A DNA stretch of 64,000 nt, taken from positions 1 to 64,000 of the forward strand of contig NZ_CAMRAN010000004.1 of NCBI RefSeq assembly GCF_947039875.1, given 5' to 3'. Positions 1 to 64,000 of this stretch are shown here, one piece after another. How positions within the stretch are numbered: position 1 is the stretch's first letter; each line of letters begins with the position of its first letter. Below the pieces are notes generated by a model. That model saw nothing but the letters and a program-made list of their open reading frames with translations, had not been told where the DNA came from and made no database searches. A program made the translations under genes and the position numbers. Source of the DNA: an uncultured Photobacterium sp. Lineage in GTDB: Bacteria; Pseudomonadota; Gammaproteobacteria; Enterobacterales; Vibrionaceae.

Positions 1-136
1 TATCTTAAAGTATAGGAGATAATTTAACAGTAGCTGTTAAATAGTGGGAATCAGGTAAAGTTATACTTATCTTGTCATTTTAATAGGTTAATAACGATGA
101 ATCATATTATTAAATTAGATTTTTTAGAATGTAAAT

Positions 137-166
137 ATGGTGAGGCATATATAGCTGCCTCACCAT
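137..166. terminator. Hairpin downstream of the XRE-type regulator gene
   Basis: An 11-bp perfect inverted repeat (ATGGTGAGGCA / TGCCTCACCAT) with an 8-nt loop lies about 60 bp past the stop codon of the minus-strand regulator. Neither side has a good T tract, so it may be a weak or Rho-assisted terminator serving either direction. A smaller perfect hairpin (TTTAACAG-TAG-CTGTTAAA) sits at 23-41. I see no gene in the first 220 bases. Confidence 0.4.
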
Positions 167-224
167 TTAATTGAGTATATGTTTATTTTATTAAAAGACT
201 GCTTATCAACTAAGAAATGATATA

Positions 225-1124
225 TTAGATACTCTTATATATTCTATCTATTTCCTCTAATGATTGAGGGCTCACTGCTTTTATATCAATACGACTTTGC
301 AAGCAAAAAAATAAAAAATCTTTATTTGATAGTAATTTATCTATTTCAATTTTTAATATATTCGTGTGTTTTAAATTCATATCTTCATTTGAAGGTGCTG
401 ATAATTCATTAATTGTCGTAACCACATCACACCCAAAAGATAAAGCGAGTTTGAAAAAATATTTAGTATTTACATGGATGAAAAAATAATCTAAATGTTG
501 ATTATTTAAAATAGCATTGAACAAGCAAAGAGTGCATAATTTATAATAAAACCTTGACGATGTGACTTGTTCGAACATTATAATAGAATTGACACCATCC
601 TTACCATTCTCACCATATATACTACTATTCGCAAATGCATGAATAAAAAAGGCTTCTGTTTTATCATCTGAAAACCAACGTCCAATACTTAAAGACGATG
701 GCGGGATAATGTTAATCATGTCCATTGTTTCGCTTATCAAGTATTCTTTTATGTGTGGTTGTATCTTGTCACGTTGATCGGTATGCTCAAATTTTATATG
801 GTTTGTTATAATGGGTTTATTTAGTTTTCTATATCGCTCGTACTCAATACCAAAACGTGTATTAAGTGATGAGTTTATTTTAGTTGGTATATCAAAGCCA
901 TGAATACTATATATATATGAAACTAATAGATTAAGCGTTCGCATTATGGTTATTTTTTTTGCGATAGAGGGGACGGTTTTTCCATTTTCCCAACGACTTA
1001 ATGTAACTGTATCTAATTTAGATAAAGAATTACCAGATGAAAGGAATAGATCTACAAAATCGTTTTGAGATAGGTTGTTATCAGCTCTAAATTGTTTCAG
1101 TAAGTCTTTAAAATTGTCTTTCAT
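225..1124 (-). CDS. XRE-type helix-turn-helix transcriptional regulator
   Basis: The 299-residue protein has an N-terminal XRE/Cro-type helix-turn-helix domain at roughly residues 5-70, with the characteristic recognition-helix segment ending in LSRWENGKTVPS. The remaining ~220 residues are rich in Phe and Tyr (around residues 150-240) and match no domain I recognise; this part probably senses a ligand or partner, which is inference. No signal peptide or clear membrane segment is seen. The start has only a weak ribosome binding site. The gene is divergent from the EAL-domain gene, separated by about 245 AT-rich bases, so it could control that gene or itself. DNA binding is well supported; the regulated targets are unknown. 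Confidence 0.75.
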   Translation of the reverse strand: MKDNFKDLLKQFRADNNLSQNDFVDLFLSSGNSLSKLDTVTLSRWENGKTVPSIAKKITIMRTLNLLVSYIYSIHGFDIPTKINSSLNTRFGIEYERYRKLNKPIITNHIKFEHTDQRDKIQPHIKEYLISETMDMINIIPPSSLSIGRWFSDDKTEAFFIHAFANSSIYGENGKDGVNSIIMFEQVTSSRFYYKLCTLCLFNAILNNQHLDYFFIHVNTKYFFKLALSFGCDVVTTINELSAPSNEDMNLKHTNILKIEIDKLLSNKDFLFFCLQSRIDIKAVSPQSLEEIDRIYKSI

Positions 1125-1369
1125 AATTAAATCTTAATCCATAGATAATAGCCATAGAATGCTATGGGTGTGTATAAAATGCAAATTATTTATTAGGCAT
1201 TAGTATATTTTTTGTTAGATATAATAATAAGAATTATCATTGATTAAATGAAATAATGTTCATCAGTGATAGCATTGGTGATACTTGTGGTATTGATATG
1301 CTATTAATTTAAAAGAAGATGTTTGAAATAATAATAAGCCACACTGTTTTTTAAAAAGGGAGGGCTTCC

Positions 1370-2137
1370 TTGGGTTATGAAAAATGTAGTATTACAAGAA
1401 AAACCATACTTGAATCATTAGAAAAAAAATATTTTATAAACTACTATCAACCCATCTATGATGCAAAAAGTAATCAATTAAATGGAGTTGAAGTTTTACT
1501 AAGATTGATACATCCGTCTTGGGGAGTAGTTTATCCTAATGATTTTATAGGATTGGCTGAAAAAGAAGGCCTAATCGATGAGCTTTTTTTCTTTTCAACT
1601 AGTTGCGCAATACGGGATCTTAAAACCTATCATCAATTAAAAAAAATATCTATTAACGTATCACCAAGCACCCTCAATGTGCCTAATATCCATCATTGGC
1701 TGATAGATAAATGTAAAGAATCGCAGATTTTAAGTCATCAGATAACGTTAGAGTTGACTGAAAATATAGAATATAGACAAAACACTGTGTCATTAGAAAA
1801 TATTAAGCGCTTAAGGGGCTTGGGTTTTGGGTTGTCTATTGATGATTTTGGGGCTGGATATTCATCATTGCCGCGTTTAATGGAAATCCCATTCACTGAG
1901 TTGAAAATTGATAAAATTTTAATTCAAAATATTTTTTTTAATAATAAAAACAAGAAAATAATGGAGCACTTGGTTAGCTTAGTGCATAGCTTAGGGGCGC
2001 AAATTGTTGCTGAAGGTATTGAAGATAGAGATACATATAATATGATGAAAGAAATCGGGGTTGATTTATGCCAAGGTTATTTTTTTCATCGGCCAATGAG
2101 TGTTGATGATTTTGTAAATAATATGATGCCTCTTTAG
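1370..2137 (+). CDS. EAL-domain protein, probable c-di-GMP phosphodiesterase
   Basis: A stand-alone EAL domain fills the whole 255-residue protein; there is no sensory, GGDEF or membrane part. EAL phosphodiesterases cleave cyclic-di-GMP to pGpG. The signature is EVL instead of EAL (Glu41 kept), followed by NVSP (~95), LELTEN (~127), IDDFGAGYSSL (~157), VAEGIED (~217) and QGYFFHRPM near the end. The metal and catalytic acidic residues therefore look intact and the enzyme may be active. The start is TTG, chosen because AAGGGAGG lies 6 bases upstream. Its position beside adhesin and pilus genes fits a role in switching between attachment and motility, but this is inference. Confidence 0.85.
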   Translation: MGYEKCSITRKTILESLEKKYFINYYQPIYDAKSNQLNGVEVLLRLIHPSWGVVYPNDFIGLAEKEGLIDELFFFSTSCAIRDLKTYHQLKKISINVSPSTLNVPNIHHWLIDKCKESQILSHQITLELTENIEYRQNTVSLENIKRLRGLGFGLSIDDFGAGYSSLPRLMEIPFTELKIDKILIQNIFFNNKNKKIMEHLVSLVHSLGAQIVAEGIEDRDTYNMMKEIGVDLCQGYFFHRPMSVDDFVNNMMPL

Positions 2138-2522
2138 GCGTGATGCCATCACTTACACTTTTAATAAGCATCAAAGAATACATCCTAATTTTATCCCCGA
2201 ATTTTGATTGAGAACTGTATAACTTTTTAGAGCAAAGTTACCTATGAGAAGTGGCTTGCGTGATGGATATCGGGAAATTAACAATAGTTTTGACAGCTTG
2301 AAACCTGAAAACAAGAGAAACCCCAAAAACCTTCAGTATAAATTAAACAACTAGCAACCCTTGGAAAGTCACAGAAGAAATTAAAATGCCCTCTTGTTTA
2401 ATGTTAGACTTATTGAGCTAGACTATAGAAATTATAACTATTTATTTTTATTAGTAATAGAAGCGGTCATTTAACGTAAATTTCTATCGAAGTGCTTGGT
2501 TTTAATTGAAAAAGATATTTTA
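2138..2522. other. Intergenic stretch with no convincing gene
   Basis: This AT-rich stretch follows the EAL gene. The only open frame worth noting is 2244-2354 on the plus strand (36 codons, starting MRSGLRDGYREINN), which has no good ribosome binding site and no recognised relatives. I do not call it a gene. Confidence 0.4.
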
Positions 2523-2660
2523 TTAATAGTTCCATTCTTTATCCCATTGTCGTTGCTCTTCTATATCTTCAATCCGCCGACGTAAATTTATTTTTTTTTC
2601 AACTTCCTTATTTTTCTTTTTTTTGCTCGGCTTCTTTGCAGCTAGTTCAGTTTCCATCAT
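2523..2660 (-). CDS. Small highly charged protein (45 aa), possibly PA3496-like
   Basis: This 45-residue frame begins MMETELAAKKPSKKKKNKE and continues with an Arg/Glu-rich helix (INLRRRIEDIEEQRQWDKEW) to the stop. The lysine-rich N-terminus followed by an amphipathic RRRIEDxxEQ helix resembles small conserved gammaproteobacterial proteins annotated as PA3496-like putative envelope integrity proteins. That assignment rests on general resemblance only. It has two adjacent ATG codons; the ribosome binding site (GAG about 8 bases upstream) is weak. Both flanks are non-coding, so it would be a monocistronic gene. Confidence 0.5.
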   Translation of the reverse strand: MMETELAAKKPSKKKKNKEVEKKINLRRRIEDIEEQRQWDKEWNY

Positions 2661-2766
2661 ATATTCTCGTTATTTTTAATTGGATACGGATTTTATAAAG
2701 TATAGGCTTAATTGTTAATAGCAATTAAATGTTGATTGCTATTAACATGCTATTATTATGACGATC

Positions 2767-2817
2767 TTACCACCAATAATATGCATAATGATAACCTTGA
2801 TCTGAATGAAATATCAC
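2767..2817 (-). mobile_element. Remnant of an IS3-family transposase (orfB)
   Basis: On the minus strand this stretch reads VIFHSDQGYHYAYYWW followed by a stop. The HSDQGxHY core is the conserved segment around the second catalytic Asp of the rve/DDE integrase domain of IS3-family transposases (typically HSDRG or HSDQG followed by xQY). The codons upstream contain stops in all likely frames and I cannot recognise the rest of the transposase or terminal inverted repeats, so this is a decayed fragment. Confidence 0.5.
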
Positions 2818-3190
2818 AGTTTAAGGCCCTTCTACCGCCATAAGCTCTGTTAGATCTATATTACTCTACTCAGATCTAAAATCTTGCACATTGACATACA
2901 AAATCTGGTTAAACTAAATGATGCCAGTCTTGGGAATGTTTATTTTTCCTATTTTCTAATCCACAAATTTTAAACTAGCCAGCGTCATTGGTGTTGCTTT
3001 TGCTTTTGTTTTCGCCTAATACTGGCCAAGTTTATATTTATTAAGTGATTGAACGCATTTATCCATTGTTATTTACCTATACTCTTGCTTCGACAGTTTT
3101 TACAGAGTGGCCTTGCTCTAAAACGAATTACGCGAATTTTAATCGCAAATCGAGTGCAAGATTATGACGCGCTTTCTTGTTTTGCGTAAG
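2818..3190. other. Intergenic stretch, probably decayed mobile DNA
   Basis: No intact gene is visible. The part next to the transposase remnant is probably further degraded insertion-sequence DNA. A short minus-strand frame beginning MDKCVQSLNKYK around 3060 stops after 16 codons and is not supported. Confidence 0.3.
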
Positions 3191-3224
3191 ATAAAAAAAG
3201 GCTAAGTACATCGTACTTAGCCTT
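3191..3224 (-). terminator. Rho-independent terminator of the surface lipoprotein gene
   Basis: A perfect 12-bp stem (AAGGCTAAGTAC / GTACTTAGCCTT) with a 3-nt loop is followed, in the minus-strand sense, by a run of seven T. It lies about 50 bp beyond the stop of the lipoprotein gene. Confidence 0.9.
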
Positions 3225-3274
3225 ACATTAAATATTACTAATATGCTTTAGTTAATACATTACTTTCTATTGAT

Positions 3275-5521
3275 CTAGTTTAAAGACCAACAAGAAGGGA
3301 ATGAAAATGAATTGTCTGGGTCTTGAGGAGCAAAGTACTTAGTATCCATATTTTGGTTTACATACCACTTATTATTTGGATCCACGTTGACATAACCTTG
3401 CCCATAGTCACCAAGTTTGTCATCCCCTTTACCATCTTGATAACAAATCCATTTAACAAAATTTTGGGTTGAGGGATACTGAGCATCAGGTATGCTAAAC
3501 CACTTAGCATCAAACTTGTTTTGAATAGTTGAGCTACCAACTTGCCAGTTAGATCTACCGGCAATTTTTAGTTGATTCATTACATCACAAGCAACTGTTA
3601 TATTCTCTAACCATACAGCTCTCGCAGCTTCTGTGCCGCGTTTACTCCAGTAAATAGCTCTAAATCGAGTATATCCTTTACCAATTTCCTTAGAGCCTAA
3701 CGTGCTATAATCGGGAACGGCTAACGATTTAAGGATCGTATTAGAAAAACCTAAGGTAAACATCTCAGAATTTCTTCCATTAACAACTGTCGTACAGCCT
3801 AATCTATCAGCCATAATAGGATCGACACCAGGAGGACAAATAGTCAAGCCATATATTATTTGAGTTGTATTCGTTGCTTTAGGATCGGAAATATTCAGTA
3901 TTAAACTAACAACTTTATCTTCATGGCCTATTTTCTTTTCAACTAAGACTGAATTGCCACGTATTTGAATATCAATATACTGAGATGCTTCTTCAGGAGT
4001 AATTATTCTCCCTTCGTAGTTCATATTATCAATCTCATACTTAAGCTGATAATCATCCTCTGGGAGGAATATTTGACTGCCTGTACCAGAGTCAGAACTT
4101 AAGTATACCGTTGCTAGGTTATCAAATTTACCCCCGTAATATTTCTCCACAAATGCCCAAGGCTTATCCTTAATACTCCTTGCACATGAGAAATATGCTG
4201 GGTTTACTTGTGATCTTGATCCATCATATAAACTAAAAGCATCACGTCCGTCTGTTGCATATTTCTGACCACTATGCCAATGGTACTTACTTGCAAATAC
4301 TGGTTGGTTTCCAAGCACATTTTTTCGCATATCCTCCATTGCCCTAGTCGTGGGTAGATATGCTCCCATTGTTTTACAATAAGCTTCAGCTAATGATTTA
4401 TCAAAAGTAGGGTATAAGCCTGGAACTCCGGCCATTCCATCTTCTTGAAATAATCCAGTGTACACACCATTTTTAGACAAATCACTTAATGTAAGAGGTG
4501 CTATAAATTCAACTTGCTGGACTGTATCAATAATATTTTCGTAAACAGTTACATCAAATTGCAATAATCCAATACCATAACCGCCATTATGATCTGAAAC
4601 AATATATGTAATAGCTTCAGAACCTGGGTTAGTTGGGGTATATGTAAATGAAGTATGACCATCAATTACAGCACCACCACTCATTGCTTGCACATAAATC
4701 AACTGTAGATCATCACCTTCAGCATCGCTAATCAGATCTGCAACATCGATTGGCTGTGGTCCTGAAATTATATTAACTGTCGGAAAGACCTTATCTTTAG
4801 CGATGGGACTTGAATTTCCATTTTGGCCGATTGCGATATATATAACACCAGGTTTAGCAATATTATTAACTGAGTCTATTTCTGTATAAAATATACGAAC
4901 AGTACCTATAGTATCAGTAGGGGCTTTATACGTAATGTCTGTTCCTGTCGGCTCTATAATATAGCCAATATCACCAGATTCCGTCTCACCTGTTAAGTAT
5001 ACCGAACTAGGATCAATTGCATAGCCTGTTTCTATCAGTAAATCTTCGGGGGTGAATCTTATTGTGTTGCCTTCGAGTACCGTCCGCGAAACAGGAGGCA
5101 AAAAATCGCCTTTGGTGTAGTCCTCTGTTACGACAACTTGAACCATACCCTCACTTGTGCCTGCATACTTTGAAGATTGTGGTTTTACATGATATTTAAA
5201 ACGACACACATCGGCGCTATCTGTTGTGACTTTAAATGTTAAGCCATTTATATCATTTTCATTAAAGGCACAGTTACTATCTATACTTTCTATATTTTCT
5301 ATAATTAAATCTTGATTGTCCTCAGCAGTTACTTTCTGCCTTAGATCGATAACTTGGGTGTGTTTTGTGGGTGAAAAGGATAGTAAATCCTGAGCATTAA
5401 TCGCTATTTTTTCTTGTGGTGATGGTGATGTCCCATCGCCATCGTCATCGCTACCACCACCACATCCTAAGAGCATCAGCGGTAATAAACTAAAAATTAA
5501 GCACTTTTTTATATTAAACAT
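3275..5521 (-). CDS. Large surface lipoprotein, putative adhesin with Ig/cadherin-like repeats
   Basis: The 748-residue protein begins with a lipoprotein signal peptide: a basic start, a hydrophobic stretch and the lipobox LLGC near residue 20, then a GGGSDDDGDG linker typical of surface-exposed lipoproteins. Residues ~35-330 look like tandem beta-sandwich modules; the segment ending YTPTNPGSEAITYIVSDHNGG is typical of cadherin/Ig-like bacterial repeats. The second half includes a module with AEAYCKTMGAYLPTTRAMEDM and several cysteines, as seen in Vibrio/Photobacterium intimin-like adhesion modules. The gene stands alone, with its own terminator, and is divergent from the pilus operon. A role in attachment is inferred from architecture and location; the ligand is unknown. 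Confidence 0.7.
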   Translation of the reverse strand: MFNIKKCLIFSLLPLMLLGCGGGSDDDGDGTSPSPQEKIAINAQDLLSFSPTKHTQVIDLRQKVTAEDNQDLIIENIESIDSNCAFNENDINGLTFKVTTDSADVCRFKYHVKPQSSKYAGTSEGMVQVVVTEDYTKGDFLPPVSRTVLEGNTIRFTPEDLLIETGYAIDPSSVYLTGETESGDIGYIIEPTGTDITYKAPTDTIGTVRIFYTEIDSVNNIAKPGVIYIAIGQNGNSSPIAKDKVFPTVNIISGPQPIDVADLISDAEGDDLQLIYVQAMSGGAVIDGHTSFTYTPTNPGSEAITYIVSDHNGGYGIGLLQFDVTVYENIIDTVQQVEFIAPLTLSDLSKNGVYTGLFQEDGMAGVPGLYPTFDKSLAEAYCKTMGAYLPTTRAMEDMRKNVLGNQPVFASKYHWHSGQKYATDGRDAFSLYDGSRSQVNPAYFSCARSIKDKPWAFVEKYYGGKFDNLATVYLSSDSGTGSQIFLPEDDYQLKYEIDNMNYEGRIITPEEASQYIDIQIRGNSVLVEKKIGHEDKVVSLILNISDPKATNTTQIIYGLTICPPGVDPIMADRLGCTTVVNGRNSEMFTLGFSNTILKSLAVPDYSTLGSKEIGKGYTRFRAIYWSKRGTEAARAVWLENITVACDVMNQLKIAGRSNWQVGSSTIQNKFDAKWFSIPDAQYPSTQNFVKWICYQDGKGDDKLGDYGQGYVNVDPNNKWYVNQNMDTKYFAPQDPDNSFSFPSCWSLN

Positions 5522-5926
5522 ATAGCCTCACTTTATGATAAAGCTGATTTATATATATCGCACGAGGCCAGATGCCGTGCGAATATAATATTGAATTGTT
5601 ATTAGTATTAAGAATGACTTAATACCTTATAAAGGATGGTGCCATTTAAAGAATGACATTTATTAAACTAGCACCTTTATATTTAAGCAACAATAGCCAT
5701 AGTCGCTGTTGTAGTGCAATGTCATTCCTATGAGCTCCTTAAATTAATTATTATAAATATTCTAAATTCCGTCACATTTTACTGTGATATTTATGTTAAC
5801 AAAAATATGCACATGTGCACGCGATTTTAATATTGTATACAATGTTGTTAATAGCATATCCGAACGATGTTCTTTCAGTGTGCTATTAACGAATGCTGTG
5901 ATTATCTTTACTATGATTAACTATCA
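5522..5926. other. Structured divergent intergenic region between lipoprotein and pilus operon
   Basis: It contains the promoters for both directions, though I find no confident -35/-10 pair. A GC-rich hairpin (GCAC...GTGC with an inner GGC/GCC) at 5559-5581 lies in the leader of the lipoprotein gene. A 10-bp inverted repeat, GAATGACATT at 5651-5660 and AATGTCATTC at 5718-5727, encloses 57 bp that can itself form an imperfect stem (ACAATAGC / GCTGTTGT). TGCACATGTGCA at 5808-5819 is a perfect 12-bp palindrome. The frame of the pilin stays open back to 5784, but that extension has no ribosome binding site and would destroy the signal peptide. Confidence 0.55.
5832..5843. promoter_or_regulatory. 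Perfect palindrome ATTGTATACAAT, candidate operator
   Basis: A perfect 12-bp palindrome lies about 190 bp upstream of the pilin start. TTGTATACAA-type palindromes are used by several GntR/FadR-family repressors. No such full-length regulator is adjacent, so the binding protein is unknown and the call is tentative. Confidence 0.35.
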
Positions 5927-5980
5927 CCATGGTGTCCATGGTGTCCATGGTGTCCATGGTGTCCATGGTGTCCATGGTGT
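5927..5980. repeat. Six perfect tandem copies of CCATGGTGT upstream of the major pilin gene
   Basis: Six uninterrupted 9-bp units end 49 bp before the pilin start codon. Each holds the palindrome CCATGG. Read in the pilin frame they encode (HGV)6. In another frame they form a short ORF of repeated ATG-GTG-TCC codons ending in TGA at the repeat edge. Perfect tandem arrays of this kind are prone to copy-number change by slipped-strand mispairing, and in surface-structure genes such changes often alter expression. Whether this array varies cannot be seen from one sequence. Confidence 0.95.
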
Positions 5981-6029
5981 GAATGATTATTTAAATAAAA
6001 TACATAATAAAATATTTGGAGTTAGTCTC

Positions 6030-6602
6030 ATGAAAAAGCAAAATTTATTGTTAGCAACAGCATTAGTATCAGCACTTGGTTTTTCTGCAGTATCTCAAGC
6101 AGCGCCAGAAGACCTAGCAGTAGGCGACCACTCAACAGCTTACCTTCAGTGGACTGGTTTTGCTAAAGTTATCCCTGGTGATAACGTTGTAATTACTGGT
6201 AAATCTGCTGGCCCTGTACTGGATGGTGAGCTATACGTTAAGTCTGACGGTACATTTGAAACGACTAAAGCAATCGATCTTGAGTCTCGTTACTACCTAA
6301 CTGATGCTGTTACAGGTGCTAAGTCAGCTGGTGATCTACTAGCTACAAACTGGACTCTTGATGCTAGCGGTATCACAGCTTCTTGGGGTTCAAACCCTAC
6401 AGCTGGCATGGATATTAAGATGAAAGATACTACTACTGGTCTAGAGCTAACAGACGCAGCTGGCCCAGTAAAAGTAGATAACGTTCAGTTATCTGTTGTT
6501 AATGACATCCCAGCACCTGAAGCTGAGTCACTTAACATGCTTGAGCCATTAGTTGTTAATGCTAAGGTTATTGCAACTGTTGTTGATCTTCCTTCAGCAT
6601 AG
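6030..6602 (+). CDS. Major pilin subunit, CS1/class 5 fimbriae type
   Basis: The 190-residue protein starts at ATG 6030, with GGAG 9 bases upstream, and has a textbook signal peptide (MKKQNLLLATALVSALGFSAVSQA, cleavage after Ala ~24). The mature part is ~166 residues, without cysteines and rich in Thr, Val, Gly and Asp, the usual make-up of a donor-strand-exchange pilin. The assignment to the CS1 fimbrial major subunit family rests mostly on the following usher, chaperone and tip genes; sequence similarity of the pilin itself is low. Codon use looks optimised for high expression compared with the AT-rich genes downstream. A strong terminator right after it would keep the pilin in excess over usher and tip. 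Confidence 0.8.
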   Translation: MKKQNLLLATALVSALGFSAVSQAAPEDLAVGDHSTAYLQWTGFAKVIPGDNVVITGKSAGPVLDGELYVKSDGTFETTKAIDLESRYYLTDAVTGAKSAGDLLATNWTLDASGITASWGSNPTAGMDIKMKDTTTGLELTDAAGPVKVDNVQLSVVNDIPAPEAESLNMLEPLVVNAKVIATVVDLPSA

Positions 6603-6617
6603 TAGTAAGCAATATTT

Positions 6618-6650
6618 AAGATTAGACATCTATGATGCCTAATCTTTTTT
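6618..6650 (+). terminator. Terminator between major pilin gene and the rest of the pilus operon
   Basis: An 11-bp stem with one mismatch (AAGATTAGACA / TGCCTAATCTT), a 7-nt loop and a run of six T follow the pilin stop by 15 bases. The next pilus gene begins about 35 bases later with no obvious new promoter, so partial read-through probably sets the ratio of pilin to assembly proteins. Confidence 0.85.
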
Positions 6651-6684
6651 CTTATCTGACTATATCTGATTATGGGTGTGTATT

Positions 6685-7230
6685 TTGTCTAAAAAAATAA
6701 CAATAGCGCTAATTTGCACTTACTTTTCTTCTTTATGTTTTGCTCAGCAAGAATTCCCTGTGAATTTTATGATGCAAGCTGATGTGACTCCTATTGCGGC
6801 TGGGTTTAAAATAGAATCGGTTGTAGCATCACCTAATAACATAACAGTTCACTATGATGAATCTGAAGAACGCTTTAATGATGCGCATTCAACATTAATC
6901 GTTGATACCAACATACCAGCAGAGAGAAGCGAAAATTTTTATTATGATCTTAGCCTTACTAAAAATGAGGCTTCTTGTGTTTTATATAGTGGAGAGACCG
7001 TCCCCTATGATGCTCCTACATTAAAGATCACTGATAATGAAGGGGTTTTCGTTGGTATAAGTACAGAAAGCCCAATGCTTTGGCAAAAGTTTGACAGTGT
7101 TGTATCTGAAACGAAAGCTAGTATAAAAGATATTAATATGTCTTTTTCAAAAATCCCTTTCTCAGAGTTCAATTATAATTATAAGAATTGTATTGGTGAA
7201 GTGACATTAATGGTTGGATTATCAATATGA
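6685..7230 (+). CDS. Secreted protein of the class 5 pilus operon, putative minor subunit
   Basis: A signal peptide (MSKKITIALICTYFSSLCFAQQ) is followed by a ~160-residue mature part with two cysteines (SCVLY and NCIGE) that could form a disulfide. I chose the TTG at 6685 because GGGTG lies about 8 bases upstream; GTG 6676 is an alternative that adds three residues. The stop overlaps the usher start (ATGA), so it is translationally coupled. Size and position suggest a second pilin-like subunit or a periplasmic assembly factor; the classical CFA/I and CS1 operons have only four genes, so this is an extra component. No domain is recognised with certainty. Confidence 0.6.
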   Translation: MSKKITIALICTYFSSLCFAQQEFPVNFMMQADVTPIAAGFKIESVVASPNNITVHYDESEERFNDAHSTLIVDTNIPAERSENFYYDLSLTKNEASCVLYSGETVPYDAPTLKITDNEGVFVGISTESPMLWQKFDSVVSETKASIKDINMSFSKIPFSEFNYNYKNCIGEVTLMVGLSI

Positions 7231-10025
7231 ATGATCGTTACTTAGTTTTATCTACATTTATTTTATCCCTATACTCTGCCTCATCACATTCGGAAGGTAT
7301 AAATCATCAAAATATCCCTGAAGAATTTAAAGCAATGTTTGATGAGGAAAGGAGCTTAGTAAATATTTCTTTTCCATCTGGTGATGTGGAGAAACAATTT
7401 TTATTAAGATCGTATGATAGAGTGAGATTAGATAAAACAGACAAGCCTGCAATTACAAACTTAAAAAGTATTCTTGTAAAGAATAATATTAAAGATGAAT
7501 ATGTAAATAAAATATTATCAGACTTACTTTCTCAAGATGGCATCAAAAACACGACTAAGTGTGAAGGTCTTTCAAGTACATGTGTTGTAATTACGGATAG
7601 TTATGCTTTCTTCTATAATATAGACTCAAATGTTTTAAGAGTTTTCTTATCTGAAAATGTACTTAAAGATAAAAAAACAGCTGCAGTATATGCTTCAAAT
7701 GTTAATAACAATAATGCACTAATTAATAGTTCTTCTATTTTTGTTAACCAATATGATGATGATACGTCACTGAATATATCTGATAGTTTAGTTAAAGGGT
7801 TTAAGTATGGTTATTTACGGTCAGATTTTAATATAAATACTGATGCAGATGATGTTTTTGACCTTAATGAATTATCATATAACGTAACTAATCATAATAC
7901 CGAATTCAAAGCCGGCTATTTTTCAGATAATAATTCGATGAATGCGACTGATATAATAGATTCGTTTACAAATTCGGATACTTTTGATGCTTCTTTTGGT
8001 TCATCTAGAAATCTTTTACTTAAAGCGAATCAAGCATATAAGAAAGTTAATATATATGTACCATCCGCTGGTTTGCTATCGATACGAAAAAATGGCGTAT
8101 ATATTAAACAGTATGCAGTAAAGGCAGGTCAACAAGAAATTTCATATAATGACCTACCTGCTGGTGTTTATGAAATTAATGTTACGGTTAAGTCCGGTAA
8201 TAATGTCTTTTTCGACCGAAATTACAACATCTATAATATAAAATCCGCAGAGCTATCAAAAGGTGATTTTGATTATCGTGTTCAAGTAGGTATGTTAACA
8301 AATAAGGGAAATGATGAAGGGTACAACCATGATTATGATGGTGATCTTGATGAATATAGTGGCAACTATAATGATTCTTTGTATTCATCAGCTAAGTTAG
8401 CGTATGGTTTAGCTGACGGACTAACTTTATCTGGAGCGCTTACATTATCGGAAGAAAAAGATCTCATCCTCCAATCAGCTATTGATTATACATTTATTAA
8501 TGGTGCTCAACTGACTTATAATAATAAACTGTATAGTGAAGGTTCCAGCTTAAATACAATTAATCTATATTCGCCATGGATTAATATCGGCTATGAAGAT
8601 TTTCATTTTGATGATGATGATGGGCTTGCTTGTTTTACAGAAGCATGTGATTCAAGAACCAATATCAATATCAGTAAATCTATAATGCTAACGGGATCCT
8701 TATCGACTGGACTTTATTATAATTATTATAAGTATGCTCAAGGTAGTAGTACATCTATAACCAATAATTATAATTATGATTATGATTCATCTAATAACTT
8801 TAATTTTGAGATTACATATAATAAAAATGACGATAATATTGTTATGTACAATCAAAATGATGATGAATTTCAATTTAATTTAAGATACACCAAAACTTTT
8901 GGTAATAATAGTAGACTTTCTTTTGATACCAGCGCACAAAAAGATCAATTTACTGATTTTACTTCAGAGTTTGATACTGGTGATTTATTACCAGATGATA
9001 ATATGTCACTTTCAGCATTAGCGAGAAGTTCGTTTGTGAAAGATAGAGATGAAACCAATGATACATCTTTAGATATTATGGCGGATTACCAAAATAATAA
9101 CTTTGATGCTAATTACTATGCTTCGATCTCAACTGTTGGTACGACACAACAGAATCTATCATTGAATAATACCCAAATAATCACTTCTGATGGCATTGAT
9201 TTTACGAGACAAAAATCAGAAGCTTATCTTAAGTTAGATATTAAGAAATCAGATGATGTTAAAGATAATGACAGCTATGGGGTTTTATCTATAGAGCAGG
9301 ACAGTAGTCGAAAATATGATGTTAATATTAATAATGATAATAAAATAGTACCCTTAAACTCATACGCTCAATATAATAATAGAATTGATACGGAATCATC
9401 ATCACTCGAAAATACAGGTAAAAATAGAGCAGAATTTTTTGTTCATCCAGGTAGTGTCGTTGAAACGAAGATGAACCTTACTAAGGTTGTATCTTTTGTT
9501 AGTGGATTTAAAGACATACTCGATCAGGATATTTTAGCTGTTCAATGTGTTGGTGAAGGTTGTGTTGATGTCGAAAATATTGATGCTAATGTGTTTAAAA
9601 TTGCAGTTAGATCTGGACAGCCGTTTGTTCTGAAAAATAAAGATAAAGAGCTAACTTGTTTGACTCCTCAAGTACGCGATATTAGTGTGTTAAATATCGG
9701 TATGAATTACTGTATACCTGATGATAATGAACAGTTATTGGTAATGACGGATCCTCAAACAGGAAAAGACATGCGTTATGTTTACCTCGGTATTTTTGAG
9801 ACTAAAAATAAATGGCGTTATGCTTCTCTAGATAAAGATAGTCAATATAATATTATTGAAAAGAAGTTTGGTGATGATAAAAACTTAGTTTATGTATCTT
9901 ATGATCAAGAACAAATAGTAAGTAATGATATGAAAGAAAAACTTTCAAATATTATGTTAACGGCAGATGTACCTAAAGATGCAATTTCAAATTACGTATT
10001 ATTGTTGAATAAGAATTGGAATTAA
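7227..10025 (+). CDS. Outer-membrane usher of class 5 (CS1/CFA-I type) pilus, TcfC/CooC-like
   Basis: At 932 residues with a signal peptide (MNDRYLVLSTFILSLYSASSHSEG), this is the size of the class 5 fimbrial ushers (CooC, CfaC, TcfC). Ushers form a beta-barrel pore that accepts chaperone-subunit complexes and secretes the growing fibre. The centre has many alternating Asn/Tyr/Asp-rich beta strands. Residues around 270-330 (VNIYVPSAGLLSIRKNGVYIKQ ...) fit the E-set/plug-like domain of the TcfC group, and cysteine pairs occur near the N-terminus and in the C-terminal domain (CVGEGCVDV). The gene is AT-rich with a non-optimised codon use compared with the pilin. It overlaps the previous gene by 4 bases. 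Confidence 0.8.
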   Translation: MNDRYLVLSTFILSLYSASSHSEGINHQNIPEEFKAMFDEERSLVNISFPSGDVEKQFLLRSYDRVRLDKTDKPAITNLKSILVKNNIKDEYVNKILSDLLSQDGIKNTTKCEGLSSTCVVITDSYAFFYNIDSNVLRVFLSENVLKDKKTAAVYASNVNNNNALINSSSIFVNQYDDDTSLNISDSLVKGFKYGYLRSDFNINTDADDVFDLNELSYNVTNHNTEFKAGYFSDNNSMNATDIIDSFTNSDTFDASFGSSRNLLLKANQAYKKVNIYVPSAGLLSIRKNGVYIKQYAVKAGQQEISYNDLPAGVYEINVTVKSGNNVFFDRNYNIYNIKSAELSKGDFDYRVQVGMLTNKGNDEGYNHDYDGDLDEYSGNYNDSLYSSAKLAYGLADGLTLSGALTLSEEKDLILQSAIDYTFINGAQLTYNNKLYSEGSSLNTINLYSPWINIGYEDFHFDDDDGLACFTEACDSRTNINISKSIMLTGSLSTGLYYNYYKYAQGSSTSITNNYNYDYDSSNNFNFEITYNKNDDNIVMYNQNDDEFQFNLRYTKTFGNNSRLSFDTSAQKDQFTDFTSEFDTGDLLPDDNMSLSALARSSFVKDRDETNDTSLDIMADYQNNNFDANYYASISTVGTTQQNLSLNNTQIITSDGIDFTRQKSEAYLKLDIKKSDDVKDNDSYGVLSIEQDSSRKYDVNINNDNKIVPLNSYAQYNNRIDTESSSLENTGKNRAEFFVHPGSVVETKMNLTKVVSFVSGFKDILDQDILAVQCVGEGCVDVENIDANVFKIAVRSGQPFVLKNKDKELTCLTPQVRDISVLNIGMNYCIPDDNEQLLVMTDPQTGKDMRYVYLGIFETKNKWRYASLDKDSQYNIIEKKFGDDKNLVYVSYDQEQIVSNDMKEKLSNIMLTADVPKDAISNYVLLLNKNWN

Positions 10026-10027
10026 AT

Positions 10028-10747
10028 ATGAAAAAATTATTATTATTGGCGTTACTATTTCCTTCAATATCACATGCGATTGCTATTGATACTATGCTTA
10101 AAATTGCTGATAGCCATGGCGCGGGGGTTTATACTGTTACAAACAATGAAAACCAGCCAGCTTTCGTTAATGTTAAGTTATCAGAAATTAAAATGAAAAA
10201 TGGTACGCTGGTTAAAATGCCTTATACAAAAGCCAATTTATTGGAGTGGGGGGCGACTTTAACCCAAAATAAATTTATTCTTGACCCGTTAATGGCGAAA
10301 AAAGTAGGTATAAGAGCCTTGTGTGCTGATGGCTGTAATCCTGACCTCGATACTATTTTTGCCGTGCAATTTACACCATCACCTTATTCAAAAGATGGTA
10401 AACAGAAAGGCGTTGCAATAAGTTATGGCTATGAAAGTATCTTTATTATACCGGCTAAAAATAAAAAAATAGCGTATTCAATTGATAAAAAGAATGAGAA
10501 TGCATTATTAAAAAATACAGGTAATACTACATTAGAAGTATTCTTTAACCAATGTAGTGCAGGCTTTAAGTCTGATTGTAGTACTAAAGTTATTTTACTT
10601 CCCGGTAAAACCAAAAAATTAGTTCTACCTAAAAATGCAAGAAAGGGAACAATTGATGTGTTTGTTTCATCAGTTGATGATACTTTTTATAGGAAAGAGG
10701 TCGTTGCAAATGATAAAAAAGCCATATTTAATAAAATTATTAAATAA
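10028..10747 (+). CDS. Periplasmic pilus chaperone, class 5 (CfaA/CooB-like)
   Basis: The 239-residue protein has a signal peptide (MKKLLLLALLFPSISHAIA) and two Ig-like halves, the length of CfaA/CooB/TcfA chaperones. These hold pilin subunits by donor-strand complementation in the periplasm and deliver them to the usher. It has two cysteine pairs, one in the first half (CADGC) and one in the second (CSAGFKSDC). I start at ATG 10028, with GGA 7 bases upstream; an earlier in-frame TTG would remove the tidy signal peptide. The gene starts 2 bases after the usher stop. In CFA/I-type operons the chaperone gene is first; here it comes after the usher. Confidence 0.75.
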   Translation: MKKLLLLALLFPSISHAIAIDTMLKIADSHGAGVYTVTNNENQPAFVNVKLSEIKMKNGTLVKMPYTKANLLEWGATLTQNKFILDPLMAKKVGIRALCADGCNPDLDTIFAVQFTPSPYSKDGKQKGVAISYGYESIFIIPAKNKKIAYSIDKKNENALLKNTGNTTLEVFFNQCSAGFKSDCSTKVILLPGKTKKLVLPKNARKGTIDVFVSSVDDTFYRKEVVANDKKAIFNKIIK

Positions 10748-11801
10748 TAAAAATTTTTTATTGTTAATAGCTATATATTCGTCTAACTGCTTTTCTTTTA
10801 TGTTAGATGGAGAATTAACGGGTAATGATCTTAAATTCAGAAATGTCGTATCGAGTGTTTCTAGCGCTAGCTATAAAACGTTAGCAGACTGGGAGCCGGA
10901 ACATAATTTACTGCCAACAACGGCTTGGTCTCCAGGATTTAAACATGATAGTAAAAATATTGTCTTAGTTGGTCCTAGTGGGGCAAAAGTAGATATTTCT
11001 GATGCTGTATCAATTGTCGGTCTTGAATATAAATCAAGTAATGCACTTGAAGAGGTTAGTGAAAAACTATCAGTAACAAAGTGTGATACATATGGTACGA
11101 GTGGTAATATTGCTTATGTTGTAAATTCATCAGGATCTACGGTTTGTTCTGGATCTGTTGTGAATGGTTATAATGCGATGCCATATCATTTTATTAGACC
11201 TATATTATCGATTGATAATGCTAAAATTGTTGAAGCATTTAATAATTTGCCCATAGAAGAAAAACAAGAAGGCTTCTATAACTACAGCTTTGGTTTTACC
11301 TACCCTTATGGGTTTATCGTACCAGCATCAGGGGTTAAAACTTGGCAGAATTTATTTAAAAATTTCGTGATTAGTATTGCTTATAAACCTGGATATATCG
11401 CTGATGTACGCTTAGAAAACCCTGGTGTACACGAATTTGATTTTAGTATGACTAAACCTGAGAGCCCTTATCTTGAAGGGATCGCAAAGTTCAATGTTAT
11501 CGCTACGGGATCATTCCCGACCGGATTAGTATTAAATATCCCTACAGGGAATGATTTTAGTTTGAAGCATATTAATGGAAAACTAGGCGCTGCCGATATT
11601 CCAATAGATGTTATTTGTCCTAATTGTGAAGTGCAAGAATTAGTGACAGATGGAGTGGAACAAGTCTCTACAACTAAGATTAATGTTAGTGGTACGAAAG
11701 TTAAATTCCCTATTGATGTGAAAATAAAGAAAGAGAGAGAAACTGTCGCTCTTGGACAATATTACGGTAATTTTGTTTTTACATTTGGGTTAAATCTTTA
11801 A
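10710..11801 (+). CDS. Pilus tip adhesin, CfaE/CblD-like
   Basis: The gene starts at ATG 10710, 10 bases after AGGAAAGAGG, and overlaps the chaperone gene by 38 bases. The 363-residue product has an N-terminal hydrophobic signal (FLLLIAIYSSNCFSF) and the size of the CfaE/CooD/CblD tip adhesins, which have an N-terminal receptor-binding domain and a C-terminal pilin domain and start fibre assembly. The C-terminus ends in alternating hydrophobic residues (YYGNFVFTFGLNL), as expected for a subunit's final strand. Two cysteine pairs are seen (~residues 115-140 and CPNCE near 310). The receptor is unknown. Confidence 0.75.
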   Translation: MIKKPYLIKLLNNKNFLLLIAIYSSNCFSFMLDGELTGNDLKFRNVVSSVSSASYKTLADWEPEHNLLPTTAWSPGFKHDSKNIVLVGPSGAKVDISDAVSIVGLEYKSSNALEEVSEKLSVTKCDTYGTSGNIAYVVNSSGSTVCSGSVVNGYNAMPYHFIRPILSIDNAKIVEAFNNLPIEEKQEGFYNYSFGFTYPYGFIVPASGVKTWQNLFKNFVISIAYKPGYIADVRLENPGVHEFDFSMTKPESPYLEGIAKFNVIATGSFPTGLVLNIPTGNDFSLKHINGKLGAADIPIDVICPNCEVQELVTDGVEQVSTTKINVSGTKVKFPIDVKIKKERETVALGQYYGNFVFTFGLNL

Positions 11802-11802
11802 A

Positions 11803-11830
11803 GTAATAATGTAGCTTAAGTCATTATTAC
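11803..11830 (+). terminator. Stem-loop directly after the tip adhesin gene
   Basis: A perfect 9-bp stem GTAATAATG / CATTATTAC with a 10-nt loop begins one base after the stop codon. There is no good T tract, so it may protect the 3' end or act together with the stronger hairpin that follows. Confidence 0.4.
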
Positions 11831-11852
11831 TATATTAGATGTAGTTCATTAT

Positions 11853-11890
11853 AAGCTATAGGCTGATATTACACCCTATAGCTTAGTTTT
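11853..11890 (+). terminator. Terminator of the pilus operon
   Basis: A perfect 10-bp stem AAGCTATAGG / CCTATAGCTT with a 12-nt loop is followed by AGTTTTAT. It lies about 50 bases past the tip adhesin stop. Confidence 0.75.
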
Positions 11891-11955
11891 ATACAATAAT
11901 ACAATTGAAATTATTCTGGATATTATCATTTGATGATGATTATTTAGGTGTAGAG

Positions 11956-12201
11956 ATGTCAATAAAGAAAAGTCAATTAAGAAAACGAGTAAATAAAAGA
12001 TTTCAATCTGCATATGATACCTATGGGTATTTATCTTTATGTTCTATTATTAATTCAAATTTAATGAAAAAAAGAAAGCAGAAAAACGCGATAAGCCCTA
12101 AAAGAGTATATCTATTTCAGCAATATGAAGAAAACAGAACGCATATTAAATTATTGCCACAACAAGCAAATATTGCTGTTTATAAAAAATATCTAAATTG
12201 A
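11956..12201 (+). CDS. Small basic hypothetical protein (81 aa)
   Basis: The frame from ATG 11956 gives an 81-residue strongly basic protein beginning MSIKKSQLRKRVNKRFQSAYDTYGYLSLC, with no signal peptide. An upstream TTG (11905) would overlap the pilus terminator and seems unlikely. The Lys/Arg-rich N-terminus and predicted helices could bind nucleic acid, but no motif is recognised. It lies after the pilus operon terminator and has its own hairpin downstream, so it is a separate unit; a regulatory link with the pili is possible but not shown. Confidence 0.45.
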   Translation: MSIKKSQLRKRVNKRFQSAYDTYGYLSLCSIINSNLMKKRKQKNAISPKRVYLFQQYEENRTHIKLLPQQANIAVYKKYLN

Positions 12202-12218
12202 TGATAAGCAATAATAAA

Positions 12219-12270
12219 AATCAAGCCGCAATAGGTAATATACTTTGCTATTGTGACTTGATTATTTGTT
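12219..12270 (+). terminator. Terminator after the small basic protein gene
   Basis: A 16-bp stem with two mismatches (AATCAAGCCGCAATAG / CTATTGTGACTTGATT) and a 13-nt loop is followed by ATTTGTT. Confidence 0.65.
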
Positions 12271-12533
12271 AATATGATATTCACTCTATATATTTTAAAA
12301 ATATAATGATTGTATACTTTTAGGTCTAAAAATAAGAAATTACGTCAGAAATATAAATGTGCACTTATAAATAAGTCAATAAAAGTAAATATTTATTGAT
12401 AGCACAATCAGTTATGAGGGTTGAGTCACATTTGTGGCAAAAAAATATAGTTTGTGAATAAGTGTGTAATATTAGACGGTAAAATCTTTTAGATAGCCCT
12501 GTAAAGACTAAGGCTAACTAAAGGATCATACTT
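12271..12533. other. Upstream region of torYZ
   Basis: No gene is visible. It must contain the torYZ promoter; I looked for FNR (TTGAT-N4-ATCAA) and cannot point to a convincing site. Confidence 0.3.
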
Positions 12534-13625
12534 ATGAAAAAACGCTATATTGTTTTAATCGCTGTTATCGGCATTGTTATTGGCTGGTTAACCTTAGGGG
12601 GTACACAAGCTGTACTTCATGCAACCTCTAGCACTGAATTTTGTGTGTCGTGCCATACGATGCAAAAACCACTCGCTGAATATCAAGGTTCAGTACACTT
12701 CAGTAATCAAAAAGGCATTCGTGCAGAATGTGCTGATTGCCATATCCCTAAAGATCCGATTGATTATTTAATTACCAAGGTTCGAGCTTCTAAAGACATC
12801 TACCATGAATTTGTTACGGGTAAGATTGATACTGATGCTAAGTATGAAGATCACCGCTTAGCAATGGCTGAAACGGTATGGGGACAAATGCGTGAAAACG
12901 ATTCTGCTACTTGTCGTTCTTGTCATAGTCTTGATGCGATGGAAACCTATGACCAATCAGCTAGTGCACAGAAAATGCATTTATACGGTAAAGAAAATAA
13001 TCAAACCTGCATAGATTGCCATAAAGGTGTAGCCCACTTTGCACCACAAGCTACGTTAGATACCTCCGCTTTTGATCACCTTTTCGACATGGCTAAAAAT
13101 ACTAAAGCAGACGCAGTAAAAGTTTATCCAATTGAAACCATTAAAATGGCTGATCTTGCGACGATTAATCCAACCGTTGAATTAACCACTGTCGCGCATA
13201 AAGATAATCAGCGTACGGTTATGGTTTCTGGTTACCAAATGAAAGGTGCAGAATCTGTTATCTACATGGGTGAAGGTCAACGTTCAATTATCGCGACCTT
13301 AACGGATGCGGGTATTAAAGCATTAAAACTGGGTGAGGCTAAAACTGACGCTTACGGTAATCAATGGCGTAGTGCTGAGCTAACAGGCACTATTGATGCG
13401 CCTGTTCTTGCTTCTAATCAACCGTTATGGGATTACGCAGAAGAATTGGATAACGTTTACTGTGCAACGTGCCACGCTAAAATTCCAGCTAATCACTTCA
13501 CTGTTAACTCTTGGGGTCCTGTTGCAAAAAGCATGGGTGCACGTACAGATATTTCTGAACTAAACCTTGAGATCTTAACTAAATTCTTCCAAAACCACGC
13601 GAAAGACGTGGCAACTCATCAATAA
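12534..13625 (+). CDS. torY: Pentahaem c-type cytochrome TorY
   Basis: The 363-residue protein has an N-terminal membrane anchor (residues ~4-24) and five CxxCH haem motifs: CVSCH, CADCH, CRSCH, CIDCH and, in the C-terminal domain, CATCH. This is the NapC/NirT-type tetrahaem domain plus the extra C-terminal haem domain of TorC/TorY. Extended segments agree with E. coli TorY (for example [20 protein letters not shown] and ASKDIYHEF). It takes electrons from menaquinol at the inner membrane and passes them to the periplasmic reductase encoded just downstream. The torYZ pair is separated by only 13 bases, with one terminator after torZ. Confidence 0.95.
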
Positions 13626-13638
13626 GGGAGTGGTGACT

Positions 13639-16092
13639 ATGACAACGATTACTCGTCGCGGCTTTTTAAAAGGCGCAAGTGCATCTGCTGGTGCATTAGC
13701 GATCACCTCTATCGCTCCGTTATCTGTAAACGCCTCTGCATTGGGTCGTACAGATTCATTAATTCTAACCGCTGGTCGTATGGGGCCTTTGCTTTGTGAA
13801 GTTAAAGATGGTCAACTTATCTCAACCAAAAGTGGCTTAGCGCAAACTGTACCCAACAGCTTACAACAAACAGGACCATCACAGGTTTACACTAAAGCAC
13901 GTGTTAAATACCCAATGGTACGTAAAGGCTATTTAGCAAACCCAAGTGCTCCTCAAGGTGTACGCGGTAGCGATGAATTTGTGCAAGTATCATGGGATGA
14001 GGCTTATAAGCTGATCCATGAGCAACATATGCGTATTCGTAAAGCTTATGGTCCAGAGTCTATCTTTGCTGGTTCTTATGGCTGGCGTTCAAGTGGTGTC
14101 TTGCACAAAGCGCAAACATTACTTCAGCGTTATATGAGTATGTCGGGTGGTTATGCGGGTCACTTAGGCGACTATTCTACGGGGGCGGCTCAAGTTATTA
14201 TGCCGCACGTTGTTGGCTCGATTGAAGTTTATGAACAACAAACTACTTACCCGGTAATTTTAGAAAACAGTGAAGTGGTGGTGTTGTGGGGCTTGAACCC
14301 AATTAACACTTTAAAAATTGCATGGTCTTCAAGTGATGGTCAAGGTCTTGAATTTTTCCATCAACTTAAGAAATCAGGCAAAACTGTTATTATCATTGAC
14401 CCAATGCGTTCAGAAACTGCTGAATTTTTTGGTGATAAAGCACAATGGATTGCACCTAATCCGCAATCAGATGTGGCAATGATGATGGGTATTGCTTATC
14501 AGTTGATCAAAACACAACAACACGATACTGAATTTCTTGCTAAATACACCGTAGGTTTTGAGCAATTTGAAGCCTACCTCATGGGTAAAGAAGACGGCAT
14601 CGAGAAAACACCACAATGGGCTGAAGCTATTTGTGGCGTTCCTGCAAAACAAATGGAGCTTCTGGCTAAAATCTTCAAAGAAAACCGCACCATGCTGATG
14701 GCTGGTTGGGGTATGCAACGCCAGCAACACGGTGAGCAACGTCACTGGATGCTGACAGTTCTTGCTTCTATGCTTGGTCAAGTTGGCTTACCTGGCGGTG
14801 GTTTTGGTTATTCATACCATTACTCTAATGGTGGTAATCCGACCCGTGACGCTGGTGTATTACCTGCAATGTCGCCATCTCTAGGAACAAGCTCAGCCGG
14901 CGGTAATGATTGGGCTGTTCAAGGTTCGGTGACGGGTTTCCCTGTTGCGCGTATTGTGGAATGTTTAGAAAAACCGGGCACAGAGTACCAACATAATGGT
15001 CATACGCTAACGTTCCCTGAATTAAAAATGATCTGGTGGGCGGGTGGTGCTAACTTTACCCACCACCAAGATACCAACCGTCTGATCAAAGCATGGCAAA
15101 AACCTGAATTGATCGTTATTTCTGAACCATACTGGACGGCTGCGGCTAAGCATGCGGATATCGTGCTACCTATTACGACCTCATTTGAGCGTAATGATCT
15201 GACGATGACAGGTGATTACTCTAATCAGCATCTTGTGCCGATGAAGCAAGTGGTTGAGCCACAAAACGAAGCGCGTAGTGATTTAGATGTATTTGCTGAT
15301 ATGGCAGAACACCTAAAGCCCGGCGGTCGAAATGTGTATATGGAAAACAAAACGGAGATGGAATGGCTGCGTGATTTCTATAAAACTGCTCAAAAAGGTG
15401 GCCGTAACGCACGTGTTCCTATGATGAATTTCTCTAAGTTTTGGGAAGCAAACAAACTTATTGAAATGAAGTGGAATGCAAAGAACGCTGAGTTTGTACG
15501 TTTTGCTGATTTTCGTAAAGATCCAATTATGAATCCACTCGGTACGCCAAGTGGTAAAATTGAGATCTTTTCTAAAACGATTGAAAGCTTTAAGTTAGAT
15601 GATTGTCCTCCACACCCAGTATGGATGGAGCCAACCGAGTGGATGTTTAATTACAATGATGGTGAATTGCAGTTAATGACATCACACTCAGCACATCGCT
15701 TACATAGCCAATTTAACTATGCTGATCTTCGTAAACAATATGCGGTACAGAACCGTGAACCGATTACGATCCATCCAGAAGATGCAAAAGCCCGTGGTAT
15801 TAAAGATGGCGACTTAGTGCGTGCTTACAACCAACGTGGCCAAGTTTTGGTTGGTGCTTTTGTTTCTGATGGTATTAAAAAAGGCAGCGTATGTATCCAC
15901 GAAGGTGCATGGCCTGATTTAGACTCTAAAACAGGCATGTGTAAAAATGGTGGGCCAAACGTATTAACTATGGATATTCCAACATCCCGTTTAGGTAATG
16001 GTAACTGTGGTAATTCTGGAGTGGTGAAAATTGAGAAATTCACAGGTATTGCTCCAACATTAACGGCGTTTACACCACCTAAAAACGGTTAG
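13639..16092 (+). CDS. torZ: Periplasmic molybdopterin N-/S-oxide reductase TorZ (TMAO reductase)
   Basis: A twin-arginine signal (TRRGFLKG, then a hydrophobic stretch to Ala ~28) sends the folded enzyme to the periplasm. The 817-residue protein belongs to the DMSO-reductase family of bis-MGD enzymes; the Mo-coordinating Ser is in [11 protein letters not shown]. Long stretches match E. coli TorZ, e.g. [40 protein letters not shown] and [20 protein letters not shown]. TorZ-type enzymes reduce TMAO and other N- and S-oxides in anaerobic respiration. I start at ATG 13639, 8 bases after AAGGGAG; GTG 13630 is less likely. No torD chaperone gene or torSTR regulators are adjacent. Confidence 0.95.
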
Positions 16093-16111
16093 TTAATAGT
16101 GTAACCTGACT

Positions 16112-16143
16112 AAAAAGCCGAGTATTAATACTCGGCTTTTTTT
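16112..16143 (+). terminator. Terminator of torYZ
   Basis: A perfect hairpin (AAAAAGCCGAGTAT-TA-ATACTCGGCTTTTT) followed by a T run lies 20 bases after the torZ stop. Its A/T symmetry lets it also serve the convergent DUF2799 gene. Confidence 0.95.
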
Positions 16144-16169
16144 ATAAATAGTTAATAAAAAAGATATTT

Positions 16170-16778
16170 TTAATTGCGCTGTACTAATTCTAATTCAGCT
16201 AATTCTTTTTTTAATCGCTTTAATTGTGCTTTTTGCTTTTTTATCAAATTAGGCTGTTGATTGATTTCTTCTATCTTTTCTAATTTCTGCTGTCGTTCAC
16301 GAGCCGTTAACTTATCATAAATGATGCTGTTTTTTAATCTATTCAATCGTTGTTGCTGATATTCATTATCATATTGTTCATTTTGTAATACTTGCTCGGC
16401 TTGAGTCACTTTGTTTTTTAACGTGAATAATTGTTGTCCTTGATGATAACCTCGTAAAAATAGAGCAGAGGTCGATTGTGGACAAACACCAAGATAGCGA
16501 TTGCCATTTGAACCAACAAAAAAACCATGACTTTCAGTACAGTATGTTATTAACCCTTGCTGATAACTTGCTTGATATTGGTTAAAGTTAGCATGAACCT
16601 TATATTCAGAGCATGCAGAGCTACGTTCATTAAATTGATTAGCTGATGCGCCTTGTGAGCCATCTAAATATCCTAAAGCCGACCAATTCGCCGCCTGGCA
16701 TTCTTGTTCATTCATTACGGAGCATGCACTTACCGTTGAGCATAATATAAGTGTAATAGTGAGTGATTTTATCGTCAT
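16170..16778 (-). CDS. DUF2799 family lipoprotein
   Basis: The 202-residue protein has a lipoprotein signal with lipobox VSAC (Cys19). Residues ~25-115 form the DUF2799 module: WSALGYLDGSQGASANQFNERSSACSEY, a repeated Y-x-x-G pattern (YQQGLITYC, FLRGYHQGQQ) and conserved cysteines. The last 80 residues are a charged coiled coil (NEQYDNEYQQQRLNRLK ...). The protein is probably anchored in the outer membrane facing the periplasm; its function is unknown. It is convergent with torZ and monocistronic. Confidence 0.8.
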   Translation of the reverse strand: MTIKSLTITLILCSTVSACSVMNEQECQAANWSALGYLDGSQGASANQFNERSSACSEYKVHANFNQYQASYQQGLITYCTESHGFFVGSNGNRYLGVCPQSTSALFLRGYHQGQQLFTLKNKVTQAEQVLQNEQYDNEYQQQRLNRLKNSIIYDKLTARERQQKLEKIEEINQQPNLIKKQKAQLKRLKKELAELELVQRN

Positions 16779-16953
16779 GAATGATTATCTTATAATGAAT
16801 AAAACGGAGTATTCTAGAGGGATAACAATTAAAAATAAAGTAAGGTGTTTTTAATACTAAGATCTATGCATAAATAACAGTGATTTTCTGGTAATAAAAA
16901 GGCTAATGAATTGATAGTGCTATTATTTAATATGTTAATAGATCGTGTTAATT

Positions 16954-16991
16954 AAAAGCGATACCTATATTTAATGGTTATAGATATCGCT
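16954..16991 (-). terminator. Terminator of the trpS gene
   Basis: In the minus sense a 13-bp stem with one G-U pair (AGCGATATCTATA / TATAGGTATCGCT) with a 9-nt loop is followed by TTTTAATT, starting 5 bases after the stop codon. Confidence 0.75.
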
Positions 16992-16996
16992 AATGA

Positions 16997-18028
16997 TTAA
17001 AACAAATTCAAACCAAAGGCAGTTTTAATATCCGTTAAAACTTGTTGGGTTTGTTGGTTAGCATGTTCGGTTCCTGCTTTTAGGACTTCAATGAGATAAT
17101 CTTGGTTATTTAAATAATCACTACGACGTTTACGTATTGGTGATATTAGATCTTGTAAACATTGTTCTAAGATTTTCTTGGTTGTTCCATCACCTAAACC
17201 TCCTTGGCGATATTGCTGCTTTAACGTTTCAATATAAGCCCCATCTGGGTGGAAAGCATCAAGGTAAGTAAACACAATATTACCCTCAACGCAGCCAGGA
17301 TCTTCAACACGGAGATGATTAGGATCGGTATACATTGATTTTACTGCTTGTGAAATCGTCTTACTATCAGCACCTAATGTGATGGTATTCCCCATTGATT
17401 TAGACATTTTATTTTTACCGTCAGTACTTGGTAAGCGAGCGACTTTGCTTAATAGCGGTTGACATTCCACTAAAATATTCTTACCTGCAATAGTATTTAT
17501 TTTTCTAACAATTTCATTGGTTTGTTCAAGCATTGGTAATTGGTCATCACCGACAGGGATTAAGCTTGCGCGAAATGCTGTAATATCAGCGGCTTGAGAT
17601 ATTGGGTAAGTTAAAAATCCAGCAGGAATAGAACGGCCGAAGGCTTTAGACTGAATTTCACTTTTAACGGTAGGGTTACGTTCTAAACGTGCAATCGAAA
17701 CAATGTTGGAGTAATACATGGTTAATTCAGCGAGAGCAGGAATGGCAGATTGAAGACAAATAGTGGTGAGTTTTGGATCAATACCAACCGCTAAATAATC
17801 AGCGACAACATTAAGAATATTGTCTGCGATCTTTTGTGGATTATGGCCATTATCGGTAAGACCTTGCATATCAGCAACGAGAATGTTTTGCTGGTATTGA
17901 TGCTGTAATTGTACTCGTTGTTGTAATGAACCAACATAATGGCCAAGGTGAAGCTGACCTGTAGCACGGTCACCAGTAAGAATAATAGGTTGATGTTGAT
18001 TTGGTGCAATTGATGCTTGAGTGTTCAT
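16997..18028 (-). CDS. trpS: Tryptophanyl-tRNA synthetase, auxiliary copy under attenuator control
   Basis: The 343-residue class I aminoacyl-tRNA synthetase charges tRNA-Trp. It shows the HIGH-like motif TGDRATGQLHLGHYVGS near the N-terminus and KMSKS in DGKNKMSKSMGN, with the family segments SQAADI and PVGDDQLPMLE. I start at ATG 18028 because GGAG lies 9 bases upstream and the product then begins just before the catalytic core. An in-frame ATG at 18097 lies inside the attenuator hairpin and is rejected. The upstream region encodes a Trp-Trp leader peptide and a terminator, so transcription is probably raised when charged tRNA-Trp is scarce. The isolated position suggests a second copy, since the housekeeping trpS of this group usually lies elsewhere; this window cannot prove it. 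Confidence 0.9.
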   Translation of the reverse strand: MNTQASIAPNQHQPIILTGDRATGQLHLGHYVGSLQQRVQLQHQYQQNILVADMQGLTDNGHNPQKIADNILNVVADYLAVGIDPKLTTICLQSAIPALAELTMYYSNIVSIARLERNPTVKSEIQSKAFGRSIPAGFLTYPISQAADITAFRASLIPVGDDQLPMLEQTNEIVRKINTIAGKNILVECQPLLSKVARLPSTDGKNKMSKSMGNTITLGADSKTISQAVKSMYTDPNHLRVEDPGCVEGNIVFTYLDAFHPDGAYIETLKQQYRQGGLGDGTTKKILEQCLQDLISPIRKRRSDYLNNQDYLIEVLKAGTEHANQQTQQVLTDIKTAFGLNLF

Positions 18029-18039
18029 ATGCTTCTCCG

Positions 18040-18109
18040 AAAAAGTGCGCCGGAGAGGTGGGGAAATACGGATAAGATTAGGCGTATTCATTTGCAACCT
18101 TCCGGCGGC
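18040..18109 (-). promoter_or_regulatory. Transcription attenuator (terminator hairpin) in the trpS leader
   Basis: In the minus sense the leader contains GCCGCCGGAAGG (18109-18098) and CCTCTCCGGCGC (18058-18047), which pair through a GCCGGA/TCCGGC core, followed directly by ACTTTTTC; this is an intrinsic terminator ending 12 bases before the trpS start codon. Alternative pairings can disrupt it: GCGGC near the leader-peptide end pairs with GCCGC of the 5' arm, and TTTTGGTGGC, which includes the two Trp codons, can pair with GCCGCCGGAA. In addition AAAAAGATAAC at the leader-peptide start is perfectly complementary to GTTATCTTTTT just after its stop (18196-18206 with 18126-18136). I have not computed a fold. 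Confidence 0.7.
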
Positions 18110-18137
18110 AAAATGAAATAGAAATAAAAAGATAACT

Positions 18138-18209
18138 CTATTCAGCGCCGCTCGATGAAGAACGCCACCAAAAGAAAAGGGATGAGATAGTGCTTGTTAT
18201 CTTTTTCAT
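18138..18209 (-). CDS. trpS leader peptide with tandem Trp codons (23 aa)
   Basis: The short frame starts with ATG, has AGG 8 bases upstream, and encodes MKKITSTISSLFFWWRSSSS followed by GAE and TAG. Two adjacent TGG codons at residues 14-15 are the classical sensor of Trp-tRNA charging, as in trpL of E. coli. It ends about 30 bases before the 5' arm of an intrinsic terminator that precedes trpS. A ribosome stalled on the Trp codons would change leader pairing and allow read-through into trpS. The peptide itself probably has no other function. Confidence 0.75.
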   Translation of the reverse strand: MKKITSTISSLFFWWRSSSSGAE

Positions 18210-18466
18210 ATGATGAACCTATCAAAATAATTAAATGAAACAAGTTGTTTTATTTGGTAAATAAATGATGTTTTTTATTGCTTGTAAATCCAAGTAATTG
18301 GTTTGTTGAGCGTAGTGAATGTTTTTATATGAAAATAGAGATATCTGAATATATTTTTATACTGCGGATTTTATAAGTGAAAAAGATTAATTGTGGTTTT
18401 TCTTTTTTTCTCTTTATTTTATATTTCTATGTTGGCATTCCTTTGCTCGTAGTCTTGATATTATTA

Positions 18467-18688
18467 TCATATTAAAAACCAACCTCGACGTTCTTTTCGA
18501 TAGATAATACCTTGAGATTCTAACTGTAGTAGTGCTTGTTTTACTGTCACTCGGTTAGTATTAAAGATATCACTTAACTCTCGTTCTGATGGTAATCGTT
18601 TTGATTGAGTAGCAAATAACCCTCGGTCAATTTGTTGAAGAATCGTGTCACAAATTATTGAGAGTGATGATGGCTGTTGTGTGCTCAT
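18467..18688 (-). pseudogene. GntR-type DNA-binding domain, effector domain missing
   Basis: The 73-residue product is a complete GntR winged helix-turn-helix (ILQQIDRGLFATQSKRLPSERELSDIF ... VTVKQALLQLESQGIIYRKERRGWF) that stops exactly where family members with a UTRA effector domain continue (usually RRGWFVxPPR...). Three stop codons follow in the same frame and I recognise no UTRA sequence downstream, so the gene is probably a truncated remnant. A functional DNA-binding-only protein cannot be excluded. It lies 258 bp upstream of the trpS leader peptide in the same direction, but nothing shows a functional link. Confidence 0.6.
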
Positions 18689-19079
18689 TGTTACCTTTGA
18701 TTATCATTGTTAAAGCTGTACTTATACCGAATAGCATAACAGTGGTATGTCATTATTGTGTCATTACTGCCAAGGTTATTGGTTGTAATGGACTAAAAAG
18801 GATTATTTCAGCACTATATTTTATTGGAAAGATACGTTTCATTTATCGTTAATATGCATTTTGTTTTTGTTATATGTATTTCATATGCTTATTTACTGTT
18901 AAATGTAATTTATCTATAAAACAATGGGTAACATGATTTTTAATATCAAAGTGTAATTTAACAAAATTGATCACTGTTTTATTATCGTTTTTTTAGATTG
19001 ATATTGACGGTTTTTTGCCATGGATTTTTTGTATCGATCTCTCAATTATGCAGCAACACAATTAATTAGAGATTTAATC
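18689..19079. other. Intergenic region upstream of the YadA-like adhesin
   Basis: AT-rich, with no credible gene. The promoter of the adhesin must lie here. An in-frame ATG at 19020 precedes the chosen start of the adhesin but lacks a ribosome binding site and a signal peptide at its N-terminus. Confidence 0.3.
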
Positions 19080-20216
19080 ATGAAAATCTTTCCGTTTGTT
19101 TTATGCACTACATTACTAAGTACATCTGCATTTGCGGCAAATACTAATATTGTAATAAATACACCGAATATTGGCGGTCAAGATCCAGTCATAAATGGCA
19201 CAATTTCAAGCGGCAATGTAGCTATAGGTAGAGATTCATCTTTTCAAGGAAGTAGTAATCTTGTGATTGGCTCTAATGCAAATGCGGCCGATACATCTAT
19301 TGCTATTGGCAATCATTCTTCAGCTCAGGGTGAATCAGTTGTTCTAGGTGCTGGTGCTGTTGCTATTAATAACGGCATTGCCATAGGTAATCAGTCGTAT
19401 TCTGATGATGGTCAGGTATCTATTGGTACTCAATATAAACAGCGTCGTATTGAAAATATGGCAGCAGGTCAAAAAGATACTGATGGGGTTAATGTTAGTC
19501 AACTTACGCCATTAAAAAATAATATAGCGGCTAATCAAGCGAAAATTAAAACCGTTGAGTCGGCGGTAGTGAAAAACTCGTCCAATATAACAATGAATAA
19601 AAATGATATTGTGACTAATAAAAATACAATAATGACGAACACATCAAGCATCACCACCAATACTGGTGCGATTAATACTAATACATCAAATATAACGACT
19701 AATGCTGGAATGATTAATCGTAATGTAACTACTATCAATAATAATACGACTCATATTCGTACCAATACAGCTAATGTAGAGCACAACACGACTGAGATAA
19801 CGAATACGAAGCAATTGGCGTCAACCAACCAGACGAATATTAGTAAAAATACGAATGGGATAACAACTAACCGTAACAATATTCAACATAATTCTGATCG
19901 TATAGACAATATTGATTCTGATAATAAAACTTACGTTGATAATAAGTTTAATCAATTAAAGACAGATATCTATCAAGTAAGAAAGCGTGCTGATGCTGGC
20001 ACAGCTTCTGCTATGGCAATGACACAAATCGCAGCACCACTGAATGGATATAAATATAATATTGGTATTGGTATTGGTTCATATGGTGAGCAAGCCGCAA
20101 CAGCTATTGGTGCTAAGTTTAGAGTAAATAAAAGTACGACCATTGGATTAACATCTTCGTATGATTCTCAGCATAATCTTGGTACATCTGTTGGTGCTAA
20201 CTGGTCATTTAGATAA
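19080..20216 (+). CDS. YadA-like trimeric autotransporter adhesin
   Basis: From ATG 19080 the 378-residue protein has a signal peptide (MKIFPFVLCTTLLSTSAFAA). A short YadA head follows, with the left-handed roll repeats VAIGRDSSFQGSSNLVIGSN, SIAIGNHSSAQGE and GIAIGNQSYSDDG (residues ~40-120). A neck (RRIENMAAGQKDTDGVNVSQL) leads to a stalk of about fifteen 7-residue repeats of the type xxIxTNT (e.g. ITTNTGAINTNTSNITTN). The C-terminal ~75 residues are the YadA membrane anchor (GIGIGSYGEQAATAIGAKFR ... VGANWSFR). Three chains form one 12-stranded barrel in the outer membrane. It is a compact adhesin; the ligand is unknown. Monocistronic. Confidence 0.9.
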   Translation: MKIFPFVLCTTLLSTSAFAANTNIVINTPNIGGQDPVINGTISSGNVAIGRDSSFQGSSNLVIGSNANAADTSIAIGNHSSAQGESVVLGAGAVAINNGIAIGNQSYSDDGQVSIGTQYKQRRIENMAAGQKDTDGVNVSQLTPLKNNIAANQAKIKTVESAVVKNSSNITMNKNDIVTNKNTIMTNTSSITTNTGAINTNTSNITTNAGMINRNVTTINNNTTHIRTNTANVEHNTTEITNTKQLASTNQTNISKNTNGITTNRNNIQHNSDRIDNIDSDNKTYVDNKFNQLKTDIYQVRKRADAGTASAMAMTQIAAPLNGYKYNIGIGIGSYGEQAATAIGAKFRVNKSTTIGLTSSYDSQHNLGTSVGANWSFR

Positions 20217-20821
20217 ATTTCTCTAATATTATGAATTAATAGAGAAAAAATCTTTATTTTTATACACATAAAAACAGTTAATCATAATTAATATTTTTGT
20301 GTGCGGTAACATCTAAGGCCGTGGTTATTACTCATAATGAGGATTATTAAGTAAGTCTCGGCCTGTTCATTATGATTATAAAAAAGATCGTATTTTTAAC
20401 AAAAAGAGGAATATTTCACGCTTGATAGTTATTTTTTAGTAATAAAAATGGTGAGTGGAGGAGATTTAAATTTCATTAAAATAGCGAAGATTGCTTAAAT
20501 GTTAGTTTACACATATATAATAAATAGTATTTTATATTTTATTTTTGATCTTTACATATAAAATAAACCTCAAAATCAGCATGTAGGCGCTATTTTTATT
20601 GTTCCTTGTTTTGTGTAACGGTATGATTTTAAAGCTTAATGTTGGTGTTGTTTGATTTGGTTTACCTTCTAAAAGCAAATTAAACAGTCAGTGATGCATA
20701 ATGACGATTAATTACAGTTAGAAAATAAATTTCATCTTTAGTTGTGATATATGTTTATATACTGCCAACTTTAATACTGATATTCGTCTGAATTAAGACA
20801 ATAAGCATTGTTGATTTTAAC
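20217..20821. other. Long intergenic region
   Basis: Six hundred AT-rich bases without a credible gene. Just after the adhesin stop TTTCTCTA / TAGAGAAA can form a weak stem. AGGCCG and CGGCCT around 20310-20370 could close a large stem, not convincing. The promoter of the MFS gene presumably lies in the last 150 bases. Confidence 0.3.
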
Positions 20822-22285
20822 ATGAATCAAAAAATAGAGATTCAACCGCAAAATACGATCCAGAGTTATATTGATGAAATATCAATAAATAATCCAGTTA
20901 CTAGTAAATATTCAATGTCAATGACACGTGTGCAATGGCGAATTTGGTTACTAGCAACATTTGGTAAGTTTTTTGAGGGTATGATCGTTTTTATGATGGG
21001 GTTAACTCTACCATTATTAACCCTACAATTTCATTTAACAGAGCTACAGAAGGGTATAATTAGTTCCTCGATTCTGTTTGGTATTTTAATTGGAGCGAGT
21101 GCTCTGGGTGGGCTATCTGATCTTTATGGACGTAAGAAAATGTTCATTATTGAGATGGCTTTACTCTCTATTTGCTTGATAGGAATGGCGACTAGTCAAT
21201 CTTATTTAAGTCTTTTAGTGTTTAACTTTGGTATTGGCTTAGCTTTAGGGTGTGATTATCCTACGGCGCACTTAATGATATCTGAAAGTATCCCATCTAA
21301 AAACCGTGGTAAGTTGGTTTTGGGGGCGTTTGCATTTCAGTCTATTGGTGTTTTGTTTGGTATTTTAACCGGTATTTTTGTGTTGACGTATGTTAATGAC
21401 ATTAATGCATGGCGGATAATGTATATTATTGCTTTGATTCCATCATTAGCGATTACGATTGCACGTTTTTTTATTCCAGAAAGTGCGCATTGGCTTTTGT
21501 CTAAAAATCGTAAAGCTGATGCTGAAGTTTCATTGAAACGATTACTGCATCGTTCGCAGCAGTCATCGATGCCAATTGAAGAGACACCGTGTGATGAAGT
21601 TGAATTAACGTCTTGGCTACATGGCTATAAGCGGTTATTTAAAGAAAAATATCGTGCAAAAACAATTTTGGCATCAGTTCCTTGGTTCATTCAAGATCTT
21701 GGTACTTATGGTATTGGTATTTTTACGCCAGTGATTCTTGCTTCTGTGCTTGATCCACATAAAGCAGCAGGGGGCGATGCATTACATAACACAATTGCTA
21801 ATACAATTTATTTAGCAAAAGGTACCGCTGTTATTGACTGCTTGTTAATTATTGGCGTTATCTGTGCGATTATTTTTTCTGAATCTGTTGGCCGGATGAA
21901 GCTTCAGATTTACGGTTTTATTGGTTGTGCAGTTGGTTTGTTGTGTGCGGCAATTTCAGTGAAGTTGCATGGTGATTATCAAATGTACATGCTGTTTTTA
22001 GGTTTTATGTTATTCAATTTCATGAATAATTTAGGTCCTAATGCGCAAACCTATTTGATATCTGGTGAAGTTTTTCCAGTAAAAATTAGAGCCAAAGGGG
22101 CGGGCTTTGCAGCATCAATTGCTAAATTTGGTGCTATTTTAACGGCTTTCTTATTTCCGATTCTTTTACATGGAATTGGCGTGTTTACGCTCTTATTATG
22201 TTTAGTGGTCACGTCATTGCTTGGCGCATGGGTAACACATAAGTACCGTTTCGAAACGTCAGGTAGAAATATTGAAAGTATGTAA
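20822..22285 (+). CDS. MFS transporter, sugar/organic-acid porter type
   Basis: The 487-residue protein has twelve predicted membrane helices after a ~45-residue soluble N-terminus. Signature loops are GGLSDLYGRKKMF between helices 2 and 3, CDYPTAHLMISESIPSKNRGK between 4 and 5 and, in the second half, SGEVFPVKIRAKGAGFAASI. These place it in the metabolite/sugar:H+ symporter branch of the major facilitator superfamily. Substrate unknown. It is a single gene followed by a terminator, with no catabolic neighbour to hint at the cargo. Confidence 0.8.
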   Translation: MNQKIEIQPQNTIQSYIDEISINNPVTSKYSMSMTRVQWRIWLLATFGKFFEGMIVFMMGLTLPLLTLQFHLTELQKGIISSSILFGILIGASALGGLSDLYGRKKMFIIEMALLSICLIGMATSQSYLSLLVFNFGIGLALGCDYPTAHLMISESIPSKNRGKLVLGAFAFQSIGVLFGILTGIFVLTYVNDINAWRIMYIIALIPSLAITIARFFIPESAHWLLSKNRKADAEVSLKRLLHRSQQSSMPIEETPCDEVELTSWLHGYKRLFKEKYRAKTILASVPWFIQDLGTYGIGIFTPVILASVLDPHKAAGGDALHNTIANTIYLAKGTAVIDCLLIIGVICAIIFSESVGRMKLQIYGFIGCAVGLLCAAISVKLHGDYQMYMLFLGFMLFNFMNNLGPNAQTYLISGEVFPVKIRAKGAGFAASIAKFGAILTAFLFPILLHGIGVFTLLLCLVVTSLLGAWVTHKYRFETSGRNIESM

Positions 22286-22309
22286 ATACTGACATCATCC
22301 AATTTATTT

Positions 22310-22340
22310 TAAAGCATCAGCTTATGGTTGGTGCTTTTTT
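22310..22340 (+). terminator. Terminator of the MFS transporter gene
   Basis: AAAGCATCA and TGGTGCTTT form an imperfect stem followed by a run of six T, 25 bases past the stop. Confidence 0.7.
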
Positions 22341-22409
22341 ATATTTATACGTTGCTGAGTGTATATTTTCCTGACGCTACATAGTGTTGATCAATGCGCT
22401 ATTATTTAA

Positions 22410-22442
22410 AGAGAGTTACATGATGACGATGTAACTCTCTTA
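22410..22442. repeat. Perfect 13-bp inverted repeat
   Basis: AAGAGAGTTACAT and ATGTAACTCTCTT flank a 7-nt spacer. It has no T tract of note on either side. It sits between the MFS terminator and the small membrane protein gene, so it could be a weak terminator or a protein-binding site. Confidence 0.6.
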
Positions 22443-22522
22443 ACTTTATCCGCTTGACCTTCCCCTCAATGTAACCTTTATAATGTTATTAAATAGATTG
22501 ATAGTAGAGAGTAGATGCCAAG

Positions 22523-22630
22523 ATGAGCTGTTGTAATAAAGCCCCAAAAGGCGGCGCAAGCTTAGGATTATTGTTAAAGTTTATTGTTGCGATTTTTGTA
22601 TTGTTGTTAATTGCATCTTACTGGCAATAA
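22523..22630 (+). CDS. Small membrane protein with N-terminal CC motif (35 aa)
   Basis: The frame encodes MSCCNKAPKGGASLGLLLKF followed by a hydrophobic helix ending ASYWQ. One membrane segment covers roughly residues 13-33, preceded by a short cytoplasmic head with a Cys-Cys pair, Lys and a Gly-Gly turn. The clean design (charged head, single helix, stop) and the paired cysteines argue for a real gene even though the ribosome binding site is weak. Function unknown; a metal- or redox-linked membrane micropeptide is only a guess. Confidence 0.55.
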   Translation: MSCCNKAPKGGASLGLLLKFIVAIFVLLLIASYWQ

Positions 22631-22936
22631 TGTTGTGATTAGGCATGAAAATCTTTAATCTAAACAAAAATACCTTAATTAGAATTTTCTATTATTTTGA
22701 ATAATATTTCATAGATCTCTTTCTTCGTGTAGCAAACAAACTGAATGTAGCAAACCAATTAGATGAGTGTTTTTAATCGGCAATGTGATTAAAAATGCGA
22801 CTGTTCACATTTTTGTTGAACAGTTATATATACACTTGGTTTTATATTGCAACTTTATCATTACGCATAACAGTCGTTATGGTTATCTGTGATCATAAAG
22901 TGTGTGGACTATTGTTGTTATACACGGAGATAGAAT
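22631..22936. other. Upstream region of maeA
   Basis: No gene seen. A good ribosome binding site (GGAG) precedes maeA. Promoter elements are not certain. Confidence 0.3.
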
Positions 22937-24652
22937 ATGACTATCGGTAAGTACCTCAGATGGAAAGATTCGCAAGGGAAAGTGTTTCGTCCTGTGTCAT
23001 TAACGGGCACCGAGTTACTCAATGATCGCACTTTAAATAAAAGTACGGCTTTTACTCAAGAAGAGCGCGATGCTTTTCAATTGACGGGATTATTACCCCC
23101 GCGAGTACAAACGTTTGATGATCAACTTAACCGTGTCTATGACGGCTTTAGCAGTGCTTCCACTGATATTGAAAAATACCTCTTTTTACGCTCACTTCAA
23201 GATCGTAATGAAACCCTTTTTTATGCGTTACTCTCACGTCATGTAGAAGAAATGACCCCCATCATTTATACCCCTACTGTTGGCAAAGCATGCCAGGAAT
23301 TTAGCCATCGCTATCAAAAAGCGCGTGGGCTATATATTACCGAAGAAAACGTAAGTGCGATGGGTGAGATGTCACGTCATTTTATGGGCAAAGATATCAA
23401 AATTATTGTCGTAACTGATAGCCAAGGTATTTTAGGTATTGGCGATCAAGGGGTTGGCGGTATGGGGATCCCGATTGGTAAGTTATCACTTTATACTTTA
23501 GGGGCAGGGATCCATCCCGCACATTGTTTACCGATAGTATTAGATGTCGGTACTGATAACCAAGAGTTGCTTGATGATCCTATGTATTTGGGTATTTCAC
23601 GTAAACGTCTTCGTGGTGATGCCTATAAACGCTTTATTAAAACATTTGTACAACAAGTTAAACGCCATTTTCCAAAAGCAGTATTGCAATGGGAAGATTT
23701 TAGTAAAGCCAATGCGTTTGATAATCTGAGTGATTATGAAGACAGCTTGCCGTCGTTTAATGATGATATTCAAGGTACGGGCTCAGTTGTATTAGCGGGT
23801 ATTTTAGGGGCATGTAAGATAAAACAAGAGCGCTTAGTGGATCAAACTTATGTGATCTATGGAGCGGGTGCTGGTGGCGTGGGGGTTGCTGATCAGATTT
23901 ATGCTGGGCTACTAAAAGAAGGCTGTACTCATCATTCTGCGCGAGCGAAGATTTTTATTCTCGATTCTCAAGGTGTGGTATTTGATGATCGCGATGGGCT
24001 TGAAGATTATAAACGTCGTTATGCTAAATCACGTTCTATTTCTGCTGGGTGGCATGCCGCTGAGTTGGGTAAGATAAGTTTAACTGAGCTTATTAATAAT
24101 CATCCTGTTACGGTATTATTAGGTGCAAGTGGTATCGGTGGTGCGTTTATGGCGGAACATATTCAAAAGATGATGGAATATACGCCAAGGCCAATTATAT
24201 TTCCGTTATCTAATCCTACCGCTAATTGTGAAGCGATTCCTGAAGCGATTTATCATTGGAGTGATGGGCAAGCGATCGTCGCAACGGGCAGCCCGTTCTC
24301 TGATGTTGAATATAATGGCCATCAATATCGTATTGGACAAGGCAATAATGTGTTTATTTTCCCAGGAGTTGGATTAGCGTCGATTGTGTCGCAAACGGAA
24401 AAAATCACTCAAGATATGTTTACCACGGCATCTTATGCGCTTGCTGCGTGTGTGAGTGATGAAGATATTGCCAGAGGTTGTATTTACCCTCGTATTAGTG
24501 TGTTGAAAGCTGTGTCTGTTCATGTGGCTCATTCAATTTTAACGCAGATGCAAGCAACGGATGCTTGTTGCCATTTACGAGATAAAGATTTGAAGCAAGC
24601 ATTATCTGAGCATATGTGGGAACCGGTATACTTACCTTATCGACGCGTATAA
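22937..24652 (+). CDS. maeA: NAD-dependent malic enzyme
   Basis: The 571-residue protein is a full-length malic enzyme that decarboxylates malate to pyruvate with NAD reduction. Family segments are clear: EEMTPIIYTPTVGKACQEFSH, ITEENVSAMGEM and VTDSQGILGIGDQGVGGMGIP. The catalytic Lys and metal region is represented by LQWEDFSKANAFDNLSDYED and FNDDIQGTGSVVLAG, the dinucleotide fold by VIYGAGAGGVGVADQI, and the C-terminal part by FPLSNPTANCEAIPE and ATGSPFSDVEYNG. Length and motifs match SfcA/MaeA, which lacks the phosphotransacetylase domain of MaeB. Monocistronic with its own terminator. Confidence 0.95.
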   Translation: MTIGKYLRWKDSQGKVFRPVSLTGTELLNDRTLNKSTAFTQEERDAFQLTGLLPPRVQTFDDQLNRVYDGFSSASTDIEKYLFLRSLQDRNETLFYALLSRHVEEMTPIIYTPTVGKACQEFSHRYQKARGLYITEENVSAMGEMSRHFMGKDIKIIVVTDSQGILGIGDQGVGGMGIPIGKLSLYTLGAGIHPAHCLPIVLDVGTDNQELLDDPMYLGISRKRLRGDAYKRFIKTFVQQVKRHFPKAVLQWEDFSKANAFDNLSDYEDSLPSFNDDIQGTGSVVLAGILGACKIKQERLVDQTYVIYGAGAGGVGVADQIYAGLLKEGCTHHSARAKIFILDSQGVVFDDRDGLEDYKRRYAKSRSISAGWHAAELGKISLTELINNHPVTVLLGASGIGGAFMAEHIQKMMEYTPRPIIFPLSNPTANCEAIPEAIYHWSDGQAIVATGSPFSDVEYNGHQYRIGQGNNVFIFPGVGLASIVSQTEKITQDMFTTASYALAACVSDEDIARGCIYPRISVLKAVSVHVAHSILTQMQATDACCHLRDKDLKQALSEHMWEPVYLPYRRV

Positions 24653-24683
24653 GCACGTTATTTTATAAAATATTCAGATAAAG

Positions 24684-24717
24684 AAAGCCATATTCATGAT
24701 TGGATATGGCTTTTTTA
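24684..24717 (+). terminator. Terminator of maeA
   Basis: A perfect 10-bp stem AAAGCCATAT / ATATGGCTTT with a 10-nt loop and six T. Confidence 0.95.
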
Positions 24718-24794
24718 TTTTATAAATCATTATCTTAGTGTTTTTATGTTATTTGGGGCTTATCCGTTGTTATATCTCATGGCTTTATTTTTTT

Positions 24795-24810
24795 ATCGAA
24801 ACGTTTCGAT
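24795..24810. promoter_or_regulatory. LacI-family operator 1 upstream of the ribose cluster
   Basis: A perfect 16-bp palindrome ATCGAAACGTTTCGAT with the central CG of LacI/GalR-family operators. It shares its core with a second, longer site 131 bp downstream. The likely binding protein is the LacI-family regulator encoded at the end of this cluster. Confidence 0.85.
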
Positions 24811-24922
24811 GGTGAAACTGTGAGCCAAATAGATATTTTGGGTCTTTTATTTACGTTGAAAGCGATCATTCTCACACCTTATCTATTTCGCACTGGTGAA
24901 ATTATTGAGGCCGTTTATTATT

Positions 24923-24944
24923 CACATCGAAACGTTTCGATGTG
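24923..24944. promoter_or_regulatory. LacI-family operator 2 upstream of rbsD
   Basis: A perfect 22-bp palindrome, CACATCGAAAC followed by its mirror complement, containing the same ATCGAAACGTTTCGAT core as operator 1. It lies about 80 bp before the rbsD start, probably overlapping the promoter or early transcript. Two operators 131 bp apart could allow repression by looping if the regulator forms tetramers, which is inference. Confidence 0.9.
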
Positions 24945-25021
24945 TTTTTCTGTCACTTAAAAATATCAATTCTAAGACAGAAAATTTGAACGGTATAACG
25001 TGTAACGAGAAGGTCTACCAA

Positions 25022-25441
25022 ATGAAAAAAACGACGCTAATTAATGCAGAGCTTTCATACCTTGTGGCAACACTAGGACACACAGATGAAATTACTATTT
25101 GTGATGCAGGCTTACCGATACCTCAACATATAAAACGCATCGATCTTGCGTTAACTCATGGCGTACCAAGTTTTCTTGATACAGTGAAAGTAATGTTATC
25201 TGAATCACAAATTGAAGGGGTTATTATGGCCGCTGAGTTTGCTGAAGTCAGTCCTGAACATCATCAAGCATTATTAGCTATTTTAGATCAAGAGAGTACA
25301 GCAACAGCTAAGCCGATTCATATCTCATATTTATCTCATGAGGAATTTAAGCAACGCACAGCGCAAAGCCGTGCGGTTGTGAGAACAGGAGAATATACAC
25401 CGTATGCCAATGTTATTTTCCAAACCGGTGTCGTTTTTTAA
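25022..25441 (+). CDS. rbsD: D-ribose pyranase RbsD
   Basis: The 139-residue protein starts at ATG 25022 behind GAGAAGGT, and matches RbsD in length and sequence: MKKTTLINAELSYLVATLGH, the conserved ITICDAGLPIP, and the C-terminal RTGEYTPYANVIFQTGVVF. RbsD converts the beta-pyranose to the beta-furanose form so that ribokinase can use it. The frame can be extended upstream to 24896, but that would cross the operator and lacks a ribosome binding site. First gene of the ribose-type cluster. Confidence 0.95.
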   Translation: MKKTTLINAELSYLVATLGHTDEITICDAGLPIPQHIKRIDLALTHGVPSFLDTVKVMLSESQIEGVIMAAEFAEVSPEHHQALLAILDQESTATAKPIHISYLSHEEFKQRTAQSRAVVRTGEYTPYANVIFQTGVVF

Positions 25442-25536
25442 GCGCTAAAATAATTTTTATCGATGCCTTGTTTTATGACAACAGAGAATAAATACCATGC
25501 TCTTTGATTAGAGTGATTATTTATGGAAGATAAATT

Positions 25537-26859
25537 ATGTTTATTAAGAATAATACAGTTCAACATGCTGATGGTTTTTTAAATAGAACACCGATATTCC
25601 AATTTTTATTATTATCATCAGTATTTGCACTTTGGTCTGCGGCAGCTGCTCTGAACGATGTATTGATTACGCAATTTAAATCAATTTTTGAACTGTCTAA
25701 TTTTGCTTCCGCATTAGTACAGTCAGCGTTTTATGGCGCTTACTTTTTAGTGGCTATTCCAGCCTCGATGGTTGTGAAAAAAACCTCTTATAAATTAGCG
25801 ATTTTATTAGGTTTAGCATTGTATATTTTTGGCTGTTTGATGTTCTTCCCTGCATCTCATGCCGGTACATATACCATGTTCTTAGCCGCAATTTTTTGTA
25901 TTGCGATTGGACTATCGTTCCTTGAAACATCATGTAATACCTACTCTGCAATGATTGGTGAGCCTGAGCGTGCAACATTACGTTTAAACGTTTCTCATAC
26001 GATCAATGCGATGGGCTACATTATTGGTTTATTACTGGGTAAACATTTAATTTTCCAAGAAGGTGTTGATGTTGGTCATATGATGGCAACGTTAACCGGT
26101 CCTGAACTTGAAGCGTTTAAATACCAAGTATTACAACAAACATTAGAACCGTACAAATGGCTAGTCGGTGTAATAGCAACTATCGCTATCTTAATTGCGA
26201 TTACTGAATACCCTAACTGTAAAGCAGCGACAGACAGTAAAGATAATCAGCCATCATTTGGTGAGACACTGTCTTACCTAATGGGCAATAAACGTTTCTT
26301 TAAAGGTATTGCGACTCAGTTTGCTTATGTTGGTATGCAGGTAGCAGTATGGTCATTCACCATTCGTTTGGCGTTAGAGTTAGATCATAATATGGTTGAG
26401 CATGATGCGGCTAACTACTTATTGTATGCCTTCATTATGTACTTCTTAGGTAAGTTATTAGCAAACTACTTATTCACTAAAACGGCACAAGAAAATGTAT
26501 TAATGGGCTACTCAGCAATCGGCTTTCTTTGCTTGATGTATGTCACCTTTGTTCCTAATTTCAGCGCTGTTTGGGTTGCAGTGGGTACGTCAGCCTTGTT
26601 TGCACCTTGCTGGGCTACAATTTTTGCTTCTACCTTACAATCTGTTGATACACGTTACACAGAAACAGCGGGTGGTTTTGTGGTGATGTCTATTATCGGT
26701 GGTGCGGCTATTCCTGTGATTCAAGGTCTACTTGCCGATAATATTGGCCTACAGTCTTCTTTCATTGTCAGTGCATTGTGTTTTGCTGTGGTATTTGTTT
26801 ACTTCATGAATGAGAAGAAATACAAACAACAATTCAATTTTGTGGCTGCTAAAGCGTAA
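25537..26859 (+). CDS. FucP-type MFS sugar permease (probable ribose:H+ symporter)
   Basis: The 440-residue protein has twelve predicted helices and the character of the FucP (fucose:H+ symporter) branch of MFS: FALWSAAAALNDVLITQFK in helix 1, VQSAFYGAYFLVAIPAS in helix 2, GLSFLETSCNTYSAMIGEPE in the helix 4-5 region and AGGFVVMSIIGGAAIPVIQG late in the second half. It sits between rbsD and rbsK, so ribose is the most likely cargo; it replaces the RbsABC importer usual in enterobacteria. A GGAAG ribosome binding site precedes it. Confidence 0.85.
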   Translation: MFIKNNTVQHADGFLNRTPIFQFLLLSSVFALWSAAAALNDVLITQFKSIFELSNFASALVQSAFYGAYFLVAIPASMVVKKTSYKLAILLGLALYIFGCLMFFPASHAGTYTMFLAAIFCIAIGLSFLETSCNTYSAMIGEPERATLRLNVSHTINAMGYIIGLLLGKHLIFQEGVDVGHMMATLTGPELEAFKYQVLQQTLEPYKWLVGVIATIAILIAITEYPNCKAATDSKDNQPSFGETLSYLMGNKRFFKGIATQFAYVGMQVAVWSFTIRLALELDHNMVEHDAANYLLYAFIMYFLGKLLANYLFTKTAQENVLMGYSAIGFLCLMYVTFVPNFSAVWVAVGTSALFAPCWATIFASTLQSVDTRYTETAGGFVVMSIIGGAAIPVIQGLLADNIGLQSSFIVSALCFAVVFVYFMNEKKYKQQFNFVAAKA

Positions 26860-26869
26860 TGTTCTGTTA

Positions 26870-26899
26870 TGACCACTCAATCATGGGTGGTCAGTTTTT
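26870..26899 (+). terminator. Terminator-like hairpin inside the ribose cluster
   Basis: A 10-bp stem (TGACCACTCA / TGGGTGGTCA, one G-U pair) with loop ATCA is followed by GTTTTT. It lies between the permease stop and the DUF4432 ribosome binding site, so it should reduce transcription of the downstream genes relative to rbsD and the permease. Confidence 0.75.
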
Positions 26900-26912
26900 G
26901 GAGGAATTAAAT

Positions 26913-27929
26913 ATGTTTACCTTACTGTTATATAAAGAAAATTTCACAAAACAGAGAACCTTGATCGCTCAGTCTGAACATTTTGAGATCCATAGCTTTC
27001 TATATAATTCAGGTGTGCATGCCATTGAAATTAAAAACGCAAAAGGGCATTTAGTCGTATTACCTTTTATGGGACAGATGATTTGGGATGCCCAGTTTTT
27101 GAATACTGATTTATGCATGAAAAATATGTTCTCTGAACCAAAATTTGCCAAAACAGTCGTTGAAACTTATGGGTGTTTTGCTTTTCATGCTGGCATGATT
27201 CGTATGGGATGCCCATCGCCACAAGATGATCATGTATTACATGGTGAAATGCCTTGCGCAACAATGGATACTGCGTGGTTAGAGATTGATAATGATCGTG
27301 TTGTTATCAAAGGCTCTTATGAATATGTAATGGGATTTGGCGATCACTACTTAGCGACGCCTTCAGTACAGTTGAATAAAGATGTCAGCCTCTTTGATAT
27401 TAATATGGTGGTGAAAAACCTTGCCTCTGTGAATATGCCGTTGCAGTATATGTGTCACATTAACGCCACATATGTTGAAAATGCAGTGATGACGCAGAAT
27501 ATTCCAGACAGTGCTTTAATGTTACGAGAAAGTGTACCTGCGCACGTACAACCGACATCACAGTGGTTGGCATATAACGAAGGTTTGAAAACATCAGCAC
27601 CGATTTCAATATTAGATCAACCAGAAATGCATGATCCTGAAGTGGTGTATTGCATGGATGATATTGCTCGTTATGTTGATAAAGCCGTATTTAAGATGCA
27701 GATTGATGCTGATAAGTACCTGCAAACTGAGTTTGATACCCATGACTTTAATTGTGCGACACGATGGTTATTGTGCAATGGTGATCAACAAGTTGCGGCA
27801 TTTGCATTGCCTGCAACGTGTCGACCTGAAGGTTTCTTAGCCGCTAAAGAGAAGGGTACTTTGATTTATCTTCAACCGAATGAAGAGCGTTGTTTTAGTG
27901 TACGTACAGGTATTTGCCAATCGTTCTAA
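26913..27929 (+). CDS. DUF4432 / aldose 1-epimerase-like protein
   Basis: I start at ATG 26913, 7 bases after GGAGG, giving 338 residues; the frame is open back to 26859 but that would include the hairpin. The protein has the all-beta character of galactose mutarotase-like folds, with GHLVVLPFMGQMIWDAQFL near the start, a His-rich centre (FAFHAGMIRMGCPSPQDDHVLHGEMP) and YMCHINATYVENA. DUF4432 proteins are thought to bind sugars or interconvert anomers. Its place between the permease and rbsK suggests a role in handling ribose or a related pentose. Confidence 0.75.
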   Translation: MFTLLLYKENFTKQRTLIAQSEHFEIHSFLYNSGVHAIEIKNAKGHLVVLPFMGQMIWDAQFLNTDLCMKNMFSEPKFAKTVVETYGCFAFHAGMIRMGCPSPQDDHVLHGEMPCATMDTAWLEIDNDRVVIKGSYEYVMGFGDHYLATPSVQLNKDVSLFDINMVVKNLASVNMPLQYMCHINATYVENAVMTQNIPDSALMLRESVPAHVQPTSQWLAYNEGLKTSAPISILDQPEMHDPEVVYCMDDIARYVDKAVFKMQIDADKYLQTEFDTHDFNCATRWLLCNGDQQVAAFALPATCRPEGFLAAKEKGTLIYLQPNEERCFSVRTGICQSF

Positions 27930-27946
27930 ATCGTTATCAATGAGAG

Positions 27947-27992
27947 TTTACTCTCTCCTAAATGTTATTTAATGATGATAGGAGAGAGTAAA
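27947..27992 (+). terminator. Strong hairpin between the DUF4432 gene and rbsK
   Basis: A perfect 13-bp stem TTTACTCTCTCCT / AGGAGAGAGTAAA with a 20-nt loop. A T-rich tract (TTTTGATTTTTTATTTT) follows only after about 10 bases, so it may be a weak terminator or a processing site. Confidence 0.6.
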
Positions 27993-28101
27993 ATGGATGC
28001 TTTTGATTTTTTATTTTAACGGTTTATTTAACTAAAAATTAAAATCATCCATTTTTGTTATGTTCTACTAGAAAGGCTCATAAAGAGTCGAGGAAAATCC
28101 T

Positions 28102-29019
28102 ATGAATAAGTTAGTGGTATTAGGTAGTGTTAACGCTGACCATGTTCTGCAAGTCCCTTCTTTCCCACGCCCAGGCGAGACGCTTCACGGTCGTAATTAT
28201 CAAGTTATTCCTGGGGGAAAAGGGGCTAACCAAGCGGTGGCTGCTGCGCGTTTACATGCAGATATCGGCTTTATTGCTTGTGTAGGAGATGATTCATTTG
28301 GAATCAATATTCGTGAAAACTTCCGCATGGATGGCATTGATATTACGGCCGTAAAAATGGAGCCGAATTGCCCCACTGGTATTGCAATGATTCAAGTATC
28401 AGATTGCGGTGAGAACAGTATTTGTCTTTCTGCTGAAGCGAACGCAAAGTTAACAGCTAGTGCGATTGAAGCTGATTTAGATCGTATTCGTGATGCTGAT
28501 TATTTATTGATGCAATTAGAAACGCCGTTATGTGGCATTGAAAAAGCGGCGCAAGTTGCTAAAGACGCAAATACTATGGTGATCTTAAATCCGGCACCAG
28601 CGCGCGTATTGTCTGATGAATTATTAGCCTGTGTGGATATGATCACCCCCAATGAAACCGAAGCGGAAGTATTGACTGGGGTAACGGTTACTGATGCTGA
28701 AAGTGCGCAACAAGCGGCGAATATTCTGCATGCAAAGGGAATTAAAACGGTAATGATTACCCTTGGTGCTAAAGGTGTATGGCTAAGTCAGGATGGACGT
28801 GGAGACATTATTGCAGGCTTTAACGTTGAAGTGACTGATACAACGGCGGCGGGTGATACGTTTAACGGTGCATTCGTGACTGGTTTGTTAGATGGTTTAG
28901 CTTTAGAATCAGCAATCAAATTTGCTCATGCGGCGGCGGCTATTTCCGTGACGCGTTTTGGTGCTCAAACATCAATTCCAACCCGTAAAGAGGTTGAAGA
29001 TTTTCTTGCACAGCAATAA
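28102..29019 (+). CDS. rbsK: Ribokinase
   Basis: The 305-residue PfkB-family kinase phosphorylates D-ribose to ribose 5-phosphate. Motifs: substrate-binding GSVNADHVLQVPSFPRPGET and GGKGANQAVAAARL near the N-terminus, NPAPARVL and TPNETEAEVLTG in the centre, and the catalytic DTTAAGDTFNGAF with Asp as base. Length matches RbsK (~306). AGGA precedes the ATG. It follows the DUF4432 gene and precedes rbsR by 32 bases. Confidence 0.95.
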   Translation: MNKLVVLGSVNADHVLQVPSFPRPGETLHGRNYQVIPGGKGANQAVAAARLHADIGFIACVGDDSFGINIRENFRMDGIDITAVKMEPNCPTGIAMIQVSDCGENSICLSAEANAKLTASAIEADLDRIRDADYLLMQLETPLCGIEKAAQVAKDANTMVILNPAPARVLSDELLACVDMITPNETEAEVLTGVTVTDAESAQQAANILHAKGIKTVMITLGAKGVWLSQDGRGDIIAGFNVEVTDTTAAGDTFNGAFVTGLLDGLALESAIKFAHAAAAISVTRFGAQTSIPTRKEVEDFLAQQ

Positions 29020-29051
29020 ATAAGCGTAATTATTCACCAAGGATCAACAAC

Positions 29052-30059
29052 ATGGCTACGATGAAAGATATCGCAAAATTAGCTGGGGTTTCTACATCCA
29101 CGGTGAGTCATGTTATTAATAAAACCCGCTTTGTCAGTGATGAAATATCAGAGCGGGTTAATAACGCGGCAAAAGAACTGCATTATAACGGGCCATCAGT
29201 GTTGGCACGTAGTTTTAAAGTTAATCGCACTAAAACATTTGGCATGTTGGTGACGACATCAACCAACCCATTTTTCGGTGAAGTGGTAAAAGGTGTTGAG
29301 CGTAGCTGTTATCAAAATGGGTATAGCCTTATTTTGTGTAATACCGAAGGTGATCACCAACGGATGCGTGAATCTATCAATACATTATTACAAAAGCGGG
29401 TTGATGGGTTGATCTTAATGTGTTCATCATTAGAAGGTGAACGTATTGATGTGTTTGAACAATATCCTGATATTCCCGTTGTAGTAATGGATTGGGGACC
29501 GATGTTGTTTACTAGCGACAAGATTCAAGATAATTCTCTACGGGGCGGCTATATGGCAACCCAATATTTGATTGAATCAGGTCATGTTGATATTGGTTGT
29601 ATAACCGGACCATTGATTAGACATCAAGCTCAAATGCGTTATGAAGGTTATAAACGCGCGATGAATGAGGCGGGTTTAGCCTTTCATGCTGAGTGGATCA
29701 TTGAATCCGATTTTGAATGTGAAGGTGGCTATGATGCCTTTATGAAAATGAAGCAACATGGTGTGCTACCAAGTGCTATTTTTGTCTCTAATGACATGAT
29801 GGCATTAGGGGTGATGAATGCGGCTAATGAGTGTGATATTCGTGTTCCTGATGATTTATCTGTGATTGGTTATGATGACATCCATATTGCTAAATTTATG
29901 TCACCAGCGTTGACGACTATTCACCAGCCAAAGTATCGCTTAGGGCAGGCTGCGGTTGAAACTTTATTAACCCGTTTAGATCATCAGGCAAGTGCAACAC
30001 AAGTGATTCAAATTGAACCTACATTAGTGACTCGAAACAGTGTCAAAATAGTCAATTAG
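29052..30059 (+). CDS. rbsR: LacI-family repressor of the ribose cluster
   Basis: The 335-residue protein has the LacI helix-turn-helix at the very N-terminus (MATMKDIAKLAGVSTSTVSHVINKTRFVS) with hinge, followed by a periplasmic-binding-protein-like effector domain (FGMLVTTSTNPFFGEVVKGV, SNDMMALGVMNA, VPDDLSVIGYDDIHIAKFMSPALTTI). It most resembles RbsR in the RbsR/PurR branch. It is co-oriented with rbsK and ends the cluster, and the two GAAACGTTTC operators upstream of rbsD are its likely targets. Ribose as the inducer is inferred from context. Confidence 0.9.
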   Translation: MATMKDIAKLAGVSTSTVSHVINKTRFVSDEISERVNNAAKELHYNGPSVLARSFKVNRTKTFGMLVTTSTNPFFGEVVKGVERSCYQNGYSLILCNTEGDHQRMRESINTLLQKRVDGLILMCSSLEGERIDVFEQYPDIPVVVMDWGPMLFTSDKIQDNSLRGGYMATQYLIESGHVDIGCITGPLIRHQAQMRYEGYKRAMNEAGLAFHAEWIIESDFECEGGYDAFMKMKQHGVLPSAIFVSNDMMALGVMNAANECDIRVPDDLSVIGYDDIHIAKFMSPALTTIHQPKYRLGQAAVETLLTRLDHQASATQVIQIEPTLVTRNSVKIVN

Positions 30060-30271
30060 AATAAGTAATAGCTTCGACTTTATCGAGCTAATAACAAGTG
30101 AATAGATTACCGTTAGATGATAAGTTTCCCCCGCTTGTCATATTTTTTTATCTTACATAGCATGATGTTATCTCAATAGATTATAATTTAACTATCGCTA
30201 TTTTTCAGATAGCGCTGAGATTTAAAATAGCATACTCAATAAGCGGTACTTTGAGAGAGGCGAGATAATCT

Positions 30272-31204
30272 ATGCGCAAAGTAGATGATTCACTTGCAGT
30301 CTGGTTACAGGCGTTTAATCATGAATTAGCCACTACAATGATTGCGGGTGTTGAATTTAGTACGACCAATGTACGAGCAGGTCTAGCGACTATAACTCGA
30401 ACATACATTACTGAGATACCACATATAGATATGGTCGTTGATGACATTATCGAACATGTGCCTATTCGTGTTTATCATCCTCAGCCACAAACAGCCTTAC
30501 CTGTATTAGTGTATTTACATGGTGGTGGGCATGTTGCGGGTAGTCTTGACGTTTATGATCCTATCTGCCGTAAATTGGCCTTAGCTTGCCAGTATATTAT
30601 TGTGGCGATTGACTATCGTCTAGCCCCCGAATATCCCTATCCCGCTGCGATTAATGATGTACGATTGTGCTTACAACATCTTTTTTCACGACTTAATAAT
30701 ATGGCGGTTAATTATATTCCTTACCTTGCTATTGGCGGTGATTCTGCTGGTGGCGCTCTGGCGGCAACCGTGTGTGCGATGGTACAAAATGACGAGGTAT
30801 ATATTAGTAAACAAGTGCTTATATATCCTAGCCTTGATTACACATTGTCTTTACCTTCGGTGGTGATGAATGGTAATGATTATTTTCTTCAGATAAATAA
30901 AGTGCAATGGTATTTCGATCAATACTTTCAAAATAACCAAGATCGATACACGGCATCACCGTTATGGTTACCAATCCGCATTGGTTTTCCATCTACGTTA
31001 GTGATTACGACCGAGTTTTGCCCCTTAAAGGATGAAGGCATTGCTTATTACAATAAATTACGTCAGCAAGGCATTAATGCGCAACATTATCATGTATCTG
31101 ATATGGTACATGCGTTTTTAAACTTAGAATATGTGGTACCGCAGCATTGTCGGCAATTGTACACTGTGATTGGAGAGTTTTTAAGAATGGATGAGACTGA
31201 ATAA
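30272..31204 (+). CDS. Alpha/beta hydrolase of the hormone-sensitive-lipase family
   Basis: The 310-residue protein shows the HSL-type oxyanion motif HGGGHVAGS (~residue 90), the nucleophile elbow GGDSAGGAL (Ser ~160) and the late catalytic His in DMVHAFLN (~275), with DYRLAPEYPYPAAINDV between. Such enzymes are cytoplasmic esterases or deacetylases for short-chain substrates. No signal peptide. It lies 210 bp after rbsR as a separate transcription unit, so sugar deacetylation is possible but unproven. GAGAGAGG precedes the ATG. Confidence 0.85.
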   Translation: MRKVDDSLAVWLQAFNHELATTMIAGVEFSTTNVRAGLATITRTYITEIPHIDMVVDDIIEHVPIRVYHPQPQTALPVLVYLHGGGHVAGSLDVYDPICRKLALACQYIIVAIDYRLAPEYPYPAAINDVRLCLQHLFSRLNNMAVNYIPYLAIGGDSAGGALAATVCAMVQNDEVYISKQVLIYPSLDYTLSLPSVVMNGNDYFLQINKVQWYFDQYFQNNQDRYTASPLWLPIRIGFPSTLVITTEFCPLKDEGIAYYNKLRQQGINAQHYHVSDMVHAFLNLEYVVPQHCRQLYTVIGEFLRMDETE

Positions 31205-31205
31205 A

Positions 31206-31245
31206 AAGCCGTAAGTAAACGTATTAAATGATTTACTTACGACTT
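31206..31245 (+). terminator. Hairpin after the esterase gene
   Basis: AAGCCGTAAGTAAA / TTTACTTACGACTT form a 14-bp stem with one mismatch and a 12-nt loop. A T tract is missing on the plus strand. Confidence 0.55.
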
Positions 31246-31527
31246 AGTGGTTGAGAAATAGTTGTTTCATTATTCAAATATTGACTCTAGTAATAAATAT
31301 AAACCGCGTAGTAAATCCATCTAACACCTTCCATAGTTTGTATATATTTCATCATTTTCTTCTTATCCAGAATAGTGTGGTTGCGTATTAAGTCAATGGC
31401 TATTGCTGTAAAAAAGTGCATATTGTGAATCTTAATCACGATTTGTTATTAATGAGTAACAACGGGTGTTTTAAACTGTATTTTTTGAATACTATTAGGT
31501 TATCAATAAAATACATAAGGATAGCCA
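31246..31527. other. Intergenic region before the SemiSWEET gene
   Basis: AT-rich, no gene seen. An AAGGA ribosome binding site precedes the next gene. Confidence 0.3.
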
Positions 31528-31824
31528 ATGATTCCTCGTCTTAAACGTTTAGCAAGCGCATTTGAACCGTTTATGTTGTTAATGGGTATCGTAGGGCCTT
31601 TAGCAACATTACCGCAGTTGTTTAAGTTGTTCTTTTCTCATACAGAACACGCATTGGGATTATCATTAACCACATGGGTACTTTATGCCTTATTAGCGGC
31701 ATTATGGGCTGTATATGGCTTTGTTCATAAAAATCCCCCGATTTGGGTTGGTAATAGCTTGGGGTTTTTAATGGATATGGCAATGGTGATTGGTATTTTT
31801 TGGCATACTGGTGGCACGTTTTAA
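31528..31824 (+). CDS. SemiSWEET / PQ-loop family small transporter
   Basis: The 98-residue protein has three predicted membrane helices with the PQ-loop signature LATLPQLFKLF in helix 1, SLTTWVLYALLAALWAVYGF for helix 2 and WVGNSLGFLMDMAMVIGIFW for helix 3. This is the three-helix SemiSWEET arrangement; dimers carry small sugars down their gradient. It lies just upstream of the glycosaminoglycan cluster but is transcribed separately, so cargo is unknown. Confidence 0.8.
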   Translation: MIPRLKRLASAFEPFMLLMGIVGPLATLPQLFKLFFSHTEHALGLSLTTWVLYALLAALWAVYGFVHKNPPIWVGNSLGFLMDMAMVIGIFWHTGGTF

Positions 31825-32033
31825 GGCTATGTACGATTGTTGTATGTAGTTTGTTTACCAATGGTCATTGCTTTCATTTTTACATATATTCAGCTTTCAG
31901 TTGTGATATTGTGGCTAAAACTGAAGTTATGATCATTTTTCAATCGGAAAAGAGTGACAATGGCACTTTGTTGCTTTCATTTTATCCAGTACCGTAATTA
32001 AACGAAAATTAATAACGGAAGGATAAAGGAATA

Positions 32034-34478
32034 ATGAAACATGCTAATTTAGCGGTATCTATTGCCGTAGCGTTATCGACATTGATTGTACCTACCTTTG
32101 TATTTGCTCAATCTAACTCTGCTTTGATTGTTAGCCATCAACAATCACAATCGCTGGTGGAATATCAAGCATTGCGCCAACGTTGGGCGGCGAGCTTTCT
32201 TGGTGATGCCACTATTCCCTTTGATGAAACTTTAAAACAAACTGTTATTACAACTAATAATGCTGCTAATCGATATTGGTCATCAATGTTAACCGTGTCG
32301 ACACGGACGAGTCTGTGGAGTGATGTGGTATTAGATGATCAAACTGATGTCGGTAAAAAGGTTTTAGGGGCTAATCTTCGAACCTCTTACCAGCGGCTAT
32401 TTAGTATGGCAAAAGCTTATCGTTTACGTGATGGGTCGCTTCAAAATAATTCAGCGTTATTAAATGCGGTTATCGATGGAATGACATTTCTAAATCAACA
32501 TTATTATAAAGTTGGTGCTAAAGAATGGGGTAATTGGTGGCACTGGGAGCTTGGTACGCCCAAAGATATACATAATATTTTAGTGTTGTTATATGACCAA
32601 TTACCGCTGCAACTAATTACCGCTCATACTCAAGCAACCCGTTATTTTACGCCAGAGGCAACCCATTTAGGTGCTGGGCCTGGTGCTGATGTGTCAAGTA
32701 ATCCTCATTACCGTTTATCAACAGGGGGTAACCGCACTGATAATACTCAAGTAGTTATTTTGCGTGGTATTTTGGATAACAATAGTGCTGAAATAGAAGC
32801 CGCTATTGCTGCTTTATCACCTGTATTGGCGGAAGTGACAACCAGTGATGGCTTTTATAGTGACGGTAGCTTTTTACAGCATTATGATATTGCTTATAAC
32901 GGTACTTACGGCAATGTGTTACTTAATGGCCTCGGTGCACAATTAGATTTGGTTGCGGGATCACCTTGGCAAGCTACTGATCCTGTGCTTAAAAATATTT
33001 ATCCAATTATTTTTAAAAGTTACGCGCCATTATTAGAGCGTGGCACCATGATGGAGTTTGTGAACGGTCGTGCTATATCTCGGCCAACAGAGCAAGGTCA
33101 TCAGGTTGGGCATTTAGTGATTGCTTCACTGTTACATTATCTTGATGGTGCTGATCCACAAACAAAATTGCGGTTACAAGATTTAATTAAAACTCAAATT
33201 ATTCAAGATACTTCCCTCGACTTTTTTACCTCGATTAATCACGTTGGAAATTACCAAAAAGCAAAACTATTAGTGGCTGATTCCAGTATTAATGGTGAGC
33301 AACAGTTACAAGGTTTCTTTAACTATCCAGCGATGGATAGAGTTGTCTATCGTGGTGATGATTGGAGCTTTAGTTTAGCGATGCACTCAAGTCGGTTAGG
33401 TAATTTTGAGTGTATGAATAATGAAAACAAACAAGGATGGTTTACTGGCGATGGCATGGGCTATCTCTACAATGGTCAGCTTGATCATTATCAGAATTAT
33501 TGGCCAGCAGTAAACCGTTACCGCTTAGAAGGGACAACCGTCGATAATCAATTGATGTCTGATTGTGGTGGCCAGCGAAATCAAATTCGAGGTGGTCGTC
33601 AAACACAAATGGATTGGGTTGGCTCGGTGCGTTTTGACGATATTGGTGCTGCTGGAATGATGTTTAGTAATTGGAGTAACACGTTAACAGCTAAAAAGTC
33701 ATGGTTTATGTTTGAAGATGAGATCGTGATGTTAGGCTCTGATATTAAATCAACTATTCAAGCTGATATTACCACCACAGTAATGAACCGAAAGTTGGCT
33801 GATAGGGGAAATAATACGTTATATGTTAATGGTAAGCGTTGGCAACCGCAGTTAAATCAATTATTGAAATTACGAACATTAACCCTTGGCAATGATGAAC
33901 TTGATGACAGTGATATTAGCTATGTATTTCTAAAACCAACAACGGTTACTGTTGCACAACAACTAAGGACAGGGGATTGGAGTGATATTGGAACGCGTAG
34001 TGGACAAGTAAGTGCTAACTTTGTTTCTGCTGAAATAGCACAAACACCTGAAAATGATCACTATGCATACGTCGTTATGCCTAATGCTAATAAAGACGAT
34101 GTGCAGGACTTTATTGATGAAATGCCAATTAAAGTTCGTCGTAATGATAATTTAGCCCATATTATCATCCATAAAGATAAAGAGGTAACAGCGGCTAACG
34201 TCTGGACAGAACAAGGCGTTATGATCACCAAGCAAATCACGGCATTTTCAAAAATGGCACTAATAATTGAAAAAGATGATCGCGAATTAGAGATTGCAGT
34301 TAGTGATCCATTACAGACGCAGACAACGTTATATATGAAGTTAACAAAGCCTGTTCAAATTGAAAGTGATGCAGAGCAACGATTACAACTTGATAGTCAA
34401 GGCAACCTGATGATCAATGTAGAAGGATTAATTGGTCAAAGCTACCACTTCGCGCTGAAAGTCGTCTCCGCTGATTAA
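32034..34478 (+). CDS. Polysaccharide lyase family 8 (chondroitin/hyaluronate-type lyase)
   Basis: The 814-residue protein has a signal peptide (MKHANLAVSIAVALSTLIVPTFVFAQ). The N-terminal alpha-toroid carries the PL8 signatures NWWHWELGTPKDIHNIL, TGGNRTDN and DGSFLQHYDIAYNGTYGNVLL with catalytic Asn, His and Tyr, and FVNGRAISR with the catalytic Arg. The rest is the beta-sandwich (super-sandwich plus C-terminal domains). PL8 enzymes cut hyaluronan, chondroitin or xanthan by beta-elimination, releasing unsaturated uronyl disaccharides. The adjacent sulfatase system and the tagatose-bisphosphate aldolase favour chondroitin sulfate. It ends in a strong terminator, so it is transcribed alone. 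Confidence 0.9.
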   Translation: MKHANLAVSIAVALSTLIVPTFVFAQSNSALIVSHQQSQSLVEYQALRQRWAASFLGDATIPFDETLKQTVITTNNAANRYWSSMLTVSTRTSLWSDVVLDDQTDVGKKVLGANLRTSYQRLFSMAKAYRLRDGSLQNNSALLNAVIDGMTFLNQHYYKVGAKEWGNWWHWELGTPKDIHNILVLLYDQLPLQLITAHTQATRYFTPEATHLGAGPGADVSSNPHYRLSTGGNRTDNTQVVILRGILDNNSAEIEAAIAALSPVLAEVTTSDGFYSDGSFLQHYDIAYNGTYGNVLLNGLGAQLDLVAGSPWQATDPVLKNIYPIIFKSYAPLLERGTMMEFVNGRAISRPTEQGHQVGHLVIASLLHYLDGADPQTKLRLQDLIKTQIIQDTSLDFFTSINHVGNYQKAKLLVADSSINGEQQLQGFFNYPAMDRVVYRGDDWSFSLAMHSSRLGNFECMNNENKQGWFTGDGMGYLYNGQLDHYQNYWPAVNRYRLEGTTVDNQLMSDCGGQRNQIRGGRQTQMDWVGSVRFDDIGAAGMMFSNWSNTLTAKKSWFMFEDEIVMLGSDIKSTIQADITTTVMNRKLADRGNNTLYVNGKRWQPQLNQLLKLRTLTLGNDELDDSDISYVFLKPTTVTVAQQLRTGDWSDIGTRSGQVSANFVSAEIAQTPENDHYAYVVMPNANKDDVQDFIDEMPIKVRRNDNLAHIIIHKDKEVTAANVWTEQGVMITKQITAFSKMALIIEKDDRELEIAVSDPLQTQTTLYMKLTKPVQIESDAEQRLQLDSQGNLMINVEGLIGQSYHFALKVVSAD

Positions 34479-34497
34479 TTATTCTGTCATTAATATC

Positions 34498-34544
34498 GCC
34501 GTTATTAAGTTACAGATTACCGCTACTTAGTAACGGCATTTTTT
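34498..34544 (+). terminator. Terminator of the PL8 lyase gene
   Basis: A 13-bp stem GCCGTTATTAAGT / ACTTAGTAACGGC (one G-U) followed by ATTTTTTC. Confidence 0.9.
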
Positions 34545-34581
34545 CACTTTCTATTTCATAAGATAAAAATACTTACGTTAT

Positions 34582-34662
34582 CTTTCATTTTTATTCGTTT
34601 GTGATCTTTGCCGCTTTAATCTTTCGTTTTCTTTCGTATGATGTGTTATCAGTATTTCGAAA
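34582..34662. promoter_or_regulatory. Array of CTTTCG-type half-sites, candidate DeoR-family operator
   Basis: CTTTCATTTTTATTCG (34582-34597), CTTTCGTTTTCTTTCG (34621-34636) and TTTCGAAA (34655-34662) lie just upstream of the sulfatase-maturase gene. Spaced TTTC(G/A) repeats are characteristic of operators of DeoR-family sugar repressors such as AgaR. A related pattern occurs before the aldolase gene at 39.3 kb. No DeoR-family gene is in this window. Confidence 0.45.
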
Positions 34663-34681
34663 GCATTTAAAAAGGTTAACT

Positions 34682-35971
34682 ATGGCGCTGTCTTCATTTC
34701 ATTCTCAACAAGCACGTTTCCATATGATGGTTAAGCCAACCAGTTACCGTTGTAACTTAAAATGTGATTATTGCTTTTATTTAGAAAAAGAAACGGTTGT
34801 GGGTAATGCCAATGATAATCGTTGTGGTTCTGCTGTAAATGCTACAGATTCAAGCTCGACGATTTCAAGTAGTGATCAAATGTCAGATGCGACTCTTAAA
34901 CGGTATGTTCGACATTATATTGCAAGTCAAAATAGTACTGATATCGACTTTTCGTGGCAGGGTGGTGAACCCACGCTCGCTGGATTGGATTTTTACCGTA
35001 ACGTGGTTAAATACCAAGCTCAATATGGCGTTGGTAAGAATATTACCAATAGTTTTCAAACTAATGCGGTTGCTATTAATCGTCAGTGGGCGCAATTTTT
35101 TGCCAAACATAAGTTTCTGATTGGTGTCTCCGTTGATGGCACACCAGAAGTACATGATAAATATCGTATTTCAGTCAACGGTAAACCAACTTTTGAGCGA
35201 GTTAAAAAAGCCATTGAATTACTTTTAGAATATAAAGTTGAATTTAATATTCTTACGGTTATCAATGATCAAAATTGGAACAAAGGCCGTGAGACTTACC
35301 GCTTTTTAACTTCATTAGGCGCCCGCCACTTACAGTTCATCCCTATTGTTGAAGTACAGACACAATATCAAGCCAATAGCAGCGGTCATTATTCACCCCA
35401 AAAAGACGCACCATTAACTCATTTCTCTGTGCCTGCTGAGGGTTATGGTCAGTTTATGAGTGAAGTGTTTGATGAGTGGTTACAGCACGATGTTGGCACT
35501 GTGTTTGTACGTATGTTTGACAGTATTTTAGCGACATGGCTTGGTTATCCAGCCTCTGTTTGTGTGCAATCAAAAGAATGTGGTCAAGCAATGGTAATAG
35601 AAGCCAATGGTGATATTTATTCATGTGATCACTATGTATATCCCGCGAATAAACTGGGCAATATTGCCACCACCGAACTGGTTAAGTTAGCGACCAGTAA
35701 ACAACAACAGCGGTTTGGAAGTGCTAAATCGCAAAAGTTGACTCAACAATGTCAGCAATGTGAGGTGCATGGGTTGTGTTATGGCGGTTGCCCTAAGCAT
35801 CGGCTAGTTAGTGTGGCAGGGGAAAAACATAAACAAAATTATCTGTGTGGTTCCTATAAGCAGATTTTCCGCCATACCGCCCCTGCCATGCACATGATGA
35901 GTCAGGCGATTCAACAAGGAGGAACGGCAGTAGATGCCTTGCCTTATTTAGCACAATTACGCTCAGCATAA
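34682..35971 (+). CDS. Anaerobic sulfatase-maturating enzyme (radical SAM, SPASM domain)
   Basis: The 429-residue protein has the radical SAM cluster motif in YRCNLKCDYCFYLEKE near residue 20, then DFSWQGGEPTLAGLDFY. The C-terminal SPASM part carries further cysteines for two auxiliary Fe-S clusters (CVQSKECGQAMVIEANGDIY, CDHY, CQQCEVHGLCYGGCPKHR). It oxidises the active-site Cys (or Ser) of sulfatases to formylglycine in the cytoplasm before export. An unusually Ser/Asn-rich insertion follows the first motif (residues ~37-65). The sulfatase of the Cys type is the next gene. I start at ATG 34682 with AAGG upstream; an earlier frame start at 34601 is not supported. Confidence 0.95.
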   Translation: MALSSFHSQQARFHMMVKPTSYRCNLKCDYCFYLEKETVVGNANDNRCGSAVNATDSSSTISSSDQMSDATLKRYVRHYIASQNSTDIDFSWQGGEPTLAGLDFYRNVVKYQAQYGVGKNITNSFQTNAVAINRQWAQFFAKHKFLIGVSVDGTPEVHDKYRISVNGKPTFERVKKAIELLLEYKVEFNILTVINDQNWNKGRETYRFLTSLGARHLQFIPIVEVQTQYQANSSGHYSPQKDAPLTHFSVPAEGYGQFMSEVFDEWLQHDVGTVFVRMFDSILATWLGYPASVCVQSKECGQAMVIEANGDIYSCDHYVYPANKLGNIATTELVKLATSKQQQRFGSAKSQKLTQQCQQCEVHGLCYGGCPKHRLVSVAGEKHKQNYLCGSYKQIFRHTAPAMHMMSQAIQQGGTAVDALPYLAQLRSA

Positions 35972-36041
35972 TATTGATTATTAAATTGAATTTTAAGACG
36001 TATTGCTGTGTGTTACAGCAGTATATTACAAGGAGTATACA

Positions 36042-37661
36042 ATGAATCTGTCCTCGACGAAGAAGACGGTAATTGCGAGTTTTGTGGCCGCGGCTTGCAT
36101 GGCCTCTTCTGCTGTAGCAAATGCAGCCCCAATAACAGCCACAGCAAAACAACCCAATGTATTATTAGTGGTTATGGATGATTTGGGGACAGGTCAATTA
36201 GATTTTGCATTAGACAGTTTGAATAAAAAAACCTTAGCTGAACGGCCTGTACCTGTTCGCTATCAAGGTGATTTTGATAAGATGGTCGATGCCGCTAAAC
36301 GTGCGATGCCAACGGTGGCGAGTTTAGCGCAACAAGGCGTGAAAATGACCAATGCTTTTGTGGCTCATCCTGTTTGTGGTCCTTCGCGCGCAGGTATTTT
36401 CACTGGTCGTTACCCAACTAGCTTTGGTACTTACAGTAATGATGATGCACTTCAAGGTGTGCCATTAGATATCAAATTACTTCCCGCTCTATTTCAAGAA
36501 AATGGCTACAATACTGCCAATATTGGTAAGTGGCATAATTCAAAAATAAGCAGTAAAAATGCCGTTGCCGATAATAATAAAACTCGTGACTATCACGATA
36601 ATCAGATCCCTGTAACACCAACAGAATACTCACCAGAACAACGTGGTTTTGATTATTCCTACAGTTTTTACGCCTCTGGCGCCGCATTATGGAACTCACC
36701 TGCGATTTATCAAAATGGTAAAAATATTCCAGCACCGGGTTATTTAACCCATAACCTGACCAATGAAGCGCTGCAATTTATTGAACAAAGTGGTGATAAG
36801 CCATTCTTTATTAACCTTGCCTTTAGTGTGCCGCATATTCCATTAGAAGAAGCGTCACCCGCGAAATATATGGAGCGTTTTAATACCGGTAATGTTGAAG
36901 CGGATAAATATTTTGCTGCGATCAATGCTGCTGATGAAGGGCTTGGACAAATTGTTGAATTGCTGAAGAAAAAGGGTGAATTAGACAATACACTTATTTT
37001 CTTCTTATCTGATAATGGCGCGGTACATGAATCACCAATGCCAATGAATGGTATGGATCGTGGTTATAAAGGTCAGATGTACAATGGTGGTGTACGGGTA
37101 CCGTTTGTCGCTTATTGGCCTCAGCATATTCCTGCTGGTGGCACTAACGATACTCTGATCTCAGCATTAGATATTCTACCAACTGCTCTAAGTGCTGCTG
37201 GGATTGCGATTCCAGAAGAGATGCAAGTTGACGGTAAAAATATTTTGCCTGTACTTGAAGGAAAAACAACACAGTCTCCACACCAATACATTTACTGGGC
37301 AGGTCCTGGCGCGAAACATTACAGTGAAGAAAATGATGCATTTTGGCATGGTTACTGGAAGTGGATCACTTATGAGTCAAATGACATTCCTAGCAATCCA
37401 AATCTAGAGAAGTTATCAAAAGGTTCATGGGCAATTCGTGATCAAGAATGGGCATTGTATTTCTATGATGATGGCTCCAATAAAGTGAAATTATTCAATG
37501 ACAAGCTTGATCCAAGTGAATCAAAAGATCTTGCTCAGCAATATCCACAAAAAGTGAAGCAAATGAAACAAGCTTTTTATGAGTGGATCAAAGACAAGCC
37601 AAAACCAGTCGCATGGGGACAAGATCGTTACCAAGTGCTAACGGAATCAGCAAAAGGTTAA
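36042..37661 (+). CDS. Exported formylglycine sulfatase (Cys type)
   Basis: From ATG 36042 (AAGGAG upstream) the 539-residue protein has a signal peptide ending VANAA. It belongs to the alkaline-phosphatase superfamily sulfatases: NVLLVVMDDLGTGQLDF with metal-binding Asp pair, the signature HPVCGPSRAGIFTGRYPTSFG (C-x-P-S-R, Cys to be converted to formylglycine), GKWHN, FFLSDNGAVHE with DN metal ligands, and GYKGQMYNGGVRVPF. It removes sulfate esters from oligosaccharides in the periplasm. It directly follows its maturase (70 bp), so the two form a functional pair. The exact sulfate position (2-, 4- or 6-) cannot be told. Confidence 0.95.
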   Translation: MNLSSTKKTVIASFVAAACMASSAVANAAPITATAKQPNVLLVVMDDLGTGQLDFALDSLNKKTLAERPVPVRYQGDFDKMVDAAKRAMPTVASLAQQGVKMTNAFVAHPVCGPSRAGIFTGRYPTSFGTYSNDDALQGVPLDIKLLPALFQENGYNTANIGKWHNSKISSKNAVADNNKTRDYHDNQIPVTPTEYSPEQRGFDYSYSFYASGAALWNSPAIYQNGKNIPAPGYLTHNLTNEALQFIEQSGDKPFFINLAFSVPHIPLEEASPAKYMERFNTGNVEADKYFAAINAADEGLGQIVELLKKKGELDNTLIFFLSDNGAVHESPMPMNGMDRGYKGQMYNGGVRVPFVAYWPQHIPAGGTNDTLISALDILPTALSAAGIAIPEEMQVDGKNILPVLEGKTTQSPHQYIYWAGPGAKHYSEENDAFWHGYWKWITYESNDIPSNPNLEKLSKGSWAIRDQEWALYFYDDGSNKVKLFNDKLDPSESKDLAQQYPQKVKQMKQAFYEWIKDKPKPVAWGQDRYQVLTESAKG

Positions 37662-37746
37662 TCACGCATCACCCACTATCGCACTGCAATCATGTTGACG
37701 TTATATCAACATGGCTGTGGTGCGTTATTGTTCATGGAGGATAACA

Positions 37747-39306
37747 ATGATAAATGATACTCAAGCGGCTATTTCACTTTCTGAATCGGCATTACATACC
37801 CCCACCGATGTTACAGAGCCATTACCTTATGTAGCAAAACAAATTCAAGCAACTGAACGTCCCATTATTCCTTATGAGCACCCAACACCGGCAATGTATT
37901 TGACGTTATTTAAACAGCGACTTGTGCGTTTAAAAATGAAAGCGGCGACTTACTCTGATAATGATGTCGCAGTGGCGGCCTGTTTTACTAATGATGCACT
38001 AAGTATTAAAAATAAATGTGAATACTTAGTACGCTATGTTGCACAAGCGTTTGATCATTATGCGGTATGGGACTATAGCCATGCTTATTATCCGGGGCGT
38101 CCTAGCCAGCAAAGTGCACGTACCGATGCGATGGAAGGCACTAGTCGAGTGTTACCTACAATAGCAGCATGGGTCAGCCAGCATGGTTCGCAGCCATTAG
38201 AGGGGCTTAATGGTCATCCATTAGACTTTGTCGCAATGTTACGCAATGCTTTTTTAGCCGGAACAGACCCTCAGCATGCGGGATATTGGGGGGAATTGCA
38301 TGACTATGACCAGCGTATTTGTGAAAGTGCTGATTTAGCGTTAGCGCTATGGTTGAGTCGTGACCATGTTTGGCAACCCATGAACACGGCTGAGCAGACA
38401 CAAATTATTACGTGGTTTAAACAAGTTAACCACTGTCAAACGGTTGATAATAATTGGCACCTTTTTCCGTTGACGGTGCAATTTGTCATTAAGGCATTAA
38501 CAGGGGAAGACACTATTGCACAGGATAAATACCAACGCATTAAAGCGTTTCATGTGGGTGATGGCTGGTTCCGTGATGGTGCGAAAGGGAATTATGATTA
38601 TTACAACGCGTGGGGATTTCATTACTCGCTCTATTGGCTCGATCAAATAGATTCAAGTTTTGATAGTGGATTTATTCATCAAACTCTTGCGGATTTTGTC
38701 AGTCAATATCGCTATTTATTTACCGCAGAAGGCCTGCCTTTTTTTGGTCGCAGTGCCTGTTATCGTCTTGCCGCCGCCGCACCTCTGATTATGGCTCTAG
38801 ATCAACACAGTGAAGCTATTACTGCTGGTGAAGCTCAACGCGCCTTTGCTACTAGTTTGGAATATTTTATTGGTCATGGCGCGATGCAACATGGCGCGCC
38901 AACACAAGGGCTGTTTGATGATGATACTCGATTAGTTGATAACTACAGTGGCCCAGCAAGCAGTTTCTGGTCATTGCGAGCATTGAATATTGCCTTATTT
39001 TGTGGTGATCGAAGTGGCTTGTGGCAAGCAGATCCACAACCATTACCCATTGAACAAAGTAATTTTAATGTGGAATTTAAGGCGATCAATGCGCAAGTCA
39101 TTGGCGTTTTCGAAACGAAAGAGGTAGTAGTGATATTTAAAAATGATTATATCACCGAACAAAATCCATTATCTCGTCGTTTAGAGACCCAATCAGCCCG
39201 TTCTTACTGGCTAGAAACTATTTTAGGACGAGCGGAAAGGCCGAAGAATAACTTATTGCGTAAAGGTATTACCTGTTATTCATCGAAGATGTCGCATTTC
39301 TTTTGA
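37747..39306 (+). CDS. DUF2264 family protein of the glycosaminoglycan cluster
   Basis: The 519-residue protein starts at ATG 37747 behind GGAGG and has no signal peptide. It matches the DUF2264 type: DYSHAYYPGRPSQQSARTDAMEGTSRVLP, GYWGELHDYDQRICESADLAL, GDGWFRDGAKGNYDYYNAWG and RSACYRLAA, with many conserved Trp, Tyr and Asp. The fold is expected to be an (alpha/alpha)-type toroid as in glycoside hydrolases and lyases, and these genes recur in polysaccharide loci. Substrate and reaction are not established; action on unsaturated oligosaccharides in the cytoplasm is inference. It follows the sulfatase by 85 bp that contain a hairpin (CATGTTGA / TCAACATG). Confidence 0.75.
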   Translation: MINDTQAAISLSESALHTPTDVTEPLPYVAKQIQATERPIIPYEHPTPAMYLTLFKQRLVRLKMKAATYSDNDVAVAACFTNDALSIKNKCEYLVRYVAQAFDHYAVWDYSHAYYPGRPSQQSARTDAMEGTSRVLPTIAAWVSQHGSQPLEGLNGHPLDFVAMLRNAFLAGTDPQHAGYWGELHDYDQRICESADLALALWLSRDHVWQPMNTAEQTQIITWFKQVNHCQTVDNNWHLFPLTVQFVIKALTGEDTIAQDKYQRIKAFHVGDGWFRDGAKGNYDYYNAWGFHYSLYWLDQIDSSFDSGFIHQTLADFVSQYRYLFTAEGLPFFGRSACYRLAAAAPLIMALDQHSEAITAGEAQRAFATSLEYFIGHGAMQHGAPTQGLFDDDTRLVDNYSGPASSFWSLRALNIALFCGDRSGLWQADPQPLPIEQSNFNVEFKAINAQVIGVFETKEVVVIFKNDYITEQNPLSRRLETQSARSYWLETILGRAERPKNNLLRKGITCYSSKMSHFF

Positions 39307-40278
<972 letters not shown>

Positions 40279-40315
40279 TTAGCCACAGACTATAACCTCT
40301 CGCCAGGGATGACAC

Positions 40316-40367
40316 AATGTAATGCCATTTCCCCCTTAAGCTGATCAGCTTTATTTGGCATTACATT
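40316..40367. repeat. Nested inverted repeats after the aldolase gene
   Basis: A perfect 12-bp inverted repeat (AATGTAATGCCA / TGGCATTACATT) encloses a perfect 14-bp palindrome AAGCTGATCAGCTT at 40337-40350. The RNA would form a long two-stem structure. No T tract follows. It stands 38 bp past the aldolase stop, before a second, conventional terminator. Confidence 0.7.
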
Positions 40368-40393
40368 TATAACTTTGAGTGATGATGTTTTTT

Positions 40394-40435
40394 GGCCATG
40401 ATTGATTTTCATATCTCATCGTCATGGCCTTTTTT
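40394..40435 (+). terminator. Terminator before kdgK
   Basis: GGCCATGA / TCATGGCC, a perfect 8-bp stem with a 20-nt loop, followed by six T. It separates the aldolase gene from the kdgK-eda unit. Confidence 0.85.
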
Positions 40436-40469
40436 CTGATAGCGAATAATGGTTAATAGGTGAGGAAAA

Positions 40470-41450
40470 ATGACATTTCCAACTTCAGCAATAAAGCGCA
40501 ATATCGCCATTTTAGGTGAGTGCATGATTGAGCTGAGTGGTGCGCCTTTTGCAACTCAGCAACAAAGTTTCGGTGGCGATACGCTCAATACTGCGATTTA
40601 TCTTTCTCGATTGCTTCCTCAACGTTCCCCTAGTTATATCACCGCATTAGGCATTGATAATTATAGTAATGCCATGATTGATGCATGGCAGTCTGAAGGC
40701 ATTGATTGCCGTTTTGTGATGCGTGAACGCGATAAATTACCCGGCATGTACGCCATTGAAATTGATGCCGAAGGAGAGCGTAGCTTTCATTATTGGCGCA
40801 ATGATTCCGCCGCACGCTATATGTGTGAACATGCTCAGTTTTCACAGATTATTGCGCAATTAAAAGACTATGATTTGATCTACCTCTCAGGGATCTCTTT
40901 GGCTATTTTGCCTGAACATGGCAAAATTAAGCTCGTTGAGGCCCTTGAAAAATTAAAAGCATCAGGTTGTAAAATTGCGGTTGATTCAAATTATCGGCCA
41001 CGATTATGGAATGGCGCTACCCATGCTAAAACATGGCTATCAGAATTGTATCGCTTAGCTGACATTGCGTTAGTTACCGCAGATGATGAAGATTTATTAC
41101 GTGGTGAGGTGGATACACCCGCTGATATTATTGCTGATCGCTTGCACCGTTTAGGGGTTAGCCAAGTGGTGGTGAAGTTAGGCAGCAAAGGCGCTATGTG
41201 GTCACAAGCAGGTCAAAAAGGCTTGGTTGATGGTAATAAGATTGATGCTGTCATTGATACAACAGCCGCAGGGGATTCTTTTAATGCTGCTTATTTAGCG
41301 GCATGGGCGAAAGGTATGCCAATGATTGCTTGCTGTCAGTGGGGAAATAATCTTGCCGCTCAAGTGATTCAGCATCGCGGTGCCGTTATTCCTCTGCAAT
41401 GTACCCAATATTTAACGGATTTAATGAGTAGTAATTATGATGACAAATGA
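40470..41450 (+). CDS. kdgK: 2-Dehydro-3-deoxygluconokinase (KDG kinase)
   Basis: The 326-residue PfkB-family kinase starts behind AGGTGAGG. Motifs: NIAILGECMIELSG at the N-terminus, SFGGDTLNTAIYLSRL, DSNYRPRLW (the KDG kinase hallmark) and the catalytic DTTAAGDSFNAAYLAAW. It phosphorylates 2-keto-3-deoxygluconate, the product of unsaturated uronate breakdown. It overlaps eda by 14 bases, so the two are coupled. The upstream enzymes KduI and KduD and the unsaturated glucuronyl hydrolase are not in this window. Confidence 0.95.
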   Translation: MTFPTSAIKRNIAILGECMIELSGAPFATQQQSFGGDTLNTAIYLSRLLPQRSPSYITALGIDNYSNAMIDAWQSEGIDCRFVMRERDKLPGMYAIEIDAEGERSFHYWRNDSAARYMCEHAQFSQIIAQLKDYDLIYLSGISLAILPEHGKIKLVEALEKLKASGCKIAVDSNYRPRLWNGATHAKTWLSELYRLADIALVTADDEDLLRGEVDTPADIIADRLHRLGVSQVVVKLGSKGAMWSQAGQKGLVDGNKIDAVIDTTAAGDSFNAAYLAAWAKGMPMIACCQWGNNLAAQVIQHRGAVIPLQCTQYLTDLMSSNYDDK

Positions 41451-42081
41451 ATGGATTGATCGTTTGCGTGCATTGCGAGTTATGCCTGTCATTCAAATTG
41501 AGCATGCAGTCGATGCTGTGCCTCTTGCTAAAATATTAGTTGAAAATGGTCTACCTGCTGCTGAAATTACCTTTCGTACCGCAGCTGCTGCGGAGTCTAT
41601 TCGCTTAATACGTGCTGCTTATCCTGAGATAGTGTTATGTGCAGGCACTGTTTTAACCGTTGAACAAGTGAATGCAGCTATTGAGGCGGGTGCTGACTTT
41701 GTTATTAGCCCTGGGTTTAATCCAACTACGGTGAAATATTGCCTCACTAATAATATTAAAATGATCCCTGGGGTGAATAATCCAAGCTTGGTTGAGCAAG
41801 CATTAGAATTAGGTGTGAGTGCACTGAAGTTCTTTCCTGCTGAAGCTTCTGGTGGTGTGAACATGCTTAAATCATTAGTTGGGCCTTATAGTCAGGTTCA
41901 GTTAATGCCAACGGGTGGCGTAACACCGCTTAATTTGGGTGAGTATTTAGCGATTCCACAAGTAATCGCTTGTGGTGGAACATGGATTGCACCAACCAAG
42001 GCAATTACCAATCATGACTGGGATCTGATTGCCGGTAATGTACGTGAAGTGTGTGCAATGATTGCTCAGATGAAGGCATAG
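41437..42081 (+). CDS. eda: KDPG/KHG aldolase
   Basis: The 214-residue protein has the Eda pattern: VMPVIQIEHAVDAVPLAKIL, AAEITFRTAAA with catalytic Glu, ILCAGTVLT-like VLCAGTVLTVEQV, FVISPGFNP, and the Schiff-base Lys in ALKFFPAEASGG. It cleaves 2-keto-3-deoxy-6-phosphogluconate to pyruvate and glyceraldehyde 3-phosphate, finishing the uronate branch. Two ATG codons are adjacent; the first overlaps kdgK. The DJ-1 gene follows after 9 bases. Confidence 0.95.
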   Translation: MMTNEWIDRLRALRVMPVIQIEHAVDAVPLAKILVENGLPAAEITFRTAAAAESIRLIRAAYPEIVLCAGTVLTVEQVNAAIEAGADFVISPGFNPTTVKYCLTNNIKMIPGVNNPSLVEQALELGVSALKFFPAEASGGVNMLKSLVGPYSQVQLMPTGGVTPLNLGEYLAIPQVIACGGTWIAPTKAITNHDWDLIAGNVREVCAMIAQMKA

Positions 42082-42090
42082 GGATTGACG

Positions 42091-42678
42091 ATGACAGAAG
42101 TAAAACACGTTGCAGTACTGCTTGCTGATGGTTTTGAAGAAGGCGAAGCGGTGGTTTTTATCGACATTATGCGCCGCTTAGACATTAAAGTGGATGTGTT
42201 GTCTTGCATGGAAACTACAGCACTTAATACTTACTTTGAAACTAAAATCAGCGCCGATTATGTGTTAACAGATAAATTTGATAAGACTTATGATGCGGTG
42301 ATGATGCCTGGTGGCCCACAAGGTACTGATAATTTATCCGCTAACGCCAATGTTATTGCTTTTTTAAAGCGTCATATTGAAGCCAATAAGTATATTTGTG
42401 CATTATGCTCTTCTGGCGCAAAAGTACTTGCTGCGCATCATTTATTACAAGGTCGTACATATACTACCGGTGATAAATTAGCTGAAAAATTTGATGACGG
42501 TGAATTTGTTAAACAGAAAGTGGTTGTTGACGGTCAATTTATTACCGGGCGTGGTTTAGGGGTGAGTTTTGAATTTGCCTTTACGGTTGCACGCTATTTG
42601 TTAGCTGATAATCATTCCAAAGTAGATTGGCAAGCAAGCCATATCTATTTTGATCACTGGCCGTTAAATAACGCATAG
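42091..42678 (+). CDS. DJ-1/PfpI family protein in the KDG operon
   Basis: The 195-residue protein starts at ATG 42091 with AGGGA 6 bases upstream. It has the DJ-1/YajL fold signature: VAVLLADGFEEGEAVVFIDIMRR with the conserved Glu, AVMMPGGPQGTDNL and the nucleophile elbow ICALCSSGAKVLAA with Cys ~103. DJ-1-like proteins act on glyoxals and related carbonyl stress. Being the last gene of kdgK-eda, it may deal with methylglyoxal or keto-sugar by-products made by this pathway (inference). Confidence 0.85.
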   Translation: MTEVKHVAVLLADGFEEGEAVVFIDIMRRLDIKVDVLSCMETTALNTYFETKISADYVLTDKFDKTYDAVMMPGGPQGTDNLSANANVIAFLKRHIEANKYICALCSSGAKVLAAHHLLQGRTYTTGDKLAEKFDDGEFVKQKVVVDGQFITGRGLGVSFEFAFTVARYLLADNHSKVDWQASHIYFDHWPLNNA

Positions 42679-42710
42679 TGCTATAGCGATAATTATAGAG
42701 AGAAAGTAGT

Positions 42711-42743
42711 AAGCCTAGTTAGGTTAAATAACTAGGCTTTTAT
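42711..42743 (+). terminator. Terminator of the kdgK-eda-DJ-1 operon
   Basis: AAGCCTAGTT / AACTAGGCTT with a 9-nt loop followed by TTATAT. It is nearly symmetrical and can serve the convergent DJ-1/PfpI gene. Confidence 0.85.
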
Positions 42744-42819
42744 ATATTTAGCGGAAACCTTTTAAATAATCATTTAACAATAAATCTATCAAAAAGAGAT
42801 CGTAATGAAAGGGCATATA

Positions 42820-43503
42820 TTAATGTGCTTTTAATTGACGAATTATCTCTGTCGCAACTGCCTGTGCTGATGCTGGATTTTGGCCAGTGATAAGATTGTC
42901 ATCGACTACAATATAGCTCTGCCAATCAGGCCCTTGAGTGTAATGTGCACCTTGGTCAGTTAACATATCTTCCAGTAAAAAAGGAACCACAGCACTTAAT
43001 CCAACCGCGTCTTCTTCACTATTACTAAAACCAGTGACATTTTTGCCTGCAATAAGTGGGCTGCCATCAGCGTTTTTAGGTGCTTTTAATGCTGCGGGGC
43101 CATGACAAACAAGGCCAGTGGGTTTGTGGTGTTGGTAACTTGATTCAATAATATGTTTTGATGCGGCATTTTGGGATAAATCCCACAGTGGCCCATGTCC
43201 ACCAGGATAAAATACAGCGTCATAATCGGCTGGATCGATAGTTGATAATAGTAAGGTATTAGCTAATTGCGTGATTGCATTAGTATCATTTTTAAATCGA
43301 ATAACCGATTCTGTCTGCATCTCTGCGGTATCACTTTTTGGATCAATGGGTACTTGTCCACCCAGAGGAGAGGCAAGGGTCACAGTATCGTTATTATCTT
43401 TAAAGAGATAAAAAGGGACAGTAAACTCATCTAACCATAGGCCTGTTTTTGCTGTGGTTGTACCTAAATTTTGATGAGATGTTAATACGATTAAGATATT
43501 CAT
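42820..43503 (-). CDS. DJ-1/PfpI family protein, glyoxalase III/Hsp31-like
   Basis: The 227-residue protein begins MNILIVLTSHQNLGTTTAKTG, with the Glu of WLDEFTVPFYLFKD, then DAVFYPGGHGPLWDL and the nucleophile elbow GLVCHGPAALKA (Cys ~135). This pattern (long insertions, GGHGP, VCHGPAAL) is that of the type 1 glutamine-amidotransferase-like glyoxalase III proteins. They convert methylglyoxal to lactate without glutathione or repair glycated molecules. It is convergent with the other DJ-1 gene, only ~140 bp apart, but belongs to a different subgroup, so this is not a recent duplication. Confidence 0.85.
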   Translation of the reverse strand: MNILIVLTSHQNLGTTTAKTGLWLDEFTVPFYLFKDNNDTVTLASPLGGQVPIDPKSDTAEMQTESVIRFKNDTNAITQLANTLLLSTIDPADYDAVFYPGGHGPLWDLSQNAASKHIIESSYQHHKPTGLVCHGPAALKAPKNADGSPLIAGKNVTGFSNSEEDAVGLSAVVPFLLEDMLTDQGAHYTQGPDWQSYIVVDDNLITGQNPASAQAVATEIIRQLKAH

Positions 43504-43724
43504 ATTAGTTTAAGCCCTCGTTTAATCATTGAGATTAAAAATACATAATTTAATGCCTGTATTAGTTATAGGCTTAAATAATGTGGCTCACAAGCGTAAT
43601 AATTACTCTTTTTATCAATATTATATCTAAGGAAAAATAATAAATAATGGCTTGAACATTAGCATTATTATAATTGTAGTGCAGTCAATGTTTTTAATCG
43701 TAGATATTATATAAGGGGATAAAC

Positions 43725-43750
43725 AAAAAGGCCACTAAAGTGACCTTTTT
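43725..43750 (-). terminator. Terminator of the yeeN-like gene
   Basis: In the minus sense AAAAAGGTCACT-TT-AGTGGCCTTTTT, a near-perfect stem ending in a T run, 20 bases after the stop. Confidence 0.9.
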
Positions 43751-43772
43751 GTGAAGAAATGAAAGACTATAA

Positions 43773-44495
43773 TTAGTCAGCCATTTCCGCATTGTGGTAA
43801 ACGTTTTGTACGTCATCACAATCGTTTAGTGCATCAAGGAATTTTTCAAACATTGCAATGTCGTCACCAGCCAATTCAGTCATTGTCTGTGGTACGAAAG
43901 CAATTTCTTCTGAATCAATGATAACGTCAGCCATTGTTGCAGTAAGTGCGTTTTTCACTTTAAAGAATTCAGTGTGTGGAGCGTAAACAGTGATCTCGCC
44001 ATCTTCACAAGTGATGTCAGTAACGTCTACGTCTTCCATCATTAGATTTTCAAGAACAACTTCTTCGTCAGTACCTTTAAATTCAAACACAGCTTGGTGT
44101 TCAAACATGTGGCCAACAGTGCCTGGGCTACCGATTTTTGCATTGTTTTTAACGAATGCTTGACGAACGTCCATGAAAGTACGGTTGTTGTTGTCTGTTA
44201 GACAGTCAACGATAACCATGCAGTTGCCTGGGCCAAAACCTTCGTAACGTGCAGTTGAGTAATCTTCACCGCCGCCGCCTTTTGCTTTATCAATTGCTTT
44301 TTCAATAACGTGGCTTGGTACCTGATCTTTTTTCGCTTTTTCGATAAGACGACGAAGCGCTAGGTTACTATCAGGATCCGGACTACCGTTCTTAGCACAA
44401 ACGTAGATCTCTTTACCATACTTTGAGTAAACCTTGATCTTAGCGCCTTGGGTTTTTGCCATAGACAATTTGCGTACTTCGAACTTTCTTCCCAT
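43773..44495 (-). CDS. YebC/PmpR family protein, YeeN type
   Basis: The 240-residue protein starts [27 protein letters not shown], like E. coli YeeN. Family segments: [70 protein letters not shown], and a C-terminal [10 protein letters not shown]. YebC-type proteins bind DNA as regulators and, as shown for some members, help ribosomes through difficult proline-rich sequences. The YeeN subgroup is less studied. It is a single gene with GAGAG upstream and its own terminator. Confidence 0.9.
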
Positions 44496-44821
44496 GAGGA
44501 ATCACTCTCTTTTACTGTTTTAAACGGTCAATTATGCAAATATTTTACCAGCACCCCTTTATTCTGGCTAGTTAGATCTGTATTTATGCTAAGTAAAGAC
44601 GTTTTTTTTATTTTTACGTTGAAATATTAAACCAACTTAAAAAAGAGTAATCGGAATACTTATTTTTGGAGCTAAAGATTTCAAATATAGTTTAATTTCT
44701 CGTAAGGTAATAAAACAAAGCAAATAAATCCTATATTTTCTTACAATATAAGAATTCCTCTTGTTGTTCGCGCTATAATTGGTTACAAATAATCATCACA
44801 CAAATTAGAGATAACTTACCT
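44496..44821. other. Divergent intergenic region between yeeN-like and iclR-like genes
   Basis: AT-rich; no gene recognised. It must hold both divergent promoters. Confidence 0.3.
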
Positions 44822-45550
44822 GTGACTCATTCACTAAGCGCTAATGAAAAATTGTTACAAGTGCTGGTTCATATTGCGGCGTCAAATGTACCGCTTCAAG
44901 CACAGCAACTCAGTACCGAAATGGAAATGCCGATAAGTAGTTTATATCGCTATTTAGCGTTGCTTCGTGATTGGAATTTAATTGAAGAGAATCATGGGCG
45001 TAATACTTATAGTGCGGGTCCTGCTGCGTTACAACTGCAACGTAATTTTGAAATGAATTCACCATTACCTGATGGTGTAAGACCGATTTTAAAACGATTA
45101 CAGCAGCAAACTGGTGAGATGTCAGCGTATATGGTTGCCGTAGGTTTTAATGCACTCTGTGTTGATAGTATCGATAGCCCTTATGCGTTGCGTTGTAGTT
45201 ATGAAAAAGGCCAAAGCCAGCCATTGATTCGTGGTGCATCAGCTAAAGTTATTTTGGCTTACTTACCGTTAGCTCGCCAATTAACGATTTTAGAGCATTA
45301 TGATATTACCGAACAAACACAGATAGATACGTGGATTGCTGAATTAGATCTTATTAAACAAGATGGTTTTGCAATCAGTACATCCGAAATTGATGCGGGT
45401 GTTTCTGGTGTGAGTGCACCGGTATTTGTTGGTAATAAAGTTGTCGGTGCGGTTAGTGTTATGGCGCCAGCAGAGCGTATAAATAGCCGTAAAAATAAAA
45501 TTGTAATGAGTGTATTACAAGCAGCAAGAGCATTACCACCACAACACTAG
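44822..45550 (+). CDS. IclR-family transcriptional regulator
   Basis: The 242-residue protein begins with GTG. Residues ~1-65 form the IclR winged helix-turn-helix (LLQVLVHIAASNVPLQAQQLSTEMEMPISSLYRYLALLRDW); the rest is the GAF-like effector domain (ALRCSYEKGQSQPLIRGASAKVILA, GFAISTSEIDAGVSGVSAPVFVGNKVVGAVSVMAP). It lies 17 bp before the HutG-like gene in the same direction, so it probably regulates that gene; the effector is unknown. Confidence 0.9.
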   Translation: MTHSLSANEKLLQVLVHIAASNVPLQAQQLSTEMEMPISSLYRYLALLRDWNLIEENHGRNTYSAGPAALQLQRNFEMNSPLPDGVRPILKRLQQQTGEMSAYMVAVGFNALCVDSIDSPYALRCSYEKGQSQPLIRGASAKVILAYLPLARQLTILEHYDITEQTQIDTWIAELDLIKQDGFAISTSEIDAGVSGVSAPVFVGNKVVGAVSVMAPAERINSRKNKIVMSVLQAARALPPQH

Positions 45551-45591
45551 CCTGTGTTGTTTGTGCAATGAAAGAGAGGGAAGATTGGCGT

Positions 45592-46578
45592 ATGTTAGTT
45601 GATCAATTAAAAAAGTTATTTAAAAATGAGCCTCAAAAACCGATGGCATACCATCGTAAACATACGCTCATCAGCCCTTATGTCCAGCAATACCAGCCCG
45701 GTATTATGCTTGTTGGTGTCATTTCTGATCTGAGTCTTGATTGGGGACGTGGCTTACAAGGCGCGAAAGAAGGTCCTGCAAGTATTCGACGGATATTGCC
45801 TTACACCCATGCTCAAACAAAATTACCTTTTTATGATGCGGGTGATATAGAACAAACCAATAATGATCATAGTTTTGCTGCCGTTAGCCAACGACAGCAC
45901 CAATTATTATTGCGTTGCTTACGTGATGGTCATTTTCCTGTTGTGCTCGGTGGTGGGCATGAAATCTCTATTGCTAGTTATCAAGCACTGTCTGATTTCA
46001 GTACCGAAGTAAAATCAGCCCCCGTGATGATTACTGAAGATCAGCAACCACAATTGTTACCGCAACGAGTGGGCGTGATTAATTTTGATGCGCATTTTGA
46101 ACTAAGACCATCATTATCGTTACGGGCGGGATCTGCGTTTCATGCTGCATGGTGTTATAGCAAAGAACAACAGCGCAGTTTTGATTTTCTTGGTCTTGGT
46201 ATTTGTGATCATGCTAATTCACAAGCAATGTTTAAATTGGCAGAAGATCTCGGTTGTCAGTGGCTACTTGATAATCAAATGACGACGCGTAATAAAAAAC
46301 ATGTTCAAGCACAATTAGATAGCTTTATTGATAGTGTTGATTGTATTCAATTGAGTATCGATCTTGATGTATTTTCTTCCTCGATTGCTCCTGGTGCGAA
46401 TATGACGCGTATGCATGGTGTTAGCTTATCAATGGTGGAGTGGGCAATTAAATATATTATGGCGAGTGGCAAAGTTAAAATTGTTGATATTGCAGAGTTG
46501 AATCCAGAATATGATTACGATAATCAGACTGCAAAATTGGCGACTAAACTGATTCAAACCATTGTTCATTTTGTTTAA
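45592..46578 (+). CDS. Ureohydrolase of the formimidoylglutamase (HutG) type, with divergent metal site
   Basis: The 328-residue protein (start ATG 45592 with GAGAGGGA upstream; ATG 45568 is an alternative) belongs to the arginase/agmatinase family. Mn ligands: GGGHEIS (His), NFDAHFELR (Asp and His; the second Asp of the usual DAHxDxR is Glu here) and LSIDLDVFSSSIAPG (two Asp, the DP that follows in arginases missing as in HutG). HutG removes the formimino group in histidine breakdown, but no other hut gene is near. Paired with an IclR regulator, the enzyme may act on another guanidino or formimino compound. Confidence 0.7.
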   Translation: MLVDQLKKLFKNEPQKPMAYHRKHTLISPYVQQYQPGIMLVGVISDLSLDWGRGLQGAKEGPASIRRILPYTHAQTKLPFYDAGDIEQTNNDHSFAAVSQRQHQLLLRCLRDGHFPVVLGGGHEISIASYQALSDFSTEVKSAPVMITEDQQPQLLPQRVGVINFDAHFELRPSLSLRAGSAFHAAWCYSKEQQRSFDFLGLGICDHANSQAMFKLAEDLGCQWLLDNQMTTRNKKHVQAQLDSFIDSVDCIQLSIDLDVFSSSIAPGANMTRMHGVSLSMVEWAIKYIMASGKVKIVDIAELNPEYDYDNQTAKLATKLIQTIVHFV

Positions 46579-46704
46579 CGCATTTTTATATATGAGTAAC
46601 AGCATGAAAATGATGATTTTATGATCATAAAGATGCTCTTTTGATGGCTTTGGTTGAATAGTAATACAAAAGTCATTAATTATAATGTTTTTATAAAAAA
46701 AGCC

Positions 46705-46733
46705 TTTACAGCCACCGTGATGATAGGTATTAT
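46705..46733 (+). promoter_or_regulatory. Promoter of the first tRNA-Ser/tRNA-Asp cassette
   Basis: TTTACA, 17-bp spacer, TATTAT, followed by the GC-rich discriminator CGCGGC typical of stringently controlled stable-RNA promoters. The second cassette has the same hexamers and spacing with a different spacer sequence. Confidence 0.85.
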
Positions 46734-46743
46734 TCGCGGCATT

Positions 46744-46834
46744 GGAGAGATGGCTGAGCGGTTGAAAGCACTGGTCTTGAAAACCAGCATACGTTTATAG
46801 CGTATCTAGGGTTCAAATCCCTATCTCTCCGCCA
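46744..46834 (+). tRNA. tRNA-Ser (TGA)
   Basis: A 91-nt class II tRNA with acceptor GGAGAGA / TCTCTCC, encoded CCA, anticodon loop CTTGAAA with anticodon TGA, and a long variable arm (ATACG...CGTAT). The T arm contains GGTTCAAATCC. Confidence 0.97.
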
Positions 46835-46874
46835 CATTCTAGAAATTTGATTTAATCGAGTTTCATACAGAATT

Positions 46875-46951
46875 GGAGCGGTAGTTCAGTTGGTTAGAAT
46901 ACCGGCCTGTCACGCCGGGGGTCGCGGGTTCGAGTCCCGTCCGCTCCGCCA
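46875..46951 (+). tRNA. tRNA-Asp (GTC)
   Basis: A 77-nt tRNA with acceptor GGAGCGG / CCGCTCC, encoded CCA, anticodon loop CTGTCAC with anticodon GTC and T arm CGGGTTCGAGTCCCG. It is co-transcribed with tRNA-Ser, 40 bp apart. Confidence 0.97.
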
Positions 46952-46959
46952 ACACAACG

Positions 46960-46989
46960 AATCCTCGTCAGAAATGACGGGGATTTTTT
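46960..46989 (+). terminator. Terminator of the first tRNA cassette
   Basis: AATCCTCGTCA-GAAA-TGACGGGGATT followed by TTTT. The same hairpin recurs in each downstream repeat unit. Confidence 0.95.
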
Positions 46990-47125
46990 GCATCTGGAGT
47001 TTCAAAATCTAGATAATAAATGTTAGATGCGATAAATGACGGCATAAGTGTCAATATCGGCCTGTCACGCTGGGGGGCGCGCTGATTTTCGGAATGGCAA
47101 GTCCCGTCCGCTTCACAACACAATG

Positions 47126-47155
47126 AATCCTCGTCAGAAATGACGGGGATTTTTT
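47126..47155 (+). terminator. Terminator within repeat unit 1
   Basis: The same stem as after tRNA-Asp (AATCCTCGTCA / TGACGGGGATT) with GAAA loop and T run. Confidence 0.85.
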
Positions 47156-47286
47156 GCGTTTTGAGTTTCAAAACTTAGATAATAAATGTTAGATGTGATG
47201 GCATAAGTGTTAATCGTCGGCCTGTTACGCTGGGGGGCGCGCTGATTTTCGGAATGGCAAGTTCACGTCCGCTTCACAATACAACG

Positions 47287-47315
47287 AATCCTCGTCAGAA
47301 ATGTGAGGATTTTTT
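47287..47315 (+). terminator. Terminator within repeat unit 2
   Basis: A shorter version: AATCCTC / GAGGATT with an 11-nt loop, followed by TTTT. Confidence 0.75.
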
Positions 47316-47490
47316 GCATCTGTTCTATGCTAAATGATTGTGGGTTATTATCCGTCATCTCGGAAGAGAGGCACGAACTATCCGTGATCTATTCATCACG
47401 TGTTTGAGCATTAAAGACGGCAGTGAACATACGTTAAAATGCAACGAAAACAGTCACTTTACGACGCGTGGGAAGTAGATTCCCTATCTC

Positions 47491-47592
47491 GTTCGTAACC
47501 TCACTGTAGGGAATGACGGGTGGTTGGTCGTCACCTCACTGTAGGGAATGACGGGGGGTTGTTCGTCACCTCGCTGTCGAGAATGATATAAG
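47491..47592. repeat. Three tandem 35-bp repeats
   Basis: Units with the core ACCTCACTGTAGGGAATGAC start at 47498, 47533 and 47568 (core positions), giving an exact 35-bp period; the third is diverged (ACCTCGCTGTCGAGAATGAT). The preceding 47340-47490 has related GTCATCTCGGAAGAGAGG-like sequence. It lies between the tRNA repeats and the lysE-like gene, which points towards it. No coding potential is seen. Confidence 0.85.
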
Positions 47593-47616
47593 GTTAGTTA
47601 GTCGCGAATCAAACAA

Positions 47617-48237
47617 CTACTTATTCACCGCTAAATACGCACCTGCCGCGATCATAATGCTACCTGCTGTTTTATTTAATCGTTGCTGTGCGATGGGTGC
47701 CTTAATCACTTTAGCTAATCGTGAAGCGCCATAAGCAACTAACATAATGGCTGACATCAAGGCAATGGATGACAAAACAGAAATTAGAATGATATCAGTG
47801 CTGTTTAAACGGGTTAAATCAATAAACGTCGGTAAAAAAGACACATAGAACAAAATAACTTTTGGATTAGAGGCTGAAATCAAAAAGCCATGACCAAAAC
47901 TGGCTAAAGGTGCTTGCTGTGGCTGTTGCTCAGTATCTGATTGTTGGTTTTGTGATAAAGCCGTCAACATTTTATAGCCGAGGTAAATTAAATAACCTGC
48001 GCCTAAATAACGAATAATCACAAACACTTCTGACCAATTGTCAGCGATAGTCGCTAAACCAAAGCAGGCTAATTGTAAATAAAGCAGGTCACTTGCTACC
48101 ATCCCTAATGCCATCATGATGCATTGACGAGGACCTTCGACCATTGCTTTGGCGAGAATAGCAAATACACCAGGCCCGGGAGTAATAGCAAAAATAAAAA
48201 TAGCAAAAAAGAAGGCAATTGCAGCTTCTAGTGACAT
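47617..48237 (-). CDS. LysE-family amino-acid exporter
   Basis: The 206-residue protein has about six membrane helices and the LysE/RhtB signature near the start: FAIFIFAITPGPGVFAILAKAM, then MALGMVASDLLYLQLACFGLA, GAGYLIYLGYKML and HGFLISASNPKVILFYVSFLP. I start at ATG 48237, 7 bases from AAGGA; longer versions up to 48324 add a non-conserved N-terminus. These carriers export amino acids such as lysine, threonine or homoserine lactone; the cargo here is unknown. Confidence 0.85.
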   Translation of the reverse strand: MSLEAAIAFFFAIFIFAITPGPGVFAILAKAMVEGPRQCIMMALGMVASDLLYLQLACFGLATIADNWSEVFVIIRYLGAGYLIYLGYKMLTALSQNQQSDTEQQPQQAPLASFGHGFLISASNPKVILFYVSFLPTFIDLTRLNSTDIILISVLSSIALMSAIMLVAYGASRLAKVIKAPIAQQRLNKTAGSIMIAAGAYLAVNK

Positions 48238-48580
48238 CATATCATCCTTGTAAATACGCATTTTTTGAATGCTATCATGCAAACAATGTTTTGCCTTTAA
48301 ATTTTCATACATCAATGACAACATTGTTCATTTTTGTATAACTTATTGTATTTATATATTTTTATTTGTTGGCTACCGCTGATTTATGATAATAATTATT
48401 ATTGTTAATTTGAACGTGATAATTAAAGTACTCCTTTTTGCTTTTTTAATAATCAAACAACACATAAAACATGGTTTTTTGGAGCGATTAGTTTCAGAAT
48501 GTCGAGCTTATTGCATTAGCAAATCTTAAGAGTATCACTGCGTGGTTCTCTGTCTATTAAGTCTTCAGAGGGAAAAGTTC

Positions 48581-49219
48581 TTGGATAAGCCTAAAATTAT
48601 ATGTGTAGAAGGTAATATTGGTGCTGGTAAATCGACCTTACTCCCTCAATTAGCTGTCGCCTTAAATGCAACTGCCATTTTAGAACCAGTAGATTCTGAT
48701 CCTGAATTTCAACATTTATTAGGTGAATTTACTTGTGATCCATTTAACGTCGAGGCTCGCAGTAATTTTCAGTGCTACATCACGGCTCAACGTGCTGAAC
48801 TTTTGAATAATTTGAATCCTCAAGGTGTCTATATTATTGAGCGTTCTTTACTTAGTGATTTAGTCTTTACTCATGCTTGTATTGCTAATTACAACAGCAC
48901 GGCTGAAGATATTGCTAAGCATATGGCGTGCTATCAGCATTTGATCAGTCAAATCAATCAATACCCAACCATTGATTATTGTATTTATTTAAAAACCGAT
49001 CCTGAAGTGGCTTATAGCCGTATGCGTCAGCGTGGACGTGCAGAGGAAATGGGATTAGATATTGGTTATATTAGTGATATTGATGCATTTCATGATGCTG
49101 TATTACCACAAGCATGTCGTAAGATGGGAACGACGTTAATTCATATTGATTGGAATACACCACTTGCTGTTGCTGATCTATTACCACAATTGAATGCTGC
49201 TGGTTTAGATATGAACTAA
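48581..49219 (+). CDS. Deoxynucleoside kinase family protein
   Basis: Starting at TTG 48581 behind AGAGGGA, the 212-residue protein opens directly with KIICVEGNIGAGKSTLLPQL, a Walker A P-loop. It has the ERS motif (YIIERSLLSDLVF), the substrate-side Glu in ILEPVD and the LID Arg residues in YSRMRQRGRAEE. This is the dCK/dGK/dNK fold: transfer of the ATP gamma-phosphate to deoxynucleosides for salvage. GTG at 48542 is a possible but unsupported longer start. It is monocistronic with a terminator. Confidence 0.85.
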   Translation: MDKPKIICVEGNIGAGKSTLLPQLAVALNATAILEPVDSDPEFQHLLGEFTCDPFNVEARSNFQCYITAQRAELLNNLNPQGVYIIERSLLSDLVFTHACIANYNSTAEDIAKHMACYQHLISQINQYPTIDYCIYLKTDPEVAYSRMRQRGRAEEMGLDIGYISDIDAFHDAVLPQACRKMGTTLIHIDWNTPLAVADLLPQLNAAGLDMN

Positions 49220-49250
49220 TGTCACTGAGTAGTGATATAACACCAGAGAG

Positions 49251-49282
49251 GCTACAGTTAACTATTAACTGTAGCTTTTTTT
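49251..49282 (+). terminator. Terminator of the deoxynucleoside kinase gene
   Basis: A perfect 11-bp stem GCTACAGTTAA / TTAACTGTAGC with loop CTA and seven T. Confidence 0.95.
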
Positions 49283-49286
49283 GTGA

Positions 49287-50321
49287 TTAGCTTTTTAGCA
49301 TCTGCCAATATTTTTGGTAAATATTAACAGCGTCACCTACATCATCAGTGAACTCACCGTGGTCAACTTGTGCGTCAGTTGGGAAAATCATCGGGTCATT
49401 TTGTAATTCAGTCGGTAAAAACTGTTTGGCTTGTTTATTTGGGGCAGGGAAGCCTAGCTCTTCAACAATTTTTGCCTGATTTTCAGGACGCATAAAGAAG
49501 TCGATAAATTTAAATGCGAGATCTTTATGCTCACTACCTTTAGGGATGATAAAGTTATCCATCCATAAAATAGCGCCTTCGGTTGGATAAACAAATTTAA
49601 GCTCTGGCATTTCTTTTTGTGCCATAAAAGCATTACCGTTCCATTGCATTCCTACCATTGCTTCCCCGGTAACATAAGGAACATGAGGAGCATCAGAATT
49701 ATAAACGACAACGTTTGAGCGTAATTGACGTAATTTCTCGTAAGCTTGCTTAATTTCTGCTTCATTGGTGCTATTAATACTATGACCTTGTGCCCGCAGT
49801 GCCATACCGAACACATCTCGAACATCATCAAGTAACATCACTTGTTGTTTGAAATTGGTGTTCCATAAATCTTTCCAGCTCGTTACCTGATCGGATGTGA
49901 TTACTTCTGCATTGTAGCTAATCCCCGTGACGCCCCATACATAAGGTAAAGAGTAATCATTATTAGGATCAAATGGTTGTTTCATTAGACCAGAATAAAT
50001 GTCATTTAAGTAATGCATTTTGCTTTTATCTATCTTTGCAAGCATGCCTTCACGCGCCATTTTCTCAATAAAATACGTTGAAGCAAATGCAACATCATAG
50101 CCTTTACTATCAAGTAGCTTGAGCTTGGTATACATCGATTCATTATTATCAAATGTAGAGTAATTGATGGTGACATCATATTCTTTCTCAAAGGCTTTGA
50201 TTACATCTGTTGGCATATATTCCGCCCAGTTGTAAACGTTAAGCACATCATTTGCTGCCGAAACATTAAATGCTGAAAGTGCGAATGCTAGTGTGGTCAC
50301 CCCTTTGAATATTTTATTCAT
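49287..50321 (-). CDS. potD: Periplasmic spermidine/putrescine-binding protein PotD
   Basis: The 344-residue protein starts at ATG 50321 (AGGAATT upstream) with a signal peptide ending NVSAA. It matches PotD throughout: LNVYNWAEYMPTDVIKAFEKE, FDNNESMYTKLKLLDSKGYD, KPFDPNNDYS-type QPFDPNNDYSLPYVWGVTGI, DDVRDVFGMALRAQGHS, MQWNGNAFMAQ, ILWMDNFIIPKGS. It binds polyamines in the periplasm. The potABC transporter genes are not next to it, so it either serves a distant transporter or acts as a polyamine sensor. It is divergent from puuB, which supports a polyamine role. Confidence 0.9.
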   Translation of the reverse strand: MNKIFKGVTTLAFALSAFNVSAANDVLNVYNWAEYMPTDVIKAFEKEYDVTINYSTFDNNESMYTKLKLLDSKGYDVAFASTYFIEKMAREGMLAKIDKSKMHYLNDIYSGLMKQPFDPNNDYSLPYVWGVTGISYNAEVITSDQVTSWKDLWNTNFKQQVMLLDDVRDVFGMALRAQGHSINSTNEAEIKQAYEKLRQLRSNVVVYNSDAPHVPYVTGEAMVGMQWNGNAFMAQKEMPELKFVYPTEGAILWMDNFIIPKGSEHKDLAFKFIDFFMRPENQAKIVEELGFPAPNKQAKQFLPTELQNDPMIFPTDAQVDHGEFTDDVGDAVNIYQKYWQMLKS

Positions 50322-50509
50322 ATTATTAATTCCTAATTGACCAGGTAAGTCAGATCTGAGCGCGGATATTAGACAGAAGTTTGTTTGTGTCAAAAACAAT
50401 CAAGCTAAATTATGAACTAAGTCACAGTAATAAATTGCTTGTGAAGCATCAAGACTCGTGACATTATCCGCGCGATTTTTAACCTGTATTTTTTTTGTGG
50501 GCAATTGGA

Positions 50510-51790
50510 ATGTCAATCAACAGTCAATATATCGATAGTTACTACCAAGCAACCGTTAATGCGTTACCTGAACAACCCCTACTAGATCAAGCAATTGAAG
50601 CTGATGTATGTATTATTGGTGGTGGTATGACAGGATTAAACGCCGCGATTGAATTACGTCAGAAAGGATTCTCTGTTGTGGTGCTTGAATCACAACGCTT
50701 AGCATGGGGAGGATCTGGGCGTAATGGGGGTCAGTGTTTAGTGGGTTATTGTTTAGGGTTACGTGAAGTTGATGAAACATACGGACCTGAGTGGGGTAAG
50801 CAGCTGTGGGATCTCTCTTGTGAAGCAGTTGATATTGCTCGTGATCGCATCGAGAAATTTAATATTGATTGTGATTTTCAACAAGGCTATATCGAACTGG
50901 CGTTGAAGAAAAGCCAAGAAGCTGAGCTAAAATCTTGGTATGACTTAAAACAGAGCCGTTATGATTATCCAAGTGCTAGCTGGTGGGACAAAGATAAAGT
51001 CAATCAAGTGGCACACACTGAGCGTTATTTAGGTGGTCTATATGATTCAAACAGTGCTCATATGCACCCATTGAATTACACCTTAGGTTTAGCACAAGCA
51101 GCGTTAAGCTTAGGTGCGACTATTTTTGAGAATACGCCAGCAGTAAAACTGGATAAAGGTAATCCGCATATTATCCATACTCCAAAAGGTCAGGTTAAAG
51201 CCAAACAAGTTTTATTAGCGTGTAATGCGTACCTTGAAGGATTGCACCGTAAAGCACAAAGTGTTGTATTGCCTGTAGTGTCTTACATTGGTGTGACTGA
51301 GCAATTGGGCGATCGTCAACCTATCAGTAATATGATGGCAATGTCAGATTTAAATAACAGCCTTGATTATTACCGCCCAACACCGGATGGTCGCATTCTG
51401 TTTGGTGGTGTTAATCACCCATTTAACGGTGAATACAGCGATTCAAGTGAGCGTCTACGCCAGCGCATGATCACCGTGTTCCCACAACTTGCTGACGTGA
51501 AGATGGAATACCATTGGGGCGGATTGTTTGCTGTTACTCGTTCTTACATGCCGCAAATTGATCATCTAGGCAATGATATCTATGTTGCTCATGGTTATAC
51601 TGGTCATGGTGTAGGATTAACCAATATTGCAGGTAAAGTTGTTGCTGAAGCAATGGCAGGTACTGCTGAACGGTTTGATGTGTTTGCTAAAATTAAACAT
51701 GGTTGGATTCCAACCCCAGAAGTTTTACGCAAACCGGCACTAGCAATGGCTATCTGGAAAGCACGATTAGAAGACTCACTGGGTAAATAA
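50510..51790 (+). CDS. puuB: FAD-dependent gamma-glutamylputrescine oxidoreductase-like protein
   Basis: The 426-residue protein from ATG 50510 has the same length as E. coli PuuB. It has the FAD-binding GXGXXG-type motif ADVCIIGGGMTGLNAAIELRQ, the DAO-family GGSGRNGGQCLVGY, and C-terminal GGLFAVTRSYMPQIDHLGND with YVAHGYTGHGVGLTN. Enzymes of this type oxidise gamma-glutamylputrescine to the aldehyde in putrescine degradation. Other Puu genes are absent here. It is divergent from potD and followed by ridA, so the three could serve polyamine uptake, oxidation and imine clearance. Confidence 0.8.
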   Translation: MSINSQYIDSYYQATVNALPEQPLLDQAIEADVCIIGGGMTGLNAAIELRQKGFSVVVLESQRLAWGGSGRNGGQCLVGYCLGLREVDETYGPEWGKQLWDLSCEAVDIARDRIEKFNIDCDFQQGYIELALKKSQEAELKSWYDLKQSRYDYPSASWWDKDKVNQVAHTERYLGGLYDSNSAHMHPLNYTLGLAQAALSLGATIFENTPAVKLDKGNPHIIHTPKGQVKAKQVLLACNAYLEGLHRKAQSVVLPVVSYIGVTEQLGDRQPISNMMAMSDLNNSLDYYRPTPDGRILFGGVNHPFNGEYSDSSERLRQRMITVFPQLADVKMEYHWGGLFAVTRSYMPQIDHLGNDIYVAHGYTGHGVGLTNIAGKVVAEAMAGTAERFDVFAKIKHGWIPTPEVLRKPALAMAIWKARLEDSLGK

Positions 51791-51893
51791 TTAAAATTTA
51801 GTTGCAATAAAATATAAAAAAGTAAGTTTATTTGCCATCTTGGTACGGTAATAGTGAATTATTTGCTTATTTAAATCAATCAGAGAGAGCCTT

Positions 51894-52241
51894 ATGATCG
51901 AGCGTCAAGAAACGAAAGCCCGTATGAGTCGTATTGTTAAGCACAATGGTACTATTTATCTTTGTGGTCAGGTTTGTGCTGATGCAACTAAAGACATTAC
52001 CGAGCAGACACAGACGATGCTCGATAAAGTTGAAGTGTTGCTTGAACAAGCGGGCAGTGATAAAGAGCATATGTTATCAGCAACTATTTATATTAAAGAT
52101 ATGAGTTTGTTCGCTGAGATGAATGCGGTGTGGGACAATTGGGTGCCTGCCGGATATGCTCCTGCTCGTGCGTGTGTTGAAGCAAGCATGGCACGTGATG
52201 CTTTATTGGTTGAAATCTCTGTGATTGCTGCTGAAAAATAA
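51894..52241 (+). CDS. RidA family enamine/imine deaminase
   Basis: The 115-residue protein is of the YjgF/YER057c/UK114 family: [49 protein letters not shown] and the C-terminal Arg-containing [23 protein letters not shown]. RidA-type proteins hydrolyse reactive enamines/imines; the Arg of ARACVE aligns with the catalytic Arg. It follows puuB by ~100 bp in the same direction, so it may clear imines formed by this oxidase (inference). Confidence 0.9.
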
Positions 52242-52257
52242 TGCTTATTTGTAATCA

Positions 52258-52287
52258 TAAAAGGTCGACAATATGTCGGCCTTTTAT
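52258..52287 (+). terminator. Terminator of the puuB-ridA unit
   Basis: AAAAGGTCGACA-ATAT-GTCGGCCTTTT, stem with one G-U pair and T-rich end, 17 bp after the ridA stop. Confidence 0.85.
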
Positions 52288-52359
52288 ATATGAATACATG
52301 GTAAAACGCTACATTTAGTACAAAAACTAATCGGTTGATGTTTTTAATTAAATTTTAGC

Positions 52360-52388
52360 TTTACACGATTAGCTAACCTCGATATTAT
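52360..52388 (+). promoter_or_regulatory. Promoter of the second tRNA cassette
   Basis: TTTACA, 17-bp spacer, TATTAT, followed by GCGCGGC. The hexamers equal those of cassette 1 although the spacer differs, so the promoter was conserved by selection or built separately at the duplication edge. Confidence 0.85.
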
Positions 52389-52398
52389 GCGCGGCATT

Positions 52399-52489
52399 GG
52401 AGAGATGGCTGAGCGGTTGAAAGCACTGGTCTTGAAAACCAGCATACGTTTATAGCGTATCTAGGGTTCAAATCCCTATCTCTCCGCCA
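52399..52489 (+). tRNA. tRNA-Ser (TGA), second copy
   Basis: Identical to the tRNA at 46744-46834, including encoded CCA. Confidence 0.97.
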
Positions 52490-52529
52490 TATTCTAGAAA
52501 TTTGATTTAATCGAGTTTCATACAGAATT

Positions 52530-52606
52530 GGAGCGGTAGTTCAGTTGGTTAGAATACCGGCCTGTCACGCCGGGGGTCGCGGGTTCGAGTCCCGTCCGCT
52601 CCGCCA
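52530..52606 (+). tRNA. tRNA-Asp (GTC), second copy
   Basis: Identical to the tRNA at 46875-46951, including encoded CCA. Confidence 0.97.
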
Positions 52607-52614
52607 ACACAATG

Positions 52615-52644
52615 AATCCTCGTCAGAAATGACGGGGATTTTTT
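52615..52644 (+). terminator. Terminator of the second tRNA cassette
   Basis: Same hairpin as in copy 1 (AATCCTCGTCA / TGACGGGGATT, GAAA loop, T run). It lies 24 bp from the stop of the convergent acyl-CoA ligase gene. Confidence 0.95.
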
Positions 52645-52667
52645 GCATCTGGATTATCTACTCTGTA

Positions 52668-54320
52668 CTATTGCCATTTTATTAATTGTTTATTATTCCA
52701 ATTTTCCTCAAGTGTTGCATATTGTTGTTCTAAAATATGACGCTTTATTTTTAAGGTTGGCGTTAAAATACCATTATCAATACTCCATGGTTCTTTTATC
52801 ATTAGTACGCCTTTTATTTTTTGATGTGATTCAAGCTCTGTGTTTATCTTTTGAATAATAGTTTGGAGTTTTTTCTCGTAGCGAGATTGATCGAATTCAA
52901 CATAGTTATGAGCAACGGCTAATAAAATAGGCGCGGCCATTCCTGATCCTATTAAGCATACCATTTCAAAATTACCCAGATCCATTAAGCGCTTTTCGAT
53001 AGGGACAGGTGAAACAAATTTGCCTTTCGCTGTTTTAAATGTATCTTTCTTACGGCCTTGAATTGTTAAATAGCCATCATTGTCTAAATGGCCAATATCA
53101 CCCGTATATAGCCACCCATCATTATCAAAACTTTCTTGGGTTGCTTGTGGGTTGTTATAATAGCCACTAAATAAGCCTTTACTGCGCACTAAAATCTCTT
53201 TATCTGCTGCAATTTTTAATTCAATACCGGGACCTGCTCTACCTACGGTGCCAATTTTATCACTACGATAAGGATGATTAAGGGTGCTATAGGCAAATGA
53301 TTCGGTCATTCCCCATGCTTCAGTAATATTAAGTCCAATACTTTCATACCAAGATAATAATCCAGTAGATATGGGAGCCGATCCACAGCCGAGCACTCGT
53401 GCGTGATCTAATCCTAATCCTTGGGCTAATTTACGTTTAATTAATGTTGAGACAAGTGGAATTTTAAGCAGAATATTTAATTTAGGTTGTGGCAGTTTAT
53501 CTTGGATCCGTTGTTGGAATATGGTCCATAAACGGGGTACAGAAACAAAAATAGTCGGACGATGCATTTTTACATCATCAATAAAGGTATCGAGAGATTC
53601 AGGAAAGGCGACTTGTAACCCTGACATAATCGAAGATCCAAAGATATAAACGCGTTCAGTAATATGGGCTAATGGTAAATAAGAAAATAACCGTTCATCA
53701 CTTTTTAAGCCAATATGCTCAATAATTTTTTGTGATGACCATACAAATGCGCCATACGTTAACATCGCACCTTTGGGCATGCCTGAGGTGCCCGAAGTGT
53801 AAACGATAGACATTAAATCCGTATCATGATGTGTTCGACGTTCAGTTGTGGGTGAATATTGTTCAATAAGGTCATTGAATTGATACTGACATGTTGGTGT
53901 GCCAGGGTAAGAAAAGGCAATTGTTGGTAGTGTAGGGTGACTGGCTATGACATCATTGACGGCTGCTGGGTTGTCTAATTTTCCGATAATGACTAATGCT
54001 GCCTCACTATGATCAATACAATGGGCAATAGTGTCTGCTCCCGCAGTAGGAAAGATAGGGACGCTAACATAACCCCCTAACATCATAGCTAGATCACAAA
54101 TAAACCATTCAGCACAATTTTTAGAAATCAGAGCAATACGTTCACCTGGTTGAATGCCTAGTTGCTGAAATGCTGTGACCAGACGTTGTGTTTTATCCGC
54201 AACACTTGCGTAAGTGTAATTAACAAACTTACGGTTGATAATTTGCTTTAAATAAATATCGTCAGGGCGCTCATTGGCCCATTTGATGATCATATCAGCA
54301 GGTGTTTGCAATTGAGCCAT
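52668..54320 (-). CDS. AMP-binding long-chain fatty-acyl-CoA ligase
   Basis: The 550-residue protein (ATG 54320 after CGGAG) is an ANL-superfamily adenylating enzyme: the P-loop IVYTSGTSGMPKGAMLTY, PLAHITERVY, the GSAPIS and EAWGMTESFA segments, WLYTGDIGHLDNDGYLTIQGRKKDTFKTAKGKFVSPVPIE and a C-terminal TPTLKIKRH. It resembles the FadD15/long-chain acyl-CoA synthetases with a TLKIKR ending. It activates a carboxylic acid as acyl-AMP, then CoA thioester. It is a single gene; substrate length is not known. Confidence 0.9.
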   Translation of the reverse strand: MAQLQTPADMIIKWANERPDDIYLKQIINRKFVNYTYASVADKTQRLVTAFQQLGIQPGERIALISKNCAEWFICDLAMMLGGYVSVPIFPTAGADTIAHCIDHSEAALVIIGKLDNPAAVNDVIASHPTLPTIAFSYPGTPTCQYQFNDLIEQYSPTTERRTHHDTDLMSIVYTSGTSGMPKGAMLTYGAFVWSSQKIIEHIGLKSDERLFSYLPLAHITERVYIFGSSIMSGLQVAFPESLDTFIDDVKMHRPTIFVSVPRLWTIFQQRIQDKLPQPKLNILLKIPLVSTLIKRKLAQGLGLDHARVLGCGSAPISTGLLSWYESIGLNITEAWGMTESFAYSTLNHPYRSDKIGTVGRAGPGIELKIAADKEILVRSKGLFSGYYNNPQATQESFDNDGWLYTGDIGHLDNDGYLTIQGRKKDTFKTAKGKFVSPVPIEKRLMDLGNFEMVCLIGSGMAAPILLAVAHNYVEFDQSRYEKKLQTIIQKINTELESHQKIKGVLMIKEPWSIDNGILTPTLKIKRHILEQQYATLEENWNNKQLIKWQ

Positions 54321-54590
54321 AAGCACTCCGATTGATAAATGGGTCATAACTTATGATGTTGTTATAATGTTAAATTTAAGCTGTTATGTTCATCATAGTC
54401 AAGCGTGATAATACTGGTTAATTAATGTTTTAAAGGCTTTTTGGAAGAGGGTGTTAACTTAACCTACTGAATAATAATGGCTTATATTTAAGCGGATGTA
54501 TGAATAATTGGGCGTGAACTTATTCAATTTATGCGTCTTATGTGACATAGATAAATTGAATAAGAATATTAGAGAGAATAATAATGATAA

Positions 54591-55862
54591 TTAAGCAGAA
54601 ATATAACGTTGGGATTGAGTATATAATTGTTGATATAGCGCTGTATTTTGATCTTGAATGTGGCAAATAGACAATAAATCCTCAATAAAATAACCAACAG
54701 CTCGCCATTCAATAACGGCAATTTTTTTTTGTTGTTGTGGGGATAAATCATCATAAATAGATGCAGCCCCAAAATCACCCACTAAAATATTAGCATTGTC
54801 GTCAACTAATACGTTATGTGCGTAAATATCACCATGAGCGACACCTTGTGTTTGTATATGGCTAATTACTGCTGTCATTTGTTTAACAATTGTCGCTATT
54901 GCTGCAATTGACAGTGTAAATTCAGCAGGGAATGTGTCACGAGTGCAAGTAACGAATGTTGGCGGTAATCCAAGATTATGATAATGCGCGGGAATTAAAG
55001 CCATGATTAAGGCTAAGTAATTGGGTTCACTCACTTGGGCTAATGATGCCACTAAATTGGGGTGTGCACCTGTTTTTAAACACGCATTTAATTCATCTTG
55101 CGGATAACCGTCAGAGGTAACTTGCCCTTTAAATACTTTAACCGCAATGTCGTTATCTAGTTGATGTGGGTTAGACCGCCATTGAGCCAAAGAGATAACG
55201 CCTGAAGCACCTTGCCCTAATACTTTTTCTAGTTGGTAATCATTTGAAGCAACATAAGGCAGTGAATTAGTAACCTGCTGATGACGATTGAAATGATTAC
55301 CAGAAAAAGCCAGCCATGCTAATTTGGGTAAATCCAATAATTGATCTGGAAAGGCGGTTAATGCATTGGCGGATAATCGAATTAATTGTAAGTTAACTAA
55401 TTTTTTCATTGATAGCGGTAGCGCCGTTAGGGCGTTGCCTGCGAGTGCCAGTTTTTGTAAATGGATACAGTCGCCAAGTGCTTCGGGTAGGGCTGTTATT
55501 TTATTATCGGTTAAGATCAACCAGCGTAATTTTTTCGGCAGTGAACTAGCATCAACGGTGGTGATTTGATTGGATTTAAAGCCGATCATTTCAAGATTAG
55601 GACAAGTCCCTAAAATGGTAGGTAATTCAGTAAAATTGTTATTTGAAATAAAAATAATGCGTAATTTAGTTAGCTGGCTGAAACTATCAGGTAAATGGCT
55701 TAATTGATTGTTGGTTAGATCTAACACTTCTAAGCTGCTCGCAAGTGTTAGTATTTCTTTAGGAAACAGCGTCAGTTGTTCGCTTAACGCTAAATGTGTA
55801 GTGCCTTCAAGTTGGCCTGAGCGTAATTGTTCTAACGTATGCAAAATTGTCTCATTTTTCAT
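54591..55862 (-). CDS. Leucine-rich-repeat protein kinase
   Basis: The 423-residue protein fuses about seven leucine-rich repeats (residues ~40-190, e.g. LEVLDLTNNQLSHLPDSFSQL, LRWLILTDNKITALPEALGDC) to a compact eukaryotic-type kinase domain (~205-423). Kinase elements: glycine loop VLGQGASGVISLA, VAIK-type Lys in IAVKVFKG, catalytic HGDIYAHNVLVD (HGD in place of HRD, Asn kept), and the DFG motif in GDFGAAS. The region after DFG is short and I see no APE motif, so the C-lobe is minimal. No signal or membrane segment: cytoplasmic. Partner and substrate unknown; not in an operon. Confidence 0.85.
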   Translation of the reverse strand: MKNETILHTLEQLRSGQLEGTTHLALSEQLTLFPKEILTLASSLEVLDLTNNQLSHLPDSFSQLTKLRIIFISNNNFTELPTILGTCPNLEMIGFKSNQITTVDASSLPKKLRWLILTDNKITALPEALGDCIHLQKLALAGNALTALPLSMKKLVNLQLIRLSANALTAFPDQLLDLPKLAWLAFSGNHFNRHQQVTNSLPYVASNDYQLEKVLGQGASGVISLAQWRSNPHQLDNDIAVKVFKGQVTSDGYPQDELNACLKTGAHPNLVASLAQVSEPNYLALIMALIPAHYHNLGLPPTFVTCTRDTFPAEFTLSIAAIATIVKQMTAVISHIQTQGVAHGDIYAHNVLVDDNANILVGDFGAASIYDDLSPQQQKKIAVIEWRAVGYFIEDLLSICHIQDQNTALYQQLYTQSQRYISA

Positions 55863-56074
55863 TAGGTATAATTTATAGTGCTATTGTAAAGATTTTAAAG
55901 GGTTAGATCACGACTACTGTACAAGTTTACGATTTCATTTAAATTCATGTATAAATTGATGGTTGTTTAAGCAGTAATTCGAGTAAACTGATACAATTCA
56001 GCCATAGACCATGGTTAGTTATCGGTGAATTACCGCAATGTTATGCGTGTAGAAAAATTATCATTGAGGGTAGT

Positions 56075-56794
56075 GTGTTAAAGAACGTTATTTGTCCAGT
56101 AATGCTAGTGTTAACATCGATCAGTTGTGCACACGCAGAATCGTTATATATCCCATCATCAACGTATGCATCATATCCACCAGCAGGTAGTCGTACTGTT
56201 AGTGATGTTATGAATCGTTATTCGCCTTTTGTTGAGCCTCGATTAAAACGGTACTTTGATAATGTTGGGTTAACTTATCCGCCGCAGAATATTGCTTTAT
56301 TTGCGATGAAACAAGAGCAAAGTGTTGAGCTGTGGGCGAAAGAAAAAGGTAAATGGTCTTACGTAAAAGATTATGATATACAAAAAATGAGTGGTCATAT
56401 GGGGCCCAAAATGCGTGAAGGTGATAAACAAGTGCCTGAGGGTGTTTATCAAGTGTCATTGCTAAACCCTAATAGCCGTTATCATTTATCAATGAAGCTC
56501 AATTATCCTAACGCATTTGATCGAAAGTATGCGCAATTAGAAGGGCGCACTTCACCGGGGAATAATATTTTTATTCACGGTAAGCAATCTTCAGTTGGTT
56601 GTTTAGCTATGGGGGATTACGCGATTGAAGAATTGTTTTTATTAGCCGAAAGAACAGGTATTAACAACATAGAAGTATTGATTAGCCCACACGATCCGCG
56701 AAAAAGTAAATTGCTCGCTGTAAACACGCAACCTTATTGGACTAAAATTTTATACCGCGACATTGAACAGTATGCGAGAAAATTTAATCGTTAA
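56075..56794 (+). CDS. L,D-transpeptidase (YkuD family, YafK-like)
   Basis: The 239-residue protein starts with GTG behind GAGGG and has a signal peptide (hydrophobic VICPVMLVLTSISCAHA). The YkuD catalytic motif is GNNIFIHGKQSSVGCLAMGD, with His and the nucleophilic Cys; upstream VPEGVYQVSLLNPNSRYHLSM is typical of YafK/ErfK-like members. These periplasmic enzymes form or hydrolyse L,D cross-links, or remove Braun lipoprotein from peptidoglycan. Which activity applies cannot be told. Confidence 0.85.
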   Translation: MLKNVICPVMLVLTSISCAHAESLYIPSSTYASYPPAGSRTVSDVMNRYSPFVEPRLKRYFDNVGLTYPPQNIALFAMKQEQSVELWAKEKGKWSYVKDYDIQKMSGHMGPKMREGDKQVPEGVYQVSLLNPNSRYHLSMKLNYPNAFDRKYAQLEGRTSPGNNIFIHGKQSSVGCLAMGDYAIEELFLLAERTGINNIEVLISPHDPRKSKLLAVNTQPYWTKILYRDIEQYARKFNR

Positions 56795-56924
56795 TTATGT
56801 GGGTTTACCCTAGTTAAGCGAAAAACATTTTGTAATACTACAGCGAACCAATATCCTTGAGATGATTACTTCGTGTCAAGGATATTATCGTTGCATAAAA
56901 TGATTAGAACAGAGCCAACGCATT

Positions 56925-57386
56925 ATGCCTAAGCGTAGTAAAGAAGACACAGAGATCACTATTCAGACTATTATGGATGCAGTGATTGAGCAAATATTAA
57001 CCTTAGGTTACGATAAAATGTCGTATACCACCTTGAGTAACCAAACGGGTATATCAAGAACAGGCATCAGTCATCACTTTCCTAAGAAGCAAGATTTCGC
57101 TCATGCACTTGATGGCCGTATCTATCATCTCTTTGTTGATAAGTTGGATTTAACCAGTGATTTGCAGGCATTTGCAACAAGTTGGTCTGCTGCGTTAGAT
57201 GATGAAAGTTTTCGCGCTATTTTACGATTATTATTCCATCATATCTCCTCTGCTGAAACATCACATGAATTTGCTCATCGCGGCATTGAGCGTTTATTTA
57301 CGCTTTGTGAACAACGTTACGGCAAACAAAGTATTGGTGAACTAGAGTGTTTATTAGGACGCTCATTAATTCGTTTAGCACGTTAA
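56925..57386 (+). CDS. TetR-family regulator upstream of the export operon
   Basis: The 153-residue protein has a TetR helix-turn-helix at residues ~15-60 (IMDAVIEQILTLGYDKMSYTTLSNQTGISRTGISHHFPKKQDF). The ligand domain is short (about 90 residues), well below the ~190 residues usual for TetR proteins. It is followed by a terminator and then by a TolC-HlyD-ABC-2 operon in the same direction, which it probably represses. The inducing compound is unknown. Confidence 0.8.
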   Translation: MPKRSKEDTEITIQTIMDAVIEQILTLGYDKMSYTTLSNQTGISRTGISHHFPKKQDFAHALDGRIYHLFVDKLDLTSDLQAFATSWSAALDDESFRAILRLLFHHISSAETSHEFAHRGIERLFTLCEQRYGKQSIGELECLLGRSLIRLAR

Positions 57387-57427
57387 TTATTGCTTATTTA
57401 ATAACAGTAATTTTTTGACTAAATATT

Positions 57428-57455
57428 AATAGCCCACATTTTGTGGGCTATTTTG
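57428..57455 (+). terminator. Terminator between the TetR gene and the export operon
   Basis: AATAGCCCACA / TGTGGGCTATT, perfect 11-bp stem with a 3-nt loop, followed by TTG TTTG-type T-rich sequence. Confidence 0.9.
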
Positions 57456-57602
57456 TTTGTAGGTACAGCTGATATTAATATTTTCGTTGAATAGGCAGGT
57501 AATTAAAATAAAGTAATCTTTTCATTATCTGTTAAAATTTATTAATTTAGAGTATCTGCTCTATATTTACGCATTGGCTGGAAAGAGGTTAAAGGTTCAT
57601 AC

Positions 57603-59018
57603 ATGAAGATTAGGCCATTGATGGTGAAGCAACTCACGATTGCATTATTAGTTATCGTCCCAACGGTACATGCTGCACCTGTTAGTTTTAATGATGCATG
57701 GCATACTGTTGTTACGACAAATGATGGCTTAGCAGCTGATCGAGCCAGTGTTGAACAAGCACAGTATATGCAAGATGCTGCCAGAGATATGTATTTACCC
57801 AAGGTTAGCATTGGGGCGAATTATACGCGTTTAGATCATGATATTAAATTGTCGCCATCAGACATTTTTGGTAGTACTTCTGCTGCACATACTGAAATTG
57901 GTCAAGTGATCAATAATATTGTTTCTAATTCACAATTGAACTCGGCATTGACCTCTAATATTTCTGATCGTGATGTATTTACTAGCTCGATTCGGGCCAT
58001 CTGGCCAATATTTACTGGTGGTCGTATTAATGCTGCTCAAGATATTGCCGAAGGAAAAACAGATCAAGCAAAATATATGTTAGCCATGCAGCAACAAGCA
58101 AAATTTGAAGATTTATCCCGTTTTTATTTTGGGGTTGTATTAGCGAAAAATGTATTACAAACGCGAATTGAAGTGGCGAGTGGTTTAAAACATCATTATG
58201 AAGACGCAATAAAGCTTGAACAACAAGGCCAAATTGCGCGGGTAGAGCGTCTACAAGCGCAAGCAGCTTATGATAAAGCAAAAGTAGAACAGCAGAAGTC
58301 ATTACGTGATTTAGAAATCGCGCAAGTAGCATTAACTCAGTTATTAAAGCAAGCGACGCCGGTAATGCCATCAACAGGGCTGTTTATTAATCATTCATTA
58401 CCACCAATGTCTACTTTTGTTGATAAAACCTTAGCGACGTATCCCGGTTTGCATATTTTGGATGCAAAACGTAAGCAAGCGGGAGGCTTGATAGATGTTG
58501 AACAAGGTAAATACTACCCTGAAGTGTACTTATATGGGGATTATAACCTGCATGATAGTGGCAGTTTAGCCGCGACATTGGCACCTGATTGGGCCGTTGG
58601 CGTTGGGGTGAGTGTACCACTGATTGATAACTCTGGCCGCTCAGGAAAACTAAGTGCAGCGCATTCAATGGTGACACAAGTTAATCACTTACAAGCGCAA
58701 GCACAGCAAGATCTAACGGTATTGGTTGAAAAGACTTACCGTGAAGCGAAACAAGCATTAGAAGAATATAACGGTCTTGCATCTAGTTTAGCACTGGCGA
58801 ATGAAAACAGTTTATTGCGAGAAAAAGCCTTTGGGCAAGGGCTATCAACCTCATTAGATGTCGTCGATGCCGAGTTATTTGTCGCCAGTATTAAAACGCA
58901 ACGTTTAGCTGCGGCTTATCAATATGTCGCGAGTTTAACGCGCTTGCTTGCTATCAGTGGCGAGATGAATACATTTAAAAATTATCAGCAATATCAAGGG
59001 ATCGAGGTTAAATTATAA
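57603..59018 (+). CDS. TolC-family outer-membrane export channel
   Basis: The 471-residue protein has a signal peptide (ending VHAAP) and the repeated alpha-helical/beta-barrel layout of TolC-type factors: long helices with DAARDMYLPKVSIGANYTRLDHD, FDGGxxxxxx-type WPIFTGGRINAAQDIAEGK and, in the second half, DVVDAELFVASIKTQRLAAAYQYVASLTRLLA. It forms the trimeric outer-membrane duct. It overlaps the next gene by one base (TAATG), so the export genes are translationally linked. Confidence 0.9.
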   Translation: MKIRPLMVKQLTIALLVIVPTVHAAPVSFNDAWHTVVTTNDGLAADRASVEQAQYMQDAARDMYLPKVSIGANYTRLDHDIKLSPSDIFGSTSAAHTEIGQVINNIVSNSQLNSALTSNISDRDVFTSSIRAIWPIFTGGRINAAQDIAEGKTDQAKYMLAMQQQAKFEDLSRFYFGVVLAKNVLQTRIEVASGLKHHYEDAIKLEQQGQIARVERLQAQAAYDKAKVEQQKSLRDLEIAQVALTQLLKQATPVMPSTGLFINHSLPPMSTFVDKTLATYPGLHILDAKRKQAGGLIDVEQGKYYPEVYLYGDYNLHDSGSLAATLAPDWAVGVGVSVPLIDNSGRSGKLSAAHSMVTQVNHLQAQAQQDLTVLVEKTYREAKQALEEYNGLASSLALANENSLLREKAFGQGLSTSLDVVDAELFVASIKTQRLAAAYQYVASLTRLLAISGEMNTFKNYQQYQGIEVKL

Positions 59019-59992
59019 TGAGTAAGTTAAAAGCAATTGCAGTGGCGGTTCCTGTTATCGCAGTGGTTGGATGGCTCGGTTATACCTTTTGGCATGCTTA
59101 TCAACCTCAACCTGAACGTATGCAAGGTCAAATTGAAGCTCAGCAATATAATATCGCATCTAAAGTGCCCGGGCGTATTGACAAAGTATTGGTACGTAAA
59201 GGTGATGAAGTACAACCTGGGCAGTTAATTTTTACTATTTTAAGCCCTGAAATTGATGCTAAATTAGAACAAGCACAAGCGGGTGAACAAGCTGCGGGAG
59301 CATTAGCTCAAGAAGCAGAAAATGGCGCACGTATTCAACAGATTGCCGCGGCAAAAGATCAGTGGGGTAAAGCGAAAGCGGCGGCGGCACTGATGCAAAA
59401 AACCTATGTTCGTATTAATAACCTATATAAAGATGGTGTATTAGCAGAACAAAAGCGTGACGAAGTGTATACCCAATGGCAAGCGGCTCAATATACAGAA
59501 AGTGCTGCTTTCCAGATGTATCAAATGGCTAAAGAAGGGGCGCGTGTTGAAACCAAACGGGCGGCTCAAGAAAAAGTAAAAATGGCAGCAGGCGCTGTTG
59601 CTGAAGTTCAAGCCTATGTTGCTGATACAAAAATAAGTAGCTGGCATAAAGGTGAAGTATCACAAGTACTACTACATGATGGAGAATTAGCACCACAAGG
59701 TTTTCCCGTGGTTAATATTATCGATATTAGCGATGCTTGGGCTGTATTTAATATTCGTGAAGATAAATTAAAAGACTATCAAGAAGGTAAAACCTTTAAC
59801 GTGACCATTCCTGCACTAGGAGATAAAAGCTATCAATTAAAAGTGACCCATGTAGCGGTTATGGGTGACTTTGCGACGTGGCGTGCAACCGACACCGCGA
59901 AAGGTTTTGATATGCGAACGTTTGAAGTTGAAGCTCGTCCAACTCAACCTATTCAAGGGTTACGAGTTGGTATGAGTGTGATTGTTGAGTAA
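59018..59992 (+). CDS. HlyD-family periplasmic adaptor protein
   Basis: The 324-residue protein has one N-terminal membrane anchor (residues ~5-25), then the lipoyl-like segment EAQQYNIASKVPGRIDKVLVRKGDEVQPGQLI, a helical hairpin rich in Ala, Gln and Lys (~75-200) and the second lipoyl/beta-barrel half (TKISSWHKGEVSQVLLHDGE). It bridges the inner-membrane ABC-2 permeases with the TolC-like channel. Compact type, like YhiI. Confidence 0.9.
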   Translation: MSKLKAIAVAVPVIAVVGWLGYTFWHAYQPQPERMQGQIEAQQYNIASKVPGRIDKVLVRKGDEVQPGQLIFTILSPEIDAKLEQAQAGEQAAGALAQEAENGARIQQIAAAKDQWGKAKAAAALMQKTYVRINNLYKDGVLAEQKRDEVYTQWQAAQYTESAAFQMYQMAKEGARVETKRAAQEKVKMAAGAVAEVQAYVADTKISSWHKGEVSQVLLHDGELAPQGFPVVNIIDISDAWAVFNIREDKLKDYQEGKTFNVTIPALGDKSYQLKVTHVAVMGDFATWRATDTAKGFDMRTFEVEARPTQPIQGLRVGMSVIVE

Positions 59993-59996
59993 TGAT

Positions 59997-61181
59997 ATGG
60001 TTGTCTATTCAGCAATAAAAAACGAGTGGCGGACTATTTGGCAAGATAAATGGCTGCGAGCGTTAGTTATTTGGCTACCTGGATTGTTATTTTTGACGAT
60101 GTGGGCGATTTTTGCGACGGGTATAGCACGTAATTTACCTGTTGGTATTGTGGATCTTGATCATAGCCAAATGTCACGCCAGTTAACGCGCTATATTGAT
60201 GCCAGCCCAAGTATGGCCGTGACACGCCAGTTTACCGATGATCACACAGCCAGTGCTGCAATGCGGGCTAATGACATTTATGCGATGGTGGTGATCCCCG
60301 ATAACTATGAAAAAGACGTTAAGTTGGGCCAAGCACCACAAATCACCACTTTTTATAATGGTCAATTTATCTTAATTGGTAAAGTTATTAGCTCGGCAAT
60401 GCTACAAGTTGAAGGTACCTATAATGCTGGTGTCGAGGCGATAAGGAATATGAGTTCCGGTGCGCCAGTGCCCTTACAAGCATTAGGGCAAGCGGTACCT
60501 ATTCGTGCTCAAATAACTCCTTTGTTTAATAGTAATAGCCATTATGGTCAATTTTTAGTTTCAGCGATTATTCCGTCTATTTGGCAAATTCTAATTGTAG
60601 CAACGACTGTGTTGGCATTAGTACATGAGGCTCGTGGTCAGGGGCTGTGGTGTTGGTTAGCACATACTCCGTGTCAAAAATTATTAGGTAAGTTATTTGC
60701 TTATTCTGGTTTGTTTTTAATTCAAGGTGTGCTTTTTTTATGGTGGATGTATGTTGCGCTTGATTGGCCAATGCATGGTCAATGGGGAATATTGATTGTC
60801 GCGCAGCTATTTATGGTGTTTGCTTGTCAAAGTATGGGGAGCTTAATTTATTTTGTAGCAATGGAAGCTCCACGGGCAATGAGCTTTGTTGCCGCTTATA
60901 CTGCACCTGCGTTTGCCTTTATGGGGATCACCTTTCCTGCTACTGATATGCCGATTATTGCTAAAATGTGGCGTGGATTGTTACCCGTTAGCCATTATAT
61001 TGAAGTGCAATTACAGCAAGTCGATTATGGTAGTGGTTGGTATCAAGCTTTCCATCAATTGGTGGTATTAAGTAGCTTTATTTGCGCTTTATTTTTAGCG
61101 ATGGGATTAATGTTAGTTCGTCGTAAAAAAGCATTGGTGACTATGGGCACTGTCGCGGGAGATCATCATGAGTTGGGGTGA
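59997..61181 (+). CDS. ABC-2 type permease, first of a pair
   Basis: The 394-residue protein begins with one membrane helix (WLRALVIWLPGLLFLTMWAIFA), a ~150-residue periplasmic domain (LPVGIVDLDHSQMSRQLTRYIDASPS ... VVIPDNYEKDVKLG) and five further helices, the ABC2_membrane_3 architecture of YhhJ/YbhS/YbhR. I start at ATG 59997, 5 bases after the previous stop. Normally two such permeases pair with an ATPase; none is encoded here. Confidence 0.85.
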   Translation: MVVYSAIKNEWRTIWQDKWLRALVIWLPGLLFLTMWAIFATGIARNLPVGIVDLDHSQMSRQLTRYIDASPSMAVTRQFTDDHTASAAMRANDIYAMVVIPDNYEKDVKLGQAPQITTFYNGQFILIGKVISSAMLQVEGTYNAGVEAIRNMSSGAPVPLQALGQAVPIRAQITPLFNSNSHYGQFLVSAIIPSIWQILIVATTVLALVHEARGQGLWCWLAHTPCQKLLGKLFAYSGLFLIQGVLFLWWMYVALDWPMHGQWGILIVAQLFMVFACQSMGSLIYFVAMEAPRAMSFVAAYTAPAFAFMGITFPATDMPIIAKMWRGLLPVSHYIEVQLQQVDYGSGWYQAFHQLVVLSSFICALFLAMGLMLVRRKKALVTMGTVAGDHHELG

Positions 61182-62319
61182 TTTATTTAAACATGAATTA
61201 AAAGCCATTTTCAGTAATTTTTCATTGGTATTTACTGTCTTTGGTGGGGTTGTTTTTTATTCATTTTTATATCCTTTACCTTATATAAATGAATTACCAC
61301 GAGAACAACGGGTGGCAGTGGTTAATCTTGATCATAGCCAAATGAGTCGTGAGTTAATTAGAATGGCGAATGCCACGCCACAAGTTCATATTACAGAACG
61401 GCTTGGCAGTATTCATGCCGCGGCAGTTGCGTTAGAAGATCGGCAAGTGGATGGTATTTTGGTGATCCCTGAACATTTTTATCGGGATGTGATGATGGAA
61501 ACCAGCCCAACATTGGCCTATGCTGGTAATGCTGCCTTATTCTTAGTTTATGGTACGGTGGTTGAAGGCTTAAATGATGCCGGCAATGGCTTAGCCATTA
61601 AAGCCAAAATAAACCGTATGATGTTAACCGGAGATGGTGTAGTTGAGGCAACTCAGCATGCGACAGCCATGAAGCTTAATATGCGGCCAGTATTTAATGT
61701 CACCATGGGCTACATCAATTATGTTGTACCTGCCGTTTTTGTGTTGATTCTACATCAAACTCTGTTAATTGGGGTTGGAATGATGGGAGCTACAGAGAAT
61801 GAAGCGCGCGCTGCGGGTAAAACCGGATATTGGGCGCAGTATCCAATTTGGATGGTAATGACGGTACGCGCATGTTTATTTTGTTTGATTTATTTACCTT
61901 TAGTGATGTATTACTTTGGTTTTAGTTATGTTTATTACGGTGTGAATCGGTTGGCATCAATAGGTGACTTGATCATGATGACGATCCCATTTTTATTAGC
62001 CGTTATCATGCTTGGTATGGTATTGGGCCAATTATTACCACGTTGTGAATTAGTCACATTAGTCGTACTTCTGAGCTCGTTACCACTGGTATTTAGTGCT
62101 GGATTTATTTGGCCACCGTCAGCAATACCTACAGCGATTAACTATATTGCGCAACTTGCACCTTCAACTGCGGCAATTAATGGTTTTCTTGGACTTAATC
62201 AACTTGGTGCGACATTTGCTCAAGAAATAGATCGTTGGGGACAGCTATGGTTACAGTTTATTGGTTTTGCAGGGATTAGTTATTGGTTAATGCGATGTTC
62301 ACGACGAATAATTAAATAA
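61168..62319 (+). CDS. ABC-2 type permease, second of a pair
   Basis: The 383-residue protein overlaps the previous gene by 14 bases and has the same architecture: one N-terminal helix, a periplasmic domain with VAVVNLDHSQMSRELIRMANATP and VIPEHFYRDVM, and about five C-terminal helices. The shared VDLDHSQMSR/VNLDHSQMSR segment shows that the two permeases arose by duplication. They most likely form a heterodimer. Confidence 0.85.
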   Translation: MSWGDLFKHELKAIFSNFSLVFTVFGGVVFYSFLYPLPYINELPREQRVAVVNLDHSQMSRELIRMANATPQVHITERLGSIHAAAVALEDRQVDGILVIPEHFYRDVMMETSPTLAYAGNAALFLVYGTVVEGLNDAGNGLAIKAKINRMMLTGDGVVEATQHATAMKLNMRPVFNVTMGYINYVVPAVFVLILHQTLLIGVGMMGATENEARAAGKTGYWAQYPIWMVMTVRACLFCLIYLPLVMYYFGFSYVYYGVNRLASIGDLIMMTIPFLLAVIMLGMVLGQLLPRCELVTLVVLLSSLPLVFSAGFIWPPSAIPTAINYIAQLAPSTAAINGFLGLNQLGATFAQEIDRWGQLWLQFIGFAGISYWLMRCSRRIIK

Positions 62320-62350
62320 TAAAAAAGAGCATTTAGGTGCTCTTTTTTTT
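62320..62350 (+). terminator. Terminator of the export operon
   Basis: AAAAAGAGCA / TGCTCTTTTT with a 6-nt loop and eight T, directly after the last permease stop. Confidence 0.95.
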
Positions 62351-62467
62351 GCATTTAAATATACGCTGTTTTATATTGGCGCTAGTTGCGTAAATAAGAT
62401 GTGGCAAATGTTAAAATTACAGCCACACTTAGTAAGTTGAATGAGACTTTAATAGTAGGAGATTGTC

Positions 62468-62956
62468 TTGAGTCATAAATCGATGACAAATAAAAAAATG
62501 ATGGTCGCTGTGGCAATGATATTGTCATTCGGTGTTGTAGGCTGTGCTCAAAATCCTTATGGCAATACTTATAATGTTGCTGAAGCTCGTACAATGCAAA
62601 CTGTTTTGAGTGGGACAATTACCAAGCTAGATGCTGTGACAATGAATTCTGATGGTGAAAGCACGATAGGTACGCTTGCAGGTGCTGCTGTCGGTGGTAT
62701 TTTAGCCTCGAAAATTGGTGGTGGTTCAGGCTCTGATATTGCAGCTATTGGCGGTGCTCTTGCTGGTGGTGCGTTAGGTAGTAGCGCTGGTGATGCAATT
62801 AGTAAACGCCAAGGTGTCAACATTATCATTAAACTGGATAGTGGCCGTACTGTTGCCGTTGTACAGGAAGTTGATCCTAATATGCTCTTTAAAGTTGGAC
62901 AACGCGTCGATCTTTATCAGCAAGGACGTACAACACGTGTTGTCTCAGCCAATTAA
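62468..62956 (+). CDS. SlyB-like outer-membrane lipoprotein with glycine-zipper domain
   Basis: The 162-residue protein starts at TTG 62468, 6 bases after AGGAG; ATG 62483 is an alternative. A lipoprotein signal leads to lipobox VVGC. The middle has a two-helix glycine-zipper (STIGTLAGAAVGGILASKIGGGSGSDIAAIGGALAGGALGSS, ~residues 66-108), then a short beta domain (RTVAVVQEVDPNMLFKVGQRVDLY). SlyB/PcP-type lipoproteins stabilise the outer membrane. Monocistronic. Confidence 0.9.
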   Translation: MSHKSMTNKKMMVAVAMILSFGVVGCAQNPYGNTYNVAEARTMQTVLSGTITKLDAVTMNSDGESTIGTLAGAAVGGILASKIGGGSGSDIAAIGGALAGGALGSSAGDAISKRQGVNIIIKLDSGRTVAVVQEVDPNMLFKVGQRVDLYQQGRTTRVVSAN

Positions 62957-62974
62957 TCTGACAGCATGATTGAT

Positions 62975-63002
62975 AAAAAGGCAGTGAGTACTGCCTTTTT
63001 TA
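62975..63002 (+). terminator. Terminator of the slyB-like gene
   Basis: AAAAAGGCAG / CTGCCTTTTT with a 6-nt loop and trailing T. Confidence 0.95.
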
Positions 63003-63356
63003 TTGCCTATTATTTAACAATATGATTTTTAACTTTCATTGGTTGTTACTTTGTTAGGGTCAATGTTTCCCTGGATGTTTTTTTGTGAACGTTGAATCTG
63101 TTTTTTTTAACAAATTATTATGCTGTTAGTCATGATTTAATTATCATGAGATGCTGTTTTTTTAACACCTTTAACTTTTTGCCCTGTTAATCGTGTATCT
63201 GTTGGGGGTTTATCTGGTATGATCAGTCTACTTATCAATGCTGTGAAGGAATATTCCAAAGGTCAAATAATGAACGAATAATTAAATTGTAACTAATTGT
63301 GTCAAAGAGTAGGCTGTGCGTTATTCTAAATACCCTCTTTGAACGACGCATATTTA
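63003..63356. other. Intergenic region before the UhpC-type gene
   Basis: AT-rich, no gene seen. The promoter of the transporter gene lies here; AGGGTCAATG at 63056 is not a start of any frame that continues. Confidence 0.3.
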
Positions 63357-64000
63357 ATGAATAATCCTAAGCTCGATGCGACTTATAAACGCCTTCGTTG
63401 GCAAATAATTATCACGACTTTCTTAACTTATACAGTGATGTATATTTCAAGAAAAGCGTTTGCCGCTGCGGCACCATTGTTAATGAAAGATCTTGGCATG
63501 ACTGTGGTTCAGTTTGGTTTAGCCTCATCGATTTATTATATTCTATACGGCCTTTCAAAATTTAGTTCAGGCCTTCTTGCCGATAGAATTAACCCTCGTT
63601 TATTTTTAGCTCCAGTACTCGTTGTTATTGCCATTATTAACGTCGGTATTGGTATGACGAACAGTGTCACGATGCTGTTAGTGTTGTATTGTTCAACTGC
63701 GATTGTTCAAGGTTGTGGTTTTCCACCTATTGCGAAAGCGATTAGTCAGTGGTATTCAAAATCTGAACGTGGCGGTTGGTATTCACTTTGGAATACTTCG
63801 CATAATGTCGGTGGTGCATTAGCCCCATTAATTGCCTCTGCTGTGATCGCTTACACAGGTAACTGGCGTTATGCGTTTTATGTTCCAGCTGCTATTACCG
63901 CAGTACAAGCCTTGATTGCCGCTATTTTGATGCGCGGTAAGCCTGAAAATTATGGTCTACCGAACGTTGGTGTATGGCGTAATGATGCGAAACAATTAGA
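63357..64000 (+). CDS. Organophosphate:Pi antiporter-family MFS protein (UhpC/GlpT type), partial
   Basis: The frame starts at ATG 63357 and runs off the window after 214 codons. It begins MNNPKLDATYKRLRWQIIIT and shows six helices of the N-terminal half with FLTYTVMYISRKAFAAAAPLL, YILYGLSKFSSGLLADRINPR and QWYSKSERGGWYSLWNTSHNVGGALAP. The WYSKSERGGWYSLWNT loop agrees with UhpC; GlpT/UhpT/PgtP are close relatives. It is a hexose-phosphate or phosphoglycerate carrier or its sensor. The C-terminal half lies outside. Confidence 0.85.
   Translation, partial: MNNPKLDATYKRLRWQIIITTFLTYTVMYISRKAFAAAAPLLMKDLGMTVVQFGLASSIYYILYGLSKFSSGLLADRINPRLFLAPVLVVIAIINVGIGMTNSVTMLLVLYCSTAIVQGCGFPPIAKAISQWYSKSERGGWYSLWNTSHNVGGALAPLIASAVIAYTGNWRYAFYVPAAITAVQALIAAILMRGKPENYGLPNVGVWRNDAKQL

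Follow-up and report, generated by a model that had tools for sequence, protein, structure and literature searches.

A conserved Trp-Trp leader with five mutually exclusive helices upstream of an auxiliary tryptophanyl-tRNA synthetase gene in Vibrionaceae: a probable translational attenuator

Attenuation through a leader peptide, driven by a shortage of charged tRNA, is generally taught as a way of controlling transcription in biosynthesis operons. The locus described here raises the question of what such a leader does in front of a synthetase gene, and by which route. In the window (the whole 64,000-nt stretch of Photobacterium DNA that was analysed), trpS2 occupies 16997..18028 (-) and encodes an auxiliary tryptophanyl-tRNA synthetase of TrpRS-II type (TIGR00233 trpS, 239.6 bits), 99% identical to the TrpRS of Photobacterium piscicola. 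We place its start at the ATG at 18028, chosen by the Shine-Dalgarno (SD) sequence GGAG at 18038-18035 and by the N-termini of orthologues. The 23-codon leader with FFWWR that the original prediction described before a trpS gene is the ORF MKKITSTISSLFFWWRSSSSGAE at 18209-18138 (-), which sits directly 5' of trpS2. Its Trp codons, TGG TGG at 18165..18170 (-), are the proposed stall site. The gene is the second of two trpS genes in the genome; a check for another copy, suggested by the original prediction, finds the housekeeping trpS (TrpS1) at C3:74465-75454, 31% identical to TrpS2. The end of the window's leader is atypical. Near relatives such as L005 have a stop right after WWRSS (TCATAG), which in the window reads TCG (TCATCG), and the ORF is 5 codons longer. 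The window's element may be drifting; a similar change is seen in L006.

The leader is real, and more widespread than could be seen from one window. Counting the own genome each time, we find trpS2 orthologues in 40/52 genomes of the genus (E <= 1e-100), 141/329 of Vibrionaceae (E <= 1e-90) and 66/394 of the order (E <= 1e-70). An upstream ORF with two adjacent Trp codons (WW) is present at 237 of the 241 trpS2 loci, a set in which some genomes appear twice, once from each of two collections, and which has 159 distinct element sequences; L105 and L147 are without it, and L115 and L240 are contig ends. Conservation of the WW codons among orthologues, on which the original prediction had staked its case, is thus what we observe. 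Among 27 further, mostly more distant loci, the WW leader is present in 20 and absent from seven (L271-L276, L282); the leader of L278, with a stop further on, was missed by the terminator-scan script and is present on inspection. Named hosts include Photobacterium, Vibrio, Moritella, Pseudoalteromonas, Shewanella, Alteromonas, Colwellia, Amphritea and Cocleimonas.

For the RNA analysis, the 159 distinct elements were filtered by similarity to 96 non-redundant ones and aligned by sequence alone (alignment A1). Only TGGTGG elements were admitted, and the invariance of WW inside A1 is by construction. A covariance model built on these 96 elements, the window's among them (R1), finds a single element in the own genome, at 82.6 bits. 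The next best match, at 14.6 bits (C22, L256), has only an unrelated-looking WW ORF, on its other strand; by R1 the element has no other target in this genome, and the genome's trp operon leader was not located. In Vibrionaceae, R1 gives 145 matches in 143/324 genomes, 140 of them on the strand of a trpS2 match and immediately 5' of it, with gaps of -8 to 140 nt. The other five lie at cut or broken trpS2 genes, one ending with its contig (G099), three broken (G230, G283, G185) and one split by an IS66-type transposase ORF (G182). Three genomes have trpS2 and no R1 match: G088, G103 and G315, the last at a contig end. In a thin draw of 369 genomes of the class, under stricter filters, R1 matches the own genome only. 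No family of Rfam 15, which we take to include Trp_leader, reaches its gathering score in seven loci; for 16800-18800 of the window, the one match up to E = 1 lies on the other strand (16931-17033), below its gathering score. The broken and interrupted genes, in four Vibrionaceae genomes (L289-L292), keep a leader RNA that still scores well; L292 has 33 matched trpS2 residues, followed by the ORF of an IS66-family transposase. Two genomes (G225, G266) have two trpS2 loci each (L060, L157, L101, L155), with a leader at all four and one copy in each genome that looks truncated.

How is the leader ORF started? The AGG that the original prediction took for its ribosome-binding site lies, in the window, inside the extended -10 box TGATAGGTT (18224-18216) of a predicted promoter at 18216..18243 (-), with the -35 box TTGTTT at 18243-18238. 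Few leaders have an SD before the ATG at all: a 4-base one is found in 3/96 and a 3-base one (such as AGG) in 13/96, so we drop the site. Compared position by position, the 96 leaders conserve a -35 TTG and an extended -10 (TGnTAnnTT) whose spacing to the leader ATG hardly varies, and a leave-one-out motif match places the -10 within 2 nt of its fixed place in 80 of them. Because the boxes keep this distance, we predict that transcription starts on the A of the ATG or beside it, and the leader mRNA is probably leaderless. Sinorhizobium meliloti trpL offers a parallel, its RNA beginning with the start codon of a Trp leader peptide (PMC7298713); that leader controls trpE(G) by a terminator, and its 5' end is reported whereas ours is predicted.

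Competing pairings were also part of the original prediction, which looked to covariation of the stems in orthologous leaders as their check. By eye we define five helices on A1, consecutive ones mutually exclusive, all on the minus strand. Against dinucleotide shuffles, folding of 18030-18215 gives z = -2.99; minimum free energy structures of single genomes, which in part show other pairings, were set aside. H1 (18149..18164) pairs CGTTCT at 18164-18159 with GAGCG at 18153-18149, so that the codons after WW are its 5' arm. Over the 96 elements 95.6% of its cells are paired, and both sides change in 4/6 pairs; in the window the sixth pair is lost (C at 18154). The codon after WW is TGC (Cys) in four elements. 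In three of these (L203, L218, L249) the partner has changed to A, and in the last one, L136, a G-U pair remains; the same pair is broken in L123, L137 and L146. H2 (18105..18151) pairs GCGGC..TGAA at 18151-18141 with TTCA..GCCGC at 18117-18105, with 99.2% of cells paired in its GC part and 88.9% and 81.1% in its AU part, and it excludes both H1 and H3. H3 (18087..18117) pairs TTCATTTTGC at 18117-18108 with GCAAATGAA at 18095-18087 around a loop that holds CCGGAAGG. It shows both-side changes in 6/7 pairs, with 62.0% and 74.2% of cells paired, and is the weakest helix on A1 because indels shift it in an imperfect alignment. H4 (18047..18109) pairs GCCGCCGGAAGGTT at 18109-18096 with CACCTCTCCGGCGC at 18060-18047, and in it the SD-like GGAAGG takes the anti-SD arm (91.1% of cells paired, both-side changes in 10/13 pairs). 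H5 (18034..18056) pairs TCTCCG at 18056-18051 with CGGAGA at 18039-18034 and hides the trpS2 SD (90.8% of cells paired, both-side changes in 5/7 pairs). The family consensus is CGCUCU:AGAGCG for H1, GCGGC..GAA:UUC..GCYGC for H2, a helix around a GGAAGG loop for H3, GCYGCYGGAAGGUA:UAUCUCCRGYRGC for H4 and UAUCUCC:GGAGAUA, containing the trpS2 SD, for H5. Exclusion follows from shared residues: H1 and H2 share GCG, H2 and H3 the 5' part of segment 3, H3 and H4 GCYGC and GGUA, and H4 and H5 the anti-SD arm. We considered a second mini-ORF after GGAAGG (ATG at 18091-18089, in frame with trpS2). Its ATG is absent from the Vibrio elements that were read, and we therefore read GGAAGG as an anti-sequester segment.

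The covariation exceeds what shuffles give. For H1+H3+H5, 84.6% of cells are paired against 79.3 in shuffles, with 86 both-side-change cells against 27.4; for H2+H4' the values are 91.9% against 87.6 and 93 against 33.9, and for the full H4 91.1% against 83.9 and 125 against 46.6. None of these six values is reached by any of 500 shuffles. Counts of further pair types carry less weight: 5, 14 and 110 of the 500 shuffles match or exceed them for H1+H3+H5, H2+H4' and H4, respectively. When the register is slid, at most 62% of cells are paired; in two of these controls other counts come close to or pass the true register, with 76 both-side cells against 86 for H1+H3+H5 slid by +1, and 23 further pair types against 21 for H4 slid by -3. 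The aligned elements are related by descent, and all covariation counts overstate independence accordingly.

Because a helix that sequesters the SD and a helix that would release it both covary, control is most likely translational rather than by the usual transcription stop. We consider it probable that the element attenuates translation of a spare TrpRS and is itself governed by the ribosome on the leader; it would work as follows. Transcription would begin at the conserved promoter and probably give a leaderless ORF. With Trp-tRNA charged, the ribosome would reach the leader stop and mask segment 2, or H1 would form behind it. With H2 prevented, H3 would fold and keep GGAAGG unpaired in its loop, and the anti-SD segment would pair with the trpS2 SD (H5), leaving trpS2 off. 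When charging fails, the ribosome would stall at the two Trp codons and cover the 5' arm of H1. Segment 2 would then pair with segment 3 (H2) and block H3, GGAAGG would be free to pair with the anti-SD segment (H4), and the exposed SD would turn trpS2 on. Trp starvation or natural inhibitors of TrpRS would be the expected inducers.

The original prediction was of a different effector, an intrinsic terminator ending just before trpS. A terminator scan finds none at the window's leader, and a strict hairpin-plus-U scan matches 0/96 elements, the window's included; both scans cover loops of 3-8 only. A run of 5 U at 18044-18040 does lie two bases after the 3:4 helix (H4), which closes a loop of about 35 nt, and the window may have a long-loop terminator there. 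Within the 12 nt that follow H4, 20/96 elements, the window among them, have a stretch of at least 5 U, and 76 lack one. For this clade, a conserved terminator is not supported as the effector, nor is the AGG site. The predicted ribosome-mediated control of an auxiliary trpS by Trp codons is supported by the conserved WW, the covarying stems and the separate housekeeping trpS.

Relatives of two other families also carry WW leaders (L259-L270, L284, L285), and those of f25 read WWCC. In the f19 family, whose TrpS2 are 61-67% identical, the H3 hairpin passes the terminator scan in five of nine relatives, two of them (L264, L265) with a strong U run behind it. Because these hairpins pass the scan, we read H3 as the off state. 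In such relatives H3 is, or resembles, a terminator, and the same architecture may act on transcription there too. A rival reading, which overlaps with our preferred explanation, is dual control: H3 or H4 would partly terminate transcription and H5 would block translation of the read-through. It would agree with several f19 elements that on inspection also have SD-pairing segments, and with U-rich stretches after H3 in Vibrio elements. Yet no U run follows H3 in the window and the Photobacterium elements inspected; the strict scan is empty for all 96 elements; the best terminator-scan match in five f25 relatives is H1, not H3; and an automatic helix search returned no long H5 in the f19 elements. 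We regard dual control as a serious possibility, somewhat short of an even chance.

Classical transcription attenuation, with H4 and its U run as the terminator and the 2:3 helix as the antiterminator, would explain the U run of the window and its near relatives and would follow the familiar trp logic. It seems unlikely, since the scans (with their short loops) are empty and 76 of the 96 elements have no such run, H5 would hide the SD in the on state, and the covarying H3 would be left without a role.

For the preferred translational reading, the direction of the switch was also approached by folding. Equilibrium folding with ribosome footprints gives no separation, the probability that the SD is free, P(SD free), being 0.137 with the ribosome stalled and 0.129 with it at the stop. 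In forced-state energies, H2+H4' averages 7.3 kcal/mol above H3+H5, and the full H4 2.4 above. A co-transcriptional simulation, in purpose-written simplified code at 25 ms per nt, separates the states in part. Over the 96 elements mean P(SD free) is 0.321 for a ribosome stalled on the first Trp codon, compared with 0.126 when it has reached the stop; stalled against stop, it goes up by >0.2 in 45 elements, goes down in 6 and stays within 0.2 in 45. A control with shuffled downstream sequence, for 48 of the 96, gives 0.335 against 0.327 (12 up, 8 down; p = 0.70). Compared with the stop, a stall at the second Trp codon raises it in 24 and lowers it in 3 of 42 elements simulated, and without a ribosome it is 0.156 (n=43). 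The simulation thus favours the polarity in which a stall frees the SD. The six contrary elements are L004, L075, L102, L225, L227 and L244. L004 is the window's own, with 0.00 stalled and 0.57 at the stop. Because its usual stop is lost, termination takes place 15 nt further downstream; in the simulation, with the ribosome at this shifted stop, the WW segment is freed and pairs with segment 3.

The opposite polarity, in which a stall leads to H2 and H5 with trpS2 off and charged tRNA leads to H4 with trpS2 on, draws on equilibrium energies, in which H2+H5 has an average advantage of 5.3 kcal/mol over H2+H4'. We think it very improbable: it makes the covarying H3 useless or harmful, the simulation goes 45 to 6 the other way, and it would be physiologically senseless for a synthetase. 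Least probable of all, by a little, is a peptide that senses free Trp or an inhibitor as a nascent chain, the TnaC-like type of leader, rather than tRNA charging; WW is conserved and the next residue is only Arg (84), His (8) or Cys (4) of 96, but the residues before WW vary freely and, with the stem kept by a paired change in three of the four Cys elements and by G-U in the last, pairing seems to count for more than the peptide sequence.

What would a charging sensor serve here? The original prediction of a reserve synthetase gains support from the enzyme and its distribution. Among solved proteins, TrpS2 is closest to 1yi8 (371 bits) and 2a4m (369 bits, titled TrpRS II), both presumably from Deinococcus radiodurans, and scores 143 bits for 1i6k and 118 for 8i1w, housekeeping-type structures that we take to be from Bacillus and E. 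coli. By these scores TrpS2 is of TrpRS-II type, closer to solved TrpRS II than to housekeeping TrpRS. The D. radiodurans enzyme is likewise a second TrpRS; it is linked there to nitric oxide synthase and is not known to us to have an attenuator. At the site that we take to be equivalent to Bacillus H43, from a TrpS1 alignment and the Bacillus sequence, TrpS1 of the own genome has His, and all 142 TrpS2 with >300 aligned residues (from the 241 loci) have Gln. Without a His at this position, TrpS2 may by sequence belong with the indolmycin-insensitive TrpRS. The reported resistance change at H43, a site implicated in sensitivity to indolmycin, is to Asn (H43N; PMC4899734); we found no mention of Gln there.

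The gene is patchy among genomes and broken in several. We searched for synthetases of the family in 17 genomes, chosen partly for their leaders and not at random. Six of them (G088, G503, G376, G662, G605, G355) have only tyrS and a TrpS2-type enzyme; two of the six are 92-93% complete, where a trpS1 may have been missed. In all six, with a TrpS2-type enzyme as the sole TrpRS found, the WW leader is absent (L271-L274, L276, L287), and the leader of G503 is a remnant with one Trp. In the other 11, TrpS1 is judged present by the number and size of matches, confirmed for G103 only; nine have the leader and two have none, G103 and G482, the TrpS2 of the latter being 43% identical. The Gln at the H43 site, the patchy and broken gene and the absence of the WW leader in the six genomes where TrpS2 is the sole TrpRS found lend support to a reserve synthetase.

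Several known systems resemble the element in part. Enterobacterial trpL shares the WW-Arg leader, the 1:2 and 2:3 pairings and a stop that lets the terminating ribosome mask segment 2; the trpS2 element differs in its class of gene, in that no strict terminator was found, and in an extra H4/H5 layer on the SD. Translational attenuators of ermC type share a ribosome stall in the leader that frees a downstream SD, whereas the stall there is of a drug-bound ribosome and here is proposed to be for lack of charged tRNA; the likeness drawn is one of mechanism. Another such system is that of Streptomyces, where Vecchione and Sello are reported to have described, in 2010, ribosome-mediated transcriptional attenuation of an auxiliary indolmycin-resistant trpS. 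It shares with our case a Trp-codon leader before one of two trpS genes, a spare synthetase and alternative structures controlled by a stall. It differs in being transcriptional, judging by the title; here, in gammaproteobacteria, one helix sequesters the SD and five helices form a relay. Attenuators are predicted at trpS in some Streptomyces (PMC1262725). In the open papers searched, neither titles nor the openings of abstracts deal with a trpS leader in Vibrionaceae, and the trpS2 element would be a form of leader-peptide attenuation for which we found no description in the open literature.

Taking every part together, we incline, with a little better than even confidence, to an undescribed cis-regulatory RNA family that is widespread among marine gammaproteobacteria. 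In it, a stall at WW in a leaderless ORF would run through a five-helix relay to an SD mimic that unmasks the SD of a TrpRS-II gene, making it a tRNA-charging sensor for an inhibitor-tolerant synthetase kept mainly beside a housekeeping TrpRS, with a terminator in relatives of another family. A large family (143/324 Vibrionaceae genomes searched) seems to read a charging signal through translation of an auxiliary synthetase. The relatives with terminator-like hairpins provide natural material on how an attenuator moves between transcription and translation. The family also bears on how leader ORFs start without an SD, and on whether spare TrpRS genes are maintained in marine bacteria as a guard against natural inhibitors of the enzyme.

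Around the locus, no operon partner of trpS2 is seen in a comparison of 80 named loci with flanks of 3 kb at most, where six window neighbours each recur in 3 or 4 loci. Upstream of the leader, 18467-18688 (-) is a 73-residue ORF with only a GntR DNA-binding domain, probably a remnant. Further on, 19020-20216 (+) encodes a protein like the YadA-type trimeric autotransporters, with a repeated N-T-N-T stretch.
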